Below, piece by piece: positions 1-49,679 of a stretch of DNA of 49,679 nucleotides. Origin of the DNA: an uncultured Pelagibacteraceae bacterium. Lineage in GTDB: Bacteria > Pseudomonadota > Alphaproteobacteria > Pelagibacterales > Pelagibacteraceae. How positions within the stretch are numbered: position 1 is the stretch's first letter; every line of letters starts with the position of its first letter. Made by a program: the position numbers and the translations under genes. A model generated the notes under the pieces. It did not search any database. It was not told where the DNA came from and worked only from the letters and a program-made list of their open reading frames with translations. The stretch is from contig CACPPH010000005.1 in the NCBI GenBank assembly GCA_902635795.1, positions 1 through 49,679 of the forward strand, in the 5' to 3' direction.

Positions 1-670
1 ATGAGTCCACATAACCAACGTGAATAGACATTCCATTTTCCATAGCTCTTAATTGTTCTAATTTTCTTTCAAGTTCAAGTTTTGATCTTTTAAAACCTAC
101 ATAACGCGATAAGGCTCTATTAGTAAAGGCATAAATACCAATATGATGATAAGGGTGAAGATCTTGTTTATTTTTGAGTCTAACAAAATCTAGGGCTTTA
201 ACGTACATCCCTGTTTCTAACTTTTCTTTCACTAAGACCTTAACAATATTATCATCATCTAATTCTTCATTTGAACTTAATTTACTTGCTAAAGTTCCTA
301 TTTCACAATGACCTTTATTCATATAGTCGACTAAATTATTTATAGTCTCTGGTAAGATATTTGGCATATCACCTTGTAAATTGACAATTATGTTTGGATT
401 AGCATTTAAATTTTTTTTAAAGACCTCAAATACCCTATCGGTTCCGGTTTGATGATTTTCTTCTGTTAAAATCGCATTTCCTCCAATTTTTTTTACAGTG
501 TCGATTATTTTTTTATCTGGAGTTGCTACAAAAACTTCCCCAGCATTTGCCTTCATGGCTGCTTCATAAACATGTAGAATCATCTCTTTATTATTTATAA
601 GTTTAAGAGGTTTATTGGGTAATCGTATAGCATCCAATCTTGAGGGTATTATTATTGCAGTTTTATTCAT
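1..670 (-). CDS. kdsB: 3-deoxy-manno-octulosonate cytidylyltransferase (partial, C-terminus off window)
   Basis: Reverse-strand translation from ATG at 670: MNKTAIIIPSRLDAIRLPNKPLKLINNKEMILHVYEAAMKANAGEVFVATPDKKI...NIIVNLQGDMPNI, typical KdsB; no in-frame stop before the window edge. Confidence 0.93.
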   Translation of the reverse strand, partial: MNKTAIIIPSRLDAIRLPNKPLKLINNKEMILHVYEAAMKANAGEVFVATPDKKIIDTVKKIGGNAILTEENHQTGTDRVFEVFKKNLNANPNIIVNLQGDMPNILPETINNLVDYMNKGHCEIGTLASKLSSNEELDDDNIVKVLVKEKLETGMYVKALDFVRLKNKQDLHPYHHIGIYAFTNRALSRYVGFKRSKLELERKLEQLRAMENGMSIHVGYVDS

Positions 671-763
671 AATTATGCGTCCTAGAGACGCAAAAAAATT
701 TGGTAATTTTAAGTTTTTTTTTTTAAACTCGTGTTATACGTCTGATTAGTATTTACCAAAATT

Positions 764-1309
764 ATGGATAGTTTTGAAATAAATAAAATAATAGCCGCAG
801 TCCTTCTAACAGCCCTTATTGTTATTGGTATTGGAAAATTCACAGACATATTATTCCACGTGGAGAAACCTGAGCAAACGGCCTATAAGGTTGAAGGATT
901 AGAGGTTGCCTCAACTAGTGGGACGACTGAGTCTAATGAAAAGGTACCTGAAATAGTAGATATAAAAGCTTTATTGGCTATGGGAGACTTAGCACACGGA
1001 GAAAAAGTTTTTAAAAAATGTAGCGCTTGTCATATGATTGCAGCTGGTGGAAAAAACATGATAGGACCAAATTTATGGAATGTGATTGGAAGAACAGCTG
1101 GTTCAGTAAGTGATTATAAATATTCCAAAGCAATGGTTGCTTACGCGAAAGAATGGTCTTTTGAAGAAATGAATAGTTACTTAATTAAACCGCAAGCATA
1201 TATTAAAGGAACTAAAATGGCTTTTGCCGGACTTAGAAAAGAAAAGGACAGAGCGTCAGTTATTTTATATATGAATTCAAAAGGTGATAATCCAAAACCT
1301 TTACCCTAA
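764..1309 (+). CDS. membrane-anchored cytochrome c, CycM-like
   Basis: N-terminal TM helix, CSACH haem motif, GPNLWNVIGR, class I cytochrome c pattern. Confidence 0.9.
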   Translation: MDSFEINKIIAAVLLTALIVIGIGKFTDILFHVEKPEQTAYKVEGLEVASTSGTTESNEKVPEIVDIKALLAMGDLAHGEKVFKKCSACHMIAAGGKNMIGPNLWNVIGRTAGSVSDYKYSKAMVAYAKEWSFEEMNSYLIKPQAYIKGTKMAFAGLRKEKDRASVILYMNSKGDNPKPLP

Positions 1310-2232
1310 TCGAGACACCATTTAATAATACTTTTTTGAGCGTGCACTCTATTTAGTGCTTGTCTCCAAACTACTGATTGGTTTCCATCTATTACTTCAT
1401 TTGTAACCTCTTCTCCTCTTCCCACTGGAAGACAATGCATAAAAATAGCGTCTGATTTTGCCTTGCTCATTATTTTCTTATTAACTTGATAAGGTTTTAA
1501 AGTTTTCTTTTTAGAAATTTTATTTACTTTATCATTCATTGAGATCCATTTATCAGTCATAACACAATCAGCGCCAGTAGCCGCTTCTAGAGGTTTAGAA
1601 GTAATTGTTAATTTGACTTTCTCCTTTTTCGCTAGCTTCAAAATATTTTTATTTGGAGAATATTTTTTTGGGCAACCAATATTAAGTTTAAAATTAAATT
1701 TCCCAGCAGCTTCTATTAAGGAATTTGACATATTATTATTACCATCTCCAATCCAAGAAACAGTTTTCCCCTCAATAGAACCATTACTTTCTTCATAAGT
1801 AAGAATATCAGACATAATTTGACATGGATGGCTCACATCTGAGAGGCCATTGATAATTGGGATATCTAAATACTTTCCGAATTCCTCTAAATTTTTGTGA
1901 GATGAGGTTCTCAACATAATGATATCGACGTACTCAGATAAAACTTTTGCTGTATCTTTTAAAGTCTCTTCTCCTTTACCGTAATGTATACCATCCGGAT
2001 TTAAAATAATTGATGATCCACCTAATTGTTTAACAGCGATGTCAAATGACATTCTTGTCCTTGTTGAGGGTTTTTCAAAAATCATAGCCATCGACTTACC
2101 TTCAAAGGGCTTATCTTCATCAGGTGCAGATTTATTTAATGCAGATCTATTTTGTTTTCTCTTCTTTGCTTCTTCAATAATCGCTCTAAGCTCTACTGAG
2201 GAACAGTCAGAGATATTTATAAAGTTTTTCAT
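1306..2232 (-). CDS. argF: ornithine carbamoyltransferase
   Basis: EKPSTRTRMSFD, HPCQIMSD, MHCLPVGRGEEV motifs; next to argD. Confidence 0.95.
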   Translation of the reverse strand: MKNFINISDCSSVELRAIIEEAKKRKQNRSALNKSAPDEDKPFEGKSMAMIFEKPSTRTRMSFDIAVKQLGGSSIILNPDGIHYGKGEETLKDTAKVLSEYVDIIMLRTSSHKNLEEFGKYLDIPIINGLSDVSHPCQIMSDILTYEESNGSIEGKTVSWIGDGNNNMSNSLIEAAGKFNFKLNIGCPKKYSPNKNILKLAKKEKVKLTITSKPLEAATGADCVMTDKWISMNDKVNKISKKKTLKPYQVNKKIMSKAKSDAIFMHCLPVGRGEEVTNEVIDGNQSVVWRQALNRVHAQKSIIKWCLD

Positions 2233-3396
2233 TTAAAATTTTTTGCAAACTTTCTCTATTATTTTTAAACCTAAGTTTATTTCGCTCTTTGTTACATTTA
2301 AAGGAGGCAAAAGTCTGACAACATTTTCAGCAGCTCTTACTGTCAATAAATTATTATCTAAAAGTTTTTGAATAAATTTAGCTTGATTTACTTTAAGACA
2401 AAGTCCAATCAGTAATCCTTTGCCTCTAACTTCTTTAATAATCTTAGGATACTTATTTTTAATTTTATCAAGTTGATTTAAAAAATATTTTCCATTTTTA
2501 CTTACATTATTTAAAAAACCTTTTTTAAACATGATATCCATCACCGCATTTCCCGCGCTCATTGCTAGTGGGTTTCCACCAAATGTTGATCCATGAGTTC
2601 CCGGCTTCATCCCTGATGCTACTTTTTTATTAACTAAAACTGCACCTATCGGAAAGCCGCCGCCGATCCCTTTTGCTATTGGGACAATATCAGGTTTAAT
2701 TTTTGCATATTCAAATGCAAAGAATTTACCACTTCTTCCAATTCCGCACTGAACTTCATCAAGAATTAATAAAATTTTTTTCTTATTACATAATTTTCTC
2801 AAGCCTTTGAGACAAAAATCTGGAATAACTTTAATGCCACCTTCTCCCATTATTGTCTCAACCATGATAGCAGCAGTTCTGCTGGTTATCGCTTTTTCTA
2901 AACCTTTGTGATCACCAAAATTAAAGTGATCAAAACCATCTACTTTAGGTTTAAAACCTTCAATTGCTTTTTTACTGTTACTAGCAAAAATAGCTGCGAT
3001 AGTTCTTCCATGGAAACTATTATTAATACAAAGAACTCTATTTTTTCTTGGTTGACCTTTTGAATAAAAATATCTTCTAGCGAATTTTATAGCAGCCTCC
3101 GTTGCTTCTGCACCAGAATTTTGAAAAGTTACATAATCAGCAAATGTTTTTTGGGCTAATCTTTTTGCCAATCTCTCTTGCTCAGGGATAGTAAAAACAT
3201 TTGAAACGTGCCATAATTTTTTAGATTGTTTATTGATAGATCTAATTAAGTAGTCGTTAGCATGGCCAAGACAGTTTACTGCAATTCCTTGAACGAAATC
3301 TAAATATTTCTTTCCATTCGTTGTATATAAGAAACTTCCTTTTCCTTTAGAAAAAGAGATTTTCTTTCTGTTATAAGTATTTAAAATTTTACTCAT
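2233..3396 (-). CDS. argD: acetylornithine/succinyldiaminopimelate aminotransferase
   Basis: Class III PLP aminotransferase: NSGAEATEAAIKFAR, LDEVQCGIGRSGKFFA, GTHGSTFGGNPLA. Confidence 0.95.
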   Translation of the reverse strand: MSKILNTYNRKKISFSKGKGSFLYTTNGKKYLDFVQGIAVNCLGHANDYLIRSINKQSKKLWHVSNVFTIPEQERLAKRLAQKTFADYVTFQNSGAEATEAAIKFARRYFYSKGQPRKNRVLCINNSFHGRTIAAIFASNSKKAIEGFKPKVDGFDHFNFGDHKGLEKAITSRTAAIMVETIMGEGGIKVIPDFCLKGLRKLCNKKKILLILDEVQCGIGRSGKFFAFEYAKIKPDIVPIAKGIGGGFPIGAVLVNKKVASGMKPGTHGSTFGGNPLAMSAGNAVMDIMFKKGFLNNVSKNGKYFLNQLDKIKNKYPKIIKEVRGKGLLIGLCLKVNQAKFIQKLLDNNLLTVRAAENVVRLLPPLNVTKSEINLGLKIIEKVCKKF

Positions 3397-4205
3397 GATT
3401 TTATTTTATAGCCTTTTTTATACAATAAATAACAAACAAGCCAGCTAACAAAGCTTAAGGCAGTTAAATATACCAACCCAATAGAGATTGAACCGTCTGA
3501 AGTGCCAATAAAACTATATCTAAAACCATCAATCATATAAAAAAACGGATTAACTTTACTTACTGCTTGCAAAAAGTCAGGGAGTCTCTCTATTGAATAA
3601 AAAGTGCCTGATAAGAAAGATAATGGAACTATTACAAAATTAGTAACTGTTGCCATATGATCGAATTTTTCAGCCCATAATCCAGCAATTATTCCGATGT
3701 TTCCTAAAACAAAAGAAGAAAGCAAAGTAAAGGCTATAAGTGTTAAATAGTTTTTGATTTCAATATCTATAATTAATTTAAATACAATAATTGAAACTAT
3801 TCCGATTAATAAACTTCTTGTTACAGCTGCAAGTGAAACTGAGATGGTAACTTCTCCAGCAGATAAGGGAGCAAATAATAAATCAACTATAGTTCCATCA
3901 ATTTTCTTAATCATAAAAGATGATGAGGAATGTGAAAAAGATTGCTGAATTACCTGCATAGAAATCAACCCTGGCGCTAAAAAAGTTATAAAAGGCACTC
4001 CAAGTACATCGCCTCTATCTGCTCCAATAGCTAAAGATAAAACAAGTAAAAACAGTAAAGATGAAACTAGTGGGGAAAAAATAGTTTGTATCCACACAAT
4101 TAAGAATCGTAGAACTTCTTTTTTATATAAAGTCCATGTTCCGTACCAATTCACTAATCCAAATCTTCTTTTTCCAATTTTATATTTTTTCGAAATTTCA
4201 ACCAT
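3393..4205 (-). CDS. ABC-2 type transporter permease
   Basis: Multiple TM helices; ABC-2 permease pattern (FLAPGLISMQVIQQSF...NPFFYMIDGFRYSFIG). Confidence 0.85.
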   Translation of the reverse strand: MVEISKKYKIGKRRFGLVNWYGTWTLYKKEVLRFLIVWIQTIFSPLVSSLLFLLVLSLAIGADRGDVLGVPFITFLAPGLISMQVIQQSFSHSSSSFMIKKIDGTIVDLLFAPLSAGEVTISVSLAAVTRSLLIGIVSIIVFKLIIDIEIKNYLTLIAFTLLSSFVLGNIGIIAGLWAEKFDHMATVTNFVIVPLSFLSGTFYSIERLPDFLQAVSKVNPFFYMIDGFRYSFIGTSDGSISIGLVYLTALSFVSWLVCYLLYKKGYKIKS

Positions 4206-4341
4206 TGATAGTCTTATAACCTGTTATTAAAAAAACTGTGCAAAACTAAATCTACTCACAGCTTTGATGCGTTTTAATGTTTTAAACCCCAATATTATGC
4301 CCTAAGTTTTTAATAATTACTAAATATTGTAATTATATACT

Positions 4342-4836
4342 ATGAGTTGGACAGAAGAAAAAGTCGCAAAATTAAAAGAACTCTGGTCTAAAGGGCATAC
4401 TGCAAGTCAGATAGCCGAAGCATTAGGTGACACTACTAGAAACGCAGTAATTGGAAAAGCTCATAGGTTAAATTTAGAAGCTAGAGCGCCTTCTAAGCAA
4501 TCTAATTCACCTAGAACCAATGACAATAAGCAGATTAGAAGAGGACCAGCGCCAACATCAAGAAAAGCTAAATTTCAATCAATATTATTAGATAAAAACT
4601 TCGAGCCAGAAAACCCTAAATCATTGGAAGAACTTACTGATGAAACTTGCAAATGGCCTATAGGTCATCCTAATGAGGAAAAATTCTATTTCTGCGGTAG
4701 AAAACCTGAAGGAGATTTCCCTTATTGCAAACTTCATGTTTTGTATGCCTTTCAACCTAAAAACCAAAAAGACGATGATCTTGGTGATGAGATACCAGAA
4801 TTTATCGAGAAAAAAGTTAAAGCCTCGTCTGGTTAA
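4342..4836 (+). CDS. gcrA: GcrA-type cell cycle regulator
   Basis: N-term MSWTEEKVAKLKELWSKGHTASQIAEALGDTTRNAVIGKAHRLNL; C-term CKWPIGHP...FCGRKPEGDFPYCKLH. Confidence 0.95.
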   Translation: MSWTEEKVAKLKELWSKGHTASQIAEALGDTTRNAVIGKAHRLNLEARAPSKQSNSPRTNDNKQIRRGPAPTSRKAKFQSILLDKNFEPENPKSLEELTDETCKWPIGHPNEEKFYFCGRKPEGDFPYCKLHVLYAFQPKNQKDDDLGDEIPEFIEKKVKASSG

Positions 4837-4869
4837 CAAAACTTTAACATTACAATCATATAATTGATT

Positions 4870-5097
4870 ATGAAGTTTATTAAAAAATACCTTAAATGGT
4901 TAAGTACTTTTTTAGTTCTTACAGGTATTTTATTAACAAATTTGAATATGTATCCAGTAAATATAATGTTTCATGGAGCGGGAGTTGTTGGTTGGACTAT
5001 TGCAGGTTTTATTTCTAAGGATAAAGCAATATTAACCAATTTTGGGTTACAGATTCCATTATTTATTATTGGTTTTTATCAAATTTTGGTTCCGTAA
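4870..5097 (+). CDS. small two-TM membrane protein of unknown function
   Basis: ORF 4864..5097 in the track starts at TTG; ATG at 4870 more likely; two hydrophobic segments. Confidence 0.65.
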   Translation: MKFIKKYLKWLSTFLVLTGILLTNLNMYPVNIMFHGAGVVGWTIAGFISKDKAILTNFGLQIPLFIIGFYQILVP

Positions 5098-5123
5098 GTT
5101 CGGGACACTTCAATACATTTTTT

Positions 5124-5567
5124 ATGAGGAAAATAAAAACAATATTATTTGTTTGTACTGGAAACTCTGCGAGAAGCATAATAGCGGAAAGTATTGTAAA
5201 CAATAATTTCCGAAATCAATTCATCGCATTTAGCGCTGGAAGTAATCCTTCAGGGAAAATCAATCCCTACATTAAAGAGTATCTTGAAGGAAAAAAATTT
5301 AATTTAGCCACGTATTATTCGAAAAATTTTGATGAATTTTTAAAAAATGATATTGATATTGATTACGTGATTACAGTTTGTAATAACGCCAATAAAGAAG
5401 TTTGTCCTGTATGGCCCAAAAAAAAGACCATTACGCACTGGGACATCGCGGACCCTGTTGAAAAAATTAAAAAAACTAAAAATAAAGATAAAATAAATTT
5501 AATAGCTGAAGAAACTTATAATATAATTAATGAAAAAATTAAACATTGGGTAAAAAATGAAAAGTAA
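5124..5567 (+). CDS. arsC: arsenate reductase, LMW-phosphatase (thioredoxin-coupled) type
   Basis: VCTGNSARS P-loop, VITVCNNANKEVCPVWP, THWDIADPV. Confidence 0.87.
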   Translation: MRKIKTILFVCTGNSARSIIAESIVNNNFRNQFIAFSAGSNPSGKINPYIKEYLEGKKFNLATYYSKNFDEFLKNDIDIDYVITVCNNANKEVCPVWPKKKTITHWDIADPVEKIKKTKNKDKINLIAEETYNIINEKIKHWVKNEK

Positions 5568-6204
5568 AAAGATATTTATTGGTGAATTTATAGGAAGTTG
5601 TTTTTTAGTCATGATTATTGTTGGTTCAGGTATTATGGCTCAAAATCTAACTGATGATATCGCTGTAATGTTAATAGCGAATACTTTAGCTACAGGTGCA
5701 GGATTATTTGTTCTGATTACTTCAATCGGTGATATCTCCGGCGCACATTTCAATCCTGTCGTTACTTTAGCAATGTATTTTACCAACAAGATTAAAAAAA
5801 ATTTAATTATCACTTATATCTCTGCTCAAATCTTAGGTTGCATGTTAGGGGTAATGTTAGCAAATTTTATGTTTGATCTTCCTTTGTTGCAGCTTTCACA
5901 GAAGATTAGACCTGGAATAAATATTTTTACAGCTGAGATCATTGCAACTTTTGGATTAATTTTTGTGATATTTGGATCTTTAAAGAGCGGCAAACTTGTG
6001 GTCGCTTCATCAGTAGCTACTTTTATTACAGCGGGGTATTGGTTTACCTCTTCAACTTCATTTGCAAATCCAGCGGTAGCAATCGCAAGAACTTTTACAG
6101 ACACATTTACTGGAATTAATTACTTAAATACTCCTAGCTATATCATTGCTGAGATGCTTGGTGGAATATTGGCTGTCTATTTAATCAGAAAAATTATTTT
6201 GTAA
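5557..6204 (+). CDS. aquaporin/MIP-family channel
   Basis: Two NPx boxes: SGAHFNPVVTLAMYF and SFANPAVAIARTF; six-TM pattern; start overlaps the arsC end. Confidence 0.92.
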   Translation: MKSKKIFIGEFIGSCFLVMIIVGSGIMAQNLTDDIAVMLIANTLATGAGLFVLITSIGDISGAHFNPVVTLAMYFTNKIKKNLIITYISAQILGCMLGVMLANFMFDLPLLQLSQKIRPGINIFTAEIIATFGLIFVIFGSLKSGKLVVASSVATFITAGYWFTSSTSFANPAVAIARTFTDTFTGINYLNTPSYIIAEMLGGILAVYLIRKIIL

Positions 6205-6212
6205 TTGGAGGC

Positions 6213-6243
6213 CAGCCCAAGGAAATATTGATACCTTGGGCTG
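6213..6243. terminator. 10-bp perfect hairpin between convergent genes
   Basis: CAGCCCAAGG-aaatattgata-CCTTGGGCTG; lies between stops of convergent aquaporin and ppx; no clear U-tract. Confidence 0.5.
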
Positions 6244-6344
6244 ATGGGCTAATTAATTAACAACACAGTTGGGAGACTGTTAATCAGTTAATAATATATA
6301 AATGCTAAAAAAATATTTAAATTAAGTTAAAGATTTATTAATTT

Positions 6345-7850
6345 TCAAGAATAAATGATATTGGAATCGACATTCATCTCTCTTGCCAGGTTTTTAAGTC
6401 TTTTAGTTACTTGTTTTGAGACAATATCGCTATGATTGTTAGGTATTTTCAAAAAAATAGTCTTATTTCTTTTATAAATTTTAAATTCATCTAACAACAA
6501 AGAAGACATGCTAGTGAGTGACTCTGCTAATCTTAAAGCAGATCCCACTTGCTTTGAGGATAAAATTTCGTTGTTATTTAATAAGGATAAAAACTGATAA
6601 TTCGGATTATATTTTAAGCCACAATGTCTCCAAAAACTTGCTGATGCAACTTTTACTCTATCTCTATGTTCTAGTTTTAGTAATGGAGTATTTAACACTT
6701 CCATAAAAACTAATTCTGCTTTTTGAAAAGCTCCTAGGCCCCAATCCATTTTACTTAAGATGCAAGCCAAGGTTAGTAATCTTCGATTAAAATATTCGTT
6801 GTCTTCAAATAATGGTGAAATAAAATTAAAATATTTCTCAAAACTCTTTCCATAGTCCCCTTTTTTAAAAGATATACCGTCAGTTTTTAATTTGAAAATT
6901 TCATCCTCGCTCATTCCTTGGTTTATAATTGTATTCATATGTCCCTCTCTCAGTCCACTGATTGAGCAAATAACTTTTGAGGGGCTTGCTGCTTCAATTA
7001 TTTCGTTTAGTATTATAGAGCTAAAAGGTAAATAGGGAGTTCTAGATTTAGTAATATATTCCATTGATTTCAAAGATGATTTATTAAATTTTGAAATTCT
7101 ATTTAAGTATTTTACTGCTACATCTTTTGAGAGTTTATATTGATGCAAAATATGTAATGGGTGTTTTTCTTTAAAGAGATGATATTTAAATAATGATCTC
7201 CAAGTCCCTCCTACCAAATAAATATTTTTAAATTTCTTTTTAGAAAGCCATTTTTCATCTCTTAAAAGTTTTCTAACATATTTTCCCAAATTTCTTTTTT
7301 TTATAATAGGATTATTTTCAAGTCTTAATACTCCAAGAGGTAAAGAGGTTGTTTCAAAAATTTGATTTTTAGAAACTCTGGCAAGTTCTAAACTTCCACC
7401 TCCTAAATCTGCAACTAATCCATCTACTTCATCAAATCCTACCATTACACCATTTGCTGATGTTCTTGCTTCTTCCTCGCCAGATAATACTAGTGGTTTT
7501 TTATTAAATATTTTTTCAATTTCTCTTAAAAATTCACTTGCATCAGTGGCCTCTCTAAAAGCTGCTGTTGCAATAATTTCTAAATCTTGAACGTCTGAAA
7601 TATCTAAAATTTCTTTAAATCTATTTAGAACTTTTAAAGAACCTTTAATTCCATCGGGATTTAGTTTTTTAGATTTATCTAAATTTTTTCCAAGTTTGCA
7701 AACTGCTTTTTCATTAAAGACTGGGATTGGAGAAATTTTAAAATTATCGTATATGAGCATTCTTACTGAATTTGATCCAAGATCTATTATGGCTTGCTTA
7801 GACTTTTTATTAGACTGAAATTTAAAAAGATTTTTTAATTCTGGTTTCAT
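6345..7850 (-). CDS. ppx: exopolyphosphatase Ppx/GppA family
   Basis: AIIDLGSNSVRMLIYD, ATAAFREATD, GLVADLGGGSLELA. Confidence 0.92.
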   Translation of the reverse strand: MKPELKNLFKFQSNKKSKQAIIDLGSNSVRMLIYDNFKISPIPVFNEKAVCKLGKNLDKSKKLNPDGIKGSLKVLNRFKEILDISDVQDLEIIATAAFREATDASEFLREIEKIFNKKPLVLSGEEEARTSANGVMVGFDEVDGLVADLGGGSLELARVSKNQIFETTSLPLGVLRLENNPIIKKRNLGKYVRKLLRDEKWLSKKKFKNIYLVGGTWRSLFKYHLFKEKHPLHILHQYKLSKDVAVKYLNRISKFNKSSLKSMEYITKSRTPYLPFSSIILNEIIEAASPSKVICSISGLREGHMNTIINQGMSEDEIFKLKTDGISFKKGDYGKSFEKYFNFISPLFEDNEYFNRRLLTLACILSKMDWGLGAFQKAELVFMEVLNTPLLKLEHRDRVKVASASFWRHCGLKYNPNYQFLSLLNNNEILSSKQVGSALRLAESLTSMSSLLLDEFKIYKRNKTIFLKIPNNHSDIVSKQVTKRLKNLAREMNVDSNIIYS

Positions 7851-9973
7851 TTTACTAATCTTAAATTTTGAGGTTTAGCTCTTAAAATTGACTTACCACG
7901 ACCTGATAAACTTGGGTTCTTCATGAAATAGGAATGTGCGGAAAAGCCTTTTTCTTGTTCTTTATGGTAGTTTCCCAAACTATCTAAATACCATGTTTCT
8001 GATTTATCTTTAAAGTTAGCTAACATAATTTGATCTAAAATTTGCTCATGCACAGTATTGTTTTCTATCGGAATTATAATTTCAATTCTTCTATCTAAAT
8101 TTCTAGGCATTAAATCTGCAGATGAAATATATACCTGATTCTCTCGAGAGGGCATAGAGCTACCATTTGCAAAACAATAAATTCTTGAGTGTTCTAAAAA
8201 TCTGCCAATAAGGCTTTTTACTTTTATATTTTCAGATTGACCTTTAATTCCAGGTCTTAAGCAACACACTCCTCTTACTGATAAATTTATTTTTACTCCT
8301 GCGTTTGAAGCTTCATAAAATTTCTTAATAATTCCAGGGTCTACAAGAGAATTCATTTTTGCCCATATTTCTGCAGGTTTTCCTTTACTTGCATTTACAA
8401 TTTCATTTTCAATTTTTTCTTCAAAAAAATTCCTGCTATTTAATGGAGACATAAAAATTTTATTCAATTTTTTTGGTTTTGCATAACCAGTTACATAATT
8501 GAAAAATTTTTCGACATCTTTGGCCAAGTCTTGATTAGAGCTAAACAGTGATAAGTCAGTATAAATTTTTGCGTTAATTGGATGATAGTTTCCTGTACCT
8601 AAGTGAACATAGCTTCGCGTTTTAGCTCCTTCTTTTCTTAAAACTAAACTTGCCTTTGCATGCGTTTTATATTTTGCGAATCCGTAAACAATTTGAACGC
8701 CAGCTTTCTCTAGTTTCCTAGATAATTCAATATTAGCTTCCTCATCAAATCGAGCTTTTATTTCTATTACGGCTGTAACAACTTTTCCGTTTTCTGCTGC
8801 TCTACTTAGTGCTTTTACGATAGGAGAGTCAGGTGTGGTTCGATACAAAGTTTGTTTGATACCGATAACTTTGGGATCTTTTGCTGCAGCTTCTAAAAAT
8901 TGAATTACTACATCAAAAGTTTCAAAAGGGTGGTGTACAACAAAATCTTTACTTCTTATAGCTGAAAAAAATTTATCATCAAATTCCTTCAATCTTTCAA
9001 CTTCTCTAGGATTAAACTTTTTAAATCTCAGCTTTGGATCTTTCTTTTTACAAATTTCATCTATATCTTGTATTCCAACCAATCCTTCAACCTCATAAAT
9101 ATGATCTTCATCCATTTTAAATTTTTTTGAAATAAAATTTAAAAGTTTTTTGTTTGAATTAGTGATTACTTCGAGTTTAACTACGTTTCCCCTTCTTCTT
9201 TTCTTAATTGCTTTTTCAAAATATCTCACAAGATCAGCAGCTTCATCATCTATTTCAATTTCGCTGTCTCTAATTATTTTAAACTGCAAACTTGCCTCGA
9301 TATTATGGTCTGGAAATATTTCATTAGCAAATTTACAAATTACGTCATCAATTGTGACAAATTCATTTATTGTTTCAGAATTGTTTAGAGATACAAATTT
9401 TGGAAGTGCTCTTGGTATAACTATAATTGCATTTAGTTCTCTTTTTTTTTTTATTCTAGTCATTCTTAGTAAAATTGCTTGGCCTTTATTTGGTATAAAA
9501 GGAAAGGGATGTGATGGGTCAATGGCAGTAGGTGTTATTATAGGATAAATTGTTTCCTGAAAATATTCTCTTAGATACATAAGATCCTTCTTATTTAGTT
9601 CTGACATTTTTCGAATGAAAATTTTTTCTTTCGATAGCTCTTTTTTCAACTCTAGGAATGCTTCGTTTTGCTTCTTTAATAGATCTTTAGTTTTTAATAC
9701 GACCCTATTCAATTGATCCTCTGCAGTTAATCCATCTGCGCTTAATTCGTCAAAACCATCTTTAATTTGATTAAAAAGTCCAGCGACTCTTACCATAAAA
9801 AATTCATCTAAATTTGTACCTGCGATTGATAAAAATTTTACTCTTTCAAATAGAGGATTTGTTTTATCTTTTGATTCTTCTAAAACACGATCATTAAACT
9901 GAAGCCAAGATAATTCTCTGTTTATGAGTTGATTGCTAATATTAGCGTTTTCTGAAAATGATGCTTTCGACAT
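7847..9973 (-). CDS. ppk1: polyphosphate kinase
   Basis: NRELSWLQFNDRVLEE, IGIKQTLYRT, RSYVHLGTGNYH, SSADLMPRNLDRRIE. Confidence 0.96.
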   Translation of the reverse strand: MSKASFSENANISNQLINRELSWLQFNDRVLEESKDKTNPLFERVKFLSIAGTNLDEFFMVRVAGLFNQIKDGFDELSADGLTAEDQLNRVVLKTKDLLKKQNEAFLELKKELSKEKIFIRKMSELNKKDLMYLREYFQETIYPIITPTAIDPSHPFPFIPNKGQAILLRMTRIKKKRELNAIIVIPRALPKFVSLNNSETINEFVTIDDVICKFANEIFPDHNIEASLQFKIIRDSEIEIDDEAADLVRYFEKAIKKRRRGNVVKLEVITNSNKKLLNFISKKFKMDEDHIYEVEGLVGIQDIDEICKKKDPKLRFKKFNPREVERLKEFDDKFFSAIRSKDFVVHHPFETFDVVIQFLEAAAKDPKVIGIKQTLYRTTPDSPIVKALSRAAENGKVVTAVIEIKARFDEEANIELSRKLEKAGVQIVYGFAKYKTHAKASLVLRKEGAKTRSYVHLGTGNYHPINAKIYTDLSLFSSNQDLAKDVEKFFNYVTGYAKPKKLNKIFMSPLNSRNFFEEKIENEIVNASKGKPAEIWAKMNSLVDPGIIKKFYEASNAGVKINLSVRGVCCLRPGIKGQSENIKVKSLIGRFLEHSRIYCFANGSSMPSRENQVYISSADLMPRNLDRRIEIIIPIENNTVHEQILDQIMLANFKDKSETWYLDSLGNYHKEQEKGFSAHSYFMKNPSLSGRGKSILRAKPQNLRLVK

Positions 9974-9995
9974 ATTTAAATGTTAAATTAAAAAT

Positions 9996-10520
9996 ATGTT
10001 TAAATTATATGCGATGAGACATGCTAAATCTAGTTGGGATTTTCCAAATTTAGATGATCATGACAGGCCATTGAATAAAAGAGGGGTAAATTCAGCAAAA
10101 TTAATTTGTGAATTTTTTATTAAAAAGAAATTAAAATTTGATTTAGTTTATTGCTCATCCTCTAAAAGGACAATACAAACATTAAATATATTGTCAGAAA
10201 AAATCAGTTTTAAGAAAATTATTAAAAAAAAAGCGCTTTATCATGCTAGTGAGGATGAAATTATTCATATCTTAAAACAAACAGTTGATAATTATAAAAC
10301 TTTACTTTTAATCAATCATGAACCTTCAATTAGTGAACTCATAAATCGAATCTGTCTTAAAGAAAACTCTGAACAATTTGAAAATTTAAAAAGAAAATTT
10401 CCTACTGCAGCCGTTGCTGAAATAAGTTTTAATTTCAATGATTGGGAAAAGTTATCAGAAGTTAAAGGAAAATTAATATCATTTATAAAGCCAAAAGATC
10501 TTCAAACATCTAAGGAATAG
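9996..10520 (+). CDS. SixA-like histidine phosphatase
   Basis: YAMRHAKSSWDFPNLDDHDRPLNKRG motif. Confidence 0.88.
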   Translation: MFKLYAMRHAKSSWDFPNLDDHDRPLNKRGVNSAKLICEFFIKKKLKFDLVYCSSSKRTIQTLNILSEKISFKKIIKKKALYHASEDEIIHILKQTVDNYKTLLLINHEPSISELINRICLKENSEQFENLKRKFPTAAVAEISFNFNDWEKLSEVKGKLISFIKPKDLQTSKE

Positions 10521-11185
10521 CCAGCAGATCTTACTGTTCTGATAAGATCTTTCTTGCCATCAATATTTATTGCTTTTCTTAGTCTTCTTATATGAACATC
10601 TATAGTTCTGGACTCAACATAAATATCATCTCCCCATACAGAATTTAGAAGTTGCTCACGCGAATATACTCTTTTTGGATTCTTTATTAAAAAATCAATT
10701 AGTTTAAATTCGGTTGGGCCGACTATAACTTGTTTATCTGCTCTATAAACTCTTCGTTGAACTCTATCTACTTTAAGATCCTCAAATACTACAACATCAG
10801 CGGCAACACTTGGTTTAGATCTCTTTAATAAAGCGTTAATTCTTGCAATAAGTTCTTTTTGGCTGAATGGCTTAGTTACATAGTCATCAGCTCCTGTTTC
10901 AAATCCTTTAAGTTTGTCTTCTTCCTCACCTTTGGCTGTTAACATAATGATAGGGATATTTTTGTGAAGATTGCTTCTTTTCAAATTTTTACAGACTTCA
11001 ACACCTGAAATATCTGGCAACATCCAATCTAATAAAATTAAATCAGGATTTTTTTCCTTTATATTTCTAATAGCGTCTTCTCCATTGACTGCATAATCAA
11101 CTTTGTGACCCTCTTTTTCTAAATTGTATTTAAGTAAAGTTACGATGGGCATTTCATCTTCAACAATGAATAAATTTGCCCTCAT
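10502..11185 (-). CDS. phoB: phosphate regulon response regulator
   Basis: Receiver domain (LILLDWMLPDISG) plus OmpR/PhoB winged helix (RTIDVHIRRLRKAI); next to phoU/pst. Confidence 0.95.
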   Translation of the reverse strand: MRANLFIVEDEMPIVTLLKYNLEKEGHKVDYAVNGEDAIRNIKEKNPDLILLDWMLPDISGVEVCKNLKRSNLHKNIPIIMLTAKGEEEDKLKGFETGADDYVTKPFSQKELIARINALLKRSKPSVAADVVVFEDLKVDRVQRRVYRADKQVIVGPTEFKLIDFLIKNPKRVYSREQLLNSVWGDDIYVESRTIDVHIRRLRKAINIDGKKDLIRTVRSAGYSLDV

Positions 11186-11865
11186 TATCCTTTTGGTCGG
11201 TCTCCCTCTAAATAATCTCCTGTAATCAGAAAATAAACTTGCTCTGCAATATTGGTTGCATGATCTCCAATCCTCTCAATATTTTTAAGCATGAAAAGTA
11301 GTTGGGTTACTTTTTGTATATCGTTTTTATTTTTTTCTAAATGCTTTACTGCAGCTTCCATATTAGAATTAGTCATTTGATCTATTTCTTCATCAGAATT
11401 CCAAACATTTTCTGCTGTATCTTTAGCTCTATGTAAATACGAATTTAAAACTGCATTGACTTGTTTTGATGCTTTTAAACCAGCTATTTCGAAATTTTTA
11501 GTAATATCATTAGGTAAATCAGTTCCAATTTTAGTTAATCGTTTTGAGATGTTTTTTGCTAAATCACCAATTCTCTCTAAGTCTGAAGAAACTTTTAAGG
11601 CAACAACTGTTTCTCTTAAATCTATTGCCATAGGTTGCCTTAAGGCAATCAAATTTACAACTTGCTCTTCTATATTTATTTCATACTTATCAGTCAATTC
11701 GTCATCTTTGATAGATTTTTCTGCTAAACTAATGTCTTTTTTAACTAAAGATTGAATAGTGTTTTCAAGCTGTTTCTCAACTCCAGTTCCCATTTTCACT
11801 ATTGTATCTTTTAATAACTGAAGTTGCTCTTCGTAAGATTTTACAATGTGCGGTTTTTCACTCAT
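11185..11865 (-). CDS. phoU: phosphate transport regulator PhoU
   Basis: PhoU repeats, DLERIGDLAKNI / NIERIGDHATNIAE. Confidence 0.96.
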   Translation of the reverse strand: MSEKPHIVKSYEEQLQLLKDTIVKMGTGVEKQLENTIQSLVKKDISLAEKSIKDDELTDKYEINIEEQVVNLIALRQPMAIDLRETVVALKVSSDLERIGDLAKNISKRLTKIGTDLPNDITKNFEIAGLKASKQVNAVLNSYLHRAKDTAENVWNSDEEIDQMTNSNMEAAVKHLEKNKNDIQKVTQLLFMLKNIERIGDHATNIAEQVYFLITGDYLEGDRPKG

Positions 11866-12620
11866 TAACCAAACCTTCCTGTAATATAATCCTGAGTTTG
11901 CTGATTATCAGGATTTTTAAATATTTTATCTGTTGGTCCAAATTCTATAAGTTTTCCCAAATGAAAGAAACCTGTTTTTTGAGATACCCTAGCTGCTTGT
12001 GACATTGAGTGGGTAACTATCACAATTGTGACCTCTTTTTTAAGATCATCTATAAGTTCTTCAATTTGAGCTGTTGCTATTGGGTCAAGCGCTGAACATG
12101 GTTCGTCCATAAGAATCACTTCTGGACTTACAGATATAGCTCTAGCAATACATAGTCGTTGCTGTTGACCTCCTGATAAACCAGTTCCGATTTCATCAAG
12201 TCTATCTTTAACTTCGTTCCACAAGGCAGCTTTTTTCAAACTTGTTTCAACTATTTGATCCATTTCTTCTTTGCTCTGTGCAATACCGTGAATAGTAGGA
12301 CCATAAGCTACATTTTCATAAATTGTTTTAGGGAATGGATTGGGTTTTTGAAAAACCATACCAACGTTCTCCCTAAGTCTCACAACATCTAACTTTCTTG
12401 AATTCAGTTCTAGGTTGTCCATTTTAATACTGCCTTCAACTCTACAAATTTCTATGACGTCGTTCATCCTGTTCAAGCATCTTAAGAAAGTAGACTTTCC
12501 ACACCCAGATGGTCCAATTAAAGCTGTAACTTCTTTTTCTGCTATATCTATAGAGACGTCAAATAATGCCTGTTTGGATCCGTAATAAACATTTACATTT
12601 TCCGCTTTTATTTTACTCAT
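11865..12620 (-). CDS. pstB: phosphate ABC transporter ATPase
   Basis: Walker [37 protein letters not shown]. Confidence 0.97.
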
Positions 12621-13916
12621 TTAACTCCATTTCTTTTCAAATTTGTGTCTAACGATTTGAGCTGCCAAGTTCATTAAAATTAAAAAAGCTAGAAGCACCA
12701 TAATACATGCAGATACTTTTTCAACAAAACCCCTCTCAGCACTTTCTGACCATATATATATCTGAACTGGTAAACTTGCAGCAGGATCAACTGGCGTACC
12801 AGGTATTGTATTCACAAAAGCAACCATTCCTATTAAAATTAAAGGGGCTGTTTCCCCTAAAGCTTGAGCCAAGCCAATTATCGTTCCAGATAAAGTTCCA
12901 GGCATTGATAGTGGCACAGTATGATGCATGGTTGTTTGCATATTACTTGCACCCATCGCTAAAGCAGCTTCTCTTATACTTGGGGGAACAGCTTTTAAAG
13001 AAGCTCTTGCAGCAATAATTATTGTTGGTAATGTCATAAGAGACAAAGTAATTCCTCCAACAAGTGGTGTCGATCTTGGTAAATTAAAAACTGCTAATAA
13101 AATACCAAGACCTAGCAAACCAAATACTATCGATGGAACAGCTGCCAAATTGTTAATGTTTACTTCTATAAAATCTGTAAATTTATTTTTTGGTGCAAAC
13201 TCCTCGAGATAAATTGCAGCTAGCACTGCAACAGGAAATGAAAACGCTAAACATACTAGTATACTAAAAACTGTTCCCATAAACGAGCTAGCTATACCTG
13301 CTAGTTCTGCCTCTCTTGAATCAGGACTTGTAAAAAAACTAATGTTAAACTCTAATAAAATATCTCCTCTTTCATTAAGCATATCGTAAATCTGCAACTG
13401 GTAATCATTTACTCTTCTATTCTCCTCAGGAATATCTCTTGGATAATTTCCCTTATGAACTTGATCAACATCATCAGAAGCTGTTAATTTTATGGGCACT
13501 ATTTTACCTAGATAGTCTGGATTTTTTAAAAGTAGATCTTTAACCTCTGCCTCATATTTATACGAAACCATTTGTATCAATTGACGATCCTCTTCTTCAG
13601 GAAGTCCAGGATCTAATGAGGTCATAGCTTTGTAAGCAACATCATAATAGTCTGCATTTTCTAAATCATCTTTTGATGGGCTTTCTGCATCGATTAAAAG
13701 TAATTCTTTATCATAATGAACTTCTGTTACTATCCAAGTTTTTTGGAAAGCTGAGTAACCTTTTGAAAATATCTGAAACATAAAAACTGCTAAAAAGCTT
13801 AAAGCTAATCCTATAGCTATTTTGCCATACCATTGAAATCTTCTTTCAGCGTTATATCTTTTTTTTAATAAATTTTTCTTAAAACTATTCATATTTTTCC
13901 CTATATTTTTTAACAA
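12621..13916 (-). CDS. pstA: phosphate ABC transporter permease PstA
   Basis: BPD permease domain (EAALAMGASNMQTTMHHTVPLSMPGTLSGTIIGLAQALGETAPL); long N-terminal periplasmic segment; actual start may be the internal Met at ~13892. Confidence 0.94.
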   Translation of the reverse strand: MLKNIGKNMNSFKKNLLKKRYNAERRFQWYGKIAIGLALSFLAVFMFQIFSKGYSAFQKTWIVTEVHYDKELLLIDAESPSKDDLENADYYDVAYKAMTSLDPGLPEEEDRQLIQMVSYKYEAEVKDLLLKNPDYLGKIVPIKLTASDDVDQVHKGNYPRDIPEENRRVNDYQLQIYDMLNERGDILLEFNISFFTSPDSREAELAGIASSFMGTVFSILVCLAFSFPVAVLAAIYLEEFAPKNKFTDFIEVNINNLAAVPSIVFGLLGLGILLAVFNLPRSTPLVGGITLSLMTLPTIIIAARASLKAVPPSIREAALAMGASNMQTTMHHTVPLSMPGTLSGTIIGLAQALGETAPLILIGMVAFVNTIPGTPVDPAASLPVQIYIWSESAERGFVEKVSACIMVLLAFLILMNLAAQIVRHKFEKKWS

Positions 13917-15261
13917 CTGAAAGAGCGATTACATTTAAGAATAAAGTTACTATAAATAAAGATATTCCTAATGCAAAAGCTGATTGAGTTTTTGGATCTC
14001 CAAATTGTTGGTCTCCAATTAAAATTACTACAATTTGCGCTGTAATGGTAGAAGTTGACTCAAGTGGATTCATTGTAAGATTAGCCGCTAGTCCTGAGGC
14101 CATTACAACAATCATTGTTTCTCCTACCGCTCTCGATACTGCTAAAAGTATCGAACCTACGATACCAGGTAGGGCTGCTGGAAAAATTACTTTTTTTACA
14201 GTTTCAGATTTTGTTGCGCCCATTGCGTAACTCCCATCTCTTAAATTTTGAGGTACTGCCGTCATAACGTCATCGCTTAGACTTGAAATAAAAGGAATTA
14301 TCATTACTCCCATAACTGCTCCTGCAGCTAAAGCGCTCTCCGCTGAAACTTCTAAACCCATAGCGTTACCAATTTCTTTAACAAAAGGACCGACGGTTAA
14401 AGCTGCAAAAAAACCATATACCACTGTTGGAATACCAGCTAAAATCTCAATAATAGGTTTCGCATATTTTCTTACGCCTCTTCCAGCATACTCAGATAGA
14501 TATATCCCACTCAGCAAACCTATGGGGATGGCAACACACATTGCAATAAAAGCAATAAAAAAAGTTCCAGCAAATAAAGGCACAGCTCCGAAAGCATCCT
14601 TCATTAATTCAGGATCTGGTTGGCCATCTCTTACAAAAGTTTTAGCAGGATACCAATGAGTTCCGAATATAAAGTCAAAGATTTTTACTGCTTGAAAAAA
14701 CCTAATCGCTTCGAATAAAAGTGAAAAAACTATTCCGATTGTAACTAAAACTGCGCCTAATGATGCAACAAATAACACCCATTTAAGAAAAATTTCTACT
14801 GGTTCTCTCATTCGATCATTTTTCTGAACAGATCTATACGCAAAACTCAGAGAGAAAATTAAAATTGCTAAAATAATTGCTACTTTAGCGCTGTTAGCTA
14901 TTCCTTTTAATTGAATGTACTTATTAGCAGACTCATCTAGAAAATTAGTAATATTTCCCGTGTAAGTTCCTGCGGCTAATGCTTTAACCTTTGTGTAAAT
15001 AAGCTGAAGCTCATTTTTAGTTAAGTTCTGATCAGTGTAATCTTGTAAAATAAATGTTTTAACTATTGATGGTTCAAAAACTGACCAAAGAGCAAAAATT
15101 ATTAATGCTGGTGCAGCACACCAAGCAGCTAAATAATATCCATAAAATTTTGGTAATGCCGTAAGTCTTTGTGATGATTGAATAACTAGAGCTTTTTTTC
15201 TACCGAAATAATAACTTGTGAAAGCTAAGAGAATAATAAAAGTTACAAGTATTAAATTCAT
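13885..15261 (-). CDS. pstC: phosphate ABC transporter permease PstC
   Basis: BPD permease domain (SYAMGATKSETVKKVIFPAALPGIVGSILLAVSRAVGETM). Confidence 0.94.
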   Translation of the reverse strand: MNLILVTFIILLAFTSYYFGRKKALVIQSSQRLTALPKFYGYYLAAWCAAPALIIFALWSVFEPSIVKTFILQDYTDQNLTKNELQLIYTKVKALAAGTYTGNITNFLDESANKYIQLKGIANSAKVAIILAILIFSLSFAYRSVQKNDRMREPVEIFLKWVLFVASLGAVLVTIGIVFSLLFEAIRFFQAVKIFDFIFGTHWYPAKTFVRDGQPDPELMKDAFGAVPLFAGTFFIAFIAMCVAIPIGLLSGIYLSEYAGRGVRKYAKPIIEILAGIPTVVYGFFAALTVGPFVKEIGNAMGLEVSAESALAAGAVMGVMIIPFISSLSDDVMTAVPQNLRDGSYAMGATKSETVKKVIFPAALPGIVGSILLAVSRAVGETMIVVMASGLAANLTMNPLESTSTITAQIVVILIGDQQFGDPKTQSAFALGISLFIVTLFLNVIALSVVKKYREKYE

Positions 15262-15278
15262 ATTGAGCTTCCAGAGAT

Positions 15279-15305
15279 AAAAAGGGGGTAAAATACCCCC
15301 TTTTT
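15279..15305 (-). terminator. intercistronic hairpin/terminator between pstS and pstC
   Basis: Perfect palindrome AAAAAGGGGGTAaaaTACCCCCTTTTT, 15 nt after the pstS stop; minus-strand RNA ends in a U run. Confidence 0.8.
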
Positions 15306-15320
15306 GTTTAATTGATACTA

Positions 15321-16325
15321 CTACTTCTTAGCAGGCATGTTAACTAACTTCGTGGCGTTAGTTCTAGATGTTTTGTATAACTTGCCATCTAGAGGTACTA
15401 GCCCGATATCAGTTAAATAACCTTTATTACCCATAGCTTTTTTACTTGTGAACTCTTTTACGAATTCATGTAAGCCAGGTACAACGCCCACGTGAGCTTT
15501 TTTCACATAGAAGAATAAAGGTCTTGCAACTGCGTAACTGTAATCTTGAATCGAAGATAGACTTGGTTGACCACCTTCAATGCTTGCAGCTTGCAATTTA
15601 TCTTTTGCAGCTAAGAAATAACTGAAACCAAAGAAACCGAACATTTCTTTGTCCGCAGCTAATTTTTGAATAATAAGTGAGTCGTTCTCACCAACTTCAA
15701 TTACCGCACCATCTTCTCTTAACGCTTTATATTTAGCGCCAGCTTTTTTAGAAGCATCATCGATACCTTTTTTCATTACTAATGAATTCCAAGCATCTCT
15801 TGTTCCTGATGTTCCTGGAGGCACCATAACTTTGATAGGGTAGTTTGGTAATGATGGGTCGATATCACTCCAATTTTTATATGGATTTGGTACTAACGCA
15901 CCATCTTTAGCAACTTCTTTTGCTAATGCTGCCCATAATTGTTTTTTTGTAAAGTTTACTGGTTTAGCATCTTTAGAATAAGCTAACGTTATTCCGTCGT
16001 TACCAACTGTAATCTCTACGATTTCTTCAACACCATTTTTTTGACATAGCGCATACTCTTTAGCCTTCATAGCTCTAGATGCATTTGTTATGTCTGGGTG
16101 CTCTGTACCAACTCCAGCACAGAATAATTTAGCTCCACCACCTGTTCCTGTTGACTCGATTACTGGTGTTTTAAATTTACCAGACGAACCAAATCTTTCA
16201 GCAACGATTGTTGCATAAGGGAATACAGTTGAAGAACCTACGATTTTAATCTGATCTCTAGCTTGAGCAGAAGTTACAACTAACATTGCAACTAATGAAG
16301 CTAAAGCGATTGATAGTTTTTTCAT
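15321..16325 (-). CDS. pstS: phosphate-binding periplasmic protein
   Basis: Signal peptide; IKIVGSSTVFPYATIVAERF, phosphate-binding SBP pattern; upstream of pstCAB. Confidence 0.95.
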   Translation of the reverse strand: MKKLSIALASLVAMLVVTSAQARDQIKIVGSSTVFPYATIVAERFGSSGKFKTPVIESTGTGGGAKLFCAGVGTEHPDITNASRAMKAKEYALCQKNGVEEIVEITVGNDGITLAYSKDAKPVNFTKKQLWAALAKEVAKDGALVPNPYKNWSDIDPSLPNYPIKVMVPPGTSGTRDAWNSLVMKKGIDDASKKAGAKYKALREDGAVIEVGENDSLIIQKLAADKEMFGFFGFSYFLAAKDKLQAASIEGGQPSLSSIQDYSYAVARPLFFYVKKAHVGVVPGLHEFVKEFTSKKAMGNKGYLTDIGLVPLDGKLYKTSRTNATKLVNMPAKK

Positions 16326-16393
16326 TGTTTATCCTTTCATTTATTAATTAATTAACAAACATTGGATTCATAAAATTAAGAGGATTCTTAATT

Positions 16394-16411
16394 ATTACAG
16401 ATATGTTACAA
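16394..16411 (-). promoter_or_regulatory. candidate Pho box upstream of pstS
   Basis: Minus strand TTGTAACATATCTGTAAT: two ~7-bp TGTAAYA-like repeats at 11-bp spacing, about 70 nt upstream of the pstS ATG; resembles the known Pho-box consensus CTGTCATA-N-CTGTCAT. Confidence 0.75.
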
Positions 16412-16432
16412 ATTTATTAAAATGATAACTTT

Positions 16433-17044
16433 TTAGTTGAACTTTCTAGTTATCTCGATTTGTTGATAATCAGAGGCTAAAGACCCTCCGCAACTAAAAG
16501 GTCTTACTTTATTTTTAACTGCGTAGGTTTGAGTTGGCTTTAATGTAACTTCTAGTTGTACAAAGTTAACTAATTTTTGTGTAAAACTTTTATCATATCT
16601 CCAAGCATTCCATTGTGTTGGAGCGGTGAATACTTCACTTAAATAAGATGCAGCTTTTGAGTGAATCATATTGCTCTCGTTTTGTCCTTTTAAAAGATTA
16701 TTTTTAACTTTTTCAAAAATTTTTCTACATTTAATTGAGTCCGCCATGTACGAGTTAGCATTTAAATGAGTGCTCATCGGTGCTGACACAATTAATTGAA
16801 TTCCATCGTCTCTTCTAGAAAATAAAGCTTCAGTATAAATTGTAGATACATTTTTATTATCTACTTCAAGAATTAAATCGTTTTTAGCTTGCTTAAGATC
16901 GTTTTTTAATCTTAAAAGTCCTAGATCAAAAACTGTAAGAGGTTGAGAACTTAAAGTTTTCTCTATTAAATTTACATCTGCTTTAACAGTTGTAAAAATT
17001 AAACTTAATAAAACCAGACTTATATAATTCATTATTCTAGTCAT
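16433..17044 (-). CDS. putative periplasmic protein of unknown function within the pho cluster
   Basis: 203 aa, signal peptide MTRIMNYISLVLLSLIFTTVKA; no recognisable domain; between phoR and pstS, same strand. Confidence 0.8.
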   Translation of the reverse strand: MTRIMNYISLVLLSLIFTTVKADVNLIEKTLSSQPLTVFDLGLLRLKNDLKQAKNDLILEVDNKNVSTIYTEALFSRRDDGIQLIVSAPMSTHLNANSYMADSIKCRKIFEKVKNNLLKGQNESNMIHSKAASYLSEVFTAPTQWNAWRYDKSFTQKLVNFVQLEVTLKPTQTYAVKNKVRPFSCGGSLASDYQQIEITRKFN

Positions 17045-17107
17045 ACTAGAATTTTAACTATTTCGCTGTCTATCTCAAGACAAAATATAATTAAACTTTA
17101 ATATTTG

Positions 17108-18304
17108 CTAAAATTTAGAAAAATGAACCTTTATTTCAGTGCCACTTTGAGCTTCACTTTTTATTTCTAACTCACCTCTATGCTGATTAACAATGTGCTT
17201 CACGATCGCCATTCCAAGTCCAGTACCACCAACTTTTTTACTTTTAGCAGCATCAACTCTAAAAAATCTTTCTGTTATTCTAGGAATTTGTTCAGTTGGA
17301 ATTCCAATACCATTATCTTTAATGGACACGGTATAAGAGTCTCCTATAACTTTTCCGTTACCTTGCCCACAATTAATTTCAATCTTTTTATTTTTATCTG
17401 AATATTTTATACTATTATCAATAATATTTGAAAAAACTTCAATTAATTTTTCATGATCGCCTTTTATAAAGAAATCATCTTTTATATTATTTTTAAATTC
17501 AAAAGGCTTTAAATTTTTTTGATGGATATCTTCAACGTTATTTAAAATTTCTTTTAAATTTACTTTATCTTGAGGCTGTATATGTTCCTCTAACTCAATT
17601 TTACTTAGTGAAAGTAAATCTTTAATTAAGCTTTCCATCCTATCAGCTTGCTCAAGCATTATCGGTATGAATTTTTTTTGTGCTTCTAAATCATCTTTCG
17701 CATGTCCGCTTATAGTTTCTAGAAATCCTTTAATAGAAACTAAAGGCGTTTTAAGTTCATGGCTTACATTAGCTACAAAATCAGATTTGAACCTTTGCGC
17801 TTTTATAATATCGGTTAAATCTTTTAGAAATAAAACAACTGAGTCAGGATCATCGACATATGAGGTCGGTCCAGAGAATAGATGAACTTTAAAGAACTGA
17901 AATGAGGGAGAGGATAATTCTAAATCCATAGTAATTGTCTCTTTTTTTAAAAGCACTAAATCAATATTTTGGAGTAAATCAGGAACTCTCAATAAAGTAG
18001 CCACGTGCTTATTTAAATTATTTTCTCCAAATTTTTTTTTTGCACTACTATTAAAAAATTTGATATTTTTAAATTTATCTACAATTAAAATTAGATCATC
18101 GATTTGATTTATAATCTTTACTTGCTCATTAGTTTTTTCAATATTTTCATTGGTGATGTCTTCTATTCCCTCTTCATTATTACTTGGTTTGTTCTCTCTC
18201 TTAATATCGGATCTTGCCTCCATACCTGCTACAATTGATTTTCTGGATACTGCAATTACTACGATCACAATTATTCCAGCAAGAGAGTAAAATAAGAATT
18301 CCAT
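17108..18304 (-). CDS. phoR: phosphate regulon sensor histidine kinase
   Basis: N-term TM, PAS-like segment, FVANVSHELKTPLVSIKGFLETI H-box, N/G boxes; in pho cluster. Confidence 0.92.
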   Translation of the reverse strand: MEFLFYSLAGIIVIVVIAVSRKSIVAGMEARSDIKRENKPSNNEEGIEDITNENIEKTNEQVKIINQIDDLILIVDKFKNIKFFNSSAKKKFGENNLNKHVATLLRVPDLLQNIDLVLLKKETITMDLELSSPSFQFFKVHLFSGPTSYVDDPDSVVLFLKDLTDIIKAQRFKSDFVANVSHELKTPLVSIKGFLETISGHAKDDLEAQKKFIPIMLEQADRMESLIKDLLSLSKIELEEHIQPQDKVNLKEILNNVEDIHQKNLKPFEFKNNIKDDFFIKGDHEKLIEVFSNIIDNSIKYSDKNKKIEINCGQGNGKVIGDSYTVSIKDNGIGIPTEQIPRITERFFRVDAAKSKKVGGTGLGMAIVKHIVNQHRGELEIKSEAQSGTEIKVHFSKF

Positions 18305-18346
18305 GATTTGATTATACTTTAAAGATATAGACTAAAGAAATATTTT

Positions 18347-19354
18347 TTAGCGGTTTGATACCGCACTATTTAAAAAGATTTTTGCGCAATTTTCCCAGGT
18401 ATATTTTTTTGCATGCTCAATGCAAGCGCTTCTATCTGACTTAAGAGCTTCAAGTGCTGCTTTTTTAAGATCGTTGTTTAACGAGCCAATGTTTGTACCG
18501 TTAAAAATATCTTTTGGTCCTGCTACTGGGTAAGCAGCTACTGGCAATCCACATTTTAAAGCTTCTATAATTACAATTCCAAAAGTATCTGTTTTGCTCG
18601 GGAAAACAAAAACATCAGAAGAAGCAAAGTAACTTGCAAGCTCACCATTTGTTCTCTCTCCTTTAAATATTGCTTCAGGGTATTCTTTTTTAAGTTTATC
18701 TAAATCAGGTCCTTTACCAACAACTAGTTTCGTGCCTTCTAACTCTAAATCCAGAAATGCTCTGATGTTCTTCTCAATAGATACCCTACCCACATAAAGA
18801 TAAATTGGTCTTTTATACTCTAAATTAATCTTTTTAGGCTTTTGAAATGCCCCGTGGTTTGCCCCTCTTGTCCAAACAACCATCTTATCCTTATCAAAAC
18901 CAATTTCTTGAAGTTCATCTTTCATTGATTGAGTTGTTACTAAAATTTTTTCCGCCTTTGAATGAAATCCTTTAAGGAACTTTTGAGCAAGCTTAATTGG
19001 CAAATAAGGATAGTATAGCTTCAAATATTTATCAAATTGAGTATGGTAAGACGTGGTAAACTTAAGCTTATTTTTTACACAATATCTTTTTGCAAATATT
19101 CCTATCGGGCCTTCTGTAGCTATGTGAATTATGTCAGCATCGGCTTTAGAAATTAATCTACCTACTCTAGGCCAAACATTAAGAGAAAGTTTTATTTCAT
19201 TATATTTTGGCATTGGCACAGTAAAAAATTGATTAGGTTCAATATATTCAACCTGATGTCCAATTTTTTTTAATTCATCGCCAAGATTTTTTAAAGTTCT
19301 ACAAACACCATTCACTTGCGGATACCAGGCATCAGTAACGATTAAAATTTTCAT
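18347..19354 (-). CDS. agt: GT4-family glycosyltransferase, Agt-like (glycolipid synthesis under Pi limitation)
   Basis: MKILIVTDAWYPQVNGVCRTL, YVGRVSIEKNI, FVFPSKTDTFGIVIIEALKCGLPVAAYPV; stop overlaps the metallophosphoesterase start region; symbol by analogy with SAR11 lipid-renovation genes. Confidence 0.85.
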   Translation of the reverse strand: MKILIVTDAWYPQVNGVCRTLKNLGDELKKIGHQVEYIEPNQFFTVPMPKYNEIKLSLNVWPRVGRLISKADADIIHIATEGPIGIFAKRYCVKNKLKFTTSYHTQFDKYLKLYYPYLPIKLAQKFLKGFHSKAEKILVTTQSMKDELQEIGFDKDKMVVWTRGANHGAFQKPKKINLEYKRPIYLYVGRVSIEKNIRAFLDLELEGTKLVVGKGPDLDKLKKEYPEAIFKGERTNGELASYFASSDVFVFPSKTDTFGIVIIEALKCGLPVAAYPVAGPKDIFNGTNIGSLNNDLKKAALEALKSDRSACIEHAKKYTWENCAKIFLNSAVSNR

Positions 19355-20205
19355 TTATTTACTACTTTTAGATATGGCTCGTAATCGACAACATCACCTC
19401 TGATTTTGTCCCAGTCAATAACTTCCATGCGACCATCGAAATGTTCTACCAAGAAAGTTGCACCTTCTACCCAATCACCACAATTTAAATATCTCACACC
19501 ATCTAAGACTTGATCGGCAGAATGATGAATATGACCACAAATTATACCATCAACATTTTTTCTTTTAGCATAAGTTGCTAAAGTTTTTTCATAATCGCCT
19601 ATATATTTTACAGCGTTCTTTACTTTGTGTTTTAAATATTTTGCTAAAGACCAATTACCCTTTTTAAATAATCTTCTAAAAAAATTGATAACAACATTAA
19701 ACTCAAGTAAAAAACTATAAGCAATAGCTCCTACTTTTGATAACCATGGAGCATATTTCATCACTCCATCCCAGGCATCACCATGAACAACAATATACTT
19801 TTTATTATCTGCCGAGACATGTATAGCTCTGTTAATTACTTCGATATCTCCAAAGTGTAATGGTAAAAACTTTCTAAACACATCATCATGATTTCCAACA
19901 ATATATTTTACTTTTGTTCCATGTCTAGCTTTTCTTAATGTTTTTTGAATCACATCATTATGTTCTTGAGGCCAGTAAAATTTTGTTTTTAAAGCCCAAA
20001 CATCAATGATATCACCAACAAGATATAAATTCTCTGACCTTGAATGTTTGTAAAATTCTAATAATTTGTTTGCTGCACTTTTTCTATGCCCAAGGTGCAA
20101 GTCGGAAATAAAGATACTTTTGTAATTTAAAATCTTTCCCTTAGATTTAGTTTGAATTGTTTCCATATTTTTTATAAAACGAATCTCTAGTAAAAGTAGA
20201 ATCAT
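19351..20205 (-). CDS. plcP: metallophosphoesterase, PlcP-like phospholipase C candidate
   Basis: Calcineurin-like motifs FISDLHLGHRK, LVGDIIDVW, IVGNHDD, VVHGDAWD, ICGHIHH; likely start at internal Met ~20166. Confidence 0.85.
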   Translation of the reverse strand: MILLLLEIRFIKNMETIQTKSKGKILNYKSIFISDLHLGHRKSAANKLLEFYKHSRSENLYLVGDIIDVWALKTKFYWPQEHNDVIQKTLRKARHGTKVKYIVGNHDDVFRKFLPLHFGDIEVINRAIHVSADNKKYIVVHGDAWDGVMKYAPWLSKVGAIAYSFLLEFNVVINFFRRLFKKGNWSLAKYLKHKVKNAVKYIGDYEKTLATYAKRKNVDGIICGHIHHSADQVLDGVRYLNCGDWVEGATFLVEHFDGRMEVIDWDKIRGDVVDYEPYLKVVNK

Positions 20206-20210
20206 AAATA

Positions 20211-20228
20211 TGTTACAGAATTGTTAAA
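20211..20228 (-). promoter_or_regulatory. candidate Pho box upstream of plcP/agt
   Basis: Minus strand TTTAACA-ATTC-TGTAACA, 11-bp direct-repeat spacing, same TGTAACA half-site as the pstS box. Confidence 0.55.
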
Positions 20229-20230
20229 AT

Positions 20231-21127
20231 ATGAATAAAAAATTGAATTTTGCAGTGATATTTAACGCAAATGCAGCAGGTGGTAGAAAACTTAAATTAA
20301 TTAACAAGGTCATTAATCTTTTAGAAAAAAATCATATTGTAGATCTTTTTAAAACCGAAAGCGAAGATCATGCAAGGAATGTATTTAAAGAATTGTCTAA
20401 TAAAAAATTTGATCGGTTAGTATTTGCTGGCGGTGACGGGAGCGTATGTTTTGGTATTAATGAAATGTTTAAAAGTGATAATCTAAAAGACAAATTAGTT
20501 GGATACATACCTGCTGGCACTGCAAATATTTTACAAATAGAAACTCAAATTAAGAAAAAGGCGGAGGAGATTTACAACGTCCTAGTATCAGATAATCATA
20601 AGAAAATTTCATTAGCAAAAATAAATGATAAGTACTTTTTCTTGATGGCTGGTGTAGGTTTTGACTCTCGAATTGTTGAGTCCATAAATACTAATATTAA
20701 AAAGTATCTTGGAAAAGTAATTTTCGCTTTAAAAGGTTTTCAGCATTTTTTATTTTTAAAAAATAATAAAATGGAGGTTAAGGTAGATAATGAAAAAATT
20801 ATGGCTGATTGGATTTTATGTACTAATTCAAAATACTATGCTGGTCCCCATTCTATAACTAATGATACCAATATATTTGAAAACAGGATAGTGGCTTACA
20901 TATTTAAAGACCTGACCAGAATAAAATTACTTTATTATGTTTGGTTAATTTTAACCAAAGGCGACTTAACTCCTGCAAAAAGTGTAATTAAAAAAGAATT
21001 GAACAGATTAAAAATAAATGGTGTAAACAATAAAGTTCTATCACAAGTTGATGGTGAAAATTGTGGTTACGTAAACAGTCTTGAAATCCAAAAAACAGAC
21101 AGATTTATAAATTTATTAGTTCCGTAA
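20231..21127 (+). CDS. diacylglycerol kinase catalytic-domain protein
   Basis: VIFNANAAGGRK, VFAGGDGSVCFGINE, GYIPAGTANIL. Confidence 0.88.
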   Translation: MNKKLNFAVIFNANAAGGRKLKLINKVINLLEKNHIVDLFKTESEDHARNVFKELSNKKFDRLVFAGGDGSVCFGINEMFKSDNLKDKLVGYIPAGTANILQIETQIKKKAEEIYNVLVSDNHKKISLAKINDKYFFLMAGVGFDSRIVESINTNIKKYLGKVIFALKGFQHFLFLKNNKMEVKVDNEKIMADWILCTNSKYYAGPHSITNDTNIFENRIVAYIFKDLTRIKLLYYVWLILTKGDLTPAKSVIKKELNRLKINGVNNKVLSQVDGENCGYVNSLEIQKTDRFINLLVP

Positions 21128-21228
21128 GATTTTCTAAATCTTTTCAACTTTTAGTTTAAAAGATTTTTCTTAATTTCATTTGAAAAATTTTTTAGATTAT
21201 TTTAGATTTTTCTTTTTGGAGGAATAAT

Positions 21229-21426
21229 ATGAAAAAAAAATTAAAAAAAAACGAAAAGAAAAAGAAAAAAATACTAAAATCAATCGATAAGCTTAAAAAT
21301 AAGATAAGCACTAAACAAAAAAAACTATCAAAGATTGATCTAAAGATAGCTAGTATCGAGAAAAAAATCGCTGAAAAAAGAGCTAACAAAAATAAAGAAC
21401 CTATCACAGCATCTTTAAATAATTAG
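21229..21426 (+). CDS. small lysine-rich, coiled-coil-like protein of unknown function
   Basis: 65 aa with 24 Lys; RBS ggaggaata just upstream; followed by hairpin. Confidence 0.7.
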   Translation: MKKKLKKNEKKKKKILKSIDKLKNKISTKQKKLSKIDLKIASIEKKIAEKRANKNKEPITASLNN

Positions 21427-21445
21427 TTTATAAAGTAATTAAATG

Positions 21446-21469
21446 CCCCTGATTTAAAAACATCAGGGG
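21446..21469. terminator. bidirectional hairpin terminator between convergent genes
   Basis: CCCCTGAT-ttaaaaac-ATCAGGGG. Confidence 0.75.
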
Positions 21470-21470
21470 T

Positions 21471-21815
21471 TTACTTTAATTTACCAAAAAGGTTTAAAAG
21501 TATAACTCCTGAAACAATTAAAATTAATCCAACAGTACCATAAAGATTAGGAGTTTGATTGTATTTAAATATTCCAAATAATGTAACTGCAGTTATTGTT
21601 AATGCTCCGTAAGTGGCATAAGTAAATCCAACAGGTATTATAGTCATTGCTCTAGATAAACAAAAAATACAAACAACAATACTTGTGATGCAAAAAATTG
21701 TTGGTGTGAGCTTAGTAAAACTTTCAGTAGTTTTGAGAAAACCGTTAGTGGCAATACCTGTTATAATTGCAAGAATTAGATAAATATATCCACTTAATAA
21801 ACTTATACTTTTCAT
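21471..21815 (-). CDS. SMR (EmrE-like) small multidrug transporter
   Basis: Four TM segments; IPVGFTYATYGALTITAVTLFGIFKYNQTPN pattern. Confidence 0.82.
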   Translation of the reverse strand: MKSISLLSGYIYLILAIITGIATNGFLKTTESFTKLTPTIFCITSIVVCIFCLSRAMTIIPVGFTYATYGALTITAVTLFGIFKYNQTPNLYGTVGLILIVSGVILLNLFGKLK

Positions 21816-22756
21816 TGTGCTTTAGCAAATTGGCCGCCGTCTTTATATCTCCATAACCATTTTTTCATTTCTTCTTCAACATCTGTTGGATTTATATCAA
21901 GATCTTTAATTGTTAGATGATTGTTGGAAACAACGTTATCTGCCTCAGATAAAATTTCACATTGGTCTTTTGTTAAAATCGGGGGGAAAGGAAGTAAATC
22001 CGTTATACTACTCTGTATTTTTGCAATAGCCATTGGCATTTCAACAACGAACCTTTTTTTGTTAATAGTTAATAATATTGATTTTACCATATCTCCAAAA
22101 CTAATTATTTTTGGTCCTCCAATTTCATAAACTTTACCTTCATTATTTTTAATTTCAATTGCTTTTAATATTGACCTTGCAACATCTGAAACTAAGATTG
22201 GTTGAAACTTATAATTTTTTCCAACAACTGGAATTACAGGCAATATACTTAATTTTGAAAAAAGATTGGTAAAGTTATCTTCAGGGCCACATACTACACT
22301 AGGTCTTATAATTACTGTTTTTTTAAAATTCTCTAGTGCTTTTTGTTCTCCGAGAAATTTTGATTTTTGATAAAGAGATTTTGATTTATCATTAGCTCCA
22401 ATAGCGCTGACGTGAATAAATTTCTTTACATTCGTTTCTGAACAAATCTTGGCGACAGCTTCAGGAATTTTTGAGTGAATATTAAAAAATTTTTGTTTTC
22501 TTGTCTCAAAAAGAATACCAATCAAATTTATTACTACATCTGAGTTCTTAATTGCCTCTTTTAAATCATTAAAATTATTTGGGTTCCAGTCTAGTAATTC
22601 TATAGCTCCAGGAGTAGCTTGAGTCTTTAAATAACCTTTCTGAAAGGGTTTTCGTGTCGTTAAGATACATCTGAAGTTTTTCTTGGTCAAATTTCGAACA
22701 AGATATCTGCCTATAAAACCCCCACCACCTAAAATTGTGCAAATGCGATTTTTCAT
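21812..22756 (-). CDS. NAD(P)-binding protein, complex I NDUFA9-like family
   Basis: TILGGGGFIGRYLVRNL Rossmann motif, VINLIGILFE, FIHVSAIGA. Confidence 0.87.
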   Translation of the reverse strand: MKNRICTILGGGGFIGRYLVRNLTKKNFRCILTTRKPFQKGYLKTQATPGAIELLDWNPNNFNDLKEAIKNSDVVINLIGILFETRKQKFFNIHSKIPEAVAKICSETNVKKFIHVSAIGANDKSKSLYQKSKFLGEQKALENFKKTVIIRPSVVCGPEDNFTNLFSKLSILPVIPVVGKNYKFQPILVSDVARSILKAIEIKNNEGKVYEIGGPKIISFGDMVKSILLTINKKRFVVEMPMAIAKIQSSITDLLPFPPILTKDQCEILSEADNVVSNNHLTIKDLDINPTDVEEEMKKWLWRYKDGGQFAKAQ

Positions 22757-22773
22757 GGTATTTAAAGTTATAT

Positions 22774-23397
22774 ATGAAAATTACTAAGATTAAAGAGGAC
22801 ATAACTTCAGATATAGCCAGTTCATTTAAAAATAGTATTGCTATAGATACCGAGGCAACAGGGCTGCAAATTCCTGAAAGAGATAAATTAAGTTTAGTTC
22901 AAATATGTGATGAAAAAGGGAATGTCTTTATTATCCAACCAAATAAAAATAATTATAGAGCGCCAAATTTAGTATCAATTTTAGAAAATGATAAAATTTT
23001 AAAGATTGGCCATTTTTTAAGATTTGACAAAAGCGCTTTAGAATTTTTTCTTAAATGTAAAATTAAAAATATATTTGACACTAAAATTGCCTCTAAAATT
23101 GTTAGAACTTATACTGATGCCCACGGTTTAAAAAATCTTGTTCAAGAATTTTGTAATAAAAATATTGATAAACGATATGGAAGTAGTGACTGGAACAAAG
23201 ATATTAATAAATTATCTGAAAAACAATTAGAGTATGCTGCTAATGACGTTATATATTTACACAAAATAAAGTCAGAACTTGAAGTTATGCTTACAAGAGA
23301 AAAAAGGATGGATGTTTTTAAAAAATGTCTTACTTTTTTAGATACTAGAGTCGAACTTGATCAAAAAGGTTTTAAAGAGGATATTTTTGAACACTAA
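22774..23397 (+). CDS. rnd: ribonuclease D-like 3'-5' exonuclease
   Basis: AIDTEATGLQ, HFLRFDKSALEFF, DTKIASKI; ORF track starts at TTG 22735, ATG 22774 more likely. Confidence 0.88.
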   Translation: MKITKIKEDITSDIASSFKNSIAIDTEATGLQIPERDKLSLVQICDEKGNVFIIQPNKNNYRAPNLVSILENDKILKIGHFLRFDKSALEFFLKCKIKNIFDTKIASKIVRTYTDAHGLKNLVQEFCNKNIDKRYGSSDWNKDINKLSEKQLEYAANDVIYLHKIKSELEVMLTREKRMDVFKKCLTFLDTRVELDQKGFKEDIFEH

Positions 23398-24374
23398 TGA
23401 AAAAAAAAAATTACTTATCACTAGCTAGAAAATCAGCAGATCTACAGATACAAGAACTTAAAAAAGTAAAAAAAGTATTTAATAATTCCTTTATAAAAGC
23501 TATTGATGCTATTCTAAATTGTAAAGGTAAGATAATTTTTGCAGGAATAGGAAAATCTGGTTTGATAGCAAGAAAAATTTCTGCAACTTTTTCAAGTGTA
23601 GGAGTTCCAAGTTTTTTTTGCGACCCAGCTCAAGCCTTACACGGTGATATGGGACAAATAGAGAAAAAAGATATCCTAATTATATTTTCTTATTCGGGCA
23701 ACACCTCAGAATTAAACAATATGTTAAGATATGCTAATCGATACGGCATCAAAATTATAGGTATTGCATCTAAACCTGACAGCATTCTCTTAAAAGCAAG
23801 TGACATTAAATTATTACTTCCAAAAGTAAAAGAGTCGGATTTAACGGGTATGGTGCCTACATCTAGCACATCAATTGCTTTACTTTTAGGAGATTGCCTA
23901 GCTACAACAGTTATGTATCAAAAAAAATTTTCTAAAGAAAAATTTAGAATATTTCACCCAGGCGGCAATATCGGAAGTTCTTTGCTTTTGGCTAAAGATA
24001 TTATGATTTCAGGTAAAAAGATGCCTATAGTAAATTTCAAAATTAATTTTAAAAATGCACTGAAAATAATGAATCAAAAAAAATTAGGAATAATTGTAAT
24101 GCTTAAAAATAAATTTATTAAAGGAATTTTGACAGACGGAGATCTAAGACGAGAGCTTAAAAACTATTCTGCAAATGACAAGTTAGATAAATTTATGACT
24201 AAAGACCCTTTAGTTGTTAATGAAAATATGCCAGCAACTAAAGCATTAGCAATAATGAACGAAAAAAAAATTACAAGTCTTTTAATAGTTTCCGATAAAG
24301 ATTTAAAGAAAAAGAACAAAACTTTAAAAGGAATAATTCATATTCACTTTCTTTTACAAAATGGAATTAAATGA
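23397..24374 (+). CDS. kdsD: arabinose-5-phosphate isomerase
   Basis: SIS domain (GIGKSGLIARKISATFSSVG) plus two CBS domains. Confidence 0.94.
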   Translation: MKKKNYLSLARKSADLQIQELKKVKKVFNNSFIKAIDAILNCKGKIIFAGIGKSGLIARKISATFSSVGVPSFFCDPAQALHGDMGQIEKKDILIIFSYSGNTSELNNMLRYANRYGIKIIGIASKPDSILLKASDIKLLLPKVKESDLTGMVPTSSTSIALLLGDCLATTVMYQKKFSKEKFRIFHPGGNIGSSLLLAKDIMISGKKMPIVNFKINFKNALKIMNQKKLGIIVMLKNKFIKGILTDGDLRRELKNYSANDKLDKFMTKDPLVVNENMPATKALAIMNEKKITSLLIVSDKDLKKKNKTLKGIIHIHFLLQNGIK

Positions 24375-24976
24375 CTAAAAGGAAAAGAAAATTAAGGATA
24401 TTACAATTATTTTTGTTATTTTTAGGTTTATTAATAATTTTTTTAACTTACGCAAATAAAGAAAGAAAAACAGAAATTATTATCCCAAAATCTCAACAAA
24501 AAAAGATAAATAATCAATTAACAAATAAAAAATTAGAAAATACTGATATTTTTTATAATATAGAGTATTCAGGATTAGATTTAGCGGGTAACAGATATAC
24601 ATTAAAATCTGAGGAAGCCTATAATAACAAGTCTAACAACGAATTAATTAATATGAAGTTTGTTGAGGCAGTTTTTTACTTTAAAGATGATACAGTCCTG
24701 TATGTAAAGTCGAATGAAGGTTTATACAATAACAAAACTTTAGACATGAATTTCTATGGAAACGTAACTGCAAAATACCAAGACAGTGAGTTATTTGCTG
24801 AAAAAGCAGAATATTCTAATTTAAGAAGTTATTTAACTATTTCTGAAAATGTTGAAATTAAAGATATAAGAGGAAGTATGTTTGCAGAAAAACTTTTATT
24901 TGATATAAAAAAACAGAAATTAAATATAGCATCATATAACGGTGGAAAAGTAAGTGCTAATTTGAGTTTAAAATGA
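24371..24976 (+). CDS. lptC: LPS export protein LptC
   Basis: N-term TM anchor, LptC-like beta repeats; between kdsD and lptB. Confidence 0.8.
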   Translation: MTKRKRKLRILQLFLLFLGLLIIFLTYANKERKTEIIIPKSQQKKINNQLTNKKLENTDIFYNIEYSGLDLAGNRYTLKSEEAYNNKSNNELINMKFVEAVFYFKDDTVLYVKSNEGLYNNKTLDMNFYGNVTAKYQDSELFAEKAEYSNLRSYLTISENVEIKDIRGSMFAEKLLFDIKKQKLNIASYNGGKVSANLSLK

Positions 24977-25728
24977 AAAAAGGTTTTAGAATTCTAAAGT
25001 TTAAAAAAGACAAACCAGTCTTCGAGGTAAAGGATGTTAGCAAATCTTTTGACGGACGACCAATTTTAAAAAAACTTTCATTAAAAGTTTTTCCAGGTGA
25101 ATGTGTCGGTATATTGGGGCCAAATGGATGTGGTAAAACTACTCTTTTTTCTATGTGCATCGGTGAACAAAATGTTGATAGTGGTAAAATTCTTCTAAAT
25201 CATAAACCTGTTGAACAGATACCAATCCATCTTAGATCAAAAGAAGGTTTAGGATATTTGCCTCAACAAAGAAGTGTTTTTAACATGTCTGTTTATGACA
25301 ACGTTTTAGGTATTGCTCAAATTTCAATACAAGGAGCAGAAAATCAAAAAGCTGTAACAGAAAAACTTTTAGACGAATTTAATTTACAGCATTTAAGAAC
25401 ACTTAATGCCTCTGTATTATCAGGCGGAGAAATTAGAAGATTGATGATGGCTAGAGTTATGATAAACAAGCCAAAAATTGTACTACTGGATGAGCCATTA
25501 GCCGCTTTAGATCCTCTTATAGTTCAAGATATTCAAAAGTATATCTTGAGAATTCAAAAAAGTGGCACTGCAATTTTGGTTACAGATCATAATGTAAAAA
25601 ATTTATTTGATATAACTGATAGAAGCTATGTGCTAGGAGAACAAACTGTTATTGCAGAGGGAACTTCACGAGAATTACTGAAATCTTCAAAAGCTATTGA
25701 ACATTATTTTGGAACCCAATTTTCTTAA
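24973..25728 (+). CDS. lptB: LPS export ABC transporter ATPase
   Basis: GPNGCGKTT, LSGGEIRRLMMARVM, LLDEPLAALDP, TDHNVKNLFDITDRSYVL. Confidence 0.93.
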   Translation: MKKGFRILKFKKDKPVFEVKDVSKSFDGRPILKKLSLKVFPGECVGILGPNGCGKTTLFSMCIGEQNVDSGKILLNHKPVEQIPIHLRSKEGLGYLPQQRSVFNMSVYDNVLGIAQISIQGAENQKAVTEKLLDEFNLQHLRTLNASVLSGGEIRRLMMARVMINKPKIVLLDEPLAALDPLIVQDIQKYILRIQKSGTAILVTDHNVKNLFDITDRSYVLGEQTVIAEGTSRELLKSSKAIEHYFGTQFS

Positions 25729-25733
25729 AAATA

Positions 25734-27080
25734 ATGCTTTTGAAAAATTTCAACTTAACGACTAAAAGGAAAATTTCATCATTTAACAAAGTAATAAAAG
25801 TAGACACAGATAAATCCATGTCTATAAGGAGTTTTCTCATTGGAGCGATCAGTCATAATATTTCATCAGCAACAAATGTTTTGGAGTCAGAAGATGTATT
25901 AGCTGCTATAAATTGTCTTAAAAAACTGGGAGTTAAAATTACTAGAAGAAAATCCGGAAGTTACTTTATTTTTGGAAAAGGTTTAGGCTCCTTAAATGCT
26001 AAAAAAGGTATTAAACTAAATTTTGGGAATTCTGGAACTTTAGCAAGACTTTTAATTGGTATTTTATCTACAACTCCAAATATTGAGGTTGAATTGAGAG
26101 GTGATCATTCTTTAAATAAAAGAAGTATGAAAAAGTTGATTGAGTTAATGAGTCAGTTTGGAGCATTATTTTTACCTAAAAAAAAATTTACGTTACCCTT
26201 AAAAATGGTATCTTCTAACTTTCCAATAGGTATCACATATAAAGCAGGCGTTTCAGCTCAACTTAAAAGTGCAGTTATGCTCGCTGGATTAAACTCTTAT
26301 GGAAATACTCAGATTTTAGAAACTCAAAAAAGTAGAGATCATACTGAAAACATGCTGCTACATAATAAAAATGCAATCAATGTTAAAAAAAAACAAACAA
26401 AAATAATTAATATTTATGGAAAAAAATTTTTAAAACCAATCAAAATTGAAATTCCAGGAGATCCATCTTCTGCGGCTTTTTTTACCGCATTAACTATTCT
26501 TAATCAAAAATCAAAAATCAAAATTAAGAACGTTGGTTTAAATGATACTAGAACAGGCTTTTATAGGCTTCTAAAAGCCCATGGAGCTAAAATAAATTTT
26601 AAGAATTTAAAAAGACAAAACAATGAAATTCGAGGTGACATTGTTGTTGAAAGTTGTAAGCTCAAGTCAATCAAAGCACCTGCTAAGTATTATGTTAATT
26701 CAACAGACGAATATCCTATCCTGTTTGTAATTGCTGCTTTAACTAAAGGGAAATCTATTTTCAAAGGTATTGGTGAGCTTGCAAATAAAGAAAGTAACCG
26801 AATTAGTGAAATGCAAAAAGTTTTAAAACAAATTGGTATTCGTAGTACTGCTTCTAATGATCAATTAACAATAAACGGTATTGGAATGGTAGATGCAAAT
26901 GAGAGAAAAATCTTTGTTCCAAATTTAGGTGATCATAGAATATGCATGGCTTCATTTATTCTCGCAATTTTAACTGGCGCACAAGCAAAAATTAAAAATT
27001 TTGAAACAGTTTTTACGTCTTCACCTTCATTTTTAAAGATTATGAAATTTTTAGGAGCAGATTTTGAAATACAAAAATAA
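25734..27080 (+). CDS. aroA: 3-phosphoshikimate 1-carboxyvinyltransferase
   Basis: GNSGTLARLLIGIL, DKSMSIRSFLIGAI, STDEYPILFVIAA, GDHRICMA. Confidence 0.95.
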   Translation: MLLKNFNLTTKRKISSFNKVIKVDTDKSMSIRSFLIGAISHNISSATNVLESEDVLAAINCLKKLGVKITRRKSGSYFIFGKGLGSLNAKKGIKLNFGNSGTLARLLIGILSTTPNIEVELRGDHSLNKRSMKKLIELMSQFGALFLPKKKFTLPLKMVSSNFPIGITYKAGVSAQLKSAVMLAGLNSYGNTQILETQKSRDHTENMLLHNKNAINVKKKQTKIINIYGKKFLKPIKIEIPGDPSSAAFFTALTILNQKSKIKIKNVGLNDTRTGFYRLLKAHGAKINFKNLKRQNNEIRGDIVVESCKLKSIKAPAKYYVNSTDEYPILFVIAALTKGKSIFKGIGELANKESNRISEMQKVLKQIGIRSTASNDQLTINGIGMVDANERKIFVPNLGDHRICMASFILAILTGAQAKIKNFETVFTSSPSFLKIMKFLGADFEIQK

Positions 27081-27720
27081 ATCGATTCAAATTTCATGTG
27101 ATGGAGGAGCTGCAACAGGAAAATCTACTGGGGCAAAAATGATTTCAAAAAAATATAATTTGAAGTTTTTATCTTCTGGATTGTTATATAGATATGCTAG
27201 TTTTCTAATTTTAAAAGAAAAACCCAAAAACATACCTAAATTTCTTAAAATAAAATTTCGAATGCTTAATTATAAAAAACTGCAGAGAATTAAATTACAT
27301 ACACCTGAAATTTCAGAGTATAGCGCATTTATAGCAAAACAAAAAAAAGTGAGAATTATTCTAAAAAAGTTTCAGACCGATTTTGCAAAAAAAAATAAAA
27401 GTTGCTGCATAGAGGGAAGAGACATCTCTACAAAAATTCTTCCACACTCAGATATAAAGTTTTTTTTTAAGTGTAGCTTAAGCATTGCAGCGATGAGAAG
27501 ATTCAAGGAATTAAAAAAGACTAACCCAAAAATTAAATTAAAAGAGGTGAAAAAAGCCCTTAGAATAAGAAATATCTCTGATACTAAAAGAAAAAACTCC
27601 CCTTTACTTAAACATAGAGATTCGGTAGAAATCGACACCGGAAAATTAGACAAACGTACAATGTTGCACAAAATGTCAAAATTAGTAGAAAGAGAATTAA
27701 AAAAAAAATATGGCAATTGA
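27064..27720 (+). CDS. cmk: cytidylate kinase
   Basis: ISCDGGAATGKSTGAKMIS, CCIEGRDISTKILP. Confidence 0.93.
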   Translation: MKYKNKSIQISCDGGAATGKSTGAKMISKKYNLKFLSSGLLYRYASFLILKEKPKNIPKFLKIKFRMLNYKKLQRIKLHTPEISEYSAFIAKQKKVRIILKKFQTDFAKKNKSCCIEGRDISTKILPHSDIKFFFKCSLSIAAMRRFKELKKTNPKIKLKEVKKALRIRNISDTKRKNSPLLKHRDSVEIDTGKLDKRTMLHKMSKLVERELKKKYGN

Positions 27721-29428
27721 ACAAGAACTAAAGAAAAGCTCAATTCATAAAGAATTTCAAAACTTACTTGACCAAGATTTTAAAGATAGAAAGCTCAAAG
27801 AAAACGAAATTATTAAAGCTACAGTAACAGAAATTACAAAAAATTATATTGTAGTTGATTGTAAAGCAAAAATGGAAGGGATGATCCCTATTGAAGAATT
27901 CAAAAATGATGAAGAGTTTAGTAAACTTAAGGTAGGATCACAGATTGAGGTTTATCTTGAAAGAATTGAAAGTTTTAAAGGTGAAATAATAATTTCCCGA
28001 GAAAAAGCTCGAAAGATGAAAGCTTGGAAAAAAATGGAAAAAGTTTTCGAAACTCAAGAGGAAATGACTGGCTATATAACTGGTAAAGTAAAAGGTGGCT
28101 TTATTGCTACTGTGGAGGGTCTACCTTGTTTTATGCCTTCATCACAAATCGATGTAAGGCCACTTAAAAAAATTGATCATTTAATGAATACGCCAGTGAA
28201 GGTGATTGCAACTAGAATTGATAAGAACAGAGGAAATGTTTGTGTTTCAAGAAGGGCAGTGCTTGAAAAAAGTAAAAATGCAGAAATAGTAGAAGCATTA
28301 AAAAATATTAAGGAAGGTGATGTAGTAGATAATGCTATCGTTAAAGCTACCACTGACTGGGGAATTTTTTTAGACATCAATGGAATAGACGCTCTTTTAC
28401 ATGTTTCAGATCTAAGCCATGGAAGAGTAAAAAAACCTGCAGATTTAGTAACAATTGGTCAAAAACTAAAAGTTAAAATTACAAAAATAGACGAGAAAAC
28501 AAATCGTGTTTCAGCCTCAATAAAAGCTTTAACTGAAGATCCATATGAGAATATAGAGAAAAAATACAAAGTAGGGGAATTTTACCAGGGTGAAGTGACA
28601 AAGATAATGGATTATGGATGCTTTGTTAAAATAGAGGATGGTATTGAAGGTTTAATACATAATTCAGAATTAGATTGGACTAATAGAAACGTCAAACCAA
28701 GCAAAGTTCTCTCAGTCTCACAGAAAATTAAATTTAAAATTGTTAACATAGATAAGGATACCAAAAGAATTTCACTATCTTATAAAGCTACACTAGAAAA
28801 TCCTTGGGATAAAATTAAGAACAAGATTGGTGAAGCGGTTGAAATTAAAATAAATAATATTACAGATAAAGCTATATTTGGTGAACTTATTGAGTCTAAG
28901 TTATCAGGAATGCTTCATTATAAAGAAATATCTTACGAGGAAAACATAGATAATCTTAAAAAATTCAAAAAAAATGAGGTATTAAAGGTAAAGATTATAG
29001 AAATTAAGGATGATAAAATTAGGTTTTCAAAAAGAGCTTTAGAGAAAGATCCTCTAGATTGGTTTAATGAAAATAAAAAGAAAGTTGGAAGTGTTATAAC
29101 TACAAGAATTCATGAAGTTCTTAAAACTGGAGTAAAAGTCTCAATAGATAAGGAAAAAAAATTAATAGTAACAATTAAAAAAGCAGATTTAGCAAAAGAT
29201 GCAGCGGATGCAAGACCAGAAGTTTTCTCTCCAGGGAATGCATTAGATGCAAAAATTATTGAATTAGACTTAAAAGCTAGAAGAATAAAATTAAGTGTAA
29301 AAGCTGCTCAAATAGATGAGGAAAAATCTTTAATTGCTAAATTTGGTGAAGGAGCAACAAAGTCAGGTGCAACACTAAAAGGAATATTTGAAAAAGCTAT
29401 AGGAAAAAAACAAAAAAAAGAAAAATAA
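27710..29428 (+). CDS. rpsA: 30S ribosomal protein S1
   Basis: Multiple S1 RNA-binding repeats (GIFLDINGIDALLHVSDLSHGR; GCFVKIEDGIEGLIHNSELDW). Confidence 0.97.
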   Translation: MAIEQELKKSSIHKEFQNLLDQDFKDRKLKENEIIKATVTEITKNYIVVDCKAKMEGMIPIEEFKNDEEFSKLKVGSQIEVYLERIESFKGEIIISREKARKMKAWKKMEKVFETQEEMTGYITGKVKGGFIATVEGLPCFMPSSQIDVRPLKKIDHLMNTPVKVIATRIDKNRGNVCVSRRAVLEKSKNAEIVEALKNIKEGDVVDNAIVKATTDWGIFLDINGIDALLHVSDLSHGRVKKPADLVTIGQKLKVKITKIDEKTNRVSASIKALTEDPYENIEKKYKVGEFYQGEVTKIMDYGCFVKIEDGIEGLIHNSELDWTNRNVKPSKVLSVSQKIKFKIVNIDKDTKRISLSYKATLENPWDKIKNKIGEAVEIKINNITDKAIFGELIESKLSGMLHYKEISYEENIDNLKKFKKNEVLKVKIIEIKDDKIRFSKRALEKDPLDWFNENKKKVGSVITTRIHEVLKTGVKVSIDKEKKLIVTIKKADLAKDAADARPEVFSPGNALDAKIIELDLKARRIKLSVKAAQIDEEKSLIAKFGEGATKSGATLKGIFEKAIGKKQKKEK

Positions 29429-29710
29429 TTGTCAAGACCAACTTTTATTAAACAACTTAAAGATAAAAATCCCAACTTTAGCCAATCAGACTTAGAAAAA
29501 GTTTTAGATACGTTTTCAAAATGTATGGAAAATGCTCTACGTGAAGGAAAAAACATCGAACTAAGAGGTTTTGGTACTTTTTTTTTAAAAAAACTTAAGG
29601 AAAAGCATTCTGCTAGAAATCCTAAGACGGGGGAATTGATTTATGTGCCAGAAAAAAATAAAGTAAGATTTAGAGCAAGTAAAAAACTTAAAAAATTAAT
29701 TAATAAATGA
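29429..29710 (+). CDS. ihfB: integration host factor beta subunit / HU-family DNA-binding protein
   Basis: ELRGFGTFFLKKLKEKHSARNPKTGE; TTG start; directly after rpsA. Confidence 0.93.
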   Translation: MSRPTFIKQLKDKNPNFSQSDLEKVLDTFSKCMENALREGKNIELRGFGTFFLKKLKEKHSARNPKTGELIYVPEKNKVRFRASKKLKKLINK

Positions 29711-30396
29711 AAACAAAGATTTTTATTGCATGTGACACTACTAATCCTAAAAAATTAAACAATATTATTAAAAATACAAAAACAAATAGTTTAAAAATAG
29801 GTTACAAGTTTGGATTAGAGTTCTTTTATAGCCCTAAAGGAAGAATTTTTATCTCTAAACTTAAAAAAAAAGAGATTTTTTTAGACCTGAAATTAAATGA
29901 TATTCCTAATACATGTGCCGCAGCGATAAATGCAATAAAAGATCTTAAAAATATTAATTATATCACTGTTCATATCAGCGGAGGACAGGAAATGCTTAAA
30001 GCTATAAAGAAAGCTTCAAAATTAATTAATAAAAAAATTAAGATTTTAGGTGTGACTGTGCTGACAAGTCTCTCAAATAAATCTATTAAAAAAGTAGGTC
30101 ACACTAGATCAATTAAAGATCTAGTTATTAAACAGGCCACTTTAGCAAAATCGATCAAATTAGATGGAATTGTTTGCTCAGGTCATGAGGCTAAATACAT
30201 AAAAAAAATTTGTAAAAACATGGAAATATTTACTCCAGGTATTCGGTTACCAGGAGAAGGCAAAGGAGATCAAAATAGAGTAATGAGCCCAAAAAAAAGT
30301 ATCAAAAATGGAGCAACTTCGCTTGTCATAGGAAGAAGTATTACCAGTGGAAATATTAAAAAGAATATTCAAAAACTTATCCTATCAATGAAATAA
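29707..30396 (+). CDS. pyrF: orotidine-5'-phosphate decarboxylase
   Basis: FLDLKLNDIPNT, GITVHISGG-like, TPGIRLPGEGKGDQNRVMSP. Confidence 0.93.
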   Translation: MKTKIFIACDTTNPKKLNNIIKNTKTNSLKIGYKFGLEFFYSPKGRIFISKLKKKEIFLDLKLNDIPNTCAAAINAIKDLKNINYITVHISGGQEMLKAIKKASKLINKKIKILGVTVLTSLSNKSIKKVGHTRSIKDLVIKQATLAKSIKLDGIVCSGHEAKYIKKICKNMEIFTPGIRLPGEGKGDQNRVMSPKKSIKNGATSLVIGRSITSGNIKKNIQKLILSMK

Positions 30397-30399
30397 TAA

Positions 30400-31017
30400 A
30401 TGAAATTAAAAATTTGTGGACTCTCTAAAGCGTTAGAAGTTGAGACGTGTGTTCTCAATGAGGTAAATTACTGCGGATTTATTTTAAATTTTCCTAAAAG
30501 TCATAGAAATCTATCGTTTGAAAAAGCTCGAGAATTAACGAATATAGAGAAAAATAAAACAAAGTATGTAGGTGTTTTAGTCAATCCAATTGAAAAAGAA
30601 CTAGAAGAGTTTTCAAAACTAAAATTTGATTATTTTCAAATTTATGGGAATCTCAATAATCGATTATTAGTCAAAATAAAAAATAAATTTAATAAAAAAG
30701 TTATTTCTTCAATTCAAGTTAGAAAGAAAGAAGACGTCGAAAATTACAAAAAGGTAGAGAGTGAGTCAGACATAATTCTGTGGGATAGTTCAGGATACGA
30801 AGAAAGTTTAAGTTGGGATTTTAATTGGATGAAAACAGTTTCCACACCTGTAGAAAAAATGGTAGCTGGAAATATTACAATAGAAAAATTGCAAAATTTA
30901 GTAAGAATTGCTGATATAATTGATGTTTCTGGAGCTTTAGAAACAAATAAAGTAAAAGATATGGTAAAAATCAATAACTTTATAACAGAAATTAAAAGAA
31001 TAAATGATGCAAATTAA
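30400..31017 (+). CDS. trpF: phosphoribosylanthranilate isomerase
   Basis: MKLKICGLSKALEV, YCGFILNFPKSHR; next to trpB. Confidence 0.93.
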   Translation: MKLKICGLSKALEVETCVLNEVNYCGFILNFPKSHRNLSFEKARELTNIEKNKTKYVGVLVNPIEKELEEFSKLKFDYFQIYGNLNNRLLVKIKNKFNKKVISSIQVRKKEDVENYKKVESESDIILWDSSGYEESLSWDFNWMKTVSTPVEKMVAGNITIEKLQNLVRIADIIDVSGALETNKVKDMVKINNFITEIKRINDAN

Positions 31018-32233
31018 AAAAGGAATTCCTTTTATAGATCAGCATAATAAAGAATATTTGTATGGGGGAAAATTTGGAGGCAACTTTATTCCTGAAACAT
31101 TAAAAAAACCTATTGATGATCTAACGAAATTATTTTCAAAATTAAGAAAAAACAAGAATTTTTTAAAAGAAAGAGATTATTATTTCAAAAATTACATAGG
31201 TTCACCTACTCCTTTTATTAAACTAGAAAATTTAACAAAACATGTTGGTGGTGCGCAAATTTATGCAAAAGTTGTATCTGAAGCAAATGGTGGTGCACAC
31301 AAAATATATAATGCCACTGTACATTGCTTAATAGCAAAAAAAGCAGGAAAGAAATTTATAGTGGGAGATACAGGTGCTGGATATGCTGGAAAAATGCTGT
31401 CAATGGCAGCTAAAAAATTTAATTTAAAATGTAAAATTTTTATGGGCGCTAAAGATATTAAACGGCAAAGACCTAATGTAGAAGCAATGAAAAAAAATGG
31501 AGCAGTGATAGTGCCGGTAAAAACTGGTAGTCAAACATTAGTTGATGCAGTCAGTGAGTGTATGCGTTACTGGGTTTCAAATTGTGATACCACACATATG
31601 TGTGTAGGCTCGACTGTAGGACCAAATATCTTTGTTAAGATATGTGCTTGGAGTACCTCCCAGATTTCAAGAGAATTGATTGTTCAACTCAAAGAGGAAT
31701 TCGGGAAAATTCCAAAAAAAATTAAATTAATAAACTGTGTTGGTGGCGGGAGTTCAGCTATGGGATTTTGGAATGAGTTTATAGACACTGATGCAGAATT
31801 TTATGGAGTTGAGGCTGGCGGGCCAAAGAAAAGTAAACTACATGCAGCTCCGCTATCTAATGGATCTAAAATTGGAATTTTGCATGGTGCAGCACAATAT
31901 GTTGTGCAAGACAAAGAGGGACAAATTGGATCAACAGAGTCTATTTCGGCTGGTCTTGATTATCCTGGCATTTCACCTTTGCACTGTTTTTTAAAAGATA
32001 CAAAAAGAGCAATTTATACATCTGTGAATGATGAGGAGGCGCTAAATGCTTATCGACTTGTTTCTAAATTAGAAAATATCTCACCTTCACTAGAGCCCTC
32101 TCATGCTTTTGCTGAAGCAATAAAGTTTGCCCCAAAATTAAAACGGTCAGACGTAATTGTAGTAAATAGTTGTGGAGACTCATTAAAGGATAAGGATATT
32201 ATTAAATCTCGACTTGGATATTATATACGATGA
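31004..32233 (+). CDS. trpB: tryptophan synthase beta subunit
   Basis: GGKFGGNFIPETL, GGAHKIYNA, GDTGAGYAGK, CVGGGSSAMG. Confidence 0.96.
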   Translation: MMQIKKGIPFIDQHNKEYLYGGKFGGNFIPETLKKPIDDLTKLFSKLRKNKNFLKERDYYFKNYIGSPTPFIKLENLTKHVGGAQIYAKVVSEANGGAHKIYNATVHCLIAKKAGKKFIVGDTGAGYAGKMLSMAAKKFNLKCKIFMGAKDIKRQRPNVEAMKKNGAVIVPVKTGSQTLVDAVSECMRYWVSNCDTTHMCVGSTVGPNIFVKICAWSTSQISRELIVQLKEEFGKIPKKIKLINCVGGGSSAMGFWNEFIDTDAEFYGVEAGGPKKSKLHAAPLSNGSKIGILHGAAQYVVQDKEGQIGSTESISAGLDYPGISPLHCFLKDTKRAIYTSVNDEEALNAYRLVSKLENISPSLEPSHAFAEAIKFAPKLKRSDVIVVNSCGDSLKDKDIIKSRLGYYIR

Positions 32234-33030
32234 AATCAAAAATTAGTTTGGCTTTTAAAAATTGTAAAAAAGAAAATAGAACAGCATTGATAACTTATAC
32301 TGTAGCAGGAGATAATACAAAAAATAACTCTTTAAAAATTTTAAAAGCTATTTCAAAACATGCTGATATTTTAGAACTTGGTTTTCCGCATAATACGCCC
32401 ATTGCTGATGGAGGTCAAATTCAAGAAAGTTCCTACCGTGCTCTAAAAAATGGAATAAAACTGGAAGATGTTTTTCAAATAGTAAAAAGGTTTAAAAATA
32501 TTCAACCGAATAAACCTTTAATTTTGATGGGCTACTTCAACCTAATTTACCAACATGGAGAGGATAATTTTTTAAAAAATTGTAAAAAATCTGGGGTTGA
32601 TGGTTTAATTATAGTTGACCTACCCTGGCCTGAAAATAAAAAATTTGCAAGAAAGTGTAAAAAAAAATCAATTAACTTTATACAGCTTATATCTCCTACG
32701 ACATCTCATAATAGAATGAAAAAAATAGTAAGGGACTCGCATGATATGATTTATTATATCTCGATGTTATCAACCACAGGGGGTAAATTAAAAGTTTCAC
32801 CAAGAAAGATATTAAAAAATTATAATAAGATTAAAAAAATAAACTCAAAGAAGAACCTAGTCATAGGCTTTGGAATCACTAATAAAACAATAAATTCTCT
32901 AAAATCAGCAAATGGGCTAGTTGTAGGCAGTATGTTGTGTAAAACTATAAGTAATTCTCTTAAAAAGGGACAAAATCCTGTCACAAAGTTAGATAAAGTT
33001 GTTTACAATCTAAAAAATAAAATCTTATGA
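32230..33030 (+). CDS. trpA: tryptophan synthase alpha subunit
   Basis: LELGFPHNTPIADGGQIQESSYRAL, DGLIIVDLPWPE, MIYYISMLSTTG. Confidence 0.95.
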   Translation: MKSKISLAFKNCKKENRTALITYTVAGDNTKNNSLKILKAISKHADILELGFPHNTPIADGGQIQESSYRALKNGIKLEDVFQIVKRFKNIQPNKPLILMGYFNLIYQHGEDNFLKNCKKSGVDGLIIVDLPWPENKKFARKCKKKSINFIQLISPTTSHNRMKKIVRDSHDMIYYISMLSTTGGKLKVSPRKILKNYNKIKKINSKKNLVIGFGITNKTINSLKSANGLVVGSMLCKTISNSLKKGQNPVTKLDKVVYNLKNKIL

Positions 33031-33941
33031 ATTGGATCACAAAATTTATTAAACCTAAAATAAAATCTCTTTTTGAAAAAAAATCTTCCAAGAGTGAAGA
33101 AAATCTCTGGGCTACATGCGGATGTAAAAATTTGATCTATAAAGAAGATTTAAAATCTAATTTTAAGTGCTGTCCTAAATGCGGAGCTCATCATAAACTT
33201 ACATGTAAAGAAAGATTTGAAATTTTTTTTGATAATAAACAGTTTGAATTATTAGAAACACCGCTTCCAAAAGATGATCCACTAAATTTTGAAGATAAAA
33301 AAAAATATGTTGATCGATTAAAATCTGCAAGAAAAATAACAAATCAAGATGATGCTGTTGCAATTGCTAAAGGCAAAGTAAAAGAAGTAGAAGTAGTTGT
33401 AGGTGCACAAGATTTTAGATTTATTGGCGGATCTTTTGGTGCAGCTTCAGGCGAAGCCTTTATTGCTGGGGTACAACATTCTATAGAAAATAAATTACCA
33501 TTTATTTTTTTTAGTTGTTCCGGAGGTCAAAGAATGATGGAAAGTTCAATAGCGTTAATGCAAATGTCAAGAACGGCACTTGCTGTAAACGAATTAAAGA
33601 AAAAAAATATTCCTTATATAGTTGTTCTCACTGACCCAACAACTGGAGGAGTTACTGCATCCTGGGCTATGTTAGGTGATATTTTAATCGCAGAACCCAA
33701 AGCAACAATTGGCTTTGCAGGTAGAAGAGTTATACAAGATACTGTGAGAGAAACTTTACCTGAAGAATTTCAAACAGCTGAGTATGTCAAGGACCACGGT
33801 GGTATAGATCTAGTGATTGAAAGAAAATACCTAAATTCAACTATTGGAACTCTTTTAAATGTTTTATTGAAAAAAGCAGAGGCTCAAGTAAAACAAGAGT
33901 CAAATGTCACAATCGATAAATCTTTACAAACAGCTAGCTAG
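33027..33941 (+). CDS. accD: acetyl-CoA carboxylase carboxyltransferase beta subunit
   Basis: Zn-ribbon CGC..CCPKCGAH; FIGGSFGAASGEAF, SGGQRMMESSIALMQM. Confidence 0.95.
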   Translation: MNWITKFIKPKIKSLFEKKSSKSEENLWATCGCKNLIYKEDLKSNFKCCPKCGAHHKLTCKERFEIFFDNKQFELLETPLPKDDPLNFEDKKKYVDRLKSARKITNQDDAVAIAKGKVKEVEVVVGAQDFRFIGGSFGAASGEAFIAGVQHSIENKLPFIFFSCSGGQRMMESSIALMQMSRTALAVNELKKKNIPYIVVLTDPTTGGVTASWAMLGDILIAEPKATIGFAGRRVIQDTVRETLPEEFQTAEYVKDHGGIDLVIERKYLNSTIGTLLNVLLKKAEAQVKQESNVTIDKSLQTAS

Positions 33942-35166
33942 TCATAAACTTTTTAAAAAATCCGTAAATTTTGGTCTTAAAAGAATCAAGTTAGCCCTTT
34001 ACTTATTAGGTAATCCAGAAAAAAAACTCAAAAACGTAATTTCAGTAATAGGTGAGTCTGGCAAATTTACTACTTTATTTTCTTTAAAGTCATTTATCGA
34101 AGCTAATAATCAAAAGGTAACGACTCATGTTTCGCCTTCTCTTAGAGACATAAAGGAAAGATTTTACATGGGTGATAAGTATTTAAGTCATAAAGAAATA
34201 AAAAAAACTATAAAACAAATTGAAAAATTAAATATTCCTTTAACAGTTTTTGAATGTCTTACATTAATTTATATTATAAATGCCTCAAAAATTAACGCTG
34301 ATTATAATATACAAGAAACAGGTGCGCTCTGGAGATTGGACTCTAATAATGTAAATGATTTCCCGAGACTTCAGATTTGCACAAATATCAATAAGCAACA
34401 TTTAAATTTTTTAAAAAGAAAAACATTGGATGAGGTAATTAGAGAAGATGTAGGTTTTCTTAGTAATTTTACAAATATTTATGTAGGTAAACAAACACCA
34501 TATGTGTTAAAAAAAATTAAGAGGCTTTTAAAAAGTAACAAAAGTAAAATTTTATATCCAAACACTTGGAAACTTACTAAAACGGGTAACCGTTACTATT
34601 ACCAAGATAGAAATTTTAAAATAAAACTTAATACTAAAAATGTTTATTCTAAAGGAATGTTTGAAAATATTTGCCTTGCTATAAAAGTAGCTCTTGATCT
34701 TAATATAGATAAAAAAGTCATTCAAAAAGCTTTGCCTTTTCTATCTTTTGAAGGTCGATTTCAATACTTAAATAAAGGTAAAATTAAAAATAAACTAAAT
34801 AGAAATGAATTAATCATGATCGATGGGGCACATGCTACTGCTGATGCGCAAAACTTAGCATCATATTTAAAAAAAATTAAAATTCCTAAATATGGAATTT
34901 GGGCCATGACTAAAAATAAAGATCCAGATTTGTTTATTAAACAACTTAAGGGAGTATTCAAAAAAATTATTACAATGCCAATTAAAAATGAGGTCAATTC
35001 TGTCTCAGCTCAAGAGCTATATAAAATAGCAACTAAAAATAAATTTAATGTAGAAAAAAGCGATGATTTTGCCCAAGCATTAAAGAAGATAAGTAGTAAA
35101 GAAAAAAAACTTATTGTTTGTTTTGGTAGTCTGTATAACTGTGGAAATATTTTAAATAAAAATTAA
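33904..35166 (+). CDS. folC: folylpolyglutamate/dihydrofolate synthase
   Basis: Mur-ligase-like; MIDGAHATADAQNL; downstream of accD. Confidence 0.88.
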   Translation: MSQSINLYKQLASHKLFKKSVNFGLKRIKLALYLLGNPEKKLKNVISVIGESGKFTTLFSLKSFIEANNQKVTTHVSPSLRDIKERFYMGDKYLSHKEIKKTIKQIEKLNIPLTVFECLTLIYIINASKINADYNIQETGALWRLDSNNVNDFPRLQICTNINKQHLNFLKRKTLDEVIREDVGFLSNFTNIYVGKQTPYVLKKIKRLLKSNKSKILYPNTWKLTKTGNRYYYQDRNFKIKLNTKNVYSKGMFENICLAIKVALDLNIDKKVIQKALPFLSFEGRFQYLNKGKIKNKLNRNELIMIDGAHATADAQNLASYLKKIKIPKYGIWAMTKNKDPDLFIKQLKGVFKKIITMPIKNEVNSVSAQELYKIATKNKFNVEKSDDFAQALKKISSKEKKLIVCFGSLYNCGNILNKN

Positions 35167-35480
35167 ATATGTGGTTTAATAAATTCAAGCATATCTTTTT
35201 CGCTTGATGCACCTACTTTTGTACCTAAAAGCTTACCCTCTTTAAATAAAAGAATTGTTGGTACACCTCTCACTGAATACTTAGTTGGCTCATTAGGCTG
35301 ACTCTCAATATCGTGGTAATAACAATCAATCTTATCTGACATGTCATTAGAAATTTTTTCTACTATTGGTTTAAGCTGTTGACATGGTCCACACCATGAG
35401 GCTGAAAATTGAATTAGTGAAAGTTTGCTTCCACCAATTTGCTCACTAAATTTTTCGTCTGTAGAATCTTTGAATGCCAT
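35163..35480 (-). CDS. trxA: thioredoxin
   Basis: FSASWCGPCQQLKPIVEKIS, VRGVPTILLFKEGK. Confidence 0.94.
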   Translation of the reverse strand: MAFKDSTDEKFSEQIGGSKLSLIQFSASWCGPCQQLKPIVEKISNDMSDKIDCYYHDIESQPNEPTKYSVRGVPTILLFKEGKLLGTKVGASSEKDMLEFIKPHI

Positions 35481-35514
35481 AACCTTTAATTAAGTATTTT
35501 TCATTTTTTGTCAA

Positions 35515-36936
35515 CTATGCAGATGAATAATATTTTTCTAAATCTTCAACGTATGCGTTAATATCATCTAATATTTTTAGTTTTTCTGGTTGGTTTTCTT
35601 TTTCAAATTTTGATCTTAAAGTATCTATCTCTGAATAAGTTCTTGGAATCGTATTCCAGTTTTCATTATTAGTGCTTAAAAGTTTTTTTGAAATATCTTT
35701 ATGAATTAAATTAAAGTCAGATTTATTTAAAACCTCAGGTTTTTCCATGTAAAGCAGTTTTTTTCCAAAGTACTGTAACCTCTGATCTTTGAATTTAGAA
35801 ATGATTTGAAGTTTTTTATCCCAATCAACACTGTGAAACTCTGGCATTATTTTATTATCTTCTGTTGAAGTAAATTTAGCGTAAATACTTTCCTCATTAT
35901 ATAAATCTTCTTGTGACTTTGTCTGTTCTTTTTCATCAATTTCAGATCGTTTTATCGAGGATACCTTTTCTGCAAAAGCTTCATTATTTTTTATCATTTT
36001 AGCTCTTTCCTCTAATTTTTTTGTACCAATAAGTTTGTACTCATCAAATTGATTTCCATAAGATGGATTCATAATAACTGGATGTTTATTGTGTCTAACA
36101 GTTCTGATGAATTTTGGTTGTTTTTTCATTGCTGCAGTTAATTCTTTGATTGGCATATCCAAATATGGAGAAGGATCATGTCTTAAATCAAAACATAATG
36201 GCCATTGATATTGAGGATGCTGACAAATGAACGTTTGAACATATGGTCTGCTTCTTCCATAAAAATATTCATTCGTACAAAATAGTAATTCTTTTTTTAT
36301 TAACTCTAAGGACTGACTTTTATCCATTGTTAACATGCTTGCTTTCCAAACATTTGGTGCTTTTTTAGAAATTAATTTCGCTATTCCAATGGTTGCTATT
36401 ACATCACCAATTGCACTATGTGCATCTCCATGTTCAATTCCGTTTAAAGGTGCCATTTGATCTAATTTGTAAACATCGTTCCCTTTTTCGTTTACAGAAT
36501 TTTTAAGTGTATTTGGGTAATATAAGTTAGCGGCCCTTGCCAAACTTAAGATGTCTCCTCTAGTGTTTCCATTGGTGCTAGTAATGTAAGGATATTCTAA
36601 TGTTTGAAATAAAGTGCACCTTAAGAATTCCTCATCAAACTCAATACTATTGAACCCAATATAAGTAGCCTTTCCCCATCTTTTTAGTGTTTCAACAAAC
36701 TGCCTAATCATTTGATAATGAGAAAGGTTAGATTTTTTTAGCATTGAGGGTGAGGTCTTGTTCACAATCAGTGCCATGGCTTCCGGGATGATTCCAGGAC
36801 TTAATCTACACCTAGCATCGAAACGATCTAGTTCATCTAAATTGTCATTAGTTAATACAGCACCAATTTGAATTATTTGGCCCCAATATTTATTAGATGA
36901 ACTGGTCTCGAAATCGTAAAAGACAAAGTTAGACAT
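35515..36936 (-). CDS. sbcB: exodeoxyribonuclease I
   Basis: FVFYDFETSSSNKYWGQIIQIGAV, GFNSIEFDEEFLR, GDAHSAIGDVIAT; 473 aa. Confidence 0.94.
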   Translation of the reverse strand: MSNFVFYDFETSSSNKYWGQIIQIGAVLTNDNLDELDRFDARCRLSPGIIPEAMALIVNKTSPSMLKKSNLSHYQMIRQFVETLKRWGKATYIGFNSIEFDEEFLRCTLFQTLEYPYITSTNGNTRGDILSLARAANLYYPNTLKNSVNEKGNDVYKLDQMAPLNGIEHGDAHSAIGDVIATIGIAKLISKKAPNVWKASMLTMDKSQSLELIKKELLFCTNEYFYGRSRPYVQTFICQHPQYQWPLCFDLRHDPSPYLDMPIKELTAAMKKQPKFIRTVRHNKHPVIMNPSYGNQFDEYKLIGTKKLEERAKMIKNNEAFAEKVSSIKRSEIDEKEQTKSQEDLYNEESIYAKFTSTEDNKIMPEFHSVDWDKKLQIISKFKDQRLQYFGKKLLYMEKPEVLNKSDFNLIHKDISKKLLSTNNENWNTIPRTYSEIDTLRSKFEKENQPEKLKILDDINAYVEDLEKYYSSA

Positions 36937-36945
36937 AATTTATGT

Positions 36946-37974
36946 TTACTTTAGAACTTTTATCTTTTCTGGATTTTCTTTCAAGGAATCTGTTACTTGC
37001 TCTGGATCTTTTATATTCCCAAGCGTATTCATTATGGATCTGGCATCCCTACCAAAACCATCAGTTGCAGTAAGCGCTTGTTCTAATTTTTTTCTTAAAT
37101 CTTTAATTCCATCAAAATGCTTTTCAAACCTTGAGCTAATATTCCTCAAATCAGTGTAGATTTGAGTAGCATGTTGTTGAACTTTGAGTGTCTGAAATCC
37201 TAAATGATAAGATTGTAGCAAAGCAGATAAAGTGTTTGGTCCAGAAATCGTAACTTTGTATTTTGTTCTAAGTTCTTGCAATAAAAGTTCTTTTGTTTTG
37301 GGATCTCTGTAGCTTGAGAGTTCAGAAAATAGTCCTTCAGTCGGAACATAAATAATTGCAAAATCTGTACTTTTAGGTGGAGCAATATATTTTGCATTCA
37401 CTGTTTTAGCTTTTAGTCTAAAAGCTGCTGCCAAGTCTTTTCTGGCATTTGCCTGTGCCTCTTTATCATTGGCATTGTACGCGTCATCAATCGCTTTGTA
37501 TTTTTCAACTGGCCAATGACTATCAATTGGTAGTAAGACATCTTTGAGTTTAATAGCAAATTCAACTGTCTCAGATGTATCATCCTTCATTTTTGCGTTA
37601 GCAATAAATTGAGATGCTGGAAGTAAGTCTTTAAGAAGAGCGCCTAATCCAAATTCTGCGAGCGTCCCGTAAGTTTTTACCCCACTTAAAATTCTACTAA
37701 AATTGTCCTGACTTTTATTAAGCTCACTAACTTGCTGATTAAATACTGAAACTTTTTCATCGACTTTAGTCAAAGCACCTGTCATATCTTTAGCAATTTC
37801 TTTACTCATAGAACCAAAAGATTGACCAAAAGTTTCTTTAAATGAATTAAATTCATCTTTAAAAGTCTGCTCTGGGTTTACTGGTTTTTCAGGTTTATTT
37901 CTTATTAAAAAGAAAATTACTCCAATATTAATGATAACTAATAATACGACTAAAACTATAATTAACGAATCCAT
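36946..37974 (-). CDS. rmuC: DNA recombination protein RmuC
   Basis: N-term TM plus coiled coil; LPIDSHWPVEKYKAIDDA, FAIIYVPTEGLFSEL, GPNTLSALLQSYHLGFQTL. Confidence 0.93.
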   Translation of the reverse strand: MDSLIIVLVVLLVIINIGVIFFLIRNKPEKPVNPEQTFKDEFNSFKETFGQSFGSMSKEIAKDMTGALTKVDEKVSVFNQQVSELNKSQDNFSRILSGVKTYGTLAEFGLGALLKDLLPASQFIANAKMKDDTSETVEFAIKLKDVLLPIDSHWPVEKYKAIDDAYNANDKEAQANARKDLAAAFRLKAKTVNAKYIAPPKSTDFAIIYVPTEGLFSELSSYRDPKTKELLLQELRTKYKVTISGPNTLSALLQSYHLGFQTLKVQQHATQIYTDLRNISSRFEKHFDGIKDLRKKLEQALTATDGFGRDARSIMNTLGNIKDPEQVTDSLKENPEKIKVLK

Positions 37975-37995
37975 AATTTAATATACCTCACAATC

Positions 37996-38187
37996 TTATT
38001 TTCCTCTAGCGATATCAATTTGCAGCTGAGCGTAATAATCAGCAGCATCTTCATCTGTCCAATCTGGATTATTTTTTTTCCACTCAGCTAATGCTTCTTC
38101 GTGAGCTATTAAATCCTTATGATCAGGTTCATAACCTTCATACTGATCTTCTTGTTGATCAATAGATAAATTTTTAACTTTATCCAT
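37996..38187 (-). CDS. small acidic protein of unknown function
   Basis: 63-aa ORF MDKVKNLSIDQQEDQYEGYEPDHKD...; start overlaps the end of the NUMOD3 gene. Confidence 0.6.
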   Translation of the reverse strand: MDKVKNLSIDQQEDQYEGYEPDHKDLIAHEEALAEWKKNNPDWTDEDAADYYAQLQIDIARGK

Positions 38188-39145
38188 AATGTTTTCTCCT
38201 TTCTATTGCTTTTAACCTAATTTTTTGTTTTGTTTCTTCAGGGTGTTTTCGACCGAACATACCATTTTTGTTACCTTTAACCGAAAGGCCAATTTTATTT
38301 TTATGTTCCTCTGTCCATTTTTTTCCAAAATTGTGATGATTTTTCCCTGACCAAGCATGTTTTGCTGCCTCAGTCCATCTTTTTAAAGATCTTAATCTTA
38401 TTTTATTTTTAGTTGCTAAAGAATGTTTTTTGCCAAACATATGATTTTTTTTGCCCATTTGTGACAACGATGTTTTTTTTCTCGTTTCAAAAGAAATTAT
38501 TTTTCCCATATGAGCTTTTGACAGTTTCTTTTTTACTTCTTCTTTTAAAGGAATGCCCTTTCTCGCCTTAGCTGCTAAAATGAAGGGATGGTTACGATTA
38601 AGTTTTTTTCCAAACATTTTGTGTTGTTTGCCCTTATGTTTACCTTTCCTGTTGATAGACATTAGGATTTTACTTTGCTCAGAATGGATCATTCCTTTGC
38701 CTGCTTGAGATATTTTCTTTTTTGTCTCTAACGAATGTTTTTTTCCTCTCATTGGATGATTTTTTTGATTCCACTCTGAGATTTTTTTCCTAGTTTCATC
38801 GCTGTGTTTCTTACCTAACATAGTAGGAGTCTTATTAAAAATTGCTGGAAATGCATTTTTATTTATCCAAATTGTTCTTTTGTAAATTTTTTTATTTACT
38901 TTTTGCTCATGTAATCTTGCTTTATTAACAGTGTCAAAGGTCCAACAAAGTTTAATTTTAAAATTTGATGGATTATGTTTAAATTCATTTTTTATTTTCT
39001 TGCTGCTTGTAAAGTAAACTACTCCTAGATCTTTTATTGGAGGCACCTTATTTCCCCATCTAACACCATGGTATTTTTTGTTGTCTGACAATCTAGTTAC
39101 TAAATAAGTATAAGGTTTGATTTTATTAAATTCTTTTGTTTTCAT
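38180..39145 (-). CDS. GIY-YIG/NUMOD3 homing-endonuclease-like protein
   Basis: GIY-YIG-like N-terminus (YTYLVTRLSDNKKYHGVRWG ... HEQKV) followed by about 7-8 NUMOD3-like repeats (MFGKKHS.ET..KI.). Confidence 0.85.
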   Translation of the reverse strand: MKTKEFNKIKPYTYLVTRLSDNKKYHGVRWGNKVPPIKDLGVVYFTSSKKIKNEFKHNPSNFKIKLCWTFDTVNKARLHEQKVNKKIYKRTIWINKNAFPAIFNKTPTMLGKKHSDETRKKISEWNQKNHPMRGKKHSLETKKKISQAGKGMIHSEQSKILMSINRKGKHKGKQHKMFGKKLNRNHPFILAAKARKGIPLKEEVKKKLSKAHMGKIISFETRKKTSLSQMGKKNHMFGKKHSLATKNKIRLRSLKRWTEAAKHAWSGKNHHNFGKKWTEEHKNKIGLSVKGNKNGMFGRKHPEETKQKIRLKAIERRKHYG

Positions 39146-39146
39146 A

Positions 39147-39503
39147 TTAATTTAAAACGCTATGTCCTCTATTGATTAAACATTTTCTATAGATTTTCTG
39201 GTATTGTGTTTCGGCTTCTACGCTACCTATCCAAAAGATAATATTGCCTAAAAATGAAGTATTATTTTTAGCAAGCTTTTTGCAGTGTTGAATATCGTTT
39301 GTAATTTCATGTGCCTTGTTTTCACTAAAAGTACCTGATCTTCCTGCGGTATCTACAACAGGTTTATACGCGCAGGAAGCCAGGGAGGAGAAAATGATAA
39401 TAATTAATAAAGTTTTTCTAAAGCTCTGACCGATGCCAATATATCCAAATCGGAGAAAATTTCTGATGATATTAATTAGAGTTCGATCAGAGCTTTGTCT
39501 CAT
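39147..39503 (-). CDS. putative lipoprotein of unknown function
   Basis: Hydrophobic segment and lipobox FRKTLLIIIIFSSLASC-AYKP; unusually long 30-aa N-terminal extension. Confidence 0.65.
   Translation of the reverse strand: MRQSSDRTLINIIRNFLRFGYIGIGQSFRKTLLIIIIFSSLASCAYKPVVDTAGRSGTFSENKAHEITNDIQHCKKLAKNNTSFLGNIIFWIGSVEAETQYQKIYRKCLINRGHSVLN
39420..39496. repeat. 77-bp imperfect inverted repeat/foldback
   Basis: Arms AAAGCTCTGACCGA (39420-39433) and TCGATCAGAGCTTT (39483-39496), 13/14 complementary, with inner AATAT/ATATT and ATCGGA/TCTGAT stems. Confidence 0.75.
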
Positions 39504-39611
39504 ATGTTTTTCCTTTCTGTTTTTTTGTTCATATAAGAACCCTATTTCAATCAGATTAATTAAACCCGTCGTTTAAATTGGTTGTTTACGGACAAGAAAA
39601 AACTAAATAGA

Positions 39612-40157
39612 ATGCCAAATATGAGTAAAAAACGTAATATAAAGCGAAATCCTTACTCAATTGAAGATGGAATTAAAGATATAATTGAAAAAATAGGCGA
39701 TAAGGGTCTAAGAGAAGCTACAGGCAAAGGAATTGATACTTTTCTTAAAAAAAGTAATCCCGAGCATCCTGGCAGACACATTGATTTAAAAGATGCTGTT
39801 GATTTGGATATTTACTGCAGAAATAATGGCTTGGGAACGCCTTTATTAGATAGTTATAAAACAATTTTAGATAAAGCTACTGGTGTTTCATCTAATTATA
39901 AACCCGATGAAATTCGTAAGACAGTAACAAAAATTTTAGAAGAATTAGGTGATGTTTCGGAGACTGTTAGTAGTGCTATAAAAGATGGTAAAGTTACTGA
40001 GTCTGAAAAAAACAATATATCTAAAGAAATTAAAGAGTTAGAGATACAAATTTCTACCATAAAGAAACAAGTCGGATTAGGTGAAAAACACGATTACAAA
40101 TATAAGACTGGTGAAAAAATTAAAAACCGAGACGAGGATGGTTTAAAATCAGATTAA
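39612..40157 (+). CDS. hypothetical protein, possibly related to phage regulatory CII-like (CP76) proteins
   Basis: RHIDLKDAVDLDIYCRNNGLGTPLLDSYKTIL segment; track start is TTG 39582, ATG 39612 or 39621 more likely; family assignment from memory. Confidence 0.6.
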   Translation: MPNMSKKRNIKRNPYSIEDGIKDIIEKIGDKGLREATGKGIDTFLKKSNPEHPGRHIDLKDAVDLDIYCRNNGLGTPLLDSYKTILDKATGVSSNYKPDEIRKTVTKILEELGDVSETVSSAIKDGKVTESEKNNISKEIKELEIQISTIKKQVGLGEKHDYKYKTGEKIKNRDEDGLKSD

Positions 40158-41102
40158 ACCGATTCGTTTAATTATTTTATTTGCAGGAATTGTTTTTTTT
40201 ATCCAGGAAGCAGGGATACTATTTGGTTTTAACGCTGCAAAATAGGCCCCAACAAAATTAGCTCTAGAACAATTGCAACCACCAGCTTTAATCGTTTTTG
40301 TAATAGCAGATTTATAGCTGTTGGATGTTATAATCGCGTGAATTGATCCCATAAATGTGCCGGGATAACTACAAGCTTTTCCAAATTTTCTTACTGTTTT
40401 AATGTGATTTTGGTTTTTTAGTCTTATAACTTTTTTAATATTTGTTACTACGTCTTTGAAATATTTATTTTTTTTGTATTTTTTAACAAATGACTGAATA
40501 GGATTTCTATCTTTTTTACTAGCTAAATCTATAATCTTTAATTTAGATAAAGCGTATTTTTCATTTATTCTTGAATTAGCTACAGATTTAATAACTTTTT
40601 TAAGTTCTTTTTCTCTATCATTAAATAGAAAATAAGGCAGAGCAGCACAATAACCATCGGACTCGTTTACTTTCGTGCCACCAGTAATAATTTTCTTAGA
40701 TTTGATATTTTGTATAGTCTCTAAGATATTCTGATGAATCCATGGGCCATTCATAGGTTTTTTCCATTTAACTTTTTTATATTTTTTTCTTAGTTTTAGA
40801 TTTTTCCAATAATTCGACCCTGGCCCAAAGTGTTTTATGATATTTTTTTTGAAATTCCCAAAAATTTCTGATTTTTTTTTTGAGGAAATCAATGTTTGAA
40901 ACATTACTTGTCCAATATCATTATACCCTGAAACATTTCCAGTTTTAATGTTATAGAAAGGACTTCTATTTTTTTTCAAAAAAGCTATTTCTTTTTTTCC
41001 CTTAATATATTTCTTTAACTTTTTTGGATCGTATACCCAATGTAGAGGTCTAGTCGCTGCGTCCGCAACTGTTGCACCTAAAAAAATATGTAAATTATTC
41101 AT
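40149..41102 (-). CDS. ADP-ribosylglycohydrolase/crystallin J1-like superfamily protein
   Basis: GATVADAATRPLHWVYD N-term and PGTFMGSIHAIITS...AGGCNCSRANFVGAYFAA C-term. Confidence 0.72.
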   Translation of the reverse strand: MNNLHIFLGATVADAATRPLHWVYDPKKLKKYIKGKKEIAFLKKNRSPFYNIKTGNVSGYNDIGQVMFQTLISSKKKSEIFGNFKKNIIKHFGPGSNYWKNLKLRKKYKKVKWKKPMNGPWIHQNILETIQNIKSKKIITGGTKVNESDGYCAALPYFLFNDREKELKKVIKSVANSRINEKYALSKLKIIDLASKKDRNPIQSFVKKYKKNKYFKDVVTNIKKVIRLKNQNHIKTVRKFGKACSYPGTFMGSIHAIITSNSYKSAITKTIKAGGCNCSRANFVGAYFAALKPNSIPASWIKKTIPANKIIKRIGLI

Positions 41103-42186
41103 TACGTATAGCTTTACTATTAGCTAGAGATCCACAAGATGCATTTATGTCTCTACCTCTGCTTCTTCTAAATAGAGAAAGAAAACCTGCATCTTGAATT
41201 GTCTTAGAAAACTTATCAATATTTTCTTGGGTTGCTGGTTTGAAATCTTTATTTGATAAAGGATTAAACTCAATCAAATTTAATTTTGAAGGAACTTTTT
41301 TCATAATCTTTATTAGTTCTTTAGCGTGTTCATCTGTCAAATTCTCATCTAAACATATCCACTCAATAAAAATAGGTAATTTTGTTTTTTCATAATATGT
41401 TTTTAGTTTCGGTAATAATGAATTAATCGAATATTTATCATTTATTGGCATTAATTCTGATCGGTGTTTTGGTACAGAACTATGTAAACTCCATGCAAGA
41501 TAAACATCTAACTCATTTGCAGCCCACTCTATTGCATCTAAATTGTCTTTTTTAGTTCCTACTCCTACTGTACTTACTGTAATTCTAGTTCTTCCGTACT
41601 CCAAGCCATCTTTATTTTTTGAATTGTCTATGGCAACTTTTACATTATCTAAATTTAGAAAAGGCGAGCCTTCACCCATCAATACTTGATTAGTTATTTT
41701 TTTCTGTGTTGACCAATCATTAATATAATCTTTACTTAAAATTATTTGCGAAACTATTTCTCCTGGTGATAAGTTCCTTACTAATTTTTTTGAAATTTGA
41801 GCTGTTGCACAAAATTCGCAAGAGAGATAACAACCCACTGATACAGATAAACAAATTGTATATCTACTTTGAGATTTATCCGGAATAAGAACCGTCTCAA
41901 CATTTCGTTTGTCTTTAAGCTCTAAAAGAAATTTTATTGTCCCGTCTTTAGATTTTTGAACATCTATAATTTTTGGTTTTTCTAAACTAATCAAATCTTT
42001 GATCTTATCTCTGAGTTCAACTCCGAATGTGGTAAGCTCATCAAAACTTTTAATATTTTTTTTATAAACTGCATTAAAAAGTTGTTGAGACCTCATCTTT
42101 GCTTTTTTTGGCTCAACTTCTCCTTTTTCAATTAAAAAAGTTTTTAGTTGATCAAAATTAAGATCATAAAAATTTTGTTTTTCCAT
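41095..42186 (-). CDS. rlmN: 23S rRNA (adenine2503-C2)-methyltransferase, radical SAM
   Basis: SVGCYLSCEFCATAQ, NQVLMGEGSPFLN, SLFRRSRGRDINASCGSLA. Confidence 0.95.
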   Translation of the reverse strand: MEKQNFYDLNFDQLKTFLIEKGEVEPKKAKMRSQQLFNAVYKKNIKSFDELTTFGVELRDKIKDLISLEKPKIIDVQKSKDGTIKFLLELKDKRNVETVLIPDKSQSRYTICLSVSVGCYLSCEFCATAQISKKLVRNLSPGEIVSQIILSKDYINDWSTQKKITNQVLMGEGSPFLNLDNVKVAIDNSKNKDGLEYGRTRITVSTVGVGTKKDNLDAIEWAANELDVYLAWSLHSSVPKHRSELMPINDKYSINSLLPKLKTYYEKTKLPIFIEWICLDENLTDEHAKELIKIMKKVPSKLNLIEFNPLSNKDFKPATQENIDKFSKTIQDAGFLSLFRRSRGRDINASCGSLANSKAIRNE

Positions 42187-42208
42187 TGGAAGGATATTAA
42201 AGACTTGA

Positions 42209-42230
42209 GTGGGGATTTTAAAGTCCCCAC
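42209..42230. terminator. hairpin upstream of rlmN / downstream of small ORF
   Basis: GTGGGGATTTTAAAGTCCCCAC, 10/11 paired; no U-tract. Confidence 0.5.
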
Positions 42231-42241
42231 CCTATAAAAGT

Positions 42242-42433
42242 TTAAAGCTGATTTTTATCAGTTTTTAAATGCTTCAAAATTTTTCCGGAATTTTTTCCGT
42301 TTTTAACCAAATAACCAGCCGTTCCATTGGCGTTAGCCTCGGGGGCTTTTTGGTTTTTACTTAACTGCATTGAGAGTTTCTGCTCAGCTTTTTTAACGGC
42401 AGAATTTCCATACAGTTTGCTAAATCTATTCAT
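42242..42433 (-). CDS. small basic protein of unknown function
   Basis: MNRFSKLYGNSAVKKAEQKLSMQ...; strong RBS gaaaggagttgctATG supports start 42433 rather than 42469. Confidence 0.68.
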   Translation of the reverse strand: MNRFSKLYGNSAVKKAEQKLSMQLSKNQKAPEANANGTAGYLVKNGKNSGKILKHLKTDKNQL

Positions 42434-42478
42434 AGCAACTCCTTTCATTTCTACCGACTTTGCAACCATTTATAGGTC

Positions 42479-42520
42479 CGGCATGTCGAATGCCGAGTCT
42501 TTTTTCCCATGACAGATGGG
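42479..42520. other. two tandem hairpins in the 5' region of the small ORF
   Basis: CGGCAT-gtcga-ATGCCG (42479-42495) and CCCAT-gacag-ATGGG (42506-42520). Confidence 0.5.
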
Positions 42521-42554
42521 TAAGTAAACTTTAATATAAGGTTTATATTTGTCA

Positions 42555-42710
42555 ATGGATAATAAGCTTTTAGGAGTAATCATTATAGGTTTTGGTCTAT
42601 TAGTTCTTTTCAGCGAACAAGAATACTCGTGGGTTATATCAGCCATTGCAGTGGGGATAGGTTCGGGATTTATAATACGAAAAAATGAAAAAAATGATAT
42701 AGACAAATAA
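42555..42710 (+). CDS. small membrane protein, 51 aa
   Basis: MDNKLLGVIIIGFGLLVLFSEQEYSWVISAIAVGIGSGFIIRKNEKNDIDK; ends 2 bp before the next ATG; below the ORF-track length cutoff. Confidence 0.6.
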   Translation: MDNKLLGVIIIGFGLLVLFSEQEYSWVISAIAVGIGSGFIIRKNEKNDIDK

Positions 42711-42712
42711 AG

Positions 42713-43291
42713 ATGTCTAAAAAAATTTTTATTGTTTACGGCCATCACGACATAAAAAAATCATTTAATGCTTCCGTAAGAGATACTTTTATAGAAGAAG
42801 CAAAAAAATTAGGTTATCAAATTGATTTAATTAATTTACATGATGAAAAACCGATTCCTTTTTTTGATGGTTCTGGCCCTAATGATCAAATTTTAGATTA
42901 TAGAAAAAGACTAGAAGCTAGTGATGTATTATTTATGATTTCACCTTGTTATAATCTAAGAGCAACTGCAATTTTAGAAAATTGGATTGATTTAACTTTA
43001 GCTCCTAAATGGTTTTTCTCTTTTAAAAGACTTGTTGGCAATTGGGGTTATCCTGTTGCAGGTGCGATGAAAGGTAGAAAGGCTATAATGTCAATGTCTT
43101 ACGGTGGAAATTGGTTTTCAATTCAAACCTGGTTTCAAAATATTCCATTTAGGAGAATTAAAGCAGGAGTTTTAAAGCTTGGTGGAATGGAAACAACCTA
43201 CATAAGATTTTATGAGGTTTTACCAGGTATGACACAAGAAAAATTTAATTCACATATGGAAAAAGTAAGAAAACTAGTGCGAAATTTATAA
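42713..43291 (+). CDS. NAD(P)H dehydrogenase (quinone)/flavodoxin-fold family
   Basis: KIFIVYGHHDIKKSFNASVRDTFIEEAKKLGYQIDLINL; LFMISPCYNLRATAILENWID. Confidence 0.85.
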   Translation: MSKKIFIVYGHHDIKKSFNASVRDTFIEEAKKLGYQIDLINLHDEKPIPFFDGSGPNDQILDYRKRLEASDVLFMISPCYNLRATAILENWIDLTLAPKWFFSFKRLVGNWGYPVAGAMKGRKAIMSMSYGGNWFSIQTWFQNIPFRRIKAGVLKLGGMETTYIRFYEVLPGMTQEKFNSHMEKVRKLVRNL

Positions 43292-43329
43292 TAATTTTAA
43301 TTTCAATTTAAAAAGTATATAAGGCAATT

Positions 43330-43776
43330 ATGGAAAGTTTTAAAAATTGGATGACTGAAGCAGCTAACATCATGTTTGATGATAGTAAAAACGACTTAAG
43401 AAGCTTGCCAAAGTCTGTAAGGCTTCAAATTTTAATTGTTTTGTCTTTTGTTTGGTCCACTGTGTTTAGCCTCTATGTATTTAGCGTAACCTCTTTTATT
43501 TTTGGGTGGGCTGGAGTAGTTATGGCGCATATTGGATTAATCATAGCAGTTTACCTAACATTTAAATTTTTTCACAAAAAACAAGAACAACCAGTAAGCG
43601 TTTTTCAATCTGGAAATTATAACCCAGCAAAAATATTTGCAGTTTTTTTCATTGTTTTTTTTATCTTTATTTTTACTAAAGGAATTGACGTTCTAACAAG
43701 AACCAATAGCTACGAAACACCTTACTCTGGTCCTGAAACGACTACTGAAGAAAGAATTAAAAGATTTGTAAAATAG
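43330..43776 (+). CDS. membrane protein of unknown function
   Basis: 148 aa with about three TM segments. Confidence 0.7.
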   Translation: MESFKNWMTEAANIMFDDSKNDLRSLPKSVRLQILIVLSFVWSTVFSLYVFSVTSFIFGWAGVVMAHIGLIIAVYLTFKFFHKKQEQPVSVFQSGNYNPAKIFAVFFIVFFIFIFTKGIDVLTRTNSYETPYSGPETTTEERIKRFVK

Positions 43777-43800
43777 CGATTCCAAGAATAAAATTAATCA

Positions 43801-44637
43801 ATGAAATTATTAAGAGTTGGTGAATTAGGAGCTGAGACTGTTGCTGCCTTAGATAGTAACAATATCGTTAGGGATTTATCAGATCATATTAAAGATTTAA
43901 ATCAACAGACAATTAATGAAGAAACATTAAATAAATTAAAAAGAATAAAATTATCTGAATTAAAGGAAATTAACTCAAACATTAGAATTGGCGCTTGCAT
44001 TTCAAATCCTGTAGATTTTTTAGCGATAGGTTTAAACTATAAAGCACATGCAGAAGGAACCAAATCAAAATTACCCACTGAACCAATAGTTTTCAATAAA
44101 AGCTCTGGATGTATTCAGGGGCCTAATGATCAAATAGTAAAACCTAAATCTGCTAGCAAAATGGATTATGAGGTTGAAGTTGGCATGATTATTGGTCGGA
44201 AAGGAAAATATATTAAGGAGAAAAATGCTCAAGATTATGTATTTGGCTATTGTATCGTTAATGACATATCTGAAAGATCTTGGCAAAAAGAAAGAGGTGG
44301 TCAATGGATTAAGGGTAAATCTATAGCAGGACCAACAGGGCCTTATCTTGTAACCAAAGATGAAATAAAAAACTTAAATAACATTAATTTAGCGTTAGAT
44401 GTAAATGGCAACAGAAGACAAACTGGAAATACAGAAAGAATGATTTTCAATTTCAATTTTTTAATTTCTCATTTAAGTCAATTTATGACTTTATATCCTG
44501 GGACAATTATCACTACCGGGACACCTGCGGGTACAGCAATGGAAATGGAAAAACCTGAATTTCTTAAGTCAGGTGACAAACTTCACTTAAAAGTAGATGG
44601 ACTAGGTGAACAATTTCATGAAATAATAGATGAATAA
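43801..44637 (+). CDS. fumarylacetoacetate hydrolase family protein
   Basis: AIGLNYKAHAEG, PIVFNKSSGCIQGPNDQIVKP, DYEVEVGMIIG, GTIITTGTPAGT. Confidence 0.93.
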   Translation: MKLLRVGELGAETVAALDSNNIVRDLSDHIKDLNQQTINEETLNKLKRIKLSELKEINSNIRIGACISNPVDFLAIGLNYKAHAEGTKSKLPTEPIVFNKSSGCIQGPNDQIVKPKSASKMDYEVEVGMIIGRKGKYIKEKNAQDYVFGYCIVNDISERSWQKERGGQWIKGKSIAGPTGPYLVTKDEIKNLNNINLALDVNGNRRQTGNTERMIFNFNFLISHLSQFMTLYPGTIITTGTPAGTAMEMEKPEFLKSGDKLHLKVDGLGEQFHEIIDE

Positions 44638-44639
44638 GT

Positions 44640-44750
44640 ATGTCAAAAAGATATTCGGGTAAAAGTCAAAAAGATAGAAGCTTTATGAAAAAAGCAAAGT
44701 TATCTTTAAAAGAAAAGAGAAAGCTTAAAAGAGAGAAAAAAAATAAATAA
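44640..44750 (+). CDS. 36-aa lysine/arginine-rich peptide
   Basis: MSKRYSGKSQKDRSFMKKAKLSLKEKRKLKREKKNK, stop overlaps the next ATG by one base (TAATG). Confidence 0.55.
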   Translation: MSKRYSGKSQKDRSFMKKAKLSLKEKRKLKREKKNK

Positions 44751-45376
44751 TGTGTGGAAGATACAGTATTCGAAAACCAGTAACTAAAACCGTTGATTTG
44801 GTAAAAACAAACATAAAGGTTGAAGATACAGATAATTATAATGCACACCCAACTCAAAAGTTACCTGTAATAAAATCCTATTCAAATGGTAAGGCTCTTG
44901 AGCTTTATGAGTGGGGATTAGTACCGAGTTGGTCTAAAAAATTAGACAAATTTTCTCCTCTTATCAATGCAAGAAGAGAAACCCTTATGGAAAAAGTTAC
45001 TTTTAAGAATCTTATCCAGACTTCAAGATGTATTATTCCAGCTGATGGGTATTATGAATGGAAAAGAGAAGATAAAACAAAAACTCCCTATTATTTTTCA
45101 AAAGAGGATGATAAATTGATGTATTTTGCCGGGATATATCAGAATGACCAATTTTGTATAATTACAAGAGAAGCAACTGAAAAAATTAGTACCATCCATC
45201 ACAGAGAACCAATGATTATTAATCAAAGCCAGATTAATAATTATTTGAACATTAAAAAAGATGCTATGGAAATATTAAACTCTATTAAACCACCCAATTT
45301 AAAGTTTCATGAGATATCAAAAGATGTTAATAATCCAGTAAATAATGACCCTGCTTTAATTAAACCTTTGAACTAA
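44750..45376 (+). CDS. SRAP/HMCES-YedK family abasic-site processing protein
   Basis: MCGRYSIRKP catalytic Cys2 N-term, NARRETLMEK, CIIPADGYYEWK, IHHREPMII. Confidence 0.95.
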   Translation: MCGRYSIRKPVTKTVDLVKTNIKVEDTDNYNAHPTQKLPVIKSYSNGKALELYEWGLVPSWSKKLDKFSPLINARRETLMEKVTFKNLIQTSRCIIPADGYYEWKREDKTKTPYYFSKEDDKLMYFAGIYQNDQFCIITREATEKISTIHHREPMIINQSQINNYLNIKKDAMEILNSIKPPNLKFHEISKDVNNPVNNDPALIKPLN

Positions 45377-46186
45377 ATGAATTTATCTATCTCACCAGGA
45401 AAAAATAATGTTGGAGCTTACATCAACAACATTAATTTAAAATCCCTAGATCAAGATCAGGCAACAGAAATAAAAAAGATTTTAAATAAATACGGAGTTA
45501 TATTTTTAAAAGAACAAAATCTTGATCCTGAAACTTATCAAAATTTTGCAAAGAATATAGGTCAACCCGTAGTGTATCCAAGACTTAGAGGTTTAGATGA
45601 AAAATTTCCATTTATAAATGTAATCGAGAGAAAGCCTGATGATAAAAATTTAAGTTTTGGCTCTAGCTGGCTTCATCAAGATACAAGTTATTTAGCTAAT
45701 GATAGACCTAGATATACAATGTTAATGGGTATAGAAATACCAGTTGGACAAGGTAATACAATATTCTCATCTGGCTTTAATGCTTACGATAAATTACCAG
45801 ACGACATTAAAGAAAAAATTAAAGACGCTACCGGAGTTTTTTCATCAGCAGGTCCGATAGCAATAACCAGACTCGAGCGAGAAAAAGAAATGGGAATAAA
45901 ATCTTCAGAAAGTATGGAAGCCGAACATCCAATAGTTATTACTGTAGATGGAAAGAAAACTCTTTATGTATCTCCAGGACATTTAATGAAGATTAAAAAT
46001 GTAAAGGAAGACGAAGCTGAATATTTAAAAAATTATTTAGTAGATCACGTCAACAAAGAAGATTTTATATTTTCATACGAGTGGACAAAAGGTGATATCT
46101 GTCTATGGGATAATTTGAGTATTCTGCATATGGCTAGTGAAATTAAGAACTGCAGAAGAGTTATGCATAGAATAACAATTAAATAA
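45377..46186 (+). CDS. TauD/TfdA-family Fe(II)/2-oxoglutarate dioxygenase
   Basis: WLHQDTSY metal motif, GDICLWDNLSILHMA, RVMHRITIK. Confidence 0.92.
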   Translation: MNLSISPGKNNVGAYINNINLKSLDQDQATEIKKILNKYGVIFLKEQNLDPETYQNFAKNIGQPVVYPRLRGLDEKFPFINVIERKPDDKNLSFGSSWLHQDTSYLANDRPRYTMLMGIEIPVGQGNTIFSSGFNAYDKLPDDIKEKIKDATGVFSSAGPIAITRLEREKEMGIKSSESMEAEHPIVITVDGKKTLYVSPGHLMKIKNVKEDEAEYLKNYLVDHVNKEDFIFSYEWTKGDICLWDNLSILHMASEIKNCRRVMHRITIK

Positions 46187-47230
46187 CTATTTTTTTAAAA
46201 CCGTAAGGTGTCCCATTTTTCTTTTATCTTTAATTGATTTTTTCCCGTAATCATAAAAAAATTCATTTTTACTAAATGTTTTGGACCTATAAGTCTCGAT
46301 ATCTTTACCCAAGACATTAAACATTTCAGCGTTAGAAATTTTTTCAACTTTTTTTACACCAAGATTACACACAGCTGCTACATGTCCAGAAAATTGGCTT
46401 ATGGAAAACGCATTTATTGTTAGATGACCTGAATTATGGACTCTTGGAGCAATTTCATTGACTAACAAATTATCATCTTGATCAATGAAATATTCAACAC
46501 ACATCGTGCCAACATAATCTAATTTTTCTGAAATAAGTTTTGCATTACTCTGTGCTTTAAAAAAAATTTCTTTATTTATATCTGCAGGGATTTTTGAATG
46601 ATTTAAGATTTGGTCTTTATGAATATTTTCTATAGGCTCATAAATATAAGTTTCACCATTTAAATATCTTGTTATTACAACTGATATCTCTTTTTTTAAA
46701 TTTACCTTTTTTTCTAAAATATAATCAGCAGTAAAACACCAATTTTTTTTTACATCTTCAAGAGTATTTAAAATATATTGTCCATGTCCGTCATAACCAA
46801 GTGTATTTGATTTTAAAATTCCGGGTAATAAGTTTTTATTCTTTTCGACGTCTGCAGCTTGTTTGATAAAGGCCCAGTCTGTAGTTTTAATACCTAAATC
46901 ATTGACGAAAGTTTTTTCTAATTTTCTGTTTTGAATTATTTTATTTATTTCAGGTTTAGGTAAGACTTTTTTTTCTTTATCGATCTCATTTAAAATATTT
47001 ATTGGAATATTTTCAAACTCATAAGTGATAATATCGACTTTGCTTACAAACTCTTTTATCTTTTCTTTGTTGTCGTATTGTGAGTAGATAAATTCACCCG
47101 AATAATTTTGGGCAGGACCATTTTCATCGTCTGATATTACTATAGTCTTTATATTAAGTTTTTTTGCAGCCTGGCATAACAATGAACCAAGTTGACCTGA
47201 ACCAATGATTCCTAGGGTGCTTATTGTCAT
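46187..47230 (-). CDS. purK: 5-(carboxyamino)imidazole ribonucleotide synthase
   Basis: LGIIGSGQLGSLLCQAA, ATP-grasp, NEIAPRVHNSGHLT. Confidence 0.95.
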   Translation of the reverse strand: MTISTLGIIGSGQLGSLLCQAAKKLNIKTIVISDDENGPAQNYSGEFIYSQYDNKEKIKEFVSKVDIITYEFENIPINILNEIDKEKKVLPKPEINKIIQNRKLEKTFVNDLGIKTTDWAFIKQAADVEKNKNLLPGILKSNTLGYDGHGQYILNTLEDVKKNWCFTADYILEKKVNLKKEISVVITRYLNGETYIYEPIENIHKDQILNHSKIPADINKEIFFKAQSNAKLISEKLDYVGTMCVEYFIDQDDNLLVNEIAPRVHNSGHLTINAFSISQFSGHVAAVCNLGVKKVEKISNAEMFNVLGKDIETYRSKTFSKNEFFYDYGKKSIKDKRKMGHLTVLKK

Positions 47231-47234
47231 CGAA

Positions 47235-47720
47235 TTAAGGTTTTTTTTTAATAGATTTAGTTTGTAAACGTTTCCATTTATCTAAATTTGATTTAATTTT
47301 TTCATCAAAATTTCCAATAATTGAAGCTGCGAGTAAACCAGCATTCATTGATCCATTTATAGCCATTGTGGCTACGGGACAACCTCGCGGCATTTGTACT
47401 ATTGATAACAAACTATCTAAACCCTTAAGTTTTTTTGTTTCTATCGGAACTCCAATAACTGGCAAGGAAGATAAAGATGCAACCATGCCAGGCAAATGTG
47501 CTGAACCTCCAGCTCCAGCCACAATAACACCAAAACCGTTTTTTGAGGCTGACTCTGCAAATTCAAACATTCTTTTTGGTGTTCTATGCGCACTTACTAT
47601 TGAAATTTGATATTTAATTTTGAGAGTGTTTAAAATTTTCGCGCATTCTTTCATTATGGAATGATCCGATTGAGATCCCATAATAATTGCTACTTTATTA
47701 TTCAGTTTATTACGCTTCAC
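47235..47720 (-). CDS. purE: 5-(carboxyamino)imidazole ribonucleotide mutase
   Basis: VAIIMGSQSDHSIM, SAHRTPKRM, AGAGGSAHLPGM. Confidence 0.96.
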   Translation of the reverse strand: MKRNKLNNKVAIIMGSQSDHSIMKECAKILNTLKIKYQISIVSAHRTPKRMFEFAESASKNGFGVIVAGAGGSAHLPGMVASLSSLPVIGVPIETKKLKGLDSLLSIVQMPRGCPVATMAINGSMNAGLLAASIIGNFDEKIKSNLDKWKRLQTKSIKKKP

Positions 47721-47748
47721 AGATTAATTTAACAATTATTTGTATAAA

Positions 47749-47779
47749 AACAATGGCCTAATTAGATTAAGCCACTGTT
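47749..47779 (-). terminator. Rho-independent terminator-like hairpin
   Basis: AACAATGGCCTAAT-tag-ATTAAGCCACTGTT; full pairing (with G-U) only in minus-strand RNA, followed by U-rich tail. Confidence 0.7.
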
Positions 47780-47796
47780 TTATTTAGGAGGAAAGA

Positions 47797-47919
47797 TTAT
47801 GCTCGAACTCTAAAATTTAGAAATTTTGGACTATTTTGAAGTTCGAATAGAGAGATTTTTTTGAATTTCTTATCAACGTTAATCTTTAACTTGTTTTTTT
47901 TCGCTTGTTTAATTCTCAT
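47797..47919 (-). CDS. 40-aa basic small protein of unknown function
   Basis: MRIKQAKKNKLKINVDKKFKKISLFELQNSPKFLNFRVRA; RBS aaaggaattATG; own downstream terminator; below the ORF-track cutoff. Confidence 0.6.
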   Translation of the reverse strand: MRIKQAKKNKLKINVDKKFKKISLFELQNSPKFLNFRVRA

Positions 47920-48031
47920 AATTCCTTTTAATTTATTTTTAATTCTATGAGTATTGCTGAATTTGCAAACTTGAGTTGAATATAGTTTATAACGTAAATT
48001 TTGGCAGATATTAGGCGTTTCTTAGCCAAAT

Positions 48032-48460
48032 TTAAATTTTTGCAAAAAAATCTTTAGAAAGTTTTTTTATTGACCCACCTCGATCTACCACTGCTAGTTC
48101 CACTTCTGCACTAACAAGTACTTCTCCACCTCTTTTAACCTCTTGTAGCAATTTTAGTCTAACGTTGGTTTTTTTTAAAACAGCTGTTTCGACGCTTAGA
48201 TTATCCTCAAAAACTGCTGATTTTAGATATTTAATGTTGCATTTTCTAACGACAAACATTGTGTCGTGCTCGTTCATAAGTTGAGTTAAAGTAAGACCCA
48301 ATTTTTCGTGTATTAGCTCCGTTCTACCTCTCTCGATATACTGAAGATATCTAGAGTAAAATACTCGACCAAAGTCAACGTCTTCAACATAAACTTTCAA
48401 TTCATAAATGTGGCTTTTAGTCATAATTTCAATCATAAGGCTAAAGTTTGTCTTATTCAA
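48032..48460 (-). CDS. ybgC: YbgC-like acyl-CoA thioesterase (hotdog fold)
   Basis: VYVEDVDFGRVFYSRYLQYIERGRTELI motif; start may be internal Met ~48424. Confidence 0.9.
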   Translation of the reverse strand: MNKTNFSLMIEIMTKSHIYELKVYVEDVDFGRVFYSRYLQYIERGRTELIHEKLGLTLTQLMNEHDTMFVVRKCNIKYLKSAVFEDNLSVETAVLKKTNVRLKLLQEVKRGGEVLVSAEVELAVVDRGGSIKKLSKDFFAKI

Positions 48461-48532
48461 TAAAGTTTCAATTTCTTTTTTTGGTCGAAATTATGCCAAG
48501 CAAAGCACAGACTCTAACTTTAAATTTTAATT

Positions 48533-48736
48533 ATGAAAATATTATCTACTTTTATGTTGTTGCTTATGTTGACTAATTGTGCTGGAAGCAACATGGCCAA
48601 AGTAAAATTTGGCAAAAGATGTACAGCTGCCGATGAAAATGGTTTAAAAGAAAGCTCGTATGTTTGGGTCATTTCAAAAGAAGCACTTAAATCATTTGAT
48701 AAGAGAATAAATAAATCTAATTGTTCGGATATTTAA
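48533..48736 (+). CDS. small lipoprotein of unknown function
   Basis: MKILSTFMLLLMLTNCAGS lipobox, 67 aa. Confidence 0.72.
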   Translation: MKILSTFMLLLMLTNCAGSNMAKVKFGKRCTAADENGLKESSYVWVISKEALKSFDKRINKSNCSDI

Positions 48737-48764
48737 TTTCCTTTTAAATTTAATTGTCTGTGCT

Positions 48765-48792
48765 AATAAGGGGTATGCGAATACCCCTTATT
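48765..48792. other. 12-bp perfect hairpin with GCGA tetraloop covering the next start codon
   Basis: AATAAGGGGTAT-GCGA-ATACCCCTTATT; ATG 48775-48777 sits at stem/loop boundary. Confidence 0.75.
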
Positions 48793-49679
48793 CTGTGTAT
48801 ATTATTTTCATTAAGTACTAATTTAAATGCTATGGAAAAAAAACCTTATCATCATGTTTATAAAGACGGAAAATTATATGCTTTTAGAAACCTTGAGGGA
48901 GGTCCTAAAAGGGATCCTAATTTTAAATGGGATTGGAAAGTTTTTAGGGAGGAAAAAAAGAAACTTAAGATTGATTATCCACCTGAACATGTAATTGATA
49001 AAAAAATAGTTTTAAAAAATCTTGAAAAACATAAATCCGACTCATATGTGATGTGGCTTGATCACGCGAGCTTTATAATTAAACTCGGAAACACTACAAT
49101 TATTACTGATCCGGTTTTTGAAAAGAATTATGGGCCTATGGTATTTGGGCCCAAGAAATACATAGAGTCTCCTCTAACTCTTAAAGAACTTCCGAAAATA
49201 GATTTATTTTTGCTGACACACAATCATTATGATCACATGAGTATTCGTACGATAAAAAACTTTCCCTATAAGAATACTAAAGTTCTTGTGCCTCTTAAGC
49301 TTGGGAAATATTTCACAAAAAACGGATATAAAAAAGATACTGTTAAAGAAATGGATTGGTTTGATAAAATTAAAATTAATGATGAAATCACAGTAACAAT
49401 GCTTCCAAGTCAACATTGGTCCAAACGATGGATCTGGGGAGATGGAAATACAAATAGATCACTTTGGGGGAGCTTTTTAATTGAATACAAAGATAAAAAA
49501 ATCTTTTTTGCTTGTGATACTGGACCAGCTCCATTTTACAAGGAATTAGGAAAAAAATTTGGTCCTATCGATTTGGGTTTTGGAAATTTGGGCGCTTATA
49601 ATTTCTATCCACTGACTCCAGTCAAGGATAAATCTACAGCTCACGCAAATCCTGAAGAACTTTTATCTTTAATGAAAGA
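48775..49679 (+). CDS. NAPE-PLD/UlaG-like metallo-beta-lactamase-fold hydrolase with signal peptide (partial)
   Basis: MRIPLILCILFSLSTNLNA signal peptide; LDHASFIIKLGNTTIITDPVF, LLTHNHYDHMS, SQHWSKRWIWGD; open at window edge so absent from ORF track. Confidence 0.85.
   Translation, partial: MRIPLILCILFSLSTNLNAMEKKPYHHVYKDGKLYAFRNLEGGPKRDPNFKWDWKVFREEKKKLKIDYPPEHVIDKKIVLKNLEKHKSDSYVMWLDHASFIIKLGNTTIITDPVFEKNYGPMVFGPKKYIESPLTLKELPKIDLFLLTHNHYDHMSIRTIKNFPYKNTKVLVPLKLGKYFTKNGYKKDTVKEMDWFDKIKINDEITVTMLPSQHWSKRWIWGDGNTNRSLWGSFLIEYKDKKIFFACDTGPAPFYKELGKKFGPIDLGFGNLGAYNFYPLTPVKDKSTAHANPEELLSLMK

Follow-up and report, generated by a model that had tools for sequence, protein, structure and literature searches.

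We found that a 49.7-kb stretch of DNA (hereafter, the window) from a SAR11 (Pelagibacteraceae) genome (G000; 39 contigs, 65% complete) very probably carries a phosphate-stress island in its glycolipid version, in which PhoB-driven phosphate import would be combined with a PlcP/Agt membrane lipid swap and with lipid recycling by DagK; the enzyme activities, the transcriptional response, the read-through into phoR and the role of DagK are predicted from the sequence. No other group of marine heterotrophs is as abundant as SAR11, whose phosphorus demand is lowered by the replacement of phospholipids with glycolipids. The best matches were uncultured Pelagibacteraceae AG-series isolates and SAR11 PRT-SC02. 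On the minus strand, the order of transcription is plcP-like phosphoesterase, GT4 glycosyltransferase, phoR, a gene for an uncharacterized protein, pstS, pstC, pstA, pstB, phoU and phoB, with a dagK-like gene on the plus strand. The features are as follows.

5124-5567, plus strand, low-molecular-weight (low-Mr) phosphatase (family match)
5557-6204, plus strand, aquaporin/GlpF-type channel (family match)
6345-7850, minus strand, ppx (named by eye)
7847-9973, minus strand, ppk (named by eye)
9996-10520, plus strand, sixA-like gene (family match)
10502..11185, minus strand, phoB, Pho regulon response regulator (NCBIfam TIGR02154, 328.6 bits, cut-off 296.2)
11185..11865, minus strand, phoU (NCBIfam TIGR02135, 193 bits, cut-off 130)
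11865..12620, minus strand, pstB (NCBIfam TIGR00972, 399 bits, cut-off 343)
12621..13916, minus strand, pstA, long form with DUF3333 (NCBIfam TIGR00974, 206 bits, cut-off 193; PF11812)
13885..15261, minus strand, pstC, long form with DUF3708 (NCBIfam TIGR02138, 282 bits, cut-off 196; PF12501)
15321..16325, minus strand, pstS, phosphate-binding protein (PF12849, PBP_like_2, 3e-44; place in the pst operon)
16393..16421, minus strand, tandem Pho box of pstS (perfect pattern matches)
16433..17044, minus strand, gene for an uncharacterized, apparently secreted product (conserved in SAR11 islands, two invariant cysteines)
17108..18304, minus strand, phoR, sensor kinase (TIGR02966, 296 bits, just under the cut-off of 334)
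18347..19354, minus strand, predicted agt, GT4 diacylglycerol glycosyltransferase (15/15 GTcp residues, 66% identity to the HTCC7211-like Agt, tree)
19351..20166 (listed ORF to 20205), minus strand, predicted plcP, phospholipase-C-type metallophosphoesterase (68% identity to the HTCC7211-like PlcP, motifs)
20211..20228, minus strand, Pho box of plcP, TTTAACAATTCTGTAACA (perfect pattern match)
20231..21127, plus strand, divergent dagK-like lipid kinase (PF00781, 3e-21, motifs)
21445..21470, bidirectional terminator-like stem-loop beyond dagK (stem-loop scan)

The earlier note on this DNA had described a pho/pst-phoR run joined to a GT4 gene and a metallophosphoesterase gene that overlap on the same strand, with a divergent diacylglycerol-kinase-like gene, and every one of these ORFs is present where it had been placed; the GT4 and phosphoesterase ORFs share 4 bp. 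The extents needed amendment in two respects, as plcP is likelier to start at 20166 than at 20205 and the island is wider, including the left part at 5124-10520. Within the limits of each contig, the layout is kept in all 80 loci retrieved from named SAR11 contigs, and the arrangement is therefore not a product of chance. It is common to all retrieved SAR11 relatives, which rules out that it is unique to this genome.

Two genomes served as the main references. One of them (G035; one contig of 1,456,888 bp) is presumably HTCC7211, as its Agt (334 residues, 37.9 kDa) agrees in mass and carries the same residues as GTcp, and the other (G147; 1,410,127 bp) we take to be HIMB59. In alignment with the SAR11 GTcp, the glycosyltransferase of the window has all 15 functional residues at the same numbering (G16, L56, G82, G85, H104, T162, R163, R190, K195, D256, T257, F258, G259, E264 and W320), including the H104-D256 dyad for binding of the UDP-sugar and diacylglycerol (DAG) as well as R163 and W320, which contact DAG. 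These 15 residues were mutated in the study of HTCC7211 GTcp/Agt, where T162 is given as a DAG contact (PMC8231724), and E. coli expressing HTCC7211 Agt produces glycolipids (PMC4796936). The two motifs of the Agt/GTcp group, GRVAXEKN and FPSXTDTFG, occur as GRVSIEKN (with S in place of A) and FPSKTDTFG, identity to the G035 Agt is 66%, and trees place both Agt and PlcP among SAR11 and alphaproteobacterial homologues. The evidence thus supports the assignment of the GT4 gene to agt, as had been proposed from the sequence, and not to a non-lipid GT4 group, with DAG glycosylation as the predicted activity. UDP-glucose-dehydrogenase-type genes were found in the same genome, so glucuronosyl-DAG is a possible product.

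The phosphoesterase shares 68% identity with the G035 PlcP and about 48-56% with homologues adjoining Agt across the class. Its metal-binding motifs follow the PlcP set (D-x-H, GD, GNHD, H, GHxH) as DLHLG, GD, GNHD, HGD and GHIHH, aligned with the HTCC7211-like and class homologues, and it also carries a GDWVE motif. An alternative is that the pair belongs to lipopolysaccharide synthesis, as LpxH plus an RfaG-like core enzyme lying near pst by chance. Among named library models the phosphoesterase matches LpxH best, its only PDB matches are to LpxH (E 6e-4), and such genes have been called LpxH and RfaG in the HIMB59 island (PMC10734472). However, the scores fall far under the LpxH equivalog cut-offs (36.3 bits against 190.35, and 47.2 against 134), E. 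coli LpxH matches weakly over 44 residues only and has GNRD in place of GNHD, and the neighboring enzyme has all GTcp residues. In the tree, the phosphoesterase groups with agt-adjacent PlcP-like proteins apart from LpxH, although the sole LpxH included was that of E. coli, on a long branch. Scores, motifs and tree together led us to rule out the LpxH/RfaG reading, which we regard as highly improbable, and they support the proposed identification of the protein as PlcP, a predicted phospholipase C. A plcP mutant of Phaeobacter was complemented by HTCC7211 PlcP (PMC4796936). The genome encodes another metallophosphoesterase, on contig C13, which was considered as a second PlcP and rejected because its score, close to the cut-off, places it in the TIGR00282 type.

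The real start of plcP is probably the ATG at 20166 (METIQ...) instead of 20205, because in other genera the homologues begin to align near residue 13 and the additional codons are not an open frame. The listed 13-residue extension was also considered as a conserved short upstream ORF and discarded, as that frame contains stops in other genera. At 20166-20205, downstream of the plcP Pho box, a block reading ATGATTCnACT...AGAGATTCG is conserved across several genera beyond the needs of an untranslated leader.

The plcP gene was detected in 45 of 118 genomes of the family and in 13 of 20 of the same genus. Across the 118 genomes plcP and agt co-occur nearly always, strong agt matches accompanying plcP except at contig ends. 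Similar adjacency was seen in other Alphaproteobacteria, where agt adjoins plcP in 27 of 29 (short) PlcP loci and the Agt-clade motifs are shared with the Agrobacterium tumefaciens Agt; about 16 of the 29 also have a divergent dagK-like gene. The HTCC7211 module (type 2 plcP context, PMC4796936; GTcp, PMC8231724) resembles that of the window in its genes, in the position of plcP upstream of agt and in its catalytic residues. The island of G035 likewise follows the order phoR-unknown gene-pstSCAB-phoU-phoB-sixA-ppk-ppx with a divergent dagK. It differs by olsB-olsA (ornithine lipid acyltransferase-like) between phoR and agt, genes with OlsB- and OlsA-type acyltransferase matches that are both below the equivalog cut-offs. 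In the window, the phoR-agt gap is 42 bp and the HTCC7211-type olsBA is absent from it. An OlsB match was found in 12 of 118 genomes, only one of them among the 20 of the window's genus, and none was found in G000 (65% complete). The window thus appears to hold a glycolipid-only version of the island, a reading to be taken with caution at this completeness; in the two genera closest to the window, the island without ornithine-lipid genes predominates.

The flexible island fGIp-C of HIMB59 (PMC10734472) shares with the window genes for a Wzb-type phosphatase, GlpF, ppx, ppk, SixA, PhoB, PhoU, pst, PhoR and DGK, along with 'LpxH' and 'RfaG'. It differs in gene order, as the phosphatase and aquaporin genes separate plcP-agt from phoB. 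The pair was annotated there as LpxH and RfaG and no link to lipid renovation was made (PMC10734472). In G147 (L171:14809-16598), these genes carry the PlcP motifs GNHD and GDWVDSC and the Agt motifs GRVATEKN and FPSKTDTFG, with a Pho-box-like site in front, which suggests that they should be renamed plcP and agt. Earlier work has described the plcP-agt pair of SAR11 and its link to phosphate (PMC4796936, PMC8231724), and has placed pst and phoBR together in a single flexible island of SAR11 whose amino acid identity between genomospecies is <60% (PMC7318151). The contiguity of the island is not new, since the probable HTCC7211 genome has it too and islands of the HIMB59 type have it in part. 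Most of this biology is known, and what is added here is the Pho-box evidence, the version without olsBA, the exchange of half islands and the proposed renaming.

The site holds more than one allele. Two plcP-less genomes of the same genus (G004 and G079) have a short phoB-phoU-pstBACS-phoR allele at the same position, between gcrA and the emrE/epimerase genes, with pstS 64-66% identical; it is without the polyphosphate and lipid genes, and the left part of the island (5124-10520) is absent from it. In one locus of another genus (L130, genus g2), window positions 6000-18200 (ppx-ppk-sixA-phoBU-pst-unknown gene-phoR) match at 92-100% nucleotide identity, compared with about 72% outside this block (about 56-81% from 18200 onward and in the right flank), which indicates a recent cross-genus replacement that took in the pst half and left out the lipid half. 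L170 and other g2 genomes pair the same lipid half with the short pst allele (66-68%). The opposite patch was observed in L103 and L112, where the 5' part of phoR and agt are divergent within much more similar flanks, and taken with L130 this shows that breakpoints cluster within the first half of phoR, on its 5' side. The pst/phoR and lipid halves recombine independently, once across genera, so that lineages exchange the import/regulation genes and the lipid genes as separate units at a single chromosomal site. Such exchange, together with the pst allele that lacks lipid genes in many genomes, could also be accommodated if the genes are correctly named but only lie together in a flexible region, each under its own control, with the lipid genes answering to a signal other than phosphate. 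We consider this improbable, as a perfect Pho box conserved across genera lies directly before plcP and plcP is expressed under phosphorus deficiency in cultured marine bacteria (PMC4796936).

The Pho-box pattern was modelled on the pstS promoter (TKTAAYA-NNNN-TGTAAYA, 11-bp period), which has three half-sites with this period (TTTAATA-AATT-TGTAACA-TATC-TGTAATA). Only three perfect matches were found in the 49.7-kb window, two overlapping upstream of pstS and one upstream of plcP, against 0.025 expected per window in a first-order Markov simulation, a figure that flatters the result because the pattern was derived from these same sites. Support independent of the derivation comes from the plcP box, which is conserved between SAR11 genera even though their PlcP proteins are 25-45% different. 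The pattern scan revealed no Pho box before agt, phoR, the unknown gene or phoB of the window, and the stem-loop scan no terminator-like stem between plcP and pstS on the minus strand. As neither separates them, phoR may be co-transcribed with plcP-agt. A sigma-70 scan gave no more matches than in shuffled sequence, and no confident -10 box for plcP. A strong stem-loop (AAAAGGGGGT...ACCCCCTTTTT) was observed between pstS and pstC (15280-15305), possibly an mRNA processing or attenuation site favouring pstS.

The Pho boxes support a single PhoB regulon for the pst and lipid genes, and so uphold the suggestion of the earlier note that the module and its likely regulator form one stress island; the lipid swap is thereby tied to PhoB by sequence data. 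When phosphate is scarce, PhoR-PhoB would activate two leftward promoters, one before pstS for import and one before plcP, the latter transcribing plcP, agt and probably also phoR. PlcP would then cut the phosphate head groups from membrane phospholipids, and Agt would add glucose or glucuronic acid to the resulting DAG, yielding phosphorus-free glycolipids. DagK most likely would turn spare DAG into phosphatidic acid, for recycling or for return to phospholipids once phosphate is back.

The dagK-like protein belongs to the bacterial DAG kinase family (PF00781, 75.6 bits, cut-off 23.6), with the motifs GGDGS (residue 67), AGTAN and DGE and DgkB (2qv7) as its best PDB match. Its part in the island is less settled, as dagK-like genes are also found in genera g5 and g12 (L165, L166, L167, L168), divergent to phoR-pst or the pst operon and without plcP or agt in the stretch compared, and DagK may thus not belong solely to lipid renovation. 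The lipid pair could act as described while DagK serves as a lipid kinase of general use, either Pho-linked or housekeeping, that shares the intergenic region, and the absence of a Pho box aimed at dagK in the window (pattern scan) would agree with this. On the other hand, a divergent dagK-like gene accompanies about half of the class-wide PlcP loci, and in two SAR11 lineages (loci L083-L098 and L031/L032) dagK has a second Pho box aimed at it from 66 bp upstream. We regard the general-kinase role as rather unlikely, and retain recycling of DAG as the preferred role. In the window, the plcP box lies 44 bp before the plcP start codon, and its distance to the dagK ATG is 2 bp; in the HTCC7211-like genome the latter distance is 1 bp. 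This 1-2 bp geometry recurs in about 90 loci, which belong mainly to two genera and include that of the HTCC7211-like genome. Because the box ends so close to the dagK start codon, phosphorylated PhoB could block dagK while activating plcP-agt, a reciprocal switch that we propose only tentatively. If true, DAG would be directed to glycolipids under starvation and back to phospholipids on relief, and the lineages with a box 66 bp upstream would appear to have rewired dagK.

The gene at 16433-17044, between pstS and phoR, encodes an apparently secreted protein of about 205 residues with two invariant cysteines, conserved at 31-98% in SAR11 islands. Homologues (for example, L113:9485-10102 and L122:8918-9559) occur in plcP-bearing islands and in at least one genome without plcP (L118). 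Profile and sequence searches returned no Pfam, NCBIfam or PDB match, and the AF2 model, which is fairly confident (pLDDT 80), had no PDB fold match (best E 0.04, probability 0.16). Elsewhere in the window (38180-39145), a 321-residue protein is full of G(M)FGKKHS-type repeats that by eye resemble the NUMOD repeats of homing endonucleases.
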